A stretch of 43,843 nt of DNA from Leptolyngbyaceae cyanobacterium clean351 (GTDB lineage Bacteria; Cyanobacteriota; Cyanobacteriia; DAIDHW01): the NCBI GenBank assembly GCA_027451865.1, contig DAIDHW010000013.1:1-43843 (forward strand), read 5' to 3'. The translations under genes were made by a program, and so were the position numbers. The notes below the pieces were generated by a model that ran no database searches, was not told where the DNA came from, and saw only the letters and a program-made list of their open reading frames with translations. Of the stretch, positions 1 to 43,843 are shown one piece after another (position 1 is the stretch's first letter; the number at the start of each line of letters is the position of its first letter).

Positions 1-67
1 GACGATAGTGGGAGGGTAGCTTCCTGTGAAAATAGCGCGATGCCAGACTGACAACCCTGCTCTATTA

Positions 68-105
68 CTCACCCCTGCTACCTTACAGGGGTGAGGTTCT
101 TATTT
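68..105 (+). terminator. Rho-independent-type terminator of an upstream gene
   Basis: A perfect 10-bp inverted repeat (CTCACCCCTG at 68-77, CAGGGGTGAG at 86-95) with an 8-nt loop is followed on the + strand by the T-rich stretch GTTCTTATTT. The other side is not T-rich, so it probably ends a + strand gene lying before the window. It also separates that gene from sbcC, which begins about 50 bases later. Bases 1-67 show no recognisable gene. Confidence 0.7.
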
Positions 106-149
106 GGCTCTCTAGGATACTATGGGGATTGTGCCCCTCCTCAGAGCCT

Positions 150-3100
150 ATGCTCCCTGTCCACCTAACCCTCAAAAATTTTCTTAGCTATCAGCACGCC
201 AGCCTGGATTTTGGGCGCCTGCACACCGCTTGCATATGCGGTGCCAACGGGGCAGGTAAGTCTTCGCTGCTCGAAGCTATCGGCTGGGTGCTTTGGGGTA
301 AGAGTCGGGCTAATACTGAAGACGACGTGATCCACTTTGGGGCCCAGGAAGCCCAGGTGGACTTTTTGTTCAAGAATCGGGGGCAAACTTACCGGGTGGT
401 GCGCCGCCGAGTGCGGGGTAAATCAACCGCCCTTGAGTTTCAGCTTGCCAACAGTACCAGCTTTACTTCCCTCAGTCAAAAAGGAGTCAGGGGGACGCAG
501 GAAAAAATCCTTGAAGTCCTGCGTCTAGACTACGAAACTTTTGTCAATTCTGCCTACCTGCGCCAGGGGCGAGCCGATGAATTTATGCTCAAGGGCCCCA
601 GTGAGCGTAAACAAATCCTTACTAATCTTCTTAAGTTAGACCAATATGACCAGCTAGCGGACCGGTCCCGCCAGCAGGCTAACCAGTATCGGGGGATGGC
701 AGATACCCTTGAAGGGCAGCTCTCCAGCCTACAGGAGCAAGCGGCACAGCGGGCTGTTCTAAAGGCAGAGTTAGATAATCTGGAGAGGGACATTGCCAGC
801 CAGCGTCAACTGATTGAACAGGCCGAGCAGCAGTTGCAAGACCTCCAGAGTCTTGAGCGGCAACGGCAGCAGTGGCAGCAGCAGATCCTTTGGGAGCAAC
901 AGCAAAGTTTAACTCTACGGGAAAATGAAAGGAGTTTAATCGCTGCCCTTGCTGACCTAGAGGCCCAGGCCCAAGCCGCGGCGGTGCTCCTGGATCAAGC
1001 AGAGCTAATCAGTCAGGGGTATGCTCAGTGGCAACAGCTCCAGCAGCAGGTCCGGCACCAGGGTGATAAGTTTGTTGTCTACCAAAGGACTACCCAGCAA
1101 CGCCAGGCCCTCCAGCAGCAACTAGACGGGCAGATGAACCAGCTGCGTGACCAGATCCGGGAGTTAGCCGCCCAACGGCAAGCAAAGGAGGGAGAAATTG
1201 AACGATTAACCCAGGATCTGACTCGCCTGCCGGAGGTGGAGCAGGCTCTAGGAGAGCTGCGGGTCTGCCGCCTGCGTTTAGAGCAGCTAGACACGCGCCA
1301 CGCCCAGGCGACGCCGCTGCTACACCGGCGGGGGGCTCTCCAGACTCAATTGGCCCGAGCCGAGGCCCAACACCAAGTCCAGACCACCACCTGGGAGCGT
1401 AGCCTCGCTGAATACCGCACCCAACTGGGACAGCAAGCGCATCTGGAGGCGGCACTAGCCACCCTGAATGATCAAATTGCTCACCTAGAGCGGCGGCGTA
1501 ACTACCAGGATCGCGTTAAAGATAAAGGCATCGAGCGCCGGAGGTTTTTGGAGGGGTTGGAAACTCAAACCCAGGAGTACCAAGACCAGTTAACTCGGCT
1601 CAGTCAGCAAATTGTCCCCCTCGAGGAGAAGGCTAACTGTCCTCTGTGTGACCAGCCCCTAGACTCGGCCCATTACCAGGTCATCGCCCAGAAGCACCAC
1701 GCGCAACAGCAGGAGCTGCGCGATAAAATCTTGATCCTCCAGGAGCAAACCGCCGTGGCCGAACGGGAAATCGAGGTGCTGCGGGGAGAATACCTACTCC
1801 TTGTAGATGAGCAGACCCCTTACCCTAAACTTCTAGGACAGCGCGGCCAACTTCAAAACCAAATCCAATCCCTCCAGGAGTTGCAGCAGCAGGTCCTGAG
1901 CCTAGAGCAGCAACTTGCCCAGGCTGATGCCAGTCCCGAGGTCCAGCAGTTGCAGGCCCAAATGCAGGAGCTAGACCAGGAATTAGCCCAGTTGGCCTAC
2001 GACGAAAGGGACCACGGCCTAGCCCGCTCCGACCTAGACCGCTGGCGCTGGGCGGAAGCTAAACATCAGGAACTCCTTAAGGCCCAAGCCCGCCTCACGC
2101 AATTGAGGGATCAACAGGCCCAGCTAGACGCGCGCCACGCCCAGCTTACCGCTGACCTGGAGGGCTTGTGCTGTGCCTCGCCCCTCCAGCAGCAGCTGCA
2201 GGAGCTAGACCAGCAGTTGACTGACCTAGCCTACGATTGGCAGGCCCACCGGGCCCTAGAGGAGGACTGTCGGGAGGCGCAAGTCTGGCAACTGCAGCAC
2301 CAAAAACTTTGCCTAGCCCAACAGACCCAACCTGAAGTCCAAGAGCGTCTCACCCTAAGGCGGCAAGAGTTGGACCAAAACCATCACCAACAGGCCCAGC
2401 TCCAAGCCAGATTGGCTAGGATGCAGGAGCAGCTGGCGGCGACAGGGGACCCCCAGCCCCAAATAAGCCAGTGGCAAGGAACCCTAACCACCCAACGACA
2501 GGACCTGGAGCGCAGCCTGGGGATCCAGGGTCAGAAACAGCAGGTTCTTGTCCACCTCGAGGCCCTAGAAGCCCAAATGCTTGAGCAGCGCCAACAGCTA
2601 GAGGTCCAGCGTCGTCAGGCGCGCATCTACCAAGAGTTGTCCCTAGCCTTTGGCAAAAAGGGTATCCAAGCTCTGCTGTTGGAGAATATCCTCCCCTACC
2701 TGGAGGCTCAAAGCAATCAGATCCTCGCCCGCCTAAGCGCTGGCCAAATGCACGTGGAGTTTGTTACCCAGCGGGCTGGGAGCTCTAAAAATCAGTCTGC
2801 CAAGACCATCGAGACTCTGGACATCTTAATTGCCGATGCCCAGGATACTCGCCCCTACGAAACCTACTCTGGGGGAGAAGCCTTTCGGATCAACTTTGCA
2901 ATCCGCTTGGCTCTGGCCCGGCTACTGGCTCGCCAGTCCGGCACCCAGCTGCAAATCTTGATTGTGGATGAGGGGTTTGGCACCCAGGACGCGGAGGGAT
3001 GTGCGCGCCTCATCGAGGCCATTAACATCATCGCCAATGACTTTGCCTGTGTTTTAGCCATCACCCACATGCCCCAGTTTCGGGAAGCCTTCCAGGCGCG

Positions 3101-3152
3101 GATTGAGGTGTCCAAAACCTCCCACGGTTCGGAACTAACTCTCCTGGTCTAG
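150..3152 (+). CDS. sbcC: Exonuclease subunit SbcC (Rad50-like SMC ATPase)
   Basis: This is the large ATPase of the SbcCD (Rad50/Mre11-like) nuclease, which opens hairpins and processes DNA ends. The N-terminus (LTLKNFLSYQ) leads to a Walker A motif GANGAGKSS at about residue 31. Two long Gln/Leu/Arg-rich coiled-coil arms flank a CPLC zinc hook (C497 and C500). The C-terminal lobe has the ABC signature YSGGEAFRINFA and a Walker B motif ILIVDEGFG. The 1000-aa length is normal for the family. The reading frame opens at a TTG at 129, but I chose the ATG at 150 because MLPVHLTLKNFLSY aligns with the usual SbcC start. No sbcD lies in the window. ppk2 follows 22 bases later. Identification is secure. 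Confidence 0.95.
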   Translation: MLPVHLTLKNFLSYQHASLDFGRLHTACICGANGAGKSSLLEAIGWVLWGKSRANTEDDVIHFGAQEAQVDFLFKNRGQTYRVVRRRVRGKSTALEFQLANSTSFTSLSQKGVRGTQEKILEVLRLDYETFVNSAYLRQGRADEFMLKGPSERKQILTNLLKLDQYDQLADRSRQQANQYRGMADTLEGQLSSLQEQAAQRAVLKAELDNLERDIASQRQLIEQAEQQLQDLQSLERQRQQWQQQILWEQQQSLTLRENERSLIAALADLEAQAQAAAVLLDQAELISQGYAQWQQLQQQVRHQGDKFVVYQRTTQQRQALQQQLDGQMNQLRDQIRELAAQRQAKEGEIERLTQDLTRLPEVEQALGELRVCRLRLEQLDTRHAQATPLLHRRGALQTQLARAEAQHQVQTTTWERSLAEYRTQLGQQAHLEAALATLNDQIAHLERRRNYQDRVKDKGIERRRFLEGLETQTQEYQDQLTRLSQQIVPLEEKANCPLCDQPLDSAHYQVIAQKHHAQQQELRDKILILQEQTAVAEREIEVLRGEYLLLVDEQTPYPKLLGQRGQLQNQIQSLQELQQQVLSLEQQLAQADASPEVQQLQAQMQELDQELAQLAYDERDHGLARSDLDRWRWAEAKHQELLKAQARLTQLRDQQAQLDARHAQLTADLEGLCCASPLQQQLQELDQQLTDLAYDWQAHRALEEDCREAQVWQLQHQKLCLAQQTQPEVQERLTLRRQELDQNHHQQAQLQARLARMQEQLAATGDPQPQISQWQGTLTTQRQDLERSLGIQGQKQQVLVHLEALEAQMLEQRQQLEVQRRQARIYQELSLAFGKKGIQALLLENILPYLEAQSNQILARLSAGQMHVEFVTQRAGSSKNQSAKTIETLDILIADAQDTRPYETYSGGEAFRINFAIRLALARLLARQSGTQLQILIVDEGFGTQDAEGCARLIEAINIIANDFACVLAITHMPQFREAFQARIEVSKTSHGSELTLLV

Positions 3153-3174
3153 GGGGTCAAGCCGAGAAATTGCT

Positions 3175-4062
3175 ATGGTGGGGATAGTCTCCCGCCCAGT
3201 AGTGACTATGGAACCAGGTTTTCAGCTCACCTCTGAGGATGAGTTTTCCCCTCCCAAAAACCCCAAATCCGCCCCGGTAACTCCTAAGCGGTTGAAAAAG
3301 TCTGCCTACGAAGCGGCCATGAATCACCTGAAGCTTGAGCTAGTTAAGCTGCAGTATTGGGTCAAACACGTTGGCCTGCGGGTGGTGATCCTTTTCGAGG
3401 GACGGGATGCAGCGGGTAAGGGGGGGACAATTAAGCGGATCGTTGAGCCCCTCAACCCCCGAGGCTGTCGAGTCGTGGCCCTGGGCATACCTTCCAACCA
3501 CGAGCGCAGTCAGTGGTATTTCCAGCGCTACGTAGCCCACTTGCCAGCGGCGGGGGAGATAGTCCTATTTGACCGCAGTTGGTACAACCGGGCCGGTGTG
3601 GAACACGTGATGGGGTTTTGTACCCCTGAAGAGTACGAGGAGTTTATGCAGTCCTGCCCGGAATTTGAGCGGATGCTAGTGCGCTCGGGGATCATTCTGC
3701 TAAAGTACTGGTTTTCGGTCAGTGACGAGGAGCAGGAGCGGCGCTTCCAGTCTCGCACCCTGGACCCGGCCCGCCGCTGGAAGCTTAGCCCCATGGACCT
3801 GGTATCCCGTGATAAATGGGTGGAGTACTCCCGGGCCAAGGACGCCATGTTTGCCCGCACTAACATTCCGGAAGCGCCCTGGTTTACGGTGGAGGCTGAC
3901 GATAAGCCCCGGGCTCGGCTCAACTGTATTAGCCATATCCTCCATAAGATCCCTTACCAGGACATTACCCCCCCGCCCCTAGAGCTGACCCCCCGGGCCA
4001 AGGGGGCAGATTATGTCCGCCCTCCTAAGGAGGAACAGTTCTTTGTCCCCCAGGTGTACTGA
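3175..4062 (+). CDS. ppk2: Polyphosphate kinase 2 family protein (PPK2)
   Basis: PPK2 enzymes transfer phosphate between polyphosphate and nucleotides in the cytoplasm. At 295 aa this is the short, one-domain form. A Walker A-type motif (EGRDAAGKGGTIKRI) sits near residue 75. A Walker B region, FDRSWYNRAGVEHVMGF, lies around 130-147. A lid-like basic stretch (RRFQSRTLDPARRWKLSPMDL region) is near 190-208. The first ATG is used; a second ATG at 3208 is possible, and the first dozen residues are poorly constrained. The stop codon overlaps the pyrC start by one base (TGATG), so the two genes are probably translationally coupled. Whether the enzyme prefers ADP, GDP or AMP cannot be read from the sequence with confidence. 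Confidence 0.93.
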   Translation: MVGIVSRPVVTMEPGFQLTSEDEFSPPKNPKSAPVTPKRLKKSAYEAAMNHLKLELVKLQYWVKHVGLRVVILFEGRDAAGKGGTIKRIVEPLNPRGCRVVALGIPSNHERSQWYFQRYVAHLPAAGEIVLFDRSWYNRAGVEHVMGFCTPEEYEEFMQSCPEFERMLVRSGIILLKYWFSVSDEEQERRFQSRTLDPARRWKLSPMDLVSRDKWVEYSRAKDAMFARTNIPEAPWFTVEADDKPRARLNCISHILHKIPYQDITPPPLELTPRAKGADYVRPPKEEQFFVPQVY

Positions 4063-5393
4063 TGAATAGTAATGCTGGACTAGTAATCCGTCAAGCCCAG
4101 GTTCTGACCCCAGAGGGAGAATTGCAACGGCTTGATGTACAGACTGAGGGGCATCGGATCCTGCGGCTGGCCGACCATCTGCCGGCTGTCCTGCCTGGAG
4201 TGCGGGAGATACCTGCCCAGGGATTAACTCTCCTGCCCGGGGTCATTGACCCCCAAGTACACTTTCGGGAGCCCGGCCTAGAACACAAAGAGGACCTATT
4301 TACCGCCTCCTGCGCCTGTGCCCGGGGCGGGGTAACCTCCTTTTTGGAAATGCCCAACACCCGTCCCCTAACCACAGATCAGGCAGCCCTAGAGGACAAA
4401 TTGGCCCGAGCAGCGGCAAAGTCCCTAGTTAACTACGGCTTCTTTATCGGAGCCACGGCGGATAACCTAGCAGTCCTCAACAGCTGCGGTCCTACCCCGG
4501 GCATCAAGATATTTATGGGTTCCATGCATGGTCCCCTGTTGGTAGATCAGGACCAGACTCTCGAGGGGGTCTTTGCCCAGGGTCGCCGGCTGATTGCCGT
4601 CCACGCCGAGGACCAGGCCCGGATTGCCCAGCGCCGCCAAGCCTTAGCCGATGTTTATCATCCCGAGCTTCACTCCCTGATCCAGGACAACGAAGCTGCC
4701 CTGCTAGCCACCAAAAAGGTTCTAGCCCTCTCCCATAGGTACCAACGCCGCCTACACATTCTGCACCTGTCCACGGCCGATGAGGCGGAGTTGCTCTACC
4801 AGGATAAGCCTGCTTGGGTTACCGCTGAGGTTACTCCCCAGCATCTCCTCCTGGATACCACCGCCTATAACTATCTGGGGTCTCTGGCGCAGATGAATCC
4901 TCCCCTCCGGCGGCCGCGGGACCGGGCGGTGCTCTGGCAAGCCCTCCTAGAGGGGATAATTGACTTTATTGCCACTGACCATGCCCCCCATACTCTAGAG
5001 GAGAAGGCTCTGCCCTACCCCCAGTCCCCCTCCGGAATGCCTGGGGTAGAGACCTCCTTGCCCTTGATGCTCACCCAAGCTGTCCAGGGCCACTGTCGTC
5101 TGAGCCAGGTGGCTCACTGGATGTCCCGCGCCCCCGCCCTGGCTTACGGCATTCCCAACAAGGGACTAGTTACCCCCGGCTACGATGCTGATCTTGTGCT
5201 AGTAGACCTAGAGCATTACTACCCAGTCCGCCCCCAAGACCTGCAAACTAAGTGTGGCTGGAGTCCTTTCACCGGTTGGAACTTAACCGGCTGGCCGGTG
5301 GTAACTGTAGTGGGGGGTCAGGTAGCCTGGGACCAGGGGAGAGTTGACCCGACGGTGCGGGGACGTCCCTTAAGCTTCAACCCAAGGGAGTGA
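4062..5393 (+). CDS. pyrC: Dihydroorotase (PyrC)
   Basis: Dihydroorotase cyclises N-carbamoyl-L-aspartate to dihydroorotate, the third step of pyrimidine synthesis. The 443-aa protein has the amidohydrolase landmarks: DPQVHFREPG at 63-72, MPNTRP at 97-102, GIKIFMG at 147-153 (K149 is a candidate carboxylated lysine), AVHAED around H181, HILHLS around H232/H235, and the catalytic-aspartate motif ATDHAPH around D306. The first histidine of the usual HxH zinc pair is Gln65. I recall the QVHFREPG form from a dihydroorotase subgroup, so this need not mean loss of activity. The gene overlaps ppk2 by one base and the convergent GH16 gene by 17 bases. pyrD is also in the window but far away. Confidence 0.92.
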   Translation: MNSNAGLVIRQAQVLTPEGELQRLDVQTEGHRILRLADHLPAVLPGVREIPAQGLTLLPGVIDPQVHFREPGLEHKEDLFTASCACARGGVTSFLEMPNTRPLTTDQAALEDKLARAAAKSLVNYGFFIGATADNLAVLNSCGPTPGIKIFMGSMHGPLLVDQDQTLEGVFAQGRRLIAVHAEDQARIAQRRQALADVYHPELHSLIQDNEAALLATKKVLALSHRYQRRLHILHLSTADEAELLYQDKPAWVTAEVTPQHLLLDTTAYNYLGSLAQMNPPLRRPRDRAVLWQALLEGIIDFIATDHAPHTLEEKALPYPQSPSGMPGVETSLPLMLTQAVQGHCRLSQVAHWMSRAPALAYGIPNKGLVTPGYDADLVLVDLEHYYPVRPQDLQTKCGWSPFTGWNLTGWPVVTVVGGQVAWDQGRVDPTVRGRPLSFNPRE

Positions 5394-6138
5394 TGCTCAC
5401 AGCTGATACCTGCATGCGAGCGTAGCGGAAGTTCGGGGGTGGGTCACCGACAAAGTTTTGTGCGTCCCCTGTGCCAGTGCCAATAGCCAGCATCATCTTT
5501 TGGGGCGGGGCCCTAAATAGTTGGGGCTGGGTCAAGACCAGATGATTATCAACGTAGTAGTATAGGGTGCCCGGTTTCCACTTGAGGGTATAGGTGTGGT
5601 ACCCCCGGGTCCAGTCAGTCCCACGGGTGGTGTACGGAACCGAATGGGATAAGTCTTGGCCGTTAGCGGTGTAGTGCTGGGTAAGGTAGAGGGTCTGGGG
5701 GTTATTCCCAGTTACCTCCGCAAAGTCAACCTCCGGCGGCCAGGTGGTACCGTCACTGACAAATAGGCCTAGGTAACCAGTGACCCCCTGGCCCCTGGGG
5801 AACTTGGCCCTCACAGTCCAGGTGCCATAGTTTTGGGCATGGGCGGTGTAGGTGTCTAGGCCACCGGAGGAGTAAGGGAGGTGACAGGTATTGGGAGAGG
5901 TATCCACCACCAGGTTTAGGACCCCATTGGCTACAAAAGTATTACTGGCCATGAAGCAGTCGTTCTGGGTGGAGCGAAAGGGAGCACTATCATACACGTT
6001 CCAATTCCGGGTGCTGATCAGCCGCGAGAAGTTAGCTGACCAGCCGGTCATGGCTGAACTGACCCAGGCTGGCAGGATAAGCAGGGACGTCCCCCCCAGA
6101 AAACAGGCCAGAAGGTTTAAGTGACCTGGTTTGACCAT
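5377..6138 (-). CDS. Secreted glycoside hydrolase family 16-like protein
   Basis: This 253-aa protein has a hydrophobic N-terminal signal (about residues 7-29, likely cut after VSSA). The rest resembles the GH16 beta-jelly-roll of beta-glucanases and carrageenases. The family catalytic motif ExDxxE is present as PPEVDFAEVTG (E136 nucleophile, D138, E141 acid/base). GTWTVRAKFP and a WKPGTLYYYVD segment are also typical of GH16. It is probably exported to the periplasm or medium and acts on a beta-linked polysaccharide; the substrate cannot be inferred. It lies 9 bases after the methyltransferase gene on the same strand and is probably co-transcribed. Its 3' end overlaps pyrC antisense by 17 bases. 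Confidence 0.85.
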   Translation of the reverse strand: MVKPGHLNLLACFLGGTSLLILPAWVSSAMTGWSANFSRLISTRNWNVYDSAPFRSTQNDCFMASNTFVANGVLNLVVDTSPNTCHLPYSSGGLDTYTAHAQNYGTWTVRAKFPRGQGVTGYLGLFVSDGTTWPPEVDFAEVTGNNPQTLYLTQHYTANGQDLSHSVPYTTRGTDWTRGYHTYTLKWKPGTLYYYVDNHLVLTQPQLFRAPPQKMMLAIGTGTGDAQNFVGDPPPNFRYARMQVSAVSITPLG

Positions 6139-6147
6139 AAAAGACTC

Positions 6148-7212
6148 TTAGAAGTGGGGTTTGTGGGCTACCCAGTACTTACTCATAAAGTGATAGGTGG
6201 TGTGAATATCCACAAATCCCCCTTGCACCAGGTGCCCCTCAAGGTCATCGTACATGTAGTGGCGGTAGTAGGGCTCGTGGAACATACGGGAGAAGTTCTC
6301 CATCACTGGTGTCAGATGCGGGAAATCCGCAGCCTGGATCGAGTCGCAAAGCACCAGTACTCCCCCGGGCTGGATCACCCGGTAGCACTCCTCGATTACC
6401 CGCTGGCGGACAGGGGGGGGGAGCTCGTGGAAGAGGAATACGGAGGTGAGGGCGTGGAAATAGTTATCCTGGTAGGGGAGTTCTTCAGCGTTGGCCTGGA
6501 CCAGCTGGGGGAGCTCGCCGGGGATTTGGGTCAACAATTGAGTGGCTTTGCGCAGGTAGGGAGCGGAAAGGTCCAAGCCAAATAGCTGGGCGGAGGGGAA
6601 GGTAGAACGCAGAAACTTCAGGGTCCGACCCGTACCGCAGGCCACATCCAAAATCCGCTGGCGACTAGCTACAACCGAACCTAAGGCCCGCTTGAGGGGG
6701 GCGAGAATCCGCCGGCGCATGGCATCGGCCGCCCCATTAAACAGGATTTCCACCTGGAGGTCGTATAGTTGAGCAGAGTAATCACTGAGATAACCGTCAG
6801 TCTGGTGGTGAAAATTCTGCAGGTAGTACTCAGGATAGCCAGTAGTATCTAAGTCAGGGGGAAAGTCTTGGTAGCGGCGCTGGTGGGCGCGCTCCCAGAT
6901 GCGGGGTAGGTCTAGCCATACCAGGGGATAGGTATGTAGGAACTCTCCCCAGGGTTCCTGAAACAGGAGGCTAATCGGATACACCCCCGCCTCCCCGTCG
7001 GCCCAGTCCTGTTCTTGGATAGCCTCCAGCCACTGGTAGAGCTCACCTACCACCTCGGCATCAATAGCGTGGGTTTGCAAGTGCTCAGGGGGGGGGTAAA
7101 GGGCCTGGAGTAGTCGAGAGCTGAGGAGCTTATGGGTGGTACCAAAATAGCTTTTACTGCGCTGCAAGGCCTGGTAAGCCATTTTGGTGAGGGGGTCAGC
7201 CGTGGTAACCAT
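6148..7212 (-). CDS. Class I SAM-dependent methyltransferase
   Basis: This 354-aa protein has an N-terminal region of about 140 residues that I do not recognise, then a Rossmann methyltransferase domain. Motif I is ILDVACGTGR (187-196), and the acidic ligand of strand beta2 is D214 in FGLDLS. A UbiE/COQ5-like later part (ECYRVIQPGGVLVLCDS) follows. The substrate is unknown. The gene is first in a unit with the GH16 gene. Two runs of nine C on the coding strand encode Pro-Pro-Pro, at codons 40-42 (7088-7096) and in HELPPPVRQ (6413-6421). Either could be a slippage site. No Shine-Dalgarno precedes the ATG. Confidence 0.85.
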   Translation of the reverse strand: MVTTADPLTKMAYQALQRSKSYFGTTHKLLSSRLLQALYPPPEHLQTHAIDAEVVGELYQWLEAIQEQDWADGEAGVYPISLLFQEPWGEFLHTYPLVWLDLPRIWERAHQRRYQDFPPDLDTTGYPEYYLQNFHHQTDGYLSDYSAQLYDLQVEILFNGAADAMRRRILAPLKRALGSVVASRQRILDVACGTGRTLKFLRSTFPSAQLFGLDLSAPYLRKATQLLTQIPGELPQLVQANAEELPYQDNYFHALTSVFLFHELPPPVRQRVIEECYRVIQPGGVLVLCDSIQAADFPHLTPVMENFSRMFHEPYYRHYMYDDLEGHLVQGGFVDIHTTYHFMSKYWVAHKPHF

Positions 7213-7225
7213 TTATAGGTAGTTT

Positions 7226-7248
7226 GTTAATTGTTGTTAACTATTATA
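7226..7248 (-). promoter_or_regulatory. -10 element and GTTAA-N6-TTAAC inverted repeat before the methyltransferase gene
   Basis: On the minus strand a perfect TATAAT (7243-7248) lies about 30 bases before the methyltransferase ATG. Just downstream, partly within the likely transcription start, is the inverted repeat GTTAA-N6-TTAAC (7226-7241), placed as an operator would be. No convincing -35 element was seen 16-18 bases upstream. The promoter assignment is inference from consensus match and position. Confidence 0.5.
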
Positions 7249-7697
7249 ACTGAGGGGCCGGGACGGTTGATTCCTTAACCAACCCCTAAGGGTATGGTGA
7301 GATCGAGAACACCAAAATCCAAGCCATGGCCATGCCTAACCCGGTCTGCCCGCGGTACAGCTTGTTGTTTTGGGCCGACGGGGTCCTCCGCCCCCCAATG
7401 ACCATAGTCCAGTCTTGTTCCCAACCCGCCAGGACCCCCCTGAGGGTTTACCCGGCCTTAACTGCCAACAGGCCCAGGCCCCGCTCGACCTATCTGTGCC
7501 TACCAACTCTGCCAGGCACCTGAGGAGAATCGACAGGCGTAAAGGGGCCTGACAGGAGAGAGCCAGCAGCGGCTAAGCACTGGCTAGAGATGCGAAATCG
7601 TCCCTAAACTCGGAAGTGTTGCAAGAAAGCTTAAAGCAGAAGAGAAGCGGGATAAAAAAGAGGGTTCTACTACCTATTAATCAAATAATAATGATTG
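7249..7697. other. Long gene-poor block, GC-rich, with several potential hairpins
   Basis: No open frame here looks like a protein. The short frames around 7326-7552 are rich in Pro, Arg and Leu and match nothing I know. The block contains a palindrome CATGGCCATG (7325-7334), a 6-bp hairpin GTGCCT/AGGCAC (7496-7501 with 7513-7518) and another AGCCAG/CTGGCT (7561-7566 with 7580-7585). After about 7600 it becomes more A/T-rich. I looked for the signatures of RNase P RNA, tmRNA and SRP RNA and found none. An unrecognised structured RNA, or decayed DNA beside the restriction-modification genes, are both possible. Confidence 0.4.
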
Positions 7698-7835
7698 GTG
7701 GCCGATCTGATTCTGCAGGTGTTGTATGGGCAACGACCGTTGGATAAATTTCGCTATGTGCAATTAGAGTTGAGTTGCCGCTGTTTTATCGTTCACTGGA
7801 GCGACGATCTCCTGACTAACGCCCCCGTTCACTGA
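7698..7835 (+). CDS. Doubtful small ORF, 45 codons, possible gene remnant
   Basis: A GTG-started frame (a TTG lies one codon earlier) begins VADLILQVLYGQRPLDKF and ends in a run with SDDLLTNAPVH. Its amino-acid mix looks more protein-like than other frames here, but no Shine-Dalgarno is visible and I do not recognise it. It sits between the GC-rich block and the 3' end of the restriction nuclease gene. It may be chance, a tiny protein, or the leftover of a gene interrupted when the restriction-modification genes arrived. Confidence 0.25.
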   Translation: MADLILQVLYGQRPLDKFRYVQLELSCRCFIVHWSDDLLTNAPVH

Positions 7836-7886
7836 AATATGAGATTTCGTGACTAGATTCAGTACTTCTGGTTTTCTATCTCTTGG

Positions 7887-8330
7887 TTAAAGTCGGTTTC
7901 GATTAACTAGAGCCAAAAACTGGTCAGAGTTGACGATCCGCACTAGGTCGTGGCCTACAATGTAACGTGATAGTCCACCATTTAAGTAAAACTCCTTAAG
8001 CCTGGGCGTCCATCCCTCTCCTCCGAGAATGAGATAGGCGTAGGGAAAACGATTGTTACTGCTAACTAGGGTGTGAATCAGCTTGATAACCTCGAACGGT
8101 ATTTTTTGCTCAGCTGTGCCGCTCGTCTCCTGCCATTTCTGAGAGATAATTAGCCACTGGCCGTCTGGGGTCTCAATAACTCTATCGGGAATATGTCTAC
8201 CGCCGGTGATGCTAGGTGGCACGAAACGCTCATACTCTTTTTTCGGGATAATTCTGTATCCCTTCCGGGGTAAGACGTTATCAAAAAGTTGCTCAAATAT
8301 CTGTCCTGTATTAACTCCGGTCTTTGACAT
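7887..8330 (-). CDS. Small PD-(D/E)xK-type restriction endonuclease (putative)
   Basis: A 147-aa protein follows and overlaps the adenine methylase gene by 20 bases, the arrangement of a type II restriction-modification operon. A PD-(D/E)xK-like core is visible: PD at 48-49 in GGRHIPDRVIE, then a strand WLIISQKWQ with S63-Q64-K65 where (D/E)xK would stand. A helix SGTAEQKIPFE follows, carrying E75 and K76. I chose the ATG at 8330 (MSKTGVNTGQIF); the frame is open 25 codons further upstream, but that part lies within the methylase gene. The family and recognition site are unknown. The nuclease role is inferred from motif and context. Confidence 0.7.
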   Translation of the reverse strand: MSKTGVNTGQIFEQLFDNVLPRKGYRIIPKKEYERFVPPSITGGRHIPDRVIETPDGQWLIISQKWQETSGTAEQKIPFEVIKLIHTLVSSNNRFPYAYLILGGEGWTPRLKEFYLNGGLSRYIVGHDLVRIVNSDQFLALVNRNRL

Positions 8331-9162
8331 TCTGCACTCCCTTATGGGCGATGACCTCCCGGGCGGGTGTCCGGTCTCCCGTGCACGAAATTCTCCTGGG
8401 GGCATTCATGATCTTGACCTTGAAGCCCAGACGTTTATACAGGAATAGGATCCGGTCAGTTGCCTGGTTGGATAACACTACCGGGCCCGGGTGACGGGCT
8501 AGGAACTCACCTAGGCGCACCTGGTCATCCCAAGTAAAATCCGTCTTGCTGTACTTGGTAAACTCAACGTCGTAGGGGGGGTCGGCATAGATAAAGTCAT
8601 CTGGGTCAATTTCTACGGCCGCAAAATCACCACAAGAGAACTTCCACTTGGTCAGGACAGGCGGATAATCAGGAAATTCTTTGGCGTAGTTAATAGTCTT
8701 ATAGCGACCAAAAGGAACGTTAAACTCCCCCCGATTGTTGAATCGGCACAGGCCGTTGAAGCCAGTCCGGTTGAGATAATAGAAAAGTTGGGCAGCCTCC
8801 GGGCTTAGTTCCTGCCCCTGCTGGGTTAACTCGTTGAACCGTTGGCGGTGGCGGTAGTAGCACTCCTCATGGTTTTCTAGGGGGATGGTGATGGTTAAGC
8901 CCCTCTGGAGCCATTGGAAAAAATTGATCAGGTGAATATTGACATCGTTGAGCAGGGCGGCTTGGGGTTGCAATCCCAAGGTTACAGCCATCCCCCCTAC
9001 ACAGGGCTCAACCAGACGCCGTGCACTATGATTACGCCAGATTTCTTTTAGTGTTGGGACTAACCAGCGCTTTCCCCCTGCCCATTTTAGGGGGGGTGTC
9101 AGGAGGGTGGGGATGGTGACCGGCATCGGGTTTGGTTGCCTGCGCCGAGGTGTACTTACCAT
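8311..9162 (-). CDS. D12-class DNA adenine N6-methyltransferase
   Basis: This 283-aa protein is a Dam/DpnM-like methylase that transfers a methyl group from SAM to adenine in DNA. The SAM-binding motif is PPLKWAGGKRW (23-33), and the catalytic motif IV is DPPY (194-197). The segment FNGLCRFNNRGEFNVPFGRY is typical of this class. The ATG at 9162 has GAGG about 9 bases upstream; an in-frame ATG at codon 13 is an alternative. It very likely protects the host from the overlapping nuclease gene downstream. The target sequence cannot be deduced, although many D12 relatives modify GATC. The region looks more A/T-rich than its neighbours, consistent with acquisition by transfer. Confidence 0.9.
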   Translation of the reverse strand: MVSTPRRRQPNPMPVTIPTLLTPPLKWAGGKRWLVPTLKEIWRNHSARRLVEPCVGGMAVTLGLQPQAALLNDVNIHLINFFQWLQRGLTITIPLENHEECYYRHRQRFNELTQQGQELSPEAAQLFYYLNRTGFNGLCRFNNRGEFNVPFGRYKTINYAKEFPDYPPVLTKWKFSCGDFAAVEIDPDDFIYADPPYDVEFTKYSKTDFTWDDQVRLGEFLARHPGPVVLSNQATDRILFLYKRLGFKVKIMNAPRRISCTGDRTPAREVIAHKGVQNVKDRS

Positions 9163-9304
9163 CCTGGCCAGACCTCAACTTACGGTGACTTGTGCGGTCG
9201 ATCATACACCTAAACGATGGGCTCTGGGGCTTAGGCTGCTTCAATGTAGTTGAGATACCTAGCGCTTCCGGAGCACTACTTGAGGTGGGGGCTAGGGATG
9301 GTGC

Positions 9305-9335
9305 TTGCCACGGGTGGGGGTCAACCCGCTATAAT
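9305..9335 (+). promoter_or_regulatory. Sigma70-type promoter of def with inverted repeat in the spacer
   Basis: TTGCCA (9305-9310) and a perfect TATAAT (9330-9335) are separated by 19 bases, about 40 bases before the def start codon. The spacer holds an inverted repeat CGGGT (9311-9315) and ACCCG (9324-9328), a possible operator or hairpin. The long spacer suggests activator help or bending, which is inference. Confidence 0.55.
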
Positions 9336-9374
9336 GAATGACAAAACATTTTGCAAAACTAAAGCAATATTCCT

Positions 9375-9929
9375 ATGGGTCTGCCAGTCACTGATGCCCC
9401 AGCCCTTGAGCTGTGCTATATGGGTGAACGTGTGCTTCGCTCTGGAGCCAAGCGTGTTGCCCGGGTGGATAGCGAGGTCCGCCAGCTTTGTCGAGATATG
9501 TTCCAAGCTATGTATGCTGCGGAGGGGATCGGTCTGGCGGCGGTCCAGGTTGGTATTACTAAGCAAATTATTGTGGTTGACATCGGTGCCCGGGAAGATG
9601 GTTTTGCCCCCCTAGCTTTGATCAACCCGGTGATTAAGAAGTCCACCCCAGACTTAGTGGTCGGTCAGGAAGGCTGTCTCAGCATTCCTAATGTCTACTT
9701 GGACGTGCGTCGTCCTGCTGGTGTTGAAGTCTCTTACAAAGACGAGTTAGGCCGCCCCTGTAATCTCAAGGCCTCTGGTTTGCTAGCCCGGGTGATTCAA
9801 CACGAAATCGACCACCTGAACGGGATCTTATTTGTAGACCGTGTGGAAAACACCCTAGCTCTTACCCAAGAATTAGCTGCCCACCGGTTTTCCCTGGAGG
9901 ATGTGCGGCCCTTAGTCTCGGCAGCCTAG
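9375..9929 (+). CDS. def: Peptide deformylase
   Basis: The enzyme removes the formyl group from the initiator methionine of new proteins. All three family motifs are present in the 184-aa chain: GIGLAAVQVG (51-60), EGCLS (99-103, metal ligand C101) and QHEIDHLNG (metal ligands H143 and H147, catalytic E144). The start ATG at 9375 is the first in frame and gives a standard-length N-terminus. It has its own promoter-like sequence and is followed 8 bases later by a small membrane-protein gene. Identification is secure. Confidence 0.96.
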   Translation: MGLPVTDAPALELCYMGERVLRSGAKRVARVDSEVRQLCRDMFQAMYAAEGIGLAAVQVGITKQIIVVDIGAREDGFAPLALINPVIKKSTPDLVVGQEGCLSIPNVYLDVRRPAGVEVSYKDELGRPCNLKASGLLARVIQHEIDHLNGILFVDRVENTLALTQELAAHRFSLEDVRPLVSAA

Positions 9930-9937
9930 GGGAAATA

Positions 9938-10138
9938 ATGCTTACCTTTAAGAGTGGCTTGTTTTTGGGGGGCTCCTGTGTGGGTGCCATAGCGGCGGTA
10001 GGGTCGGTGTTTGAATTAGCCTCGGGAGTGCCAGAGCTGGGCAGTTGGGTTACCGGGGGGATTTTGGCTGTCAGTATTCCCCTCAGCGGCTTTTGTTTTT
10101 ACCGGGCTGTCCGTTCTGCCCAATCTCCTGATACTTAG
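9938..10138 (+). CDS. Small hypothetical membrane protein (66 aa)
   Basis: A 66-aa protein with two hydrophobic segments (about residues 7-27 and 38-56) begins 8 bases after def, so it is probably co-transcribed. The short C-terminal tail is polar (RAVRSAQSPDT). I do not recognise a family. The sequence is Gly-rich in the membrane segments. Its stop overlaps the convergent DUF92 gene by four bases. It is likely a real gene given its position and composition, but no function is proposed. Confidence 0.6.
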   Translation: MLTFKSGLFLGGSCVGAIAAVGSVFELASGVPELGSWVTGGILAVSIPLSGFCFYRAVRSAQSPDT

Positions 10139-10872
10139 ACCCCTAAATTTAGCGCCAGGACTAGGGTTACGGCGGCAACTGCCCCCACCAGCGTATTAAG
10201 TACATTGACCACTTCGTTAGTCAGCCACCCAAAGCGTTGTTGTAGGGTCGCCCCAATCACACTTTCCAGATTGGTAGCCACAAAGGCGGCCCCAACTGCA
10301 CAACCGACCCCCCAAGGGCTCACTAACCCTACCCCCCAACCCAGGCTAGCCAACCCCAGGCTCCCCAGGACTCCGGCTGCAGTCCCCTCCAGACTCACAG
10401 CTCCCTCAGTCCCCTTAGGTACTGGTTGCAAGGTGGTGATCAAAATCGTGTGCCGACCGTAGGCTTTGCCCACCTCACTCGCGCAGGTGTCTGCTAACTT
10501 AGTGCTGAAACTAGCCAGGTAAGCCAGCTGCCATAGGTTGCCGTAGTCTGGCAGTAACAGGTAGCCTAGGGTGCACAGGGCTCCTACCAACCCGGACCCC
10601 CAGACGTTTTCCGGCCCTCGGGCCCCGGAGCGTTTCTCGGCAATGCCTAGGGCCTCCTTGCGGGCCATGCCTACCCGGGTCACCCCGGAGCCCACCAGGA
10701 AGTAGGCCGCCACAATAGCGTAGCCTTGCCAGCCCAACCCCCCCCAAATAATTACCCCCAACAACCAGGCGTGGGCAATCCCTGCTCCAGTGAGGAGTTT
10801 TTTGGGGCTGAGGGCCACCAGGCCTAGGAGGGCCCCGTTAAGTATTACCCCCATCCCCCACGGATAAATCAT
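10135..10872 (-). CDS. DUF92 integral membrane protein, VTE6-like (phytyl-phosphate kinase family)
   Basis: This is a polytopic membrane protein of the DUF92/TIGR00297 family. Plant VTE6, a phytyl-phosphate kinase that recycles chlorophyll-derived phytol for tocopherol and phylloquinone, belongs to this family. The conserved stretch STKLADTCASEVGKAYGR and the following LQPVPKGTEGAVSLEGT are diagnostic. I chose the ATG at 10872 (MIYPWGMGV) because GGGAG lies about 6 bases upstream. The frame is open to another ATG at 10920, but that would overlap the divergent VOC gene by 50 bases. As chosen, the two start codons share the bases CATG on opposite strands. The kinase role here is inferred from homology. 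Confidence 0.83.
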   Translation of the reverse strand: MIYPWGMGVILNGALLGLVALSPKKLLTGAGIAHAWLLGVIIWGGLGWQGYAIVAAYFLVGSGVTRVGMARKEALGIAEKRSGARGPENVWGSGLVGALCTLGYLLLPDYGNLWQLAYLASFSTKLADTCASEVGKAYGRHTILITTLQPVPKGTEGAVSLEGTAAGVLGSLGLASLGWGVGLVSPWGVGCAVGAAFVATNLESVIGATLQQRFGWLTNEVVNVLNTLVGAVAAVTLVLALNLGV

Positions 10873-11350
10873 GGAAGTCTCCCAAGCCGCCATACCTAAT
10901 CCCCCCCCCAATAGGTCCATCTTTCATCTTGCCTTTCCGGTATTAGACTTGCAGCAAACTAAGGTCTTCTACCAACAGGGGTTAGGATGTACCCTGGGCA
11001 GGGAGTCACCAGTTTCCCTGGTGCTGGATTTTTTTGGTCACCAGCTAGTTGCTCATCTCACCACCGAGCCTCTACCCCCCCCGGCCGGTATTTACCCGCG
11101 CCACTTTGGTCTAGTGCTCCCTAGCCAGGAAGCCTGGGAAGCTCTAGGACAGCACCTACAAAGGCAGGGAATAGCTTTTTATCAAGCTCCGCGCGTGCGG
11201 TTTCCCGGCACTCCCCTAGAGCATGGCACCTTCTTCCTGACTGACCCTTCCCATAATCTGTTGGAGTTTAAGTTTTACACCCACGAGGAGGCGATTTTTG
11301 GAGCTCGGGAGTTCCCCCTAGTAGGCGACCAACCCTCGGTAGTCTATTAA
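10871..11350 (+). CDS. VOC (glyoxalase/bleomycin-resistance) superfamily protein
   Basis: A 159-aa single-module pair of VOC repeats. It opens with FHLAFPVLDLQQTKVFYQQGLG and closes with DPSHNLLEFKFY. H19, a His in the middle (PRHFGLV) and the C-terminal Glu (LLEFKF) could form the metal site, as in dioxygenase-like VOC proteins. The reaction is not known. A run of nine C (10901-10909) encodes Pro-Pro-Pro close to the N-terminus. The ATG at 10871 is the only usable start before the domain, and no clear Shine-Dalgarno precedes it. It diverges from the DUF92 gene with essentially no intergenic space. Confidence 0.8.
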   Translation: MEVSQAAIPNPPPNRSIFHLAFPVLDLQQTKVFYQQGLGCTLGRESPVSLVLDFFGHQLVAHLTTEPLPPPAGIYPRHFGLVLPSQEAWEALGQHLQRQGIAFYQAPRVRFPGTPLEHGTFFLTDPSHNLLEFKFYTHEEAIFGAREFPLVGDQPSVVY

Positions 11351-11442
11351 CTATCGCAAAGAAATATTAATAATTCTTCCTAGCTCCGGGCTAAGATCCC
11401 ATAATACGGTGTCCCCCGCCCCACCCCTGGGAGTCAAGTCCT

Positions 11443-11784
11443 ATGCTCCGTCTGCTCAAAAATCTGATCGGTGGTATCTTCAGCTTCCTGCTCGGCTTGA
11501 TACCTGGTGTTCGTAAGTCTCGCTCGGGATACTTTATGGAGCTGCCAGAAACAGCCGTGCCTTCCCCTCCTGTCCCCGTAGTGGCCGCCCCGACCGTCCC
11601 CCCAGAGCCTGAGCCCCCTAAGGTAGCGCCACCAGCTGCTGCCCCTGCCTCTCCTGCGGTTCCGGTAGCTCCTTTTGCACCTACCTACCTCAACCCAGCT
11701 AATAATCAGACCGGGGCTCGGCGCTTCCCAGGGCCAAGTATGAGCTCCTTCCTTGACATGGCCCGCCAAGTCCAAAGATCCTAA
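11443..11784 (+). CDS. Conserved-looking cyanobacterial proline-rich protein
   Basis: The 113-aa protein starts with an amphipathic or hydrophobic helix (MLRLLKNLIGGIFSFLLGLIPG) that could bind a membrane. A long Pro/Ala/Val-rich linker follows (about 38-85), then a conserved-looking tail (ARRFPGPSMSSFLDMARQV). I recall proteins with this architecture and a similar FLDMAR ending in other cyanobacteria, but no established function. GGGAG about 10 bases upstream supports the ATG at 11443. The stop overlaps the convergent gatC gene by four bases. Confidence 0.75.
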   Translation: MLRLLKNLIGGIFSFLLGLIPGVRKSRSGYFMELPETAVPSPPVPVVAAPTVPPEPEPPKVAPPAAAPASPAVPVAPFAPTYLNPANNQTGARRFPGPSMSSFLDMARQVQRS

Positions 11785-12062
11785 AGAATTTTCGGGACGC
11801 GGAAAAAGTCCCCTTCTACAGCCGGGCCCGCCTGAAGAATCGCCTCCCGCTGGTCACAGATGGACAACTGATCAGGGCGGCTGACGTTGACTGTTTCTAA
11901 GGCCCGATTGGTGGGGGGGACAGCTTGGGTATCAAGCTCGTTGAGTTGGCGGATGTAGTCTAAGATATTGCCCAGATCCAAGGCCAGTTTAGCTTCCTCC
12001 TCAGGAGTAATTTGCAGGCGGGCCAGGAGGGCAACCTTGCGGACTTGTTCACGGTCTAGCAT
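11781..12062 (-). CDS. gatC: Asp/Glu-tRNA amidotransferase subunit C (GatC)
   Basis: GatC is the small scaffold subunit of GatCAB, which amidates Glu-tRNA(Gln) and Asp-tRNA(Asn). The 93-aa chain starts MLDREQVRKVALLARLQITPEE and includes the typical NILDYIRQLNELDT and a Pro-rich linker with ending GDFFRVPKIL. gatA and gatB are not in the window. menB lies 40 bases upstream on the same strand, so the two may be co-transcribed. Length and motifs match the family. Confidence 0.93.
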   Translation of the reverse strand: MLDREQVRKVALLARLQITPEEEAKLALDLGNILDYIRQLNELDTQAVPPTNRALETVNVSRPDQLSICDQREAILQAGPAVEGDFFRVPKIL

Positions 12063-12102
12063 GGCAAGCAGGTTTGGTGAATTATTCTAATCCTACCAAA
12101 GG

Positions 12103-12936
12103 CTAGGGTAGCCAAGGGGAAGAGCTAAAGTCTGGGGCTCGCTTTTCTAGGAAGGCCCGCTTCCCCTCTTCCCCCTCACCGGTCATATAGTATAAAAGAG
12201 TGGCATTGCCGGCCAGTTCTTGAAGACCCGTTTGGCCATCACAGTCGGCGTTGAAGGCTGATTTAAGGCAACGAATTGCCAAGGGGCTCTTGGACAAAAT
12301 TTCCTGGGCCCAGGCTACTCCCTCCGCCTCCAGGTCCTCCACTGGGACAACGCAATTTACCAGTCCCATAGCCTCTGCTTGGGCAGCGCTGTACTGACGA
12401 CACAGGTACCAAATTTCCCGAGCCTTTTTCTGGCCCACCACCCGGGCTAAGTAGGCGCTGCCAAATCCCCCGTCAAAGCTGCCCACCATGGGGCCAGTTT
12501 GGCCAAAGATGGCATTGTCCGCAGCAATGGTCAGATCGCACACGAGCTGCAGCACGTTTCCACCGCCGATGGCATAACCGGCCACCAGGGCAATTACCAC
12601 CTTAGGTATGGACCGGATTAGTTTCTGGAGGTCCAAGACGTTGAGGCGCGGCACACCTTGCTCATCGAGGTAACCGGCCTGGCCGCGGATGCTCTGGTCA
12701 CCCCCGGCACAAAAAGCGTACTTGCCATCCGTGTGGGGCCCGGCCCCAGTTAACAGGACTACCCCAATCCGGGGGTCTTCCCGGGCATTGGTGAAGGCAT
12801 CGCAAAGCTCACTTACGGTTTCCGGTCGGAAGGCATTACGCTTGTGGGGGCGGTTGATGGTGATTTTGGCTATCCCATCTCCCTTGTGATAGAGAATATC
12901 GGTGTAAACCTTGGCAACTTGCCATTCCACCTGCAT
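12103..12936 (-). CDS. menB: 1,4-dihydroxy-2-naphthoyl-CoA synthase (MenB)
   Basis: MenB is a crotonase-fold enzyme that closes the naphthoate ring from o-succinylbenzoyl-CoA. In cyanobacteria this leads to phylloquinone, the photosystem I cofactor. The 277-aa protein shows [25 protein letters not shown], the oxyanion-hole region [13 protein letters not shown], and [16 protein letters not shown]. The ending ([14 protein letters not shown]) also matches MenB. The ATG at 12936 gives the normal N-terminus. gatC follows downstream; ureD diverges upstream. Confidence 0.96.
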
Positions 12937-13005
12937 AGGTATCGCCCCTCCTGGAAGTCTGTTGGGGATTCTAGCAGGAATCTCCCCTAACCTTTGCGCT
13001 TGCCT

Positions 13006-13866
13006 ATGAGCACCCTTCCACCCTTGGCGGCCGCGGCCAGTTCCCAGAGCGGTTGGCGGGGGGACCTAGAACTGAAATTTACCTGGGACTCCCCAGATAC
13101 TAAAATGCGCCTGGTGAAGTCGGCAGCTCCTCTGCGTACCCAGCGTCCTTTTTATCCAGAAGGGCCACAAGTCTGTCATGTGGCTGTTCTCCATACGGCA
13201 GGAGGGGTGGTGGGTGGTGATCAGTTGCATCTCAGTTTTCAGGTGGAGGCGGCGGCCCGGGTTTTAGTTACCTCTGCCAGCCCCGCTAAGGTCTATCGCA
13301 GTGACGGGGCTTGGTCTTCCCAGTGCAGTTTCATGCGTGTGGCTCCGGGGGGATGGTTAGAGTGGCTGCCCCAGGAAACCATTCTGTTTCGCGGGGCCCG
13401 GTGGTCTCAAAATCTGCGGGTGGAGTTGGAGCCGGGAGCTACCTGGTTGGGGTGGGACTTGACCCGTCTGGGGCGCAGTGCCCGGGGGGAAAGGTTTACG
13501 GCGGGGGCTTGGCACAGCCGCACGGAGGTCTGGCAAGCTGGCCGGCCCCTGTGGATCGACCCCCAGCGGCTCCAGGGGAGTGAGGAGCTGCCAGAGGACC
13601 CCCATAGCCTCAGGGGCAGTGCAGTGCTTGCCACCTTAGCCTTCCTCGGTCAGGAGGTGACAGCAGATCTGTTGACCGAGATTCGGTCCCTGCCTGTCCT
13701 GGGGGGGGAATACGGGGTGACTCGGTTGCAGTCGGGTCTATTATGCCGCTATCGTGGCCCCTCTACGGCGGCGGCCCAGGGATGGTTCAGGCTAGTCTGG
13801 CACCAGTTGCGTTGTCGGTTCCTCCAGCGGCCGGCCTGTGTCCCCCGGGTCTGGCCGCGCCTCTAA
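13006..13866 (+). CDS. ureD: Urease accessory protein UreD
   Basis: UreD (UreH) works with UreF and UreG to insert nickel into urease. The 286-aa protein contains the family landmarks [36 protein letters not shown] and the [12 protein letters not shown] region near the C-terminus. The frame begins at a TTG at 12994, but the ATG at 13006 is the better start. No other urease gene lies in the window, so this is an isolated member of the pathway, as is common in cyanobacteria. der follows after 62 bases with its own promoter-like sequence. Confidence 0.92.
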
Positions 13867-13872
13867 TAGTTC

Positions 13873-13928
13873 TTGATCAGTTATTCTTCAAAAAGTTATG
13901 ATGGGGGTTTGAATGCTAACCTCAAACC
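13873..13928 (+). promoter_or_regulatory. der promoter and start-proximal hairpin
   Basis: TTGATC (13873-13878) and TATGAT (13897-13902) with an 18-base spacer make a good sigma70-like promoter. The predicted start lies near 13909, leaving a leader of about 20 bases. GGTTTGA (13906-13912) pairs perfectly with TCAAACC (13922-13928), and the second arm abuts the der ATG at 13929. There is no Shine-Dalgarno. The hairpin could limit translation initiation if transcription starts early enough to include both arms, which is inference. Confidence 0.5.
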
Positions 13929-15272
13929 ATGCCATCCCTGCCCATTGTTGCCATTGTCGGCCGTCCTAACGTCGGCAAGTCTACCCTTGCTAATCGGCTG
14001 GCGGGCAGCAAGAGTGCCATTGTCTACGGAGAACCGGGTATCACTCGAGACCGCACCTACCAACCTAGCTTCTGGCGCGACCGAGACTTTTTGGTGGTGG
14101 ATACGGGGGGCTTAGTGTTTGGGGATGATACGGAGTTTCTCCCGATGATCCGCCAGCAGGTTATGGCTGCCCTGGCGGAGGCTCAGGTAGTAGTTCTAGT
14201 GTTGGATGGCCAGGCTGGCCTCACGGATGCTGACCAAACTATCGCCCAGTGGCTCCGAGAGCAGCCCCTACCGGTTGTGGTAGCGGTCAATAAATGTGAG
14301 TCGGTGGACCAGGGGGCAGCCCTGGCGGCGGAATTTTGGCGTCTAGGTCTGGGGGAACCCATGCCCATCTCCAGTATTCACGGCAATGGCACCGGGGACC
14401 TGCTAGACCGCCTGGTCACCCACTTGCCCCCTACTCCTGAAACCCTAGAGGATGAGGAAATCAAGGTTGCCATCCTTGGTCGGCCTAATGTGGGCAAATC
14501 GAGTTTGCTAAATGCCCTAGTAGGGGAAACGCGGGTGATCGTCAGTCCCGTGGCCGGTACCACTAGGGATGCGGTAGACACCGTGATTGAGCAGCAAGGA
14601 CAGCGGTATCGGTTGATTGACACGGCCGGAATCCGCAAGAAAAAGCATATTGACTACGGCCCGGAGTTCTTCAGCATTAACCGGGCTTTCCAGGCAATCC
14701 GGCGGGCGGATGTAGTTCTGTTGGTAATTGATGCCCTAGATGGGGTGACGGACCAAGACCGCAAGTTAGCTGGGCGCATTGAGACTGAGGGGCGCGGCTG
14801 TGTGGTTATCGTGAATAAGTGGGACGCGGTAGAAAAAGATTCCCACACCATCTACGCCTACGAACAGGCGATTCGCGAAAAGCTCTACTTTTTAGACTGG
14901 GCATCTCTACTTTTTGTCAGTGCCCTCAAAGGCCAACGGGTAGATAAAATCCTGGAACAGGTGAGCCTTTGCACTACCCAACATCGTCGCCGGGTGACCA
15001 CAGCTGTGATCAATGAGGTGCTCCAAGAAGCGGTGGGCTGGCGTTCTCCCCCGGCTACCCGCCAGGGTCAGCAAGGGAAAATCTACTACGGTACTCAGGT
15101 CTCCGCCGCTCCCCCTACTCTGGTGCTGTTTGTTAACGACCCCCACCGCTTCCCCCCCAACTACCGCCGCTACGTCGAGCACCAATTTCGCCAGCACCTG
15201 GGTTTCGCCGGCACCCCCATCCGATTGCTCTGGCGGGGTAAAAAAGCTCGCGAAGTGGTTTCCCCGGCCTAA
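13929..15272 (+). CDS. der: Ribosome-biogenesis GTPase Der (EngA)
   Basis: Der has two tandem GTPase domains and a KH-like C-terminal domain, and acts in 50S subunit assembly. In this 447-aa protein the first P-loop is GRPNVGKST (11-19), with DTGG and NKCE following. The second P-loop is GRPNVGKSS near 184-192, with DTAGIRKK and NKWD. The C-terminal KH-like part ends [14 protein letters not shown], as in typical Der. The start ATG gives the family N-terminus. The next gene (EcfT-like) begins 3 bases after the stop, suggesting co-transcription. Confidence 0.97.
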
Positions 15273-15275
15273 CCC

Positions 15276-16172
15276 ATGGACCTTCTGCGCTCCTTGCCCC
15301 TCGGTCTCTACCTAGAGCAGCCCGTAACCTGGCTTCATCATCTCGACCCACGGGTAAAGTTAGCTTGGCTCTCCACCTTTTTGGCTGCTCCCCTCCTAGC
15401 GGACAACCTGTGGCGCTTGGGGCTTGTGGGCCTGCTAATCCTCATTACCCTGAGCGCCGTGATTCCCCGGCCGGTTTGGCGACGCCAAGTAGGCTGGTTA
15501 TTGATCATCTGTTTCTGGGTGCTGTTGTTAACGGCCGTACTGCCCGATGGCCTCGACATTTTCAGTCGCCCCCGCCTACCACCTACCGTTGTCCCCCTCT
15601 TGCCTGGTCAACATGCTGAGGTACTGCCCCAACCCACCCCCTATCGGTATGTTTTACTCAATTGGGGAGTCATCAACGTCACCCGTCAATCCTTCAGCCT
15701 CGGGGTGAGGGTGAGTACGCTCCTGTTCACCTTGGTGTACAGTAGTAACCTTTATCTACTCACCACTGCCCCCGAGGAAATTACTGCTGGCATTGAAAGT
15801 CTGCTTCAGCCCCTGCGTCGCTGTGGTTGGCCAGTGACTGAGATCTGTCTGACTTTGACTTTGTCACTGCGCTTTATTCCCTTGGTAATGGAGGAGATAC
15901 AGAATCTAGTCCGCTCCGTCAGAACTAGGGCCATTAATTGGCGCAAACTAGGGGTGAAGAACGCAATTCGGGTCTGGTTGACGGTGGCCGAACGTTTAGT
16001 GGCTAATCTTCTGCTGCGCTCAGAGCAGATTGCAAGTGCCATGCAAGTCCGGGGCTTTACCAGTCCGGATCAGCATCAGGTAGTCTGGCATCAGTTAGGG
16101 ATCGGCTGGAGGGACTGGTTGGCCTTGATGGTCTTATCAGTGTTATGGGTCCTGCGGCTGTTCTGGGCCTAG
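15276..16172 (+). CDS. ecfT: EcfT/CbiQ-family transmembrane protein of an ECF transporter
   Basis: ECF transporters import vitamins or metals; EcfT couples the ATPases to the substrate-binding S component. The 298-aa protein has the family pattern: N-terminal membrane helices after HHLDPRVKLAW, then a cytoplasmic coupling part. That part holds two ARG-like signatures in SVRTRAINW and AMQVRGF, and a final membrane helix follows. No ATPase (EcfA) or S component is nearby, so it would act as a shared module. It starts 3 bases after der. The der-ecfT-pipX-pipY order agrees with what I recall of pipX neighbourhoods in cyanobacteria. Confidence 0.87.
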   Translation: MDLLRSLPLGLYLEQPVTWLHHLDPRVKLAWLSTFLAAPLLADNLWRLGLVGLLILITLSAVIPRPVWRRQVGWLLIICFWVLLLTAVLPDGLDIFSRPRLPPTVVPLLPGQHAEVLPQPTPYRYVLLNWGVINVTRQSFSLGVRVSTLLFTLVYSSNLYLLTTAPEEITAGIESLLQPLRRCGWPVTEICLTLTLSLRFIPLVMEEIQNLVRSVRTRAINWRKLGVKNAIRVWLTVAERLVANLLLRSEQIASAMQVRGFTSPDQHQVVWHQLGIGWRDWLALMVLSVLWVLRLFWA

Positions 16173-16365
16173 GATCAACCAACCGGTTGAAACTTGAGAT
16201 AGCGATTCGCAGTAGACTAGTTAACTGGATTCAGAAACTGGCAGCTGGCTTGTGGATTAGAGCAGGCAAGCTGGTGTCTGCTCACCTTTTGGTGTTTTCC
16301 AGTTCGGGGACAGGTTACCCTACCCTGACTCCCAAGGTTTCGGCTCTGCCCATCACTTTGAATTC

Positions 16366-16401
16366 GTACATATGTACCGAATGGGGGGAGGTAATCTCCC
16401 C
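16366..16401 (+). promoter_or_regulatory. Palindrome and hairpin in the pipX leader
   Basis: A perfect 12-bp palindrome GTACATATGTAC (16366-16377) extends imperfectly into ATTCG/CGAAT flanks. It is followed by a hairpin GGGGAG-GTAAT-CTCCCC (16385-16401), 29 bases before the pipX ATG. The palindrome is GTA-N6-TAC, not the GTA-N8-TAC of an NtcA site. No T run follows the hairpin, so it is not a standard terminator of the preceding gene. The rest of the 258-base gap shows nothing I recognise. Confidence 0.45.
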
Positions 16402-16430
16402 GCTCCTTGGGGTCCCTCCGCTGAAACAAG

Positions 16431-16712
16431 ATGAGTGCTGAAACCTATTTGAACCATCCCACTTTTGGACTGCTGTACCGTGTCTGTGAGCTAGAGCATG
16501 ACTGTGAGCTGTTCACTACCCTCTACGCCCAAAGACTCTTTTTCTTGGTGCGGTCGGGGCCGGGGGGCTTGGAGTTTGAATCTCTGACCCGGGCGGAGGC
16601 AAGGCTAATGGTGGAAAATCGCCTCCGGGTCCTGCGTCGCAACCACCAGACCCCCGACTACAATCGCTTACAAGCGGTTCATCAACGGACCTTCTTTAAT
16701 CTCCTGTGCTGA
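16431..16712 (+). CDS. pipX: PipX, PII- and NtcA-interacting regulator
   Basis: PipX binds either PII (nitrogen excess) or NtcA (2-oxoglutarate high), co-activating NtcA in the latter case. The 93-aa protein begins with the characteristic ETYLNHPTFGLLYRVC and continues with LFTTLYAQRLFFLV, the Tudor-like part that contacts both partners. Two C-terminal helices rich in Arg follow (ARLMVENRLRVLRRNHQ). Length is close to the known proteins. The gene overlaps pipY by 7 bases, which couples the two. No Shine-Dalgarno is visible before the ATG. Confidence 0.96.
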   Translation: MSAETYLNHPTFGLLYRVCELEHDCELFTTLYAQRLFFLVRSGPGGLEFESLTRAEARLMVENRLRVLRRNHQTPDYNRLQAVHQRTFFNLLC

Positions 16713-17392
16713 CGCCAGACCTGGTTATGGACCGCATCCTGGCTGTGCAGACTAGCCTACCGACGACCGTGCGCCTCGTAGCAGTCACTAAAACCGTGCC
16801 GACCACCTTGATGAGGGCTGCTTACCAGGCTGGTGTCCGCCACTTTGCTGAAAGTCGGGTCCAGGAAGCCCTAGCTAAACAGGCCGAGTTGAGGGATCTA
16901 CGGGATATCACCTGGCACTTTATCGGCCACCTGCAGAGTAATAAAGCTCTCAGGGTTCTGGAGTCCTTCAGCTGGATCCACTCCCTAGATACCCTTAAGC
17001 TGGCGGAGTACCTCAATGCCCTAGGGTCGAAGTTGGGCAAGCGTCCCCAGGTCTGCTTGCAAGTGAAAATTCTCCCCGACGATCACAAATTTGGCTGGAG
17101 CCCAGACCAGCTGTGGAGGGAAGTAGGGGCTCTAGAGCAGTGCACCAACCTCGATCTGTGTGGCCTGATGACCATCCCACCCCAGGGCTTACCAGATGCA
17201 GACATTGCCGCTGTATTCGCGGTGACCCGAGAGCTGGCAGCTGCTATCAGTCAGGGGTCACGGCTTTCCCTGCACGACCTTTCCATGGGCATGTCTGGAG
17301 ACTACCAACTAGCCGTCGCTGCGGGGGCGACGATGGTGCGTCTGGGGACAATTTTGTTTGGTGACCGGCCAGTTGGCGAACTAGGGAGCTAG
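16706..17392 (+). CDS. pipY: PipY, YggS/PLPBP-family pyridoxal-phosphate homeostasis protein
   Basis: PLPBP proteins bind pyridoxal 5'-phosphate without known catalysis and keep PLP and amino-acid pools balanced. In cyanobacteria the gene is linked to pipX. The single TIM-barrel domain shows LVAVTKTVP (PLP lysine), FAESRVQEAL, WHFIGHLQSNK, and the phosphate-binding end LSMGMSGDYQLAVAAGATMVRLGTILFG. The frame starts at GTG 16706, overlapping pipX; an ATG at 16727 would give a 221-aa protein and is equally possible. The 3' end overlaps the convergent pyrD by 12 bases. Confidence 0.95.
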   Translation: MLTPDLVMDRILAVQTSLPTTVRLVAVTKTVPTTLMRAAYQAGVRHFAESRVQEALAKQAELRDLRDITWHFIGHLQSNKALRVLESFSWIHSLDTLKLAEYLNALGSKLGKRPQVCLQVKILPDDHKFGWSPDQLWREVGALEQCTNLDLCGLMTIPPQGLPDADIAAVFAVTRELAAAISQGSRLSLHDLSMGMSGDYQLAVAAGATMVRLGTILFGDRPVGELGS

Positions 17393-18475
17393 TCCCAAGT
17401 CCTGGCGACCGACAGCAGCTGCGATGTTGGCTAGACCTGCTACCTTAAGCTTTGCCTCGAGGCCCATGAGGATTTGGCGGACTACCCCTGGTCCCTCGTA
17501 GACCCAACCAGTATACATTTGTACGAGACTGGCTCCGGCAGTGATTTTTTCCCAGGCGTGGTCGGCGGTGAAGACCCCCCCCACCCCGATGATCGGCAAT
17601 TCGCCGCCGGTATACTTGTAGATCCAGCGGATTAGGGCCAAGGAGCGCTGACGCAGGGGAGTACCGCTAATCCCTCCCTCTCCAGGCACAGGGGTGGTCA
17701 GGCCCTGGCGGCTAGTGGTGGTGTTAGTGGCGATCAGGCCCTGGAGTTTATAGGTGCGGGCTAAATCTACCAAGTCGGCTACTTCCTCCAGCTCCAGGTC
17801 TGGGGAAACCTTAATTAACAGAGGCTTGCAGTGGCGATTTTGCTGCTGCAGTCCCTCAAGTATGGGTTCTAGATGAACCCTGCTTTGAAGGGTACGTAGG
17901 CCGGGAGTATTGGGGGAGCTGACGTTGACAACAAAGTAGTCTCCCCAGTCGTAGAGCTGTTGGAAGCTGCTGGCGTAGTCCGCTGCCGCTTCTGCCAGGG
18001 GTGTCAGCTTAGATTTGCCTAAGTTGATTCCCAGGGGGTAGGTGCAGGGGGAACTAGCTAGCCGGGTGGCTAGAGCAGCAGCTCCCTGGTTATTAAACCC
18101 AAGGCGGTTCAGCACTGCCTGATCGGCGGGCAGCCGAAACAGGCGCGGCCGGGGGTTGCCCGGCTGAGCCAGTTGAGTAACTGTGCCCACCTCGGCAAAG
18201 CCAAACCCCAGGTGTGCCCAAATCCGGCTAGCAACCCCATTCTTATCAAAGCCCGCTGCCAGGCCCACAGGGTTAGCGAAGGATAATCCCCACAAGGAGC
18301 ACTCCAACACCGGACTGTGGTGGGTGTAGGATTTGGCCAGCTGGGCAAGCAACCAATCCCCGGTCGGACCTGGGTGGTCGTTGAGCCAACTCAGCCCCCT
18401 CAAGAGTTGGTGGTGGAGGTCCTCCGGGTCAGCCCGAAAAACTAAGGGCCGGACCACGGCGCGGTAAAAACCCAT
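17381..18475 (-). CDS. pyrD: Dihydroorotate dehydrogenase, quinone-linked (class 2)
   Basis: PyrD oxidises dihydroorotate to orotate with FMN and passes electrons to membrane quinone. The 364-aa protein has the class 2 N-terminal helical extension (FYRAVVRPLVFRADPEDLHHQLL). The barrel follows: NPVGLAAGFDKNG, NRLGFNNQG, VVNVSSPNTPGLR with the catalytic Ser, TNTT, GGISG, and the FMN phosphate-binding IIGVGGVFTADHA and GASLVQMYTG. It starts 6 bases after glyA, so co-transcription is likely. The 3' end overlaps pipY antisense by 12 bases. Confidence 0.96.
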   Translation of the reverse strand: MGFYRAVVRPLVFRADPEDLHHQLLRGLSWLNDHPGPTGDWLLAQLAKSYTHHSPVLECSLWGLSFANPVGLAAGFDKNGVASRIWAHLGFGFAEVGTVTQLAQPGNPRPRLFRLPADQAVLNRLGFNNQGAAALATRLASSPCTYPLGINLGKSKLTPLAEAAADYASSFQQLYDWGDYFVVNVSSPNTPGLRTLQSRVHLEPILEGLQQQNRHCKPLLIKVSPDLELEEVADLVDLARTYKLQGLIATNTTTSRQGLTTPVPGEGGISGTPLRQRSLALIRWIYKYTGGELPIIGVGGVFTADHAWEKITAGASLVQMYTGWVYEGPGVVRQILMGLEAKLKVAGLANIAAAVGRQDLGLAP

Positions 18476-18481
18476 AGAGGC

Positions 18482-19768
18482 TCAGACGGGAACCGTGACT
18501 GGACCTTGCAGATGGGAGTAGAGAGGGAACTCTTCGCATAGGCGGGCTACCCGTTGCCGACAGGTCCGCGTCACTATTTCCGACTCGGGGTTAAACAGTC
18601 GGTCAGCAATAATATTGGCAATCTCCTGAAACTCGGCTATCCCTAGACCCCGAGTGGTCATCGCAGCGGTGCCGAGGCGCAGACCACTGGTGACAAAGGG
18701 CGATTGGGGGTCGAAGGGGATGGTGTTCTTGTTGGCGGCAATGTGAATGCCCCCCATGAGTTGGTCAGCTTGCTTGCCGGTCATCCCAACACTGCGCAGA
18801 TCCAAAAGTAATAGGTGGTTATCCGTGCCATCGGAGACAAGTTTTAGACCCCGGGTCTGGAGTTGCTCAGCTAAGGCTTGGGCATTGGCCACTACCTGAG
18901 CACTGTAGAGACGAAAATCTGGTTGTAAGGCTTCACCGAAGGCCACGGCCTTAGCAGCGATCACGTGCTCTAAAGGTCCCCCTTGACTGCCGGGAAACAC
19001 GGCCTTATCTAGCTTGACCCCTAGCTCCGGGTCGCGGGTAAGGATCATGCCGCCCCGGGGACCCCGGAGAGTCTTGTGGGTGGTGGTGGTTACCACATCA
19101 CACCAGGGGAGGGGATTAGGATGTACCCCAGCCGCTACCAAGCCGGCAATATGGGCCATGTCGGCCAGGAGATAGGCGCCTACCTCGTCGGCAATAGCCC
19201 GAAATTTATCAAACTCAATCACCCGAGGATAGGCAGAGTAACCACATATAAGTAGCCGTGGCCGGTACTCCAGGGCTAATTCGCGGATCTGGTCGTAGTC
19301 TAACCGTTCGGTAGCACAGTTAACTCCGTAGTGCTTCACCTCAAACCACTTACCCGAAACATTGACTGGTGAACCGTGGGTCAAATGACCGCCATGGGAC
19401 AAGTCCATGCCCATAATCCGGTCTCCGGGTTTGAGGAGTGCCAGGAAAACTGCAAAGTTGGCTTGGGCACCTGAGTGGGGCTGGACATTGACGTGGGCGG
19501 CAGCGAACAGTTGCCGGGCCCGGTCAATTGCCAGTTGCTCAACCTGGTCAACCACCTCACAACCGCCGTAGTAACGCTTCCCTGGCAACCCCTCGGCGTA
19601 CTTGTTAGTTAGCACTGAGCCTTGGGCTGCCATGACTGCGGCGGAGGCATAGTTCTCGCTGGCAATCAGCTCCAAGTGCTGGCGTTGACGCTGGAGTTCT
19701 TGGCTAAGAAGATTGGCCACGAGGGGGTCAGCCGTTTGGAGGAGTTCGAAGTTGGTTGTGTCAGCCAC
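18482..19768 (-). CDS. glyA: Serine hydroxymethyltransferase (GlyA)
   Basis: GlyA interconverts serine and glycine while charging tetrahydrofolate with a one-carbon unit, using PLP. Motifs include [36 protein letters not shown] and [16 protein letters not shown] with the PLP lysine. The frame is open to a TTG at 19810, but I chose the GTG at 19768. It has TGAGG about 8 bases upstream, and the resulting [14 protein letters not shown] start matches other cyanobacterial GlyA proteins (428 aa). pyrD follows after 6 bases. Confidence 0.95.
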
Positions 19769-19825
19769 CGGGACGGACCTCAAAAAGTCACCATACTGAT
19801 CTTGCCACAATTACTGGCCCAGCGC

Positions 19826-22237
19826 CTAGGAGGGCCGGTAAATACTCCCCCAAGCCCCCCAGAGATTGCCCTGCATTAGGTTGTCTACCCCTTGAAGAAG
19901 GTGCGCGGTCCGCGACCCGGGGGCTAGGGCCAAGGCTCGGGCCAGGGGGGCCCGGGCAGCCAGGGGGGATAAGTTGTACAGATGCACAAAGGCTAGGTAG
20001 AGGTAGGGGTTAGGATTTTGGGGGTCTAACTGGGTAGCCATTTCTAGAGCTTGCACTGCCGGTGTGACCTCCCGTTGAAGAATACAGGCTAGGGCCAGGG
20101 CATAGACCTGGTCTAGGTAATGGGGATCATGAGCCAGACGATAGGTCAGAGCGCTCTGGGCTTGGGCTGCGTAATCAAGTCGCGGATCGTATTGGTTAAT
20201 CCGGGCAATTTCCGGGAAGATTTTTGCCAGGCCACGTTCACCGGCCGGCAATTCCTTGGCTAACTGGAGTAATTGAGTAACCAGGTCTAGGGGGGGGCTC
20301 GGCTGGGCTGGAACACCGGAGCGGATCACCACTTGGGTGGGTGGCACGGGCAGGGGAGAAACCTGGCCAGTGGTGCGGTTTAGGTACTGCCCCTGCAGGT
20401 GATAGACTCCTTCAGGTAAATCGGGGGGCGGGAGGGTGGCAGTGTGCTCAAGGACCATGGCGGTGGCAGGCGCAGTCATTATCTCCCCCATCCCCAAACC
20501 GTGGTCATGGTTCCAAGCCCCCTTTTCCCCCTGCCAGGTTAGCAGTACTAGCCCCTCCCCTAGGGCTTTGCCCGGGGCAGACCATTGATAAGTCACCGGG
20601 AGTGGCTCTCCCGCCGGGGCCACAGCCGGCACCTCTACTTGCTCTAGCCGCACTTGCTCAAGGGGCTTGGCTAGGGGAACAATTTGCACTCGGGGTATGG
20701 AGCGGTGATACAGAGATAGGTCGGACTGGTCGTCTAAGGGCCAAGTCTTGACCCGCACTAACTCTCGGCTATGGAGGACCGCCTGGTTCATGGCTGCCTC
20801 GGCGGGGGCCATGGCCCCACGGATCGATCCCTGGGAACCAGACTTGGTCAGGAACCAATCTAGGGATGCCAGATCGGCTGGTACTTGGGAGGTTTCAGTA
20901 CCCACTTGCCGGCCGTAGACCTGAAAGTCTGCCAGGGCCCCATAAAGACTCAGGCTGCGTTGGTTGACCGACCCAGTGGAGGGCAACACGCCCAAGGTAT
21001 TGCGGCGGTAGGGTTCCCAATCCTGGATTAGCCTGATCACCTGGGCATGGGGCCAAGGGGGACCCCAGTACACCGGGTGGACCATACCCGGACTAAGTAC
21101 CTGGGTAAACTGGTTGGTCAATGGTAGGTAGGGGGGGAAGAGGTTTAGGGCCATCAAGCCAAGGCTCAAGCATCCTAAAATCCGCCAGGCCCTGGGCCAC
21201 CCCCCCAAGGCCCAGGCTAATATCAGGGCTACCTCCGGTAAGTAGGGCACCGCATAGCGGTTATCGTGGTCTATATTCAAGGTGTTTAAAAGGTAGGCTG
21301 CCCCCAGAAATAACCCTAACCAAGCCCAGGTTGACCGGGGTGGGCCAGGGGACTGGCGGCGGGCTCGCAGTACCAGACCTACGCCTGCTCCGATCAGTAG
21401 GAGCCAGGAAACCTGCTCCGGGAGATGAACCAAGTAATAGGTCCAGGCTTCCCAGGTGCCCAGACCTGGCTTACCCTCAGCTAGAGCTGAATCGATGGTG
21501 GCCCGCTTGGAGGCGGTGAGAATTAATAGCCAATTAGTCCGATACCAGGGCCCAGCCACCAGATAGGCTAGGCCAAAGGCTAGACCCAACTGACCTAGCC
21601 TCCTCCAAGCTCCCCGGACCAGATCCCGGCCTGCAACTGCCAGACTGGGCACCAAGAGAAAAAACAAGGCTGTTTCCTTAACCAGGAGAGCTATTCCTAG
21701 GGCCAAGCCAAACCCCCCCGCCCAACCCCAACCTGGGCGGCTCTGGCGCCAAAGGGTTAAGCCCAAAAAGCCGGCACTCACCCCGGCGGCTAAGGGGTAG
21801 TCCAGTAAATAGTCCAGACGCACGTTATAAAGGCCGGGGAGGATGACGCACAAGACCGCCCCCCCCAGCCCTACTCCCGGGTTGAATAACCGCTCCCCTA
21901 GACCGTAGGTACACAGCAGTAGCACCGCTGCCGCCCCGGCATTGATCAGTATCCCCTGGTCGATTCCGGCCCCGGCCCAGCTGAACAAGGGACCAGTAGC
22001 TAGGTAAGTCAAGGGGGGAAACTTGTCCGACAGCCCCCACATCTTTTGCCACCAGTGGGGGTTAAGGAGATGGGGATGCTGCCAGAAATCCCAGTACTCG
22101 AGGGCATTGGTCAGGTGTTCTGCCTCGTCCCATCCTGGCATGGAGTGGTCTAGCCTTAACCACAACTCGTCTACCCCAACCTGCAATAACCAGAGTAGGA
22201 TCAGCAGCAGGAGAGTCCGGACCGGGTATCTAGCCAA
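19826..22237 (-). CDS. GT39/PMT-like membrane glycosyltransferase with C-terminal TPR repeats
   Basis: This is an 803-aa protein. The first half has about a dozen membrane helices with the luminal first-loop pattern MPGWDEAEH (an acidic motif where polyprenyl-phosphate-sugar:protein transferases such as ArnT/PMT keep catalytic Asp/Glu). A periplasmic region rich in beta strands (about 430-640) follows, then TPR-like helices (roughly 690-800). It probably transfers a sugar from a lipid carrier; donor and acceptor are unknown. The start is a TTG 5 bases after rpsF without a Shine-Dalgarno, suggesting translational coupling. The fusion of a GT39-like core to TPRs is uncommon to my knowledge. Confidence 0.72.
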   Translation of the reverse strand: MARYPVRTLLLLILLWLLQVGVDELWLRLDHSMPGWDEAEHLTNALEYWDFWQHPHLLNPHWWQKMWGLSDKFPPLTYLATGPLFSWAGAGIDQGILINAGAAAVLLLCTYGLGERLFNPGVGLGGAVLCVILPGLYNVRLDYLLDYPLAAGVSAGFLGLTLWRQSRPGWGWAGGFGLALGIALLVKETALFFLLVPSLAVAGRDLVRGAWRRLGQLGLAFGLAYLVAGPWYRTNWLLILTASKRATIDSALAEGKPGLGTWEAWTYYLVHLPEQVSWLLLIGAGVGLVLRARRQSPGPPRSTWAWLGLFLGAAYLLNTLNIDHDNRYAVPYLPEVALILAWALGGWPRAWRILGCLSLGLMALNLFPPYLPLTNQFTQVLSPGMVHPVYWGPPWPHAQVIRLIQDWEPYRRNTLGVLPSTGSVNQRSLSLYGALADFQVYGRQVGTETSQVPADLASLDWFLTKSGSQGSIRGAMAPAEAAMNQAVLHSRELVRVKTWPLDDQSDLSLYHRSIPRVQIVPLAKPLEQVRLEQVEVPAVAPAGEPLPVTYQWSAPGKALGEGLVLLTWQGEKGAWNHDHGLGMGEIMTAPATAMVLEHTATLPPPDLPEGVYHLQGQYLNRTTGQVSPLPVPPTQVVIRSGVPAQPSPPLDLVTQLLQLAKELPAGERGLAKIFPEIARINQYDPRLDYAAQAQSALTYRLAHDPHYLDQVYALALACILQREVTPAVQALEMATQLDPQNPNPYLYLAFVHLYNLSPLAARAPLARALALAPGSRTAHLLQGVDNLMQGNLWGAWGSIYRPS

Positions 22238-22242
22238 GGTAG

Positions 22243-22557
22243 TTAGGTCTGCGGGACCTGGGCAGGGCCTGGCTGCTTGACTGTTAGGTAGCGAATCACT
22301 GCCTCACTCAGACGCATAGACCGCTCTAGCTGGGCCACGAGAGTAGGGCTGCCAGTGTAGTTGACCTGAACGTAAACTCCATCCCGGTGCCGATCGATTT
22401 CGTAGGCAAGGCGACGTTTGCCCCCCCAACGCTGGCAATCCTGGATCTGGGCACCGTTTTCCTCTAGGAGGCTCTTAAGCTTAGTGATGACCTCTTCTGT
22501 AGCTTCATCGCCGAGGTCCGAGCGAATAATACAAATAGTCTCATAGGTGTAGACCAT
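22243..22557 (-). CDS. rpsF: 30S ribosomal protein S6
   Basis: S6 binds S18 and 16S rRNA in the platform of the small subunit. The 104-aa protein shows YTYETICIIRSDL, the middle WGGKRRLAYEIDRHRDGVYVQVNY, and RLSEAVIRYLTVK. I chose the ATG at 22557 because GAAGGAAG lies about 9 bases upstream; a TTG at 22581 is in frame but would include the Shine-Dalgarno region in the protein. It leads a minus-strand unit with the membrane glycosyltransferase gene. Confidence 0.96.
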   Translation of the reverse strand: MVYTYETICIIRSDLGDEATEEVITKLKSLLEENGAQIQDCQRWGGKRRLAYEIDRHRDGVYVQVNYTGSPTLVAQLERSMRLSEAVIRYLTVKQPGPAQVPQT

Positions 22558-22577
22558 GGGTGAAATCTTCCTTCTGG

Positions 22578-22605
22578 ACAATAGGGCCTATCGCTAAACA
22601 GGCAA
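22578..22605 (-). promoter_or_regulatory. Candidate rpsF promoter
   Basis: On the minus strand TTGCCT (22600-22605) and TATTGT (22578-22583) are spaced by 16 bases, about 20 bases before the rpsF ATG. This is a moderate match to a sigma70 promoter in the 106-base divergent gap shared with the FAH-family gene. The plus-strand side has a possible TACACT -10 element at 22620 with no clear -35 element. Confidence 0.35.
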
Positions 22606-22663
22606 GGGATCTATGATCTTACACTAAGTTAGGTTTGTAGTTCCCTACCTCTACCCACCGTTT

Positions 22664-23449
22664 ATGGCACAGCGCTACGTTCGAATCCGGGCTCAAGATG
22701 GACAAGTTTATTACGGGTGTCTCCTGATCGACGGATCTGTCCAAGTCCTAAGCGCTGCTCCTTGGAATGGAGGTCAACCCACCGACCAAGCGGTAGCCTG
22801 GGGACAATATACCCTGTTACCTCCCTGTACCCCCTCTAAAATTGTTGCTGTGGGGCGCAACTACTCTGCCCACGCGGCGGAAATGGGGGCCGAGGTGCCT
22901 CCGGAGCCATTGCTATTTCTAAAACCCCCTAGCACCTTAATTGCTAATGGAGAATCGATTATTTGCCCTAGCCAATCCCAGCGGGTCGACTACGAAGGAG
23001 AGTTAGCCCTAGTGATTGGGGCAGTAGGCCGCAATTGTACCGCTCAAGATGCTCGTAGCCTGATCTGGGGTTATACCATCGCTAATGACGTCACGGCCCG
23101 TGATCTGCAACACAAGGATGCTCAGTGGACTCGCGCCAAGGGCTTTGACACCTTCTGTCCCCTAGGCCCCTGGGTGGTACGGGAGATCAGTCCTGCCGCT
23201 CGCCTGCAAACCTTCCTGGCAGATTGTCTTGTCCAGTCTGCTACCCTCGAGCAGATGGTATTTACCCCGGAACAAATTGTCACCTATATCACCCAGGTGA
23301 TGACTCTCTTGCCTGGAGATGTGGTGTTGACGGGCACCCCCGAGGGCATTGGCCCCCTAGTGCCTGGGCAACAGGTGAGGGTAGAAATTGAGGGTATCGG
23401 TAGCTTAGAAAATTCTGTAATCACTCCCGGCGGCGCAGATGCTGCCTAG
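22664..23449 (+). CDS. Fumarylacetoacetate hydrolase (FAH) family protein
   Basis: This is a 261-aa member of the FAH superfamily, metal-dependent C-C hydrolases, decarboxylases and isomerases of acylpyruvate-like compounds. Motifs are KIVAVGRNYSAHA, the metal-binding VDYEGELALVIG (Glu-x-Glu type), GYTIANDVTARDLQ, KGFDTFCPLGPW and the ending PGDVVLTGTPEGIGPL. The real substrate cannot be read; acylpyruvate hydrolase, oxaloacetate decarboxylase or oxaloacetate tautomerase activities are all known in relatives. Its end overlaps the next gene by 11 bases. Confidence 0.9.
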   Translation: MAQRYVRIRAQDGQVYYGCLLIDGSVQVLSAAPWNGGQPTDQAVAWGQYTLLPPCTPSKIVAVGRNYSAHAAEMGAEVPPEPLLFLKPPSTLIANGESIICPSQSQRVDYEGELALVIGAVGRNCTAQDARSLIWGYTIANDVTARDLQHKDAQWTRAKGFDTFCPLGPWVVREISPAARLQTFLADCLVQSATLEQMVFTPEQIVTYITQVMTLLPGDVVLTGTPEGIGPLVPGQQVRVEIEGIGSLENSVITPGGADAA

Positions 23450-24221
23450 GGAAGCGCTTCTTAAGGGGGCGGGCGACCACCGCGAGGTAATCAGCCGGCT
23501 CCTGGATTTGGCGGAAACGGCGATCAAAACCTGGACGGTAGTGGTGAGCACCTTCCTCGGGCCGGCCGAACTCCTAGCCGCCCAGGAGTTGCTCAGCCGC
23601 CTAACAGAGGTACAGGGGGTAGCGGGGGGGGGATACCCCCAAGCTGAGCGTCAGCGCTTGGCTCTCAGTCGGCCGGAACTAGCAACTGAGGTAGGCGATA
23701 TCCCCCTAGCGGCCGTGGAGATCAGTGGTAACTTTTTGTTTGACCCGGCCACTCACCGGGATTTTCTCGGGGCTTTGCTAGCTACGGGACTGGAACGGGA
23801 CCGGATTGGTGACATCCTAGTTTTAGGGGAGCGGGGGGCCCAAGCCCTGACCACCCCAGAACTGGTGGAGTTCCTAGAGCTGCATCTGATCCAGGTGCGC
23901 TCGGTGCCCGTGCGTACTCGCCAGATTGGCTTGACGGAGTTGAAGGTAGCCCCGCCCCGGGTCAAAACTTTGACCACTGTCGAGGCCTCCCTACGTTTAG
24001 ATGCCCTAGCTTCGGCCGGCTTCGGTGTCTCCCGGAGCAAAATGGTGCAAATGATTGAAACTGGAGATGTACAAGTAAACTGGCGAGAAGTCCGCAGTCC
24101 TAGTACTATGGTTGCTGCTGGGGACCTAATCTCGATCCGCGGCAAGGGGCGTTTGCAGGTGGGAGAAGTAGCAGTAACCAAAAAAGACCGCTACCGGGTC
24201 CAGCTCACTCGCTATCTTTAA
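23439..24221 (+). CDS. Photosystem II S4-domain protein (TIGR03069 type, YlmH-like)
   Basis: The 260-aa protein has a YlmH-like architecture. An N-terminal helical part precedes a middle domain (GDIPLAAVEISGNFLF and RDRIGDILVLGERGAQ). A C-terminal S4 RNA-binding domain (about 180-245) follows, with RLDALASAGFGVSRSKMVQMIETGDVQVNWRE, a region typical of S4. Proteins of this type in oxygenic phototrophs are annotated as PSII S4-domain proteins; the role is not firmly known to me. A run of nine G (23624-23632) encodes part of AGGGYP. The gene overlaps the FAH gene upstream by 11 bases and the convergent GTPase gene by 17 bases. Confidence 0.88.
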   Translation: MLPREALLKGAGDHREVISRLLDLAETAIKTWTVVVSTFLGPAELLAAQELLSRLTEVQGVAGGGYPQAERQRLALSRPELATEVGDIPLAAVEISGNFLFDPATHRDFLGALLATGLERDRIGDILVLGERGAQALTTPELVEFLELHLIQVRSVPVRTRQIGLTELKVAPPRVKTLTTVEASLRLDALASAGFGVSRSKMVQMIETGDVQVNWREVRSPSTMVAAGDLISIRGKGRLQVGEVAVTKKDRYRVQLTRYL

Positions 24222-25392
24222 CTTCGATTTCCCCCAGAGAACGCTCGATGGCCGCAATAGCGCGGCGAATTCCGTAGGGCCCCCAGCCCCTGCCCTCTTG
24301 CCAATAGGTTTGGGCAGTCCGCCCCACCCAAAGGCTGCCCCCACCGGCTACTAAGCTCTGGAGCCAGGCCCCCCACCATTCTGGTAGCCAGAGGTCCCCT
24401 AGCTCACTTAACCCTAAGCCTACCCCACTGAGGAGGAGGGCCCATACTAGACGGTCTGGCCTGTAACTATGAATTGGCACCTGGTACTGAAGGCCCAAAT
24501 GACGTACTAAACCTAGGTCCATAGCCGCCCCCAGGAGTAGGTCTAGTCCCGCTAGGGGGAGCAGCAACACCCCTAGAACCTTGCCCAAGCCCCAACCTAG
24601 GGCAGGTTTAGCCACCACTAAAACCGCTAGATCAGCTTCCACTGCGGCGGCCTGGGTGAGGGTGTTGAGGGCTACCCAGGAGCGGCCTTGTTGATTTAGG
24701 AGGGTTACCAGGAGCTGGCGTAGTTCCTCTACCTGAGGGGGTGGAGTCTCCCAGCGGTACTCCACACGGCCATCAGGCCACTCTAGGCGGACTTGCCGAG
24801 CCTGGGGGGCGGCGGCTACCACTACTCGTGGGTAGGCTGCCAGACTGGCTGGTAACTCTGGATCTGGGTACAGGTCAGCCTTGTTAAATACCAAGATGAA
24901 GGGCTTCGAAAGGCCCTGTAACCGTTCTAGGGCCCGGGCTTCCTCTTCTGTGATCTCCCCCGCTCCTACAAACAGCACCAGATCGGCAGTTTGAACTATC
25001 TCCCATGCCGCCGCGGCCTGGGGTTTCCCGTCGGCTTCACCCAACCCGGGAGTATCCACAAATTCCACTAGGGCATCCCCGGCTGTCTGGGTCCAGACCA
25101 CCCCCTGGGGAAAGCGGGTAACTCCGTGCAGGGGGCTACTGGTCATCACTTCGCGCCCCAGTAGGGCATTGATCAAAGCTGATTTACCTCGACTAACTCC
25201 CCCCAACAAGACTACCCGGACCCGCTGCTGGTCAAGTTTCGTGACTAGTTGGTCTAACTGTTGCTGACAGTCATGCCATAGCTGCTGTGTCTGGGGGTCC
25301 TCGGAGGGGGGCTCAAGGTAGCGCCGCTGAGTTTCTACCAAACTTTGCCGCGCCCAGTACAGGTGAGCCTTACTCAGCCGGTCCGAGACCAT
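24205..25392 (-). CDS. Membrane-associated GTPase, YcjF/DUF697-like
   Basis: This 395-aa protein joins an Era/dynamin-like G domain to a hydrophobic C-terminal part. The G1 motif is GGVSRGKSAL (about residue 64), G3 is DTPGLG and G4 is NKAD. Two hydrophobic segments (near 275-300 and 325-345) and a second glycine-rich region suggest membrane anchoring as in DUF697 proteins. Its role is unknown; membrane remodelling or ribosome-related functions are both seen among relatives. It starts 5 bases after argJ, so it likely belongs to the tig-clpP-clpX-argJ side of the minus strand. The 3' end overlaps the PSII S4 gene. Confidence 0.8.
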   Translation of the reverse strand: MVSDRLSKAHLYWARQSLVETQRRYLEPPSEDPQTQQLWHDCQQQLDQLVTKLDQQRVRVVLLGGVSRGKSALINALLGREVMTSSPLHGVTRFPQGVVWTQTAGDALVEFVDTPGLGEADGKPQAAAAWEIVQTADLVLFVGAGEITEEEARALERLQGLSKPFILVFNKADLYPDPELPASLAAYPRVVVAAAPQARQVRLEWPDGRVEYRWETPPPQVEELRQLLVTLLNQQGRSWVALNTLTQAAAVEADLAVLVVAKPALGWGLGKVLGVLLLPLAGLDLLLGAAMDLGLVRHLGLQYQVPIHSYRPDRLVWALLLSGVGLGLSELGDLWLPEWWGAWLQSLVAGGGSLWVGRTAQTYWQEGRGWGPYGIRRAIAAIERSLGEIEVKDSE

Positions 25393-25397
25393 GGCTC

Positions 25398-26612
25398 TTA
25401 GGTGGTGTAATCAGCATTAATTTTCACGTAGTCGTAGCTAAGGTCACAGCCCCAAGCGACACCCTGACCGGGCCCCGGCCCGAGGCTGACGGTAATCACC
25501 ACCGTGGTTTGCTGGAGTATTGCCTTAGCTACCTCTGGATCGAAGACCTGGGGTTGACCGCCGCTCATGAGGGTCAGGTCACCGAGGCAAATTTGTAGCT
25601 GTTCTGGAGCAAAAGGGATCCCGGCACTGCCGGCCGCACAGGCAATCCGGCCCCAGTTGGGGTCTCGGCCGAACACCGCTGCCTTAACCAGGGAAGAACC
25701 ACAAATGTGCCGGGCCACCTGCCGGGCTTCCTGGTCCCTGAGCGTTCCTGTTACCTGGACTTCGATCAGACAGGTAGCCCCTTCCCCATCCCGGGCAATG
25801 GCTTGGGCTAGATGTATGCAGGCAGCCGTCAGCATAGCCTCCAACTTCTCTGCCTCAGGACCCGGATCGGTGATGGCGGGGGTGCGGGACTGACCATTGG
25901 CTAGGGCGATCAGGGTGTCGTTAGTACTGGTGTCGCCATCAACGGTGATTTGATTAAAACTACGCTCTGCCGCTCGGCTAAGCATTTGTTGCCAGAGGGG
26001 GGGGGACACCGCTGCGTCACAGGTAATAAAGGCAAGCATGGTAGCCATCTGGGGATGAATCATCCCGGAACCCTTGGCAATCCCTCCAATGCGCACCGGC
26101 CGGTCCTGAATTGTGGTCTCTAGGGCAATGGATTTAGGTACTAAGTCCGTGGTCATAATCGCTTGGGATGCGGCCTCCGAACCCTGGGGGGAGAGACTCG
26201 CAACTAATTGGGGCATGGCAGCACAGAGCTTTTCCATCGGTATCCGCTTGCCAATTACCCCGGTGGAGGCAAGTAAAACCCTGTCTGCTGCAATACCCAG
26301 GGTGGCTCCCAGGGCACGAGCTGATTCGAGGGCATCCGCCCAGCCCTGATCTCCCGTGGCAGCGTTGGCTTGTCCAGCATTGCACAGAATTGCCTGGGCG
26401 GATCCTCTGGACTCCAAACGCTGTCGGCAGTAGTCTACACAGGCAGCCCGGACCTGATTGGTGGTGAAGACTCCGGCGGCAATGGCTTCTACTTCCGAAT
26501 AAATTAGGGCCAAATCCGGGGCACCTGAAGGTTTCAAGCCCGCAGTAATGCCGGCCGCCTGGTAGCCCCGTGGGGCAGTTATTCCCCCGTCAATTTCCTG
26601 CCACTGATTCAT
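25398..26612 (-). CDS. argJ: Bifunctional glutamate N-acetyltransferase/amino-acid acetyltransferase (ArgJ)
   Basis: ArgJ transfers the acetyl group of N-acetylornithine to glutamate (and in bifunctional forms uses acetyl-CoA), sustaining the cyclic arginine pathway. The 404-aa precursor is cut in front of the nucleophilic threonine in KGSGMIHPQMATMLAFITCDA. Other landmarks are GVFTTNQVRAA, CNAGQANAATG, STGVIG, VDGDTSTNDT and RDPNWGRIACAAG. A run of nine G (25997-26005) lies in the segment encoding VSPPLWQ. clpX ends 115 bases upstream with a weak hairpin in between. Confidence 0.96.
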   Translation of the reverse strand: MNQWQEIDGGITAPRGYQAAGITAGLKPSGAPDLALIYSEVEAIAAGVFTTNQVRAACVDYCRQRLESRGSAQAILCNAGQANAATGDQGWADALESARALGATLGIAADRVLLASTGVIGKRIPMEKLCAAMPQLVASLSPQGSEAASQAIMTTDLVPKSIALETTIQDRPVRIGGIAKGSGMIHPQMATMLAFITCDAAVSPPLWQQMLSRAAERSFNQITVDGDTSTNDTLIALANGQSRTPAITDPGPEAEKLEAMLTAACIHLAQAIARDGEGATCLIEVQVTGTLRDQEARQVARHICGSSLVKAAVFGRDPNWGRIACAAGSAGIPFAPEQLQICLGDLTLMSGGQPQVFDPEVAKAILQQTTVVITVSLGPGPGQGVAWGCDLSYDYVKINADYTT

Positions 26613-26635
26613 AAAAGTCTAGGTGATGGTTACAA

Positions 26636-26653
26636 GGGGGCTGCCTGACCCCC
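26636..26653 (-). other. Weak hairpin between clpX and argJ
   Basis: GGGGG (26636-26640) pairs with CCCCC (26649-26653) around an 8-base loop. On the minus strand it follows the clpX stop by about 75 bases, but only TTGTAACC comes after it, so it is at best a poor terminator. It may mark the end of the clpX message, a pause site, or nothing. Confidence 0.25.
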
Positions 26654-26727
26654 TACCCAGACTTGAGCTGAGCCTAGGGTAGCCAAGCAACGTCTAATCA
26701 GTGTACAGGAAGTACCCTTAAGACAGC

Positions 26728-28044
26728 TCAGGCAGATTCGGGTTTGGGGATGTAGGAGGGGTGGACAATTAATTCGGCGGTGGAGCGCTTCTCCACCATC
26801 TCCTTAGTGATGGTGCAGTGGCGGACATCCTGGCGTGAGGGGATCTCGTACATAATATCTAGCATTAGTTCTTCCACAATGCTGCGCAGAGCCCGCGCCC
26901 CGGTCTTGCGCCGGTAGGCTTCCTGGGCAATGGCCCGGACTGCCTCAGATTCGAACTCCAGGTGGACACTATCCATTTTCAGGAGTTTTTGATACTGTTT
27001 GACCAAAGCGTTGCGGGGCTCGGTCAAGATAGCCGTCAGGGCCTCCTCATCTAGAGGATTAACCACAGCCACGATCGGGATGCGGCCGATAAACTCCGGG
27101 ATCATGCCGAATTTCACTAGGTCCTCTGGCTCTAAGCTTTGGAGGATGTCAGCAACCCGTTGCTCCTTGGAGGGACTATCCCCGGGCTGCATAAACCCCA
27201 TGGTCTTGCGCCCGGTACGCTGCTCTACCACCTTATCCAAGCCCACAAAAGCCCCCCCACAGATGAACAGGATGTTACTGGTGTCGATCTGGATACAATC
27301 CTGGTAGGGGTGTTTGCGTCCCCCCTGGGGAGGAACATTAGCAATCGTGCCCTCCAGCATTTTCAGCAGGGCTTGCTGCACCCCTTCTCCCGACACGTCC
27401 CTGGTGATGGAGGGGTTTTCACTTTTGCGGGCAATCTTATCGATCTCGTCAATGTAGACAATGCCTCGCTGGGCTTGGGCCACATCTAACCCCGCTACCT
27501 GTAACAGACGCAGCAGAATATTCTCCACGTCTTCCCCCACGTAGCCGGCCTCCGTGAGGGTGGTGGCGTCGGCTACGGCGAAGGGCACCTCAAGAACCTC
27601 GGCTAGGGTTTGGGCTAGAAGAGTTTTGCCACAGCCGGTCGGGCCAATCAACAAAATGTTCGACTTCTGCAGTTCTACGGCATTGTCACTCGCCTTACTT
27701 TCTAGGGCGCTCAGGCGTTTGTAGTGGTTATAGACTGCCACGGAGAGCACCTTCTTAGCGTCGTCTTGACCAATGACGTGGTCATCGAGGTGTTTTTTGA
27801 TCTCCTGGGGCTTAAGTATCTGACTCAGGGGCCGAGCCAAGTACTGACCTACACGCTGCTTATCCGCTGGTTCGGGGCGGGGTGGGGTCTGGGCGGTCTC
27901 TAGCAGCTCCTCATCTAGGATCTCATTACAAAGCTCAACACACTCGTCACAGATGTAGACTCCCGGGCCAGCAATTAATTTGCGCACCTGTTCCTGAGAC
28001 TTGCCACAAAAGGAGCATTTCAGATGGGAGTCGTACTTGGACAT
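26728..28044 (-). CDS. clpX: ATP-dependent Clp protease ATP-binding subunit ClpX
   Basis: ClpX is the AAA+ unfoldase that feeds substrates to ClpP. The 438-aa protein starts with the C4 zinc-binding domain (C10, C13, C32, C35 in KCSFCGK and ICDECVELC). Walker A is [15 protein letters not shown], Walker B is [12 protein letters not shown], the RKH loop is GGRKHPYQD, and sensor 2 is [10 protein letters not shown]. The ATG is 8 bases after the clpP stop, consistent with one operon (tig-clpP-clpX). The C-terminus ends shortly after the C-domain, as in other ClpX. Confidence 0.97.
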
Positions 28045-28052
28045 AGAGCCTC

Positions 28053-28727
28053 TCAGGTAGTAGCCGGGGACACCAGCTGGGGTTGGCGATGAATAACTTG
28101 GTCAATTAGTCCATAGGCTTGGGCTTCTTCTGGGGACATGAAAAAATCCCGCTCCGTATCAGCTTCAATCCTTTCCAGGGGCTGGCCGGTGTGCTCGGCT
28201 AACAGGCGATTGAGGGTGGACTTGTGGTACAAAATCTCCCGAGCTTGGATCTCAATATCGATAGCCTGGCCCTGAGCTCCCCCTAGGGGCTGGTGAATCA
28301 TGATCCGGGCACTAGGGAGGGAGAGACGTTTGCCCTTAGTACCTCCAGAAAGCAGGAAAGCCCCCATGCTGGCCGCTAGACCAAAGCAGATTGTCACCAC
28401 ATCAGGACGGACCTGATGCATAGTGTCGTAGATGGCCATGCCGGCGGTGACTGAACCGCCGGGGGAATTGATGTACAGCTGGATGTCCTTTTCGTCATCC
28501 TCTGCATCTAGGTAGAGCAGCTGAGCTACGATGGTGTCTGCCACCGCATCGTCTACGGGAGTGCCCAGGAAAATGATCCGCTCCCGCAGCAGCCGAGAGT
28601 AGATATCAAAGGTCCGCTCTCCCCGCCCCGACTGCTCCACCACCATGGGCATAACATTCCGGGTCAGGGAAGCAAGGGTGTGGTTACTCGTACTCGTGAA
28701 CTGGAGCCGGGAGGTGGAATGGACCAT
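28053..28727 (-). CDS. clpP: ATP-dependent Clp protease proteolytic subunit (ClpP)
   Basis: ClpP is the barrel-forming serine peptidase that works with ClpX. The catalytic triad is visible: S120 in [10 protein letters not shown]145 in RIMIHQP, D194 in TERDFFMS. The 224-aa frame carries about 25 residues before [21 protein letters not shown], where many ClpP proteins begin. The internal ATG at 28652 is therefore an alternative start. Neither start has a Shine-Dalgarno. The gene lies between tig and clpX, the classic order, and probably forms the dedicated ClpX partner among several cyanobacterial ClpP copies. Confidence 0.96.
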
Positions 28728-28773
28728 GGCGAAATGGGGCGTAGCGACTAGGCTTATTCTAACGAACTACCCG

Positions 28774-30117
28774 TCAGGTGGCGGGGGGGGTAGTTGGGGG
28801 AGGCGGGGGTGACACTAGGGTGACCTTGGCTTGCTCTCCTAGCCATTCTAGAACCTTGGCCTGCAGTAGATTCTCGGTGATTTCCTGCCGCAGCTCCTCT
28901 GGGTTAACTTTGTTTTCTTGGGCCTGAGCAGCTAGCTGACGCATTTGTGCCTCTACTGTGGTGTCATCCACAGTTAATCCCTCCTGTTTGGCAATCTCCA
29001 GCAGTACCAGCTTGGACTTAAGGTGCTTGATTGCTTGGGGGCGGCTTTCAGTGCGCATCTGCTGCACAGTGGTCGCATCGAGAAACTTTTGGATGTCTAT
29101 ACCCTGCTGGTACAACTCCAGGGCTGCTCGACTGATTAGGCTACTGATCTCCTCGCGGATCAAACTCTCCGGCAGTTCCACTTCCGCCCGTTGCAGCAGA
29201 GCTTCTACTAGGGCTGAGTGTTGATTTTGCTTGGTTTTTTGCTCCGCCTGCTGCTGCTCCCGTTCCGACAGCTGGGAACGCCACTGCTCCAGGGTGGCAA
29301 TGTCTGCGGCGCTCTGGGCCAGTTCGTCATCTAAGGGGGGTAACTCCTTACGCTTAAGTTCCTTCAGGGTGACTACAAAACGAGTGGTGCGGCCTGTAAG
29401 ATCCGCGTTCGGGTAGTCCTCCGGGAACTGAATGGTCAGTTCTCGGGACGTCCCCGGTTCCATCCCGGCAATTCCCTCAGCTAGTCCAGCAACAAACTTG
29501 CCCATGGCCAGCTCCATCTGAAACCCTTCCGCCTTCCCACCCGGCAGAGGCTCAGCGATCTCACCGGTCTCGTCTAACAGGAATACTTCGTAGTCCACTA
29601 GGGCTGTATCCCCTAGCTCAGCGGGCCTGTCTTCCACCGGTACGAGCGTGGCTAGGTTCTCCCGCTCCTTCTCGAGGACTTGGTCTACCCGCGTAGGGTC
29701 GAAAATCACTTCCTCGACTTCAACCTCAAGGCCCCTGTAGTCCCCCAGGGTGACAGTGGGTGCTACATCTACCTTCAAGTTAATTACCAGGGCTTCCCCG
29801 GGTTCATAGCGACTAATCAACTCCTCCAAGGGGGGTGAGAATTCAGGGTTGCTAATGGCACTGATAGACTCCTGGGCTATGGCCTTGGGCACTGCCTCCT
29901 GGAGGAGCTCTTCTAGGGCTGCAGCCTTGATTTGTTTTGCCCCTAGCCGCTGCAGGAGAACGTGTCTCGGTACTTTGCCCTTGCGAAACCCAGGAACATT
30001 CGCCGTGCGACTAAACTGGCGGATCACCTGTTCATAGGCCGCTTGGGATTGGTCCGGCGAAACTTCAATCGCCAAGCCGATCTGACTGGCGGGGAGCTTT
30101 TCCTGGGTAACTTTCAT
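28774..30117 (-). CDS. tig: Trigger factor (ribosome-associated chaperone and PPIase)
   Basis: Trigger factor binds the ribosomal tunnel exit and shields new chains. The 447-aa protein begins MKVTQEKLPASQIGLAIEV and carries the ribosome-binding signature VPGFRKGKVP. A PPIase middle domain has LGDTALVDYE and ELTIQFPEDYPN, and a helical C-terminal chaperone domain ends in a proline tail (SPPPPPTTPPAT). The frame is open 49 codons further upstream to 30264, but that stretch lies in the divergent asd promoter region, so I use the ATG at 30117. clpP and clpX follow downstream. Confidence 0.95.
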   Translation of the reverse strand: MKVTQEKLPASQIGLAIEVSPDQSQAAYEQVIRQFSRTANVPGFRKGKVPRHVLLQRLGAKQIKAAALEELLQEAVPKAIAQESISAISNPEFSPPLEELISRYEPGEALVINLKVDVAPTVTLGDYRGLEVEVEEVIFDPTRVDQVLEKERENLATLVPVEDRPAELGDTALVDYEVFLLDETGEIAEPLPGGKAEGFQMELAMGKFVAGLAEGIAGMEPGTSRELTIQFPEDYPNADLTGRTTRFVVTLKELKRKELPPLDDELAQSAADIATLEQWRSQLSEREQQQAEQKTKQNQHSALVEALLQRAEVELPESLIREEISSLISRAALELYQQGIDIQKFLDATTVQQMRTESRPQAIKHLKSKLVLLEIAKQEGLTVDDTTVEAQMRQLAAQAQENKVNPEELRQEITENLLQAKVLEWLGEQAKVTLVSPPPPPTTPPAT

Positions 30118-30183
30118 AAAACCTGACAATTCTTGAATGGAGGGCAAGGCCTGGCAGACTAATCCTAGCTCAAAATTCCCTGC

Positions 30184-30229
30184 TACAATCAGCTTAACGC
30201 TCGTACAAACCTTAAGGAACAACAACTTG
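30184..30229 (+). promoter_or_regulatory. asd -10 element, Shine-Dalgarno and TTG start
   Basis: TACAAT (30184-30189) resembles a -10 element about 38 bases before the TTG at 30227. AAGGA (30214-30218) lies 8 bases before that TTG. Together they support a TTG start for asd and a short leader. No strong -35 element is visible. The tig gene diverges from the same 109-base gap. Confidence 0.5.
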
Positions 30230-31288
30230 TCCCCTTCCTGTCGCGTTGCTCTGTTGGGAGCCACCGGGGCCGTGGGCGCTGAGCTGCTTGAACTTCTCGC
30301 CCAGCGTCATTTCCCCCTTGCAGATCTAAAACTTCTGGCCTCTCCCCGCTCCGCTGGGACTCACCTAGACTTCGCCGGGGAGTCGCTAGAGGTGGAGTCG
30401 GTGGGAGAACACTCCTTTAAGAACATTGACTTAGTATTTGCGTCGGCTGGTGCCTCCACCTCCCGGGCCTGGGCTCCGCAGGCAGTGCAGGCGGGGGCTG
30501 TGGTCATAGACAACTCCAGTGCCTTCCGGCTCGACCCCCATGTGCCCCTGGTAGTCCCCGAGGTAAACCCCGGAGCTCTCCACGGTCACCGGGGCATCAT
30601 TGCCAATCCCAACTGTACCACTATTCTCCTGTGCGTGGCTGTCTGGCCCCTGCATCGCCTCTCCCCCATCCAGCGCTTGGTGGTCGCCACCTACCAGTCT
30701 GCTAGTGGTGCCGGTGCTCGGGCAATGCAGGAGGTGAAAACTCAGGCTCAGGCGATTCTCCGGGGTGATTCCCCCCCCACAGAAGTTTTCCCCTATCCCT
30801 TGGCTTTTAATCTGTTCCCCCACAATTCCAAACTTAATGAGTTAGGTTACTGTGAAGAGGAGATGAAAATAGTCCATGAGACCCGCAAGATTTTTGCCGC
30901 TCCTGAACTGCGGATCACTGCAACCTGCGTACGGGTGCCAGTACTAAGGGCCCATTCTGAGGCAGTTAACGTAGAGTTTGCCGAACCCTTCGCGGTTGAG
31001 ACTGCTCGGGAGGTTTTGGCTAATGCTCCGGGGGTGCGCTTAGTAGAGAATTGGCAAACCAATCACTTTCCCATGCCCCTAGAAGCCAGCGGCCAAGATG
31101 AGGTGTTGGTGGGGCGGATTCGTGAAGACATTTCCCGGCCTGGGGGGCTGGACCTGTGGCTGTGCGGCGATCAGATCCGCAAGGGAGCAGCTCTCAACGC
31201 CATTCAGATTGCCGAGCTACTTTACCCTCTCCAAGAGGATCCCCTAGTCAGCCCTGCCCCTTCGCACAGCCAAGGTGTTTGTGGTTGA
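30227..31288 (+). CDS. asd: Aspartate-semialdehyde dehydrogenase
   Basis: Asd reduces aspartyl phosphate to aspartate semialdehyde, the branch point to lysine/diaminopimelate and threonine/methionine. The 353-aa protein has the NADP-binding start [13 protein letters not shown], the catalytic cysteine in ANPNCTTI, and the later [12 protein letters not shown] with the catalytic His. The frame is open to an ATG at 30137, but the TTG at 30227 has an AAGGA site and gives the N-terminus expected for the family. The stop overlaps dapA by 8 bases, coupling the two steps. Confidence 0.95.
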
Positions 31289-32165
31289 TTTTGGTTCTGT
31301 ACTCACGGCCATGGTTACCCCCTTCAGCCGGGATGGGGAGGTGGACTACGCTGCAGCGGAGCGCTTAGCAGAGCACTTGGCGGACCGGGGCTCTGACACC
31401 CTGGTGTTGTGCGGCACTACTGGTGAGTCGCCCACCCTGACTTGGGATGAGGAGCACAAGCTGTTTCAAGTGGTCCAAGACGCAGTCAAGGGTAAAGCCT
31501 GGGTAATTGCCGGAACCGGCTCCAACTGCACTCGTGAGGCTATTGTGGCTACCCAGAAAGCCCGGGACCTAGGATTGGCAGGTTCTCTCCAGGTAGTGCC
31601 TTACTACAACAAACCTCCCCAAGAGGGACTGTATCACCACTTCCGGACAATTGCGGCCGCGGTCCCCGATCTGCCCTTGTTGCTTTATAATATACCTGGG
31701 AGGACTGGACAAAACCTGCTCCCGGAAACTGTGGCCCGCCTAGCGGAATTACCGAGCGTAGTAGGCGTGAAGGAGGCCAGTGGCGACCTTGACCAGGCAA
31801 GTCAAATCCGTCGCCTCACCCCCCCTGAGTTTGCGATCTATTCCGGAGACGATTCCCTCACTTTGCCTCTCTTAGCTGTGGGGGCGCGGGGCGTGGTGAG
31901 CGTAGCTAGCCACTTAGTAGGACCTCAGCTACAGTCTTTAATTCAATCCTTCCAGGCTGGCGACCACCAGAGTGCCCTCGCCCTGCATCTGCACCTGTTG
32001 CCCTTGTTTAAGGCTTTATTCCTGACCACCAATCCCATACCTGTGAAGGCTGCTCTCAGTCTTCAAGGCTGGTGTACCTCTACTACTCGTCCCCCGTTGG
32101 GAGAACCTCCCGCGGAGGTAGTGCAGACTCTCAGGAGCCTAATGGAACAATTGACCCTGATCTGA
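31281..32165 (+). CDS. dapA: 4-hydroxy-tetrahydrodipicolinate synthase (DapA)
   Basis: DapA condenses pyruvate with aspartate semialdehyde, the product of the preceding gene. The 294-aa barrel has [18 protein letters not shown], the active-site Tyr in [10 protein letters not shown] and the Schiff-base Lys in [10 protein letters not shown]. The GTG at 31281 is preceded by AAGG at 5 bases and gives [15 protein letters not shown], like other cyanobacterial DapA. A GTG two codons earlier (31275) is possible. It overlaps asd by 8 bases; rnj follows about 50 bases later, an order I recall from other cyanobacteria. Confidence 0.96.
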
Positions 32166-32215
32166 ACAGCCCAGATTTTTGATTTCCTTCGTCTATGTAT
32201 TCCCTAAGGATGCCC

Positions 32216-33976
32216 ATGACCCAAACTGCCAGTAAACCCAAAGTCTCATCCCCGTCCGCCCTCAAGATTATTCCCCTCGGTGGACTCCATGAGATTGGTA
32301 AGAATACCTGTGTCTTCGAGTACGGGGACGAGATCATTCTCTTGGATGCGGGGTTGGCCTTTCCCAGTGACGAGATGCACGGGGTGAATGTTGTCCTGCC
32401 GGACATGACCTACCTGCGCCAGAACCAGGCTCGCATCAAGGGGATGGTGGTCACCCATGGCCACGAAGACCACATCGGTGGCATTCCCTACCACCTCAAG
32501 CAATTTCGTATTCCAGTCATCTACGGCCCCCGGTTAGCCCTGGCCCTGCTGCAGGGGAAGCTAGAAGAAGCCGGGGTAGCTAGCAGTACCGAGTTGCGCT
32601 CCGTCGAGCCCCGGCAGATTGTGCGCCTTGGCACCCACTTCTTTGTGGAATTTATCCGCAACACCCACTCCATTGCGGACAGTTTCACCCTGGCCCTGCA
32701 CACCCCCTTGGGGGTGGTGATCCACACCGGTGATTTTAAGATTGACCACACGCCGGTAGACGGGGAGTACTTTGACCTGCACCGTCTAGCCGAGCACGGT
32801 CAGAAGGGTGTTCTATGCCTGATCAGCGATTCCACTAACTCGGAAGTACCAGGGTTTACCCCCTCCGAACGCTCGGTCTATCCCAATCTGGAGCGGATTT
32901 TCGCCCAGGCATCGGGCCGGATCCTCCTGACTACCTTTGCCTCTTCGGTGCATCGCCTCAACATGGTTTTGGAGATTGCCCAACAGCAGGGCCGCTTCGT
33001 GTCGGTGGTAGGCCGTTCCATGCTCAATGTTATTGCCCACGCTCGGGCTTTAGGGTATATCCGTTGTCGGGATGACCTTTTTCAGCCTCTCCAGGCCCTG
33101 CGGCAAATTCCCGACGATAAGATTATCATCCTCACTACTGGTTCCCAAGGAGAGCCCATGGCGGCCCTGAGTCGGATTGCCAAGGGTGAACACCGTCAGG
33201 TGAAGATTCGCCCCGGTGACACGGTGGTCTTCTCCGCTAACCCTATCCCTGGTAACACAATTGCGGTGGTGAACATCATCGACGAGTTGATGATGCAGGG
33301 GGCCAAGGTGGTCTACGGCCGGGAGCAGGGGATTCATGTGTCTGGCCACGGCTGCCAGGAAGACCAAAAGTTGATGCTTGCTCTCACCCGGCCTAAGTTC
33401 TTTCTCCCAGTGCACGGGGAGCACCGGATGCTTGTCAAGCACGCGGCTACAGCCCAAAGTCTGGGGATTCCCGCAGCCAACATGGTGATCATTGATAACG
33501 GGGATGTGGTGGAGTTGACTGCTGAGTCGATCCGTATTGCCGGTAAGGTCCCCTCTGGGATTGAGCTAGTGGACAGTTCTGGCATCCTCCATGCTGAAGT
33601 GCTTAAGGAGCGACAGCAGTTAGCCCAGGAAGGGGTAGTGACGGTGGCGGCGGCTGTGGGTTGGAATGGCGAGCTCCTAGCCGCTCCTGAGATCCACTTG
33701 CGGGGGGTGGTTAGTTCCTTCGACCCCCTTAAGCTGCAGCAGCGGATCCGCGAAGTTTTGCAGACTTGTCTCCAGAACCAGTGGGGTGACTTCTCCCGTG
33801 GTCAAGGTAAGCAGGAAGTAGACTGGGACGGTCTGCAACAATTGCTCGAACAGGAGCTACGCCGCCTATTGCGGCGGGAACTTCAGAGCACACCTATGCT
33901 GATCCTTCTGTTACAGGTGCCTCCCCAACCTGTCGCTAGCCTGCGTCGCTCCGCTGCTGCGGCTGTCGCAGGCTGA
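32216..33976 (+). CDS. rnj: Ribonuclease J
   Basis: RNase J is a metallo-beta-lactamase endo/5'-exonuclease of RNA turnover. The 586-aa protein shows the metal site HGHEDHIGG, HTGDFKID, the beta-CASP region (TTFASSVHRLN, LTTGSQGEP) and SGHGCQEDQ with PVHGEHR. I chose the ATG at 32216 because AAGGA ends 5 bases upstream. ATGs at 32195 and 32210 are in the same frame and would add 2-7 residues. aroE follows 7 bases after the stop. The C-terminal 100 residues include the J-specific domain. Confidence 0.95.
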   Translation: MTQTASKPKVSSPSALKIIPLGGLHEIGKNTCVFEYGDEIILLDAGLAFPSDEMHGVNVVLPDMTYLRQNQARIKGMVVTHGHEDHIGGIPYHLKQFRIPVIYGPRLALALLQGKLEEAGVASSTELRSVEPRQIVRLGTHFFVEFIRNTHSIADSFTLALHTPLGVVIHTGDFKIDHTPVDGEYFDLHRLAEHGQKGVLCLISDSTNSEVPGFTPSERSVYPNLERIFAQASGRILLTTFASSVHRLNMVLEIAQQQGRFVSVVGRSMLNVIAHARALGYIRCRDDLFQPLQALRQIPDDKIIILTTGSQGEPMAALSRIAKGEHRQVKIRPGDTVVFSANPIPGNTIAVVNIIDELMMQGAKVVYGREQGIHVSGHGCQEDQKLMLALTRPKFFLPVHGEHRMLVKHAATAQSLGIPAANMVIIDNGDVVELTAESIRIAGKVPSGIELVDSSGILHAEVLKERQQLAQEGVVTVAAAVGWNGELLAAPEIHLRGVVSSFDPLKLQQRIREVLQTCLQNQWGDFSRGQGKQEVDWDGLQQLLEQELRRLLRRELQSTPMLILLLQVPPQPVASLRRSAAAAVAG

Positions 33977-33983
33977 AATTAGC

Positions 33984-34850
33984 ATGGTTATTAGGGGCAC
34001 GACCCAGAAACTAGGGGTAATTGGTTATCCTGTTGCCCATTCCCAGTCTCCCCTGATGCATAATGCGGTCCTCAACCACCTGGACCTAGATTACGTCTAT
34101 GTGCCCCTCGAGGTGGCACCGCCTAACTTGGGAGTGGCTCTTACGGGACTAGCTGCCCTGGGCTGGCGGGGGTTCAACGTCACCCTCCCCCACAAACAGG
34201 CGGTCATGCCCCTCCTCGAGGGGGTTACTCCCCTAGCCCAACAGGTAGGGGCAGTGAATACGGTGTGGTGGGAGAAGGGTTGGCAGGGGACTAACACTGA
34301 TGTTCGAGGTTTCTTGGCACCCCTCCTAGAGAGGCAGTGGTCTGGCCATCAGGTTCTAGTCCTAGGCTGTGGCGGGTCAGCCCGGGCAGTGGTATCTGCT
34401 TGTGCGCAGCTAGGCTGCGGGCAGATTGCCATTGTTGGTCGTGACCCCCACAAGCTCCATCATTTCTGTAGTGGTTGGGCGGTTCAAGGAGTGGAATTAT
34501 CGGCCCGAGTCTGGAGTGAACTGCCCTCCCTGCTGCCTGCTACTGATCTGCTAGTGAACACTACTCCCCTAGGCATGCACCCGCAGGTTAACGAGTCTCC
34601 GGTGTCTGGCCTTGAATTGATGCAGTTGCCTAGAGACGCAATAGTCTACGACCTGGTGTACAACCCCCGGCCTAGTCTGTTGCTTCAAGAATCCCAGGCC
34701 CAGGGCCTGGGCACTATTGACGGCCTAGAAATGCTCATTTACCAGGGGGCGGCAGCTCTGGAAATTTGGCTTGAACAGTCGGTGCCGGTAGACGTGATGC
34801 GCTCAGCCTTACTGCATGCCAGCCCTGGGAAAATTTTTGCGGGACCCTAG
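33984..34850 (+). CDS. aroE: Shikimate dehydrogenase (AroE)
   Basis: AroE reduces 3-dehydroshikimate to shikimate with NADPH. The 288-aa protein has the substrate motif GYPVAHSQSPLMHN, the catalytic lysine in NVTLPHKQ, the aspartate in NTDVRGF, the NADP loop GCGGSARAV, and NTTPLGMHP. The start ATG lies 7 bases after rnj. A 7-bp hairpin with weak T-rich flank follows the stop, separating it loosely from pilM. Confidence 0.96.
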   Translation: MVIRGTTQKLGVIGYPVAHSQSPLMHNAVLNHLDLDYVYVPLEVAPPNLGVALTGLAALGWRGFNVTLPHKQAVMPLLEGVTPLAQQVGAVNTVWWEKGWQGTNTDVRGFLAPLLERQWSGHQVLVLGCGGSARAVVSACAQLGCGQIAIVGRDPHKLHHFCSGWAVQGVELSARVWSELPSLLPATDLLVNTTPLGMHPQVNESPVSGLELMQLPRDAIVYDLVYNPRPSLLLQESQAQGLGTIDGLEMLIYQGAAALEIWLEQSVPVDVMRSALLHASPGKIFAGP

Positions 34851-34851
34851 G

Positions 34852-34875
34852 CTACACAGGGCAATTTTTGTGTAG
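34852..34875 (+). terminator. Possible weak terminator after aroE
   Basis: CTACACA (34852-34858) pairs with TGTGTAG (34869-34875) around a 10-base loop, directly after the aroE stop. The following bases (TATTCTTGGTATTC) are only mildly T-rich. It could partly separate the rnj-aroE message from pilM. Confidence 0.35.
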
Positions 34876-34916
34876 TATTCTTGGTATTCATCCCGCTTCC
34901 CCCAGGGAGATTATTT

Positions 34917-36017
34917 GTGGCTAATCTACTCAGTATATTTGCGCGTAAACCTCAGGGGTTGGGGATAGAGGTGGCAGCTGACCGTTTGAATATCGTCAGA
35001 TTGCGCAAGCAGGGCCAGGTTATTAAACTAGTCACCTTTATCACTACACCCATGCCGGAAGGAATAATTCAGGAGGGGCGGATTGTCGATCCGGTAGGAC
35101 TGGCAGAGTTGATCCAAGGTACCTTGACTAGTGCCAACTTAACTAAGGTGCGGCGGGTAGCTACTTCAATCCCTGGTCGGGACGCAGTGACCCGTCTAAT
35201 TCCGGTGCCAGCGGAGGTCGATGAACAGGAGCTGCGGGATGTGGTCCTCAATCAAGAGGCGGGATTGTTTCTCCCCTTCCCCCGGGAAGACGCAGATGTA
35301 GACTACCAAAAGTTGGGCTTGTTTATTGATGAGGATGGCATCGAAAAGGTGCAGGTGTTGTTGGTGGCGACGCGCCGGGAAGTGACAGACTCCTACCTGA
35401 ACACTTTTGAGCGGGCGGGCTTGGAGGTGGATGTTTTAGAAACTAGCAGCTTGTCTTTGATCCGGACGGTGCGCACTCAGTTGCGGCACTTCACCTCCCA
35501 AGAAGCCGTAGCCATTGTCAATATCGAGTCGGAAAGTACAGAGATATGTATTGTTTTGGATGGGGTGCCTCAGTTTTCCCGGACAGTATCTATTGGCACT
35601 TATCAAGTCCAAGCCGCCTTGGCCCGGGCAATGAATCTCCCCCCCTCCCCTAATTCTGACATTCTCCAAAGCTTAACCATTCCCCTCGGCACCCCCGGGG
35701 AACCCGCCCCCCGCCCTGCCAGTCCGGGGACATCGGCAGCCATGCGCGTTTTGGGAGAACTAGCCGATGAGTTGCGCCGGTCAATCGACTTCTACCTCAA
35801 TCAGGTGGAGAATCGGGAGGTTGCCCAAGTGATGCTAGCAGGGCCTGGGGCCTCCATTAGTTTAGTAGACGAGTTCTTCGGACAACGTCTGAGTTTGCCA
35901 GTCGTCCCCCTTGACCCGATTGCCAACTTGGCCATTGAGACTACCGAGAGTATCCCACCAGCGCAGCGGGTCACCTTAGGGGTAGTCTTAGGCTTAGGCC
36001 TACGGGAAGTCAGTTAG
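34917..36017 (+). CDS. pilM: Type IV pilus assembly protein PilM
   Basis: PilM is an actin-like cytoplasmic ATP-binding protein that holds the N-terminus of PilN. The 366-aa protein begins ANLLSIFARKPQGLGIEV and contains the RVATSIPGRDAV and DVVLNQEAGLFLPFP regions, an AIVNIESESTEICIV strand pair and the LAGPGASISL loop of the fold. The frame runs from a TTG at 34881, but the GTG at 34917 has GGGAGA 6 bases upstream, so I use that. pilN starts 8 bases after the stop. Confidence 0.94.
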   Translation: MANLLSIFARKPQGLGIEVAADRLNIVRLRKQGQVIKLVTFITTPMPEGIIQEGRIVDPVGLAELIQGTLTSANLTKVRRVATSIPGRDAVTRLIPVPAEVDEQELRDVVLNQEAGLFLPFPREDADVDYQKLGLFIDEDGIEKVQVLLVATRREVTDSYLNTFERAGLEVDVLETSSLSLIRTVRTQLRHFTSQEAVAIVNIESESTEICIVLDGVPQFSRTVSIGTYQVQAALARAMNLPPSPNSDILQSLTIPLGTPGEPAPRPASPGTSAAMRVLGELADELRRSIDFYLNQVENREVAQVMLAGPGASISLVDEFFGQRLSLPVVPLDPIANLAIETTESIPPAQRVTLGVVLGLGLREVS

Positions 36018-36025
36018 GGGCACCT

Positions 36026-36808
36026 ATGTACAGCTTAGATATTAATTTCCTTAATGACCGTGGTCAACGGGTACCGGTTAGACCCCCTGGCTTGCCTACT
36101 GGGGGAGATAGTATGCCCCTAGTGATCGGTGGTGTGGTGGCGGTATTATTACCAGCCATGACGGGGGGGTTGTGGGTAATGTTGAACAATCAAGTTCAAG
36201 GGCTAGAGCAACAGGAAGTCAAAACTCGCGCCGCCTTGCAACAACTGCAAACCAAGACAAATCAGATTACGGCAATGCAAACCCAGATTCAGCAAGTTCA
36301 GGGGAACACCCTGGCGATTGCTTCTGTGTTGACCCAGATCAAGCCCTGGTCGGCACTGCTGCAGGATATCTCCCAACGTACTCCGGTGGGAGTGGAGTTG
36401 GTTTCCGTAAAGGAAGCCCCGGGGACGGCTCCGGCGGCACCCCCCACCCCCACCCCAGGCACCACTCCTCCCCTCCCCACCCCCACCCTAACTATTACGG
36501 GCCTGGCTCGCTCGTTTCCCCAGGTGAATCAATTTCTCTTGGTGTTACAGAAATCCCCCTTTCTCCAACCCGACCAGACAAGTTTGACCTCGGCTGAGCT
36601 AGTGGCTAATCCGACCAAAATTTCCCTGGGGACAGGCGTTCCTTCAGGCACGGTAGTTAAGTTACCTAAGGTGGTGAGTTTCCAAATCCAAACTACCCTC
36701 ACCGCCGTCGGTGCCAATCAACTCTTGGCCGCCCTCAAAAAAGACGGAGCAGTGGGATTGGTGACCAGAATCGAGACCCTTGGCAATAGAATAGGGGGCC
36801 AACTGTGA
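36026..36808 (+). CDS. pilN: Type IV pilus assembly protein PilN
   Basis: PilN is a bitopic inner-membrane protein. A short cytoplasmic start (MYSLDINFLNDRG) resembles the PilM-binding INLLP-type motif. One membrane helix (about 31-53), a Gln-rich coiled coil (55-95) and a periplasmic ferredoxin-like domain interrupted by a Pro-rich insert (about 130-155) follow. At 260 aa it is longer than many bacterial PilN, because of the insert. It overlaps pilO by four bases. Confidence 0.92.
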   Translation: MYSLDINFLNDRGQRVPVRPPGLPTGGDSMPLVIGGVVAVLLPAMTGGLWVMLNNQVQGLEQQEVKTRAALQQLQTKTNQITAMQTQIQQVQGNTLAIASVLTQIKPWSALLQDISQRTPVGVELVSVKEAPGTAPAAPPTPTPGTTPPLPTPTLTITGLARSFPQVNQFLLVLQKSPFLQPDQTSLTSAELVANPTKISLGTGVPSGTVVKLPKVVSFQIQTTLTAVGANQLLAALKKDGAVGLVTRIETLGNRIGGQL

Positions 36809-37557
36809 CTACCAGTGGAGATTTCGGAGTACCAGATCTAGCCCAGGCTCAGGCCTACCCGGTTGTTTTTGGGATTAGCGTTACCCCTAGGGTGGGCGGC
36901 ATCGCCATTGGCTTGGGCGGCTTTGGCATAGCAGCCTATTTGCTGGTCAATTTAGTCATGCCGGTTTACACCCAAAAAGAGCAGCTAGACCAGACCATAG
37001 CAGCCCAAAATCAGGAGGCCCTCCATGCGGGAGAAATTTTAGCTAGATACCAAAAGGTGGCGGTCCAACTTCAACAAGTCCAAGCCCAGCAGCAACAGGT
37101 CTTGAATATATTTGCCTCCCCCGGCGAGTTGAGCACCCTTCTCATCGACCTTGACCGAATTGTCCGAGTCTACCGGGGTAAGCTCTTGGTTTTCAACCCG
37201 GTCGGTGGCCCAGCAACAATTAATGACCAGTCCCTTGGGGAAGGGGTGAAGGGTAAACTTCAACAACAGGTGTACCACGTGGAGATGGAGGGTAACTTTG
37301 AGGACCTCAAGGAAATTTTTGCTACCTTAGAACGGCTACAACCTCTGTTACTAGTGCAGAATTTGAGCGCTGACCTAAACCAGGCTTCCCAGGAAGTGCA
37401 GGTGAACCTACAGCGGGGACAAGTTGTCATTCAGCCTAACTCTAGCTCCCAAGCTTCGGATGCCAAAATTAAGGCCACCTTTGATTTGGTTGCTGTGCTT
37501 CCTGTTGCCGCCACTCCCCCCACCCCTGCTAGTTCCCCGGGGCCTGCCCCCAAATAA
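36805..37557 (+). CDS. pilO: Type IV pilus assembly protein PilO
   Basis: PilO pairs with PilN to form the periplasmic alignment ring. The 250-aa protein has a short cytoplasmic N-terminus, one membrane helix (about 33-53), a Gln-rich coiled coil (60-95) and a periplasmic domain including YHVEMEGNFEDLKEIFATLERL, typical of PilO. The tail is Pro-rich (TPPTPASSPGP). The start GTG overlaps the pilN stop (GTGA), giving coupled translation. pilQ follows after 49 bases. Confidence 0.93.
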   Translation: MTTSGDFGVPDLAQAQAYPVVFGISVTPRVGGIAIGLGGFGIAAYLLVNLVMPVYTQKEQLDQTIAAQNQEALHAGEILARYQKVAVQLQQVQAQQQQVLNIFASPGELSTLLIDLDRIVRVYRGKLLVFNPVGGPATINDQSLGEGVKGKLQQQVYHVEMEGNFEDLKEIFATLERLQPLLLVQNLSADLNQASQEVQVNLQRGQVVIQPNSSSQASDAKIKATFDLVAVLPVAATPPTPASSPGPAPK

Positions 37558-37606
37558 CTCGGTCTCCTAGTCCTGTAAACCCGTCTATCTGTGTGAGGAA
37601 AGAACT

Positions 37607-39421
37607 GTGAAACGCTCGAGCCTAGTTGCACTGATGCTTGGTGGTGGAGCTGCCCTCCTGGGAGCCCCGGCGGCCTGGTCTGCTGAGCCGACGCCGGTAC
37701 CGGTGCTAGTTCCCCATCCCCGGATTACCATTGATGGCCAAACGGCTACTCCTGTAACTTCCCCTGTGGTTTCCCCGGGGGTAAACCAGTTTAATCCTCC
37801 CAGTGAAACTGTGGCTGCCCCAGGAATGTCTGAGGCGCCCCCCACCTCGCCCCAGGCCGTCCCCCCCCCGGTGGGTGATATTGCCGTCTCCAATCTGCTT
37901 AACCCCTCAGATACGGTAGATCTAGGCACTAACCGCCAGATCCCTAATCTAGTACTCCGGGATGCCTCAGCTCGGGAAGTATTATCCCTGTTAGCGAGGG
38001 CGGCTGGTCTGAACCTGGTTTTTGTGACTAACCCTGACGCTAACTCGCAAAATCAACCGGCTGGAGCTACTCCCGTGCCGCCGACTGGGTTAGGCAATAC
38101 GGCAGCTGATGAAGGGGAGGGTCCCCACATCTCCCTGGATATTCAAGACGAGTCGGTCCAAAACGTCTTTAACACCGTTCTTGAGGTCAGTGGATTGCAG
38201 GCCAACCGGATCGGCAACACCATCTTTGTGGGTACCCGTCTGCCAGTTACTGCCCAGAACTTGATGATCCGCACCCTCCGCTTGAACCAGGCGGTAGCTA
38301 ACGACGTGGCGGTTTACCTTGTCACCCAAGGGGCGGAAACCGAGATTGAAGTTCCTGGAACCAGCACCCCCACCTCTACGGTAGTTGGCAATGGTCCTAG
38401 CCAGCAGACGGTAATCACCACCACCACCACTGCCCCGACAATTACCCCCCTTACCCCCCCTAAGACAGCTATTGGTCCTTTGCCCCTCAGGGGTTTGACC
38501 GTTTCCCCTGATGCCCGTCTCAACACCATCACCCTCATTGGTTCTCCCTCCCAAGTTCAGCTAGCCACCCACCTGATCAGCCAGTTGGATGCTAGAAAAC
38601 GGCAGGTGGTGGTAGATGTGGAAATCCTCGAGGTGGACCTGTCGGCAATTAACCAGCAAAATGGTAGCTTCTCCTTTGGTTCCGGTAGTAGCTACTTCAA
38701 CTTCAACAACGGGAACGGCAACATTAATTTTGGTCCCTTTGCCCCCGGCACAAATACGCCAGCCTCCTTCCCGGTCCAGTTTCTAGCCAACCTCCAGGCC
38801 CAGGTGCAAAACGGCAACGCTAAGATCCTCACCGATCCTAGTCTGTTAGTCCAGGATGGCCAGCGGGCTACCCTGTTTCTCACCCAAGACGTGGTGGGCA
38901 ACATTACCTTCGACCAAACTTCCCAGAACAACGTCACGACCACCAACATCACTGCCAACCTGGTGCCTGTGGGACTAACCCTCAATGTGGCCGTAGACCG
39001 CATTGATGACAACGGTTTTGTGTCCCTCAACATTACCCCCCAGGTCACCTCCATCAGTGGTACCCAAAACATCGTAGTGCCGGGGGCTACTAACCCTCAG
39101 GAGATTACTTTGATCGCCACACGGGAGGTGGATTCTGGTCTGGTGCGGTTACGGGATGGCCAGACCCTGATCTTATCTGGGATTATCCAAGACCAGGACC
39201 GTACCACAGTCAGCAAGGTGCCGCTCCTCGGGGACATTCCTCTTCTGGGGGCTTTGTTCCGCAGTACTGACAAGCAAGACGAGCGCACGGAGGTCATTGT
39301 GCTGGTGACTCCCCACATTGTCGGTGATACAGACCGGGCTACCTTTGGTTACGGTTACACCCCCGGGCCAGAGATCCGCAACCTATTGAACGCCCCAGAG
39401 GTACCGGTCAAGAAACCCTAG
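37607..39421 (+). CDS. pilQ: Type IV pilus secretin PilQ (short form)
   Basis: PilQ forms the outer-membrane pore for the pilus. The 604-aa precursor has a signal peptide (likely cut after WSA near residue 26), a Pro/Thr-rich spacer (27-95), STN/N1-like domains (about 100-330) and the secretin beta-domain (about 335-590). The signature VPLLGDIPLLGALFRS leads to a VLVTPHIV ending. I see no N-terminal AMIN domain, which PilQ often has. A run of nine C (37861-37869) encodes VPPP. GAGGAAAG lies just before the GTG start. The stop overlaps the ABC exporter gene antisense by four bases. Confidence 0.93.
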   Translation: MKRSSLVALMLGGGAALLGAPAAWSAEPTPVPVLVPHPRITIDGQTATPVTSPVVSPGVNQFNPPSETVAAPGMSEAPPTSPQAVPPPVGDIAVSNLLNPSDTVDLGTNRQIPNLVLRDASAREVLSLLARAAGLNLVFVTNPDANSQNQPAGATPVPPTGLGNTAADEGEGPHISLDIQDESVQNVFNTVLEVSGLQANRIGNTIFVGTRLPVTAQNLMIRTLRLNQAVANDVAVYLVTQGAETEIEVPGTSTPTSTVVGNGPSQQTVITTTTTAPTITPLTPPKTAIGPLPLRGLTVSPDARLNTITLIGSPSQVQLATHLISQLDARKRQVVVDVEILEVDLSAINQQNGSFSFGSGSSYFNFNNGNGNINFGPFAPGTNTPASFPVQFLANLQAQVQNGNAKILTDPSLLVQDGQRATLFLTQDVVGNITFDQTSQNNVTTTNITANLVPVGLTLNVAVDRIDDNGFVSLNITPQVTSISGTQNIVVPGATNPQEITLIATREVDSGLVRLRDGQTLILSGIIQDQDRTTVSKVPLLGDIPLLGALFRSTDKQDERTEVIVLVTPHIVGDTDRATFGYGYTPGPEIRNLLNAPEVPVKKP

Positions 39422-41145
39422 GCAAACTGTTGGGCATAGAACTGAGCATAGCGGCCGGATTGTTCGAGAAGCTGGTTATGGGTGCCGGCCTCTACGATTC
39501 TTCCCTGCTCAAGGACGAGGATCTGACTGGCCCGCCGGACCGTGCTCAGCCGGTGGGCTATGATGAACACGGTCCGATGAACCATTAGCCGCTCAATCGC
39601 CTCCTGGACTAGAGCTTCTGACTCAGAGTCTAGGGCAGAGGTGGCTTCATCGAGGATCAAAATCGGTGGGTCAAGGAGTACAGCTCGGGCAATGGCTAGT
39701 CGCTGGCGTTGGCCTCCGGATAGAGTTACCCCCCGCTCCCCCATCCAAGTGTGATACCCTTGGGGGAATCGACTGATAAAACTATCGGCGTTGGCGATCT
39801 GGGCTGCCTCCCGAACCGCAGCGAGGGAGAACTCGGCTCGGCCAAAGGCAATGTTGGCCGCTATGGTGCCAGAGAATAGGATGGTTTCCTGGGGCACAAT
39901 CCCAATGTGACCGCGAAGACTAGCAAGGCTAAAGGTGCATATATCTGAACCATCAATCAAGATCTGGCCGGCCTGGGGGTCGTAGAAGCGTGGCAATAGG
40001 TTGACCAGGGTTGACTTGCCAGCCCCTGAAGCCCCCACAAGAGCTACCACTTCCCCGGGCAGGGCTACCAGGCTGACTTGATCGAGGACCTTTTGACCAC
40101 TCTGGTAGGCAAAACTAACTTGCCTGTACTCTACCTTCCCCTGGACGTGGGTCAGTTGGATGGCTTGGGGAGCATCCCCTACTTGAGGCTGGATCGCCAA
40201 GAGCTCAAACACCCGCTCTACCGAGGCTTCTCCCTGCTTGAAGTCATTGTAACTACTGGTGAAGAGGGCGATGGGCTCGATCAGGAGGGCAATGGCAGTC
40301 AGATAGCTGACAAATCCCCGGCTGGTGAGGGTGCCGCGGGAGATTTCCCAGCCGCCCAAGAGGAGCAATAACAGGATACTCATGGCCTGCAAAAACCCGA
40401 CTACTGGGAACTGGACTGCCTTGAGGCGCTCAGACTGCAGCTGAGCATGGCGGTTAAGCTGGGCGGCCTCAGTAAAACGTTTAATCTCGTGATCTGCTGC
40501 GGCAAAGGCTTGCACCAATTGCACACCAGCGAAAACCTCGGTGACCAGGGCTGATAGATCTGAGACCCGCTGTTGACTGCGGCGGGACAACAGCAATAGT
40601 TTCTGCCCAAACCAGCTGATCAACCACCCCAGCAGTGGCGCCAGGCAGAGGGTGGCGAGGGTAAGCTGCCAGTTCAGGTAGAACATGTAGATAGGAATGG
40701 CTACCAGTTGCAAAAGGCAGGGAATAAACTGGTGGGCAATTTTGTTTACCACCTCCCCGACCCGGTCTACATCTTCGGTCAGGCGATAGGCCAAATCCCC
40801 GGTCCGGCTGCGCTCGAAAAACGCCAAGCTCATCTGATGCAGGTGGCTGTAGACGTGCCGCCGCAGCTGAAAAGCCACCTGCAGGGAAGCCTGGGCCATC
40901 CACATGTCTTGACCCCCTAGGCAGGCGGCCCGCACGAGGAAAACTAAGGTAGCCAAACCTAGCCAGTGGCTCACCGCAGATACTTTTCCCTCTCCCAGAG
41001 TAACTGCCACTTCCCCGCCTAGGTAGGGAAGGCAGAGGGTGACTACCCCGTAACCAACCACACACACCAGACCGCGCAGGAAAATTGGCCACTGGGGCTG
41101 GAGGTAGGGGAGCAACTGCCAGTAGGCAGAATGGGGTTTTTTCAA
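39418..41145 (-). CDS. ABC exporter, MsbA/multidrug type (fused membrane and ATPase domains)
   Basis: A 575-aa half-transporter with six membrane helices in the first 310 residues and a nucleotide-binding domain. The latter has Walker A GASGAGKST, signature LSGGQRQR, Walker B ILILDEATSALD and H-loop IIAHRLSTV. Such homodimers export lipids, drugs or peptides; the substrate is unknown. The start is a TTG 4 bases after the second dedA gene, with no Shine-Dalgarno, implying coupling. Being last in an ahcY-dedA-dedA unit suggests a membrane-lipid role, which is only inference. The 3' end overlaps pilQ by four bases. Confidence 0.9.
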   Translation of the reverse strand: MKKPHSAYWQLLPYLQPQWPIFLRGLVCVVGYGVVTLCLPYLGGEVAVTLGEGKVSAVSHWLGLATLVFLVRAACLGGQDMWMAQASLQVAFQLRRHVYSHLHQMSLAFFERSRTGDLAYRLTEDVDRVGEVVNKIAHQFIPCLLQLVAIPIYMFYLNWQLTLATLCLAPLLGWLISWFGQKLLLLSRRSQQRVSDLSALVTEVFAGVQLVQAFAAADHEIKRFTEAAQLNRHAQLQSERLKAVQFPVVGFLQAMSILLLLLLGGWEISRGTLTSRGFVSYLTAIALLIEPIALFTSSYNDFKQGEASVERVFELLAIQPQVGDAPQAIQLTHVQGKVEYRQVSFAYQSGQKVLDQVSLVALPGEVVALVGASGAGKSTLVNLLPRFYDPQAGQILIDGSDICTFSLASLRGHIGIVPQETILFSGTIAANIAFGRAEFSLAAVREAAQIANADSFISRFPQGYHTWMGERGVTLSGGQRQRLAIARAVLLDPPILILDEATSALDSESEALVQEAIERLMVHRTVFIIAHRLSTVRRASQILVLEQGRIVEAGTHNQLLEQSGRYAQFYAQQFA

Positions 41146-41149
41146 GGGT

Positions 41150-41758
41150 TCAGGGACGTTTACGAGAGCGGTTACTGGTTAGGTGCAGGGCGGGAGGAAT
41201 CACCGAGGCTATAATAATCAAACCCACGATCAGCAGAATGTAGTGGTCGGCGTGGGGGACCGTCTGGCCCAGGAAGTATCCCAATAGCAGCAGGCCACTG
41301 CCCCACCCAATCCCCCCTACCAGGTTATAGACCAAAAAAGTGCGGTAATCCATCCGGCTGATACCGGCCAAAACTGGGGCGAAGGTACGCACAACCGGTA
41401 GGAAGCGAGCAATAAGAATGGTTTTACGACCGTAATCGGCGTAGAACTTCTCTGCCCGGAGCAGGTTTGAACGGCGAAATAGCCAAGACTCTCGTCTTTC
41501 GAACAGGTTTCTCCCCCAACGCCGGCCGGTGTAGTAGCCGCAGCTGTCCCCGAGCACGGCGCAGACTGAACAGCCAAACAATAGCAAGCCTAGGTTGAGA
41601 AAACCCTGGGAGGCCAAAAAGCCCGAGGTGAAAAGGAGGCTATCCCCAGGCAGGAAAAAGCCTACCAGCAGGCCAGATTCCGCAAACACTACGGCCCAGA
41701 TTGCCAGGTGGGCTCCCCAAAATCCCAGAGCTAGGAGGTGGTCCTGTAGGTGACTCAT
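41150..41758 (-). CDS. DedA/VTT-domain membrane protein (second of tandem pair)
   Basis: DedA proteins are inner-membrane proteins linked to undecaprenyl-phosphate or phospholipid flipping and membrane-potential maintenance. The 202-aa protein has the VTT landmarks AESGLLVGFFLPGDSLLF, DSCGYYTGRRWG and the conserved Arg-containing RFLPVVRTFAPVLAGISRM. Hydrophobic helices follow to a basic C-terminus (SNRSRKRP). The ATG overlaps the stop of the upstream dedA gene (ATGA), so the two are translated together. The ABC exporter starts 4 bases after its stop. Confidence 0.9.
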   Translation of the reverse strand: MSHLQDHLLALGFWGAHLAIWAVVFAESGLLVGFFLPGDSLLFTSGFLASQGFLNLGLLLFGCSVCAVLGDSCGYYTGRRWGRNLFERRESWLFRRSNLLRAEKFYADYGRKTILIARFLPVVRTFAPVLAGISRMDYRTFLVYNLVGGIGWGSGLLLLGYFLGQTVPHADHYILLIVGLIIIASVIPPALHLTSNRSRKRP

Positions 41759-42354
41759 GGATGCAATCGCCGCCGTAGAAACCAGCTGCCGGCCCCTACC
41801 ACCCCTAGGACTAGCACAACTTGGGAGACCGGAGCTAGGACTTCACCGACTTGGCTGTAGTTTTCTCCTAGGAGGTAGCCGGCCCCCGTCAGCAAGCTAA
41901 TCCAAATCCCCGTACCCAGGGTGGAGTAGGCCAGAAAAGGGCCTAGGGGGACTGGGGCCAGGCCGGCGGGGGTGGAAACCAAGGTCCGTACGGTGGGTAC
42001 TAGCCGCCCCCAGAATACAGCCTGGTGGCCATGGCTCTGAAACCAGCTGTTGACCTGGTTTAGGGTTTGACTGGAAATACCGCACCACTTGCCGTAGCGG
42101 TCGGCGAAGTCATTCAGGCGCGCTTGCCCCAAGACCCTGCCGCCGTAGTACCAGGGCAGGGTACCTAGCATGGTGCCTATAACCCCCGCCACCACCGTTA
42201 AACCCAGGTCCAGGTCGCCCCGGGCAGCGGTAAAACCCGCCAGGGGCATAATTAGCTCGGAAGGGATGGGCGGGAAGATATTTTCCAGAAACATCAGCAG
42301 TATAATCCCGCCGTACCCCAGGGAGGCCATGGTTTCAGTAATCCAATCCACCAT
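41755..42354 (-). CDS. DedA/VTT-domain membrane protein (first of tandem pair)
   Basis: This 199-aa DedA-family protein has the conserved ENIFPPIPSELIMPLAGF re-entrant segment with acidic Glu, LPWYYGGRVLG and the Arg-rich RLVPTVRTLVSTPAGL. It differs clearly from its neighbour, so the pair is ancient rather than a fresh duplication. A TTG at 42378 is in frame and would overlap ahcY; I use the ATG at 42354, which lies 5 bases after the ahcY stop. It overlaps the next dedA by four bases. Confidence 0.9.
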   Translation of the reverse strand: MVDWITETMASLGYGGIILLMFLENIFPPIPSELIMPLAGFTAARGDLDLGLTVVAGVIGTMLGTLPWYYGGRVLGQARLNDFADRYGKWCGISSQTLNQVNSWFQSHGHQAVFWGRLVPTVRTLVSTPAGLAPVPLGPFLAYSTLGTGIWISLLTGAGYLLGENYSQVGEVLAPVSQVVLVLGVVGAGSWFLRRRLHP

Positions 42355-42359
42355 AGGGT

Positions 42360-43664
<1,305 letters not shown>

Positions 43665-43716
43665 TCAACTGCTCAAAACCAGCCTACCGCGACGGGGGAC
43701 CATCACGGCAAGCTGG

Positions 43717-43730
43717 AGGTGAACTCACCT
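43717..43730. repeat. Perfect inverted repeat between psbD and ahcY
   Basis: AGGTGA-AC-TCACCT is a perfect 14-base inverted repeat about 75 bases upstream of the ahcY start and 20 bases after the psbD stop. It could be an operator or part of the psbD message end. No T run follows it on the minus strand, so it is not a standard terminator. Confidence 0.35.
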
Positions 43731-43750
43731 AGCCAAGTAAGGCAACCTTT

Positions 43751-43843
<93 letters not shown>

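Follow-up and report, generated by a model that had tools for sequence, protein, structure and literature searches.

A compact predicted PD-(D/E)XK restriction nuclease with its active-site acid probably moved to the adjacent helix, beside a Dam-like methylase in a Leptolyngbyaceae cyanobacterium

How a catalytic acid can relocate in a nuclease without loss of function is a long-standing question, and it is raised by a small gene of Leptolyngbyaceae cyanobacterium clean351. The gene lies in a 43,843-nucleotide stretch of contig DAIDHW010000013.1, which is called the window here. What defines the PD-(D/E)XK superfamily is the fold, and variant active sites are tolerated within it (PMC6344858, PMC7337904). 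The original prediction was that the product is a compact restriction nuclease with S63-Q64-K65 in place of (D/E)xK, in which an acid on the next helix could replace the missing one. Is the protein a nuclease of this fold, and which residue could take over?

The minus-strand open reading frame of 147 codons was reproduced, as was its 20-base overlap with the gene of a D12 methylase (Table 1). The start codon chosen earlier is backed by the alignment with relatives, and the reading frame of the methylase gene is intact. The small size that had been pointed out is real, and it is typical for the Pfam family PF20472 (about 130-180 amino acids). The host genome (2.48 Mb, 98.8% complete) was searched, and this methylase gene was the sole Dam-family gene found. 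The flanking genes look like housekeeping genes, coding for peptide deformylase, a protein with a methyltransferase domain and a glycosyl hydrolase 16, and the closest relative is a Leptolyngbyaceae MAG. A type II restriction-modification system is recognized by a nuclease gene beside its cognate DNA methylase; here the two genes overlap, and the pairing is kept in many genomes. Judged by its organisation, the locus is an ordinary type II restriction-modification pair.

Table 1. Position of the two genes and of selected codons in the window
Feature	Positions	Strand	Basis
Nuclease gene, 147 aa, PF20472 PDDEXK_11, serine-type (SxK) active site	7887..8330	-	ORF, Pfam, relatives, predicted fold
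Dam-family D12 N6-adenine methyltransferase, 283 aa, likely GATC	8311..9162	-	Profile matches; Dam alignment
Overlap of methylase end and nuclease start, 20 bases	8311..8330	-	Direct reading
AGGGAG, putative RBS-like, ahead of nuclease ATG	8337..8342	-	Direct reading
E13 codon, N-terminal helix; conserved in 25/26 serine-type members; possible extra metal-site acid	8292..8294	-	Alignment
D49 codon, PD aspartate	8184..8186	-	Alignment
S63 codon, (D/E) position of (D/E)xK	8142..8144	-	Alignment
K65 codon, predicted catalytic lysine	8136..8138	-	Alignment
Q67 codon, invariant family-wide	8130..8132	-	Alignment
E74 codon (formerly called E75), family-wide acidic position, not the substitute	8109..8111	-	Alignment
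E80 codon, proposed relocated active-site acid, helix 73-90	8091..8093	-	Alignment and AlphaFold model

The nuclease matched PF20472 (PDDEXK_11) with 41.1 bits and an E-value of 1.8e-10, above the curated cut-off of 23.7, and hence belongs to this family. No model matched it in NCBIfam or PADLOC, a sequence search of the PDB set gave no solved relative, and a literature search found no paper naming PF20472. Structure prediction, which had been suggested as a check, gave a PD-(D/E)XK fold. The AlphaFold models reached pLDDT values of 83 and 89; the higher value was obtained with 14 aligned sequences (pTM 0.84), and the five models scored alike. The predicted core is alpha-beta-beta-beta-alpha-beta, that of the PD-(D/E)XK superfamily; in the model S63 and K65 lie on strand 59-66, and helix 73-90, which bears E80, comes next. 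When the model was compared with solved structures by Foldseek, the nearest were mostly PD-(D/E)XK nucleases, with EcoO109I (TM 0.60, probability 1.00), BstEII and the small subunit of BspD6I near the top. No match against the PDB fell below an E-value of 0.001, and since the best values were only ~1e-3, the fold assignment leans on the Pfam match and the pattern of Foldseek matches together. Of the canonical PD...(D/E)xK residues D49 and K65 are kept, S63 replaces the D/E, and the acid is at E80. The PF20472 match, the predicted resemblance to these three restriction enzymes and the conserved neighbouring methylase agree, and together they give good support to the assignment as a compact PD-(D/E)XK restriction nuclease whose active-site acid has apparently moved to the adjacent helix.

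To locate the substitute, an alignment was made of 73 family members, no two of them identical, which came from cyanobacteria, Chloroflexi, Bacteroidota, Bathyarchaeota, Deltaproteobacteria and viral contigs. Position 63 is serine in 28 of them, glutamine in two and glutamate in 42 (one is a fragment there). In the 28 S63 members, position 80 holds glutamate in 26, aspartate in one and threonine in one, the last being a duplicate copy in which K65 is also lost. Both Q63 members carry E80, so that an acid at 80 accompanies serine or glutamine at 63 in 29/30 cases, always with the same K65-x14-E80 spacing. Conversely, a non-acidic residue (A, L, T, I or V) stands at 80 in 41 of the 42 E63 members; the one exception, from Bathyarchaeota, combines E63 with E80. 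Of all the aligned columns, 80 alone gives a clean division between the S/Q and the E rows (score 0.96, against 0.79 for the runner-up). D49, S63, K65, Q67, G71 and K76 are invariant in the serine-type relatives counted (26/26), and P48 and Q64 are not conserved. From this covariation it can be deduced that E80, as K65-x14-E80, is probably the substitute for the missing (D/E)xK acid. The proposed relocation to the helix is thus probably right, with another residue than the one originally named.

The target was approached through the methylase, which scored 192 bits against TIGR00571 (cut-off 115). In a PDB alignment it keeps all of the E. coli Dam positions K9, L122, R124, P134, R137 and Y138, which we take to be the GATC contact residues. 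A Dam-like methylase adjoins the serine-type nuclease in cyanobacteria, Chloroflexi, Bacteroidota, Deltaproteobacteria, Bathyarchaeota and cyanophages, in most of the loci whose flanks were examined. At three Dehalococcoidia loci the partner is an unrelated beta-class methylase (PF01555), which points to partner exchange. The closest relatives of this enzyme in the PDB are CcrM, which has another target, and DpnA; it shares 52% identity with the second methylase encoded by pSRQ700, and LlaDCHI, the type II system of that plasmid, is related to DpnII. LlaDCHI and DpnII both cut GATC. Because the Dam contact residues are kept and the Dehalococcoidia partner is DpnA-like, GATC is quite likely the target of the pair. 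GATC-cutting enzymes, whether of this or of another family, have previously been predicted in some cyanobacteria (PMC4390886). Avoidance of GATC was also tried as a specificity test and set aside: in 728 kb of stretches of the host genome the observed/expected ratio of 0.84 is a mild scarcity that does not single GATC out, TGCA is also rarer, and among palindromes the strongest under-representation is that of CGCG (0.65) and CGTACG (0.41). In seven genomes of the same class, methylases 59-67% identical to the present one have no nuclease nearby and thus represent orphan forms.

Taken as a whole, a type II restriction-modification pair with a permuted PD...K...E nuclease and a probably GATC-specific methylase is in our judgement very likely. 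The methylase would mark adenine, most likely in GATC, and the nuclease would cut the same site, when unmodified, in foreign DNA, probably as a homodimer with Mg2+, as is usual for the fold. In the proposed active site, D49 and E80, the latter on the helix after the third strand, would hold the metal and K65 would assist catalysis, with S63 filling the slot of the canonical (D/E)xK glutamate.

Several other explanations were weighed. The acid first proposed as the substitute, the first glutamate in SGTAEQKIPFE, is residue 74 and not 75, which is a glutamine; E80 is the second glutamate of that stretch. E74 stands at the start of helix 73-90 and is conserved in 23/26 serine-type members, as a relocated acid might be. 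An acid at 74 or at the position beside it is, however, found throughout the family: nearly all E63 members, which need no substitute, equally have D or E at 74, and the three serine-type members with Q74 keep E80. The exchange therefore concerns E80 and not E74, and that E74 is the relocated acid is very unlikely. It could also be argued that S63 disables the nuclease, so that only the methylase keeps the pair in place, or that the former nuclease now serves as a binding protein. Canonical enzymes are usually inactive once the ExK acid is lost, and several cyanobacteria have close relatives of the methylase without a nuclease. Against this, serine-type proteins across several phyla and phages keep D49, K65, Q67 and the acid at 80, and the lone S63 copy without that acid also lacks K65, as expected of a dead copy. 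Since comparison with its nearest relative (71% identity) gave a dN of 0.20 with saturated synonymous sites, the present gene is under strong purifying selection. Loss of activity is hence a doubtful account, to which we give little credence.

The remaining alternatives accept an active nuclease and concern its substrate. The protein might not be the methylase's partner in restriction at all, and instead act on DNA that is methylated, damaged or branched; this would agree with the Foldseek list, which also includes NucS/EndoMS, Can2 and XisH-like members of the superfamily. The consistent one-to-one pairing with a methylase argues otherwise, the more so as it persists with an unrelated methylase class in Dehalococcoidia, and a nuclease of methylated sites next to its cognate methylase would be self-destructive; we regard this role as highly improbable. 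A restriction system with a target other than GATC is a less remote alternative. D12 methylases are not limited to GATC, the EcoRV methylase being an example, and the depletion of GATC in the host genome is weak. With the Dam contact positions kept and the alternative partner methylase DpnA-like, another target is nevertheless rather unlikely, and the permuted nuclease with a GATC methylase remains our preferred reading.

The nuclease can be compared with several known systems. The ExKWQ members of PF20472 (cyanobacteria, Chloroflexi, Bacteroidota) share with it the Pfam family, D49, K65, Q67, G71 and K76, and are often located beside a D12 methylase, as here; they have E63 and a non-acidic residue 80, whereas the present nuclease has S63 and E80. 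A permuted PD...K...D/E site is established in Cfr10I, Bse634I, NgoMIV, PspGI, EcoRII and others (the CCGG family), and Cfr10I was the first enzyme found with it (PMC6344858). The K65-x14-E80 arrangement would resemble Cfr10I, NgoMIV and PspGI in placing the acid after the lysine, although these enzymes recognize CCGG and the target here is probably GATC. No sequence similarity of the nuclease to the CCGG family was detected in the PDB set, and the R-(D/E)R recognition motif that follows the lysine in that family is absent, residues 66-90 containing no arginine. DpnII/LlaDCHI have a Dam-like methylase 32% identical to the present one and the same overlapping order, methylase then nuclease, but two methylases instead of one, and their nuclease is unrelated in sequence and has 304 amino acids versus 147. 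Membership of either the CCGG or the DpnII nuclease family was rejected for want of sequence similarity. Few solved structures come closer to the predicted fold of the nuclease than EcoO109I. In AvaII the (D/E)xK acid is replaced by Q161 (PMC7337904); there the glutamine itself is the ligand, whereas here an acid of the helix is proposed as the substitute.

The CCGG-family permuted enzymes differ strongly from canonical ones, which makes it difficult to trace how one form could lead to the other. In PF20472 the canonical, permuted and two-acid forms all occur in alignable proteins of ~150 residues. The permuted site is known from Cfr10I and NgoMIV; here it seems to switch inside one family. 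Since the original arrangement survives in close relatives, the family preserves a record of the switch, and it is these relatives that make the nuclease informative: how an acid relocates without loss of function becomes testable by a few point mutations. The protein would in addition be a restriction enzyme of very small size, probably specific for GATC, from a family in which no structure has been solved.

To trace the switch, a maximum-likelihood tree was built with columns 63 and 80 left out. The serine-type members form one group (100/98), with the archaeal E63/E80 copy inside it, and the Q63/E80 pair lies within the E63 group (81/93). The best tree would imply two gains of the helix acid. 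A tree in which the S and Q members and the archaeal copy were constrained together was not rejected (p-AU 0.27), nor was one that kept the S members as a group with the archaeal copy outside it (p 0.08). Two gains and a nested archaeal copy are therefore the best tree's reading only, and a single switch is possible. The tree is unrooted and hence gives no direction to the switch. Independent-pairs statistics covered too few events to be informative. We suggest tentatively, at somewhat less than an even chance, that two or more independent moves of the acid took place between the third strand and the helix after it (to Ser63/Glu80 and to Gln63/Glu80), with the two-acid form as a possible intermediate; the family would then offer a natural series of stages in the origin of permuted active sites in restriction enzymes. 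The Bathyarchaeota copy with both acids (positions 5001-5420 of its locus) has an in-frame TGA near the N-terminal part. A genome of the Chloroflexi phylum has two tandem family members, one of which combines S63 with K65M and no acid at 80 and is apparently dead.

Relatives of the nuclease were also looked for in mobile elements. A plasmid search found none, and in viral contigs a single-sequence query gave no relatives while an alignment query gave five. Matches were found in 39 phage records, and among the records listed the nuclease is annotated as a hypothetical protein. In the cyanophages S-RIM50 (locus 3986-4420) and ACG-2014b (locus 1968-2402) a serine-type nuclease lies beside a dam gene, possibly a phage-borne restriction pair directed against host or rival DNA.
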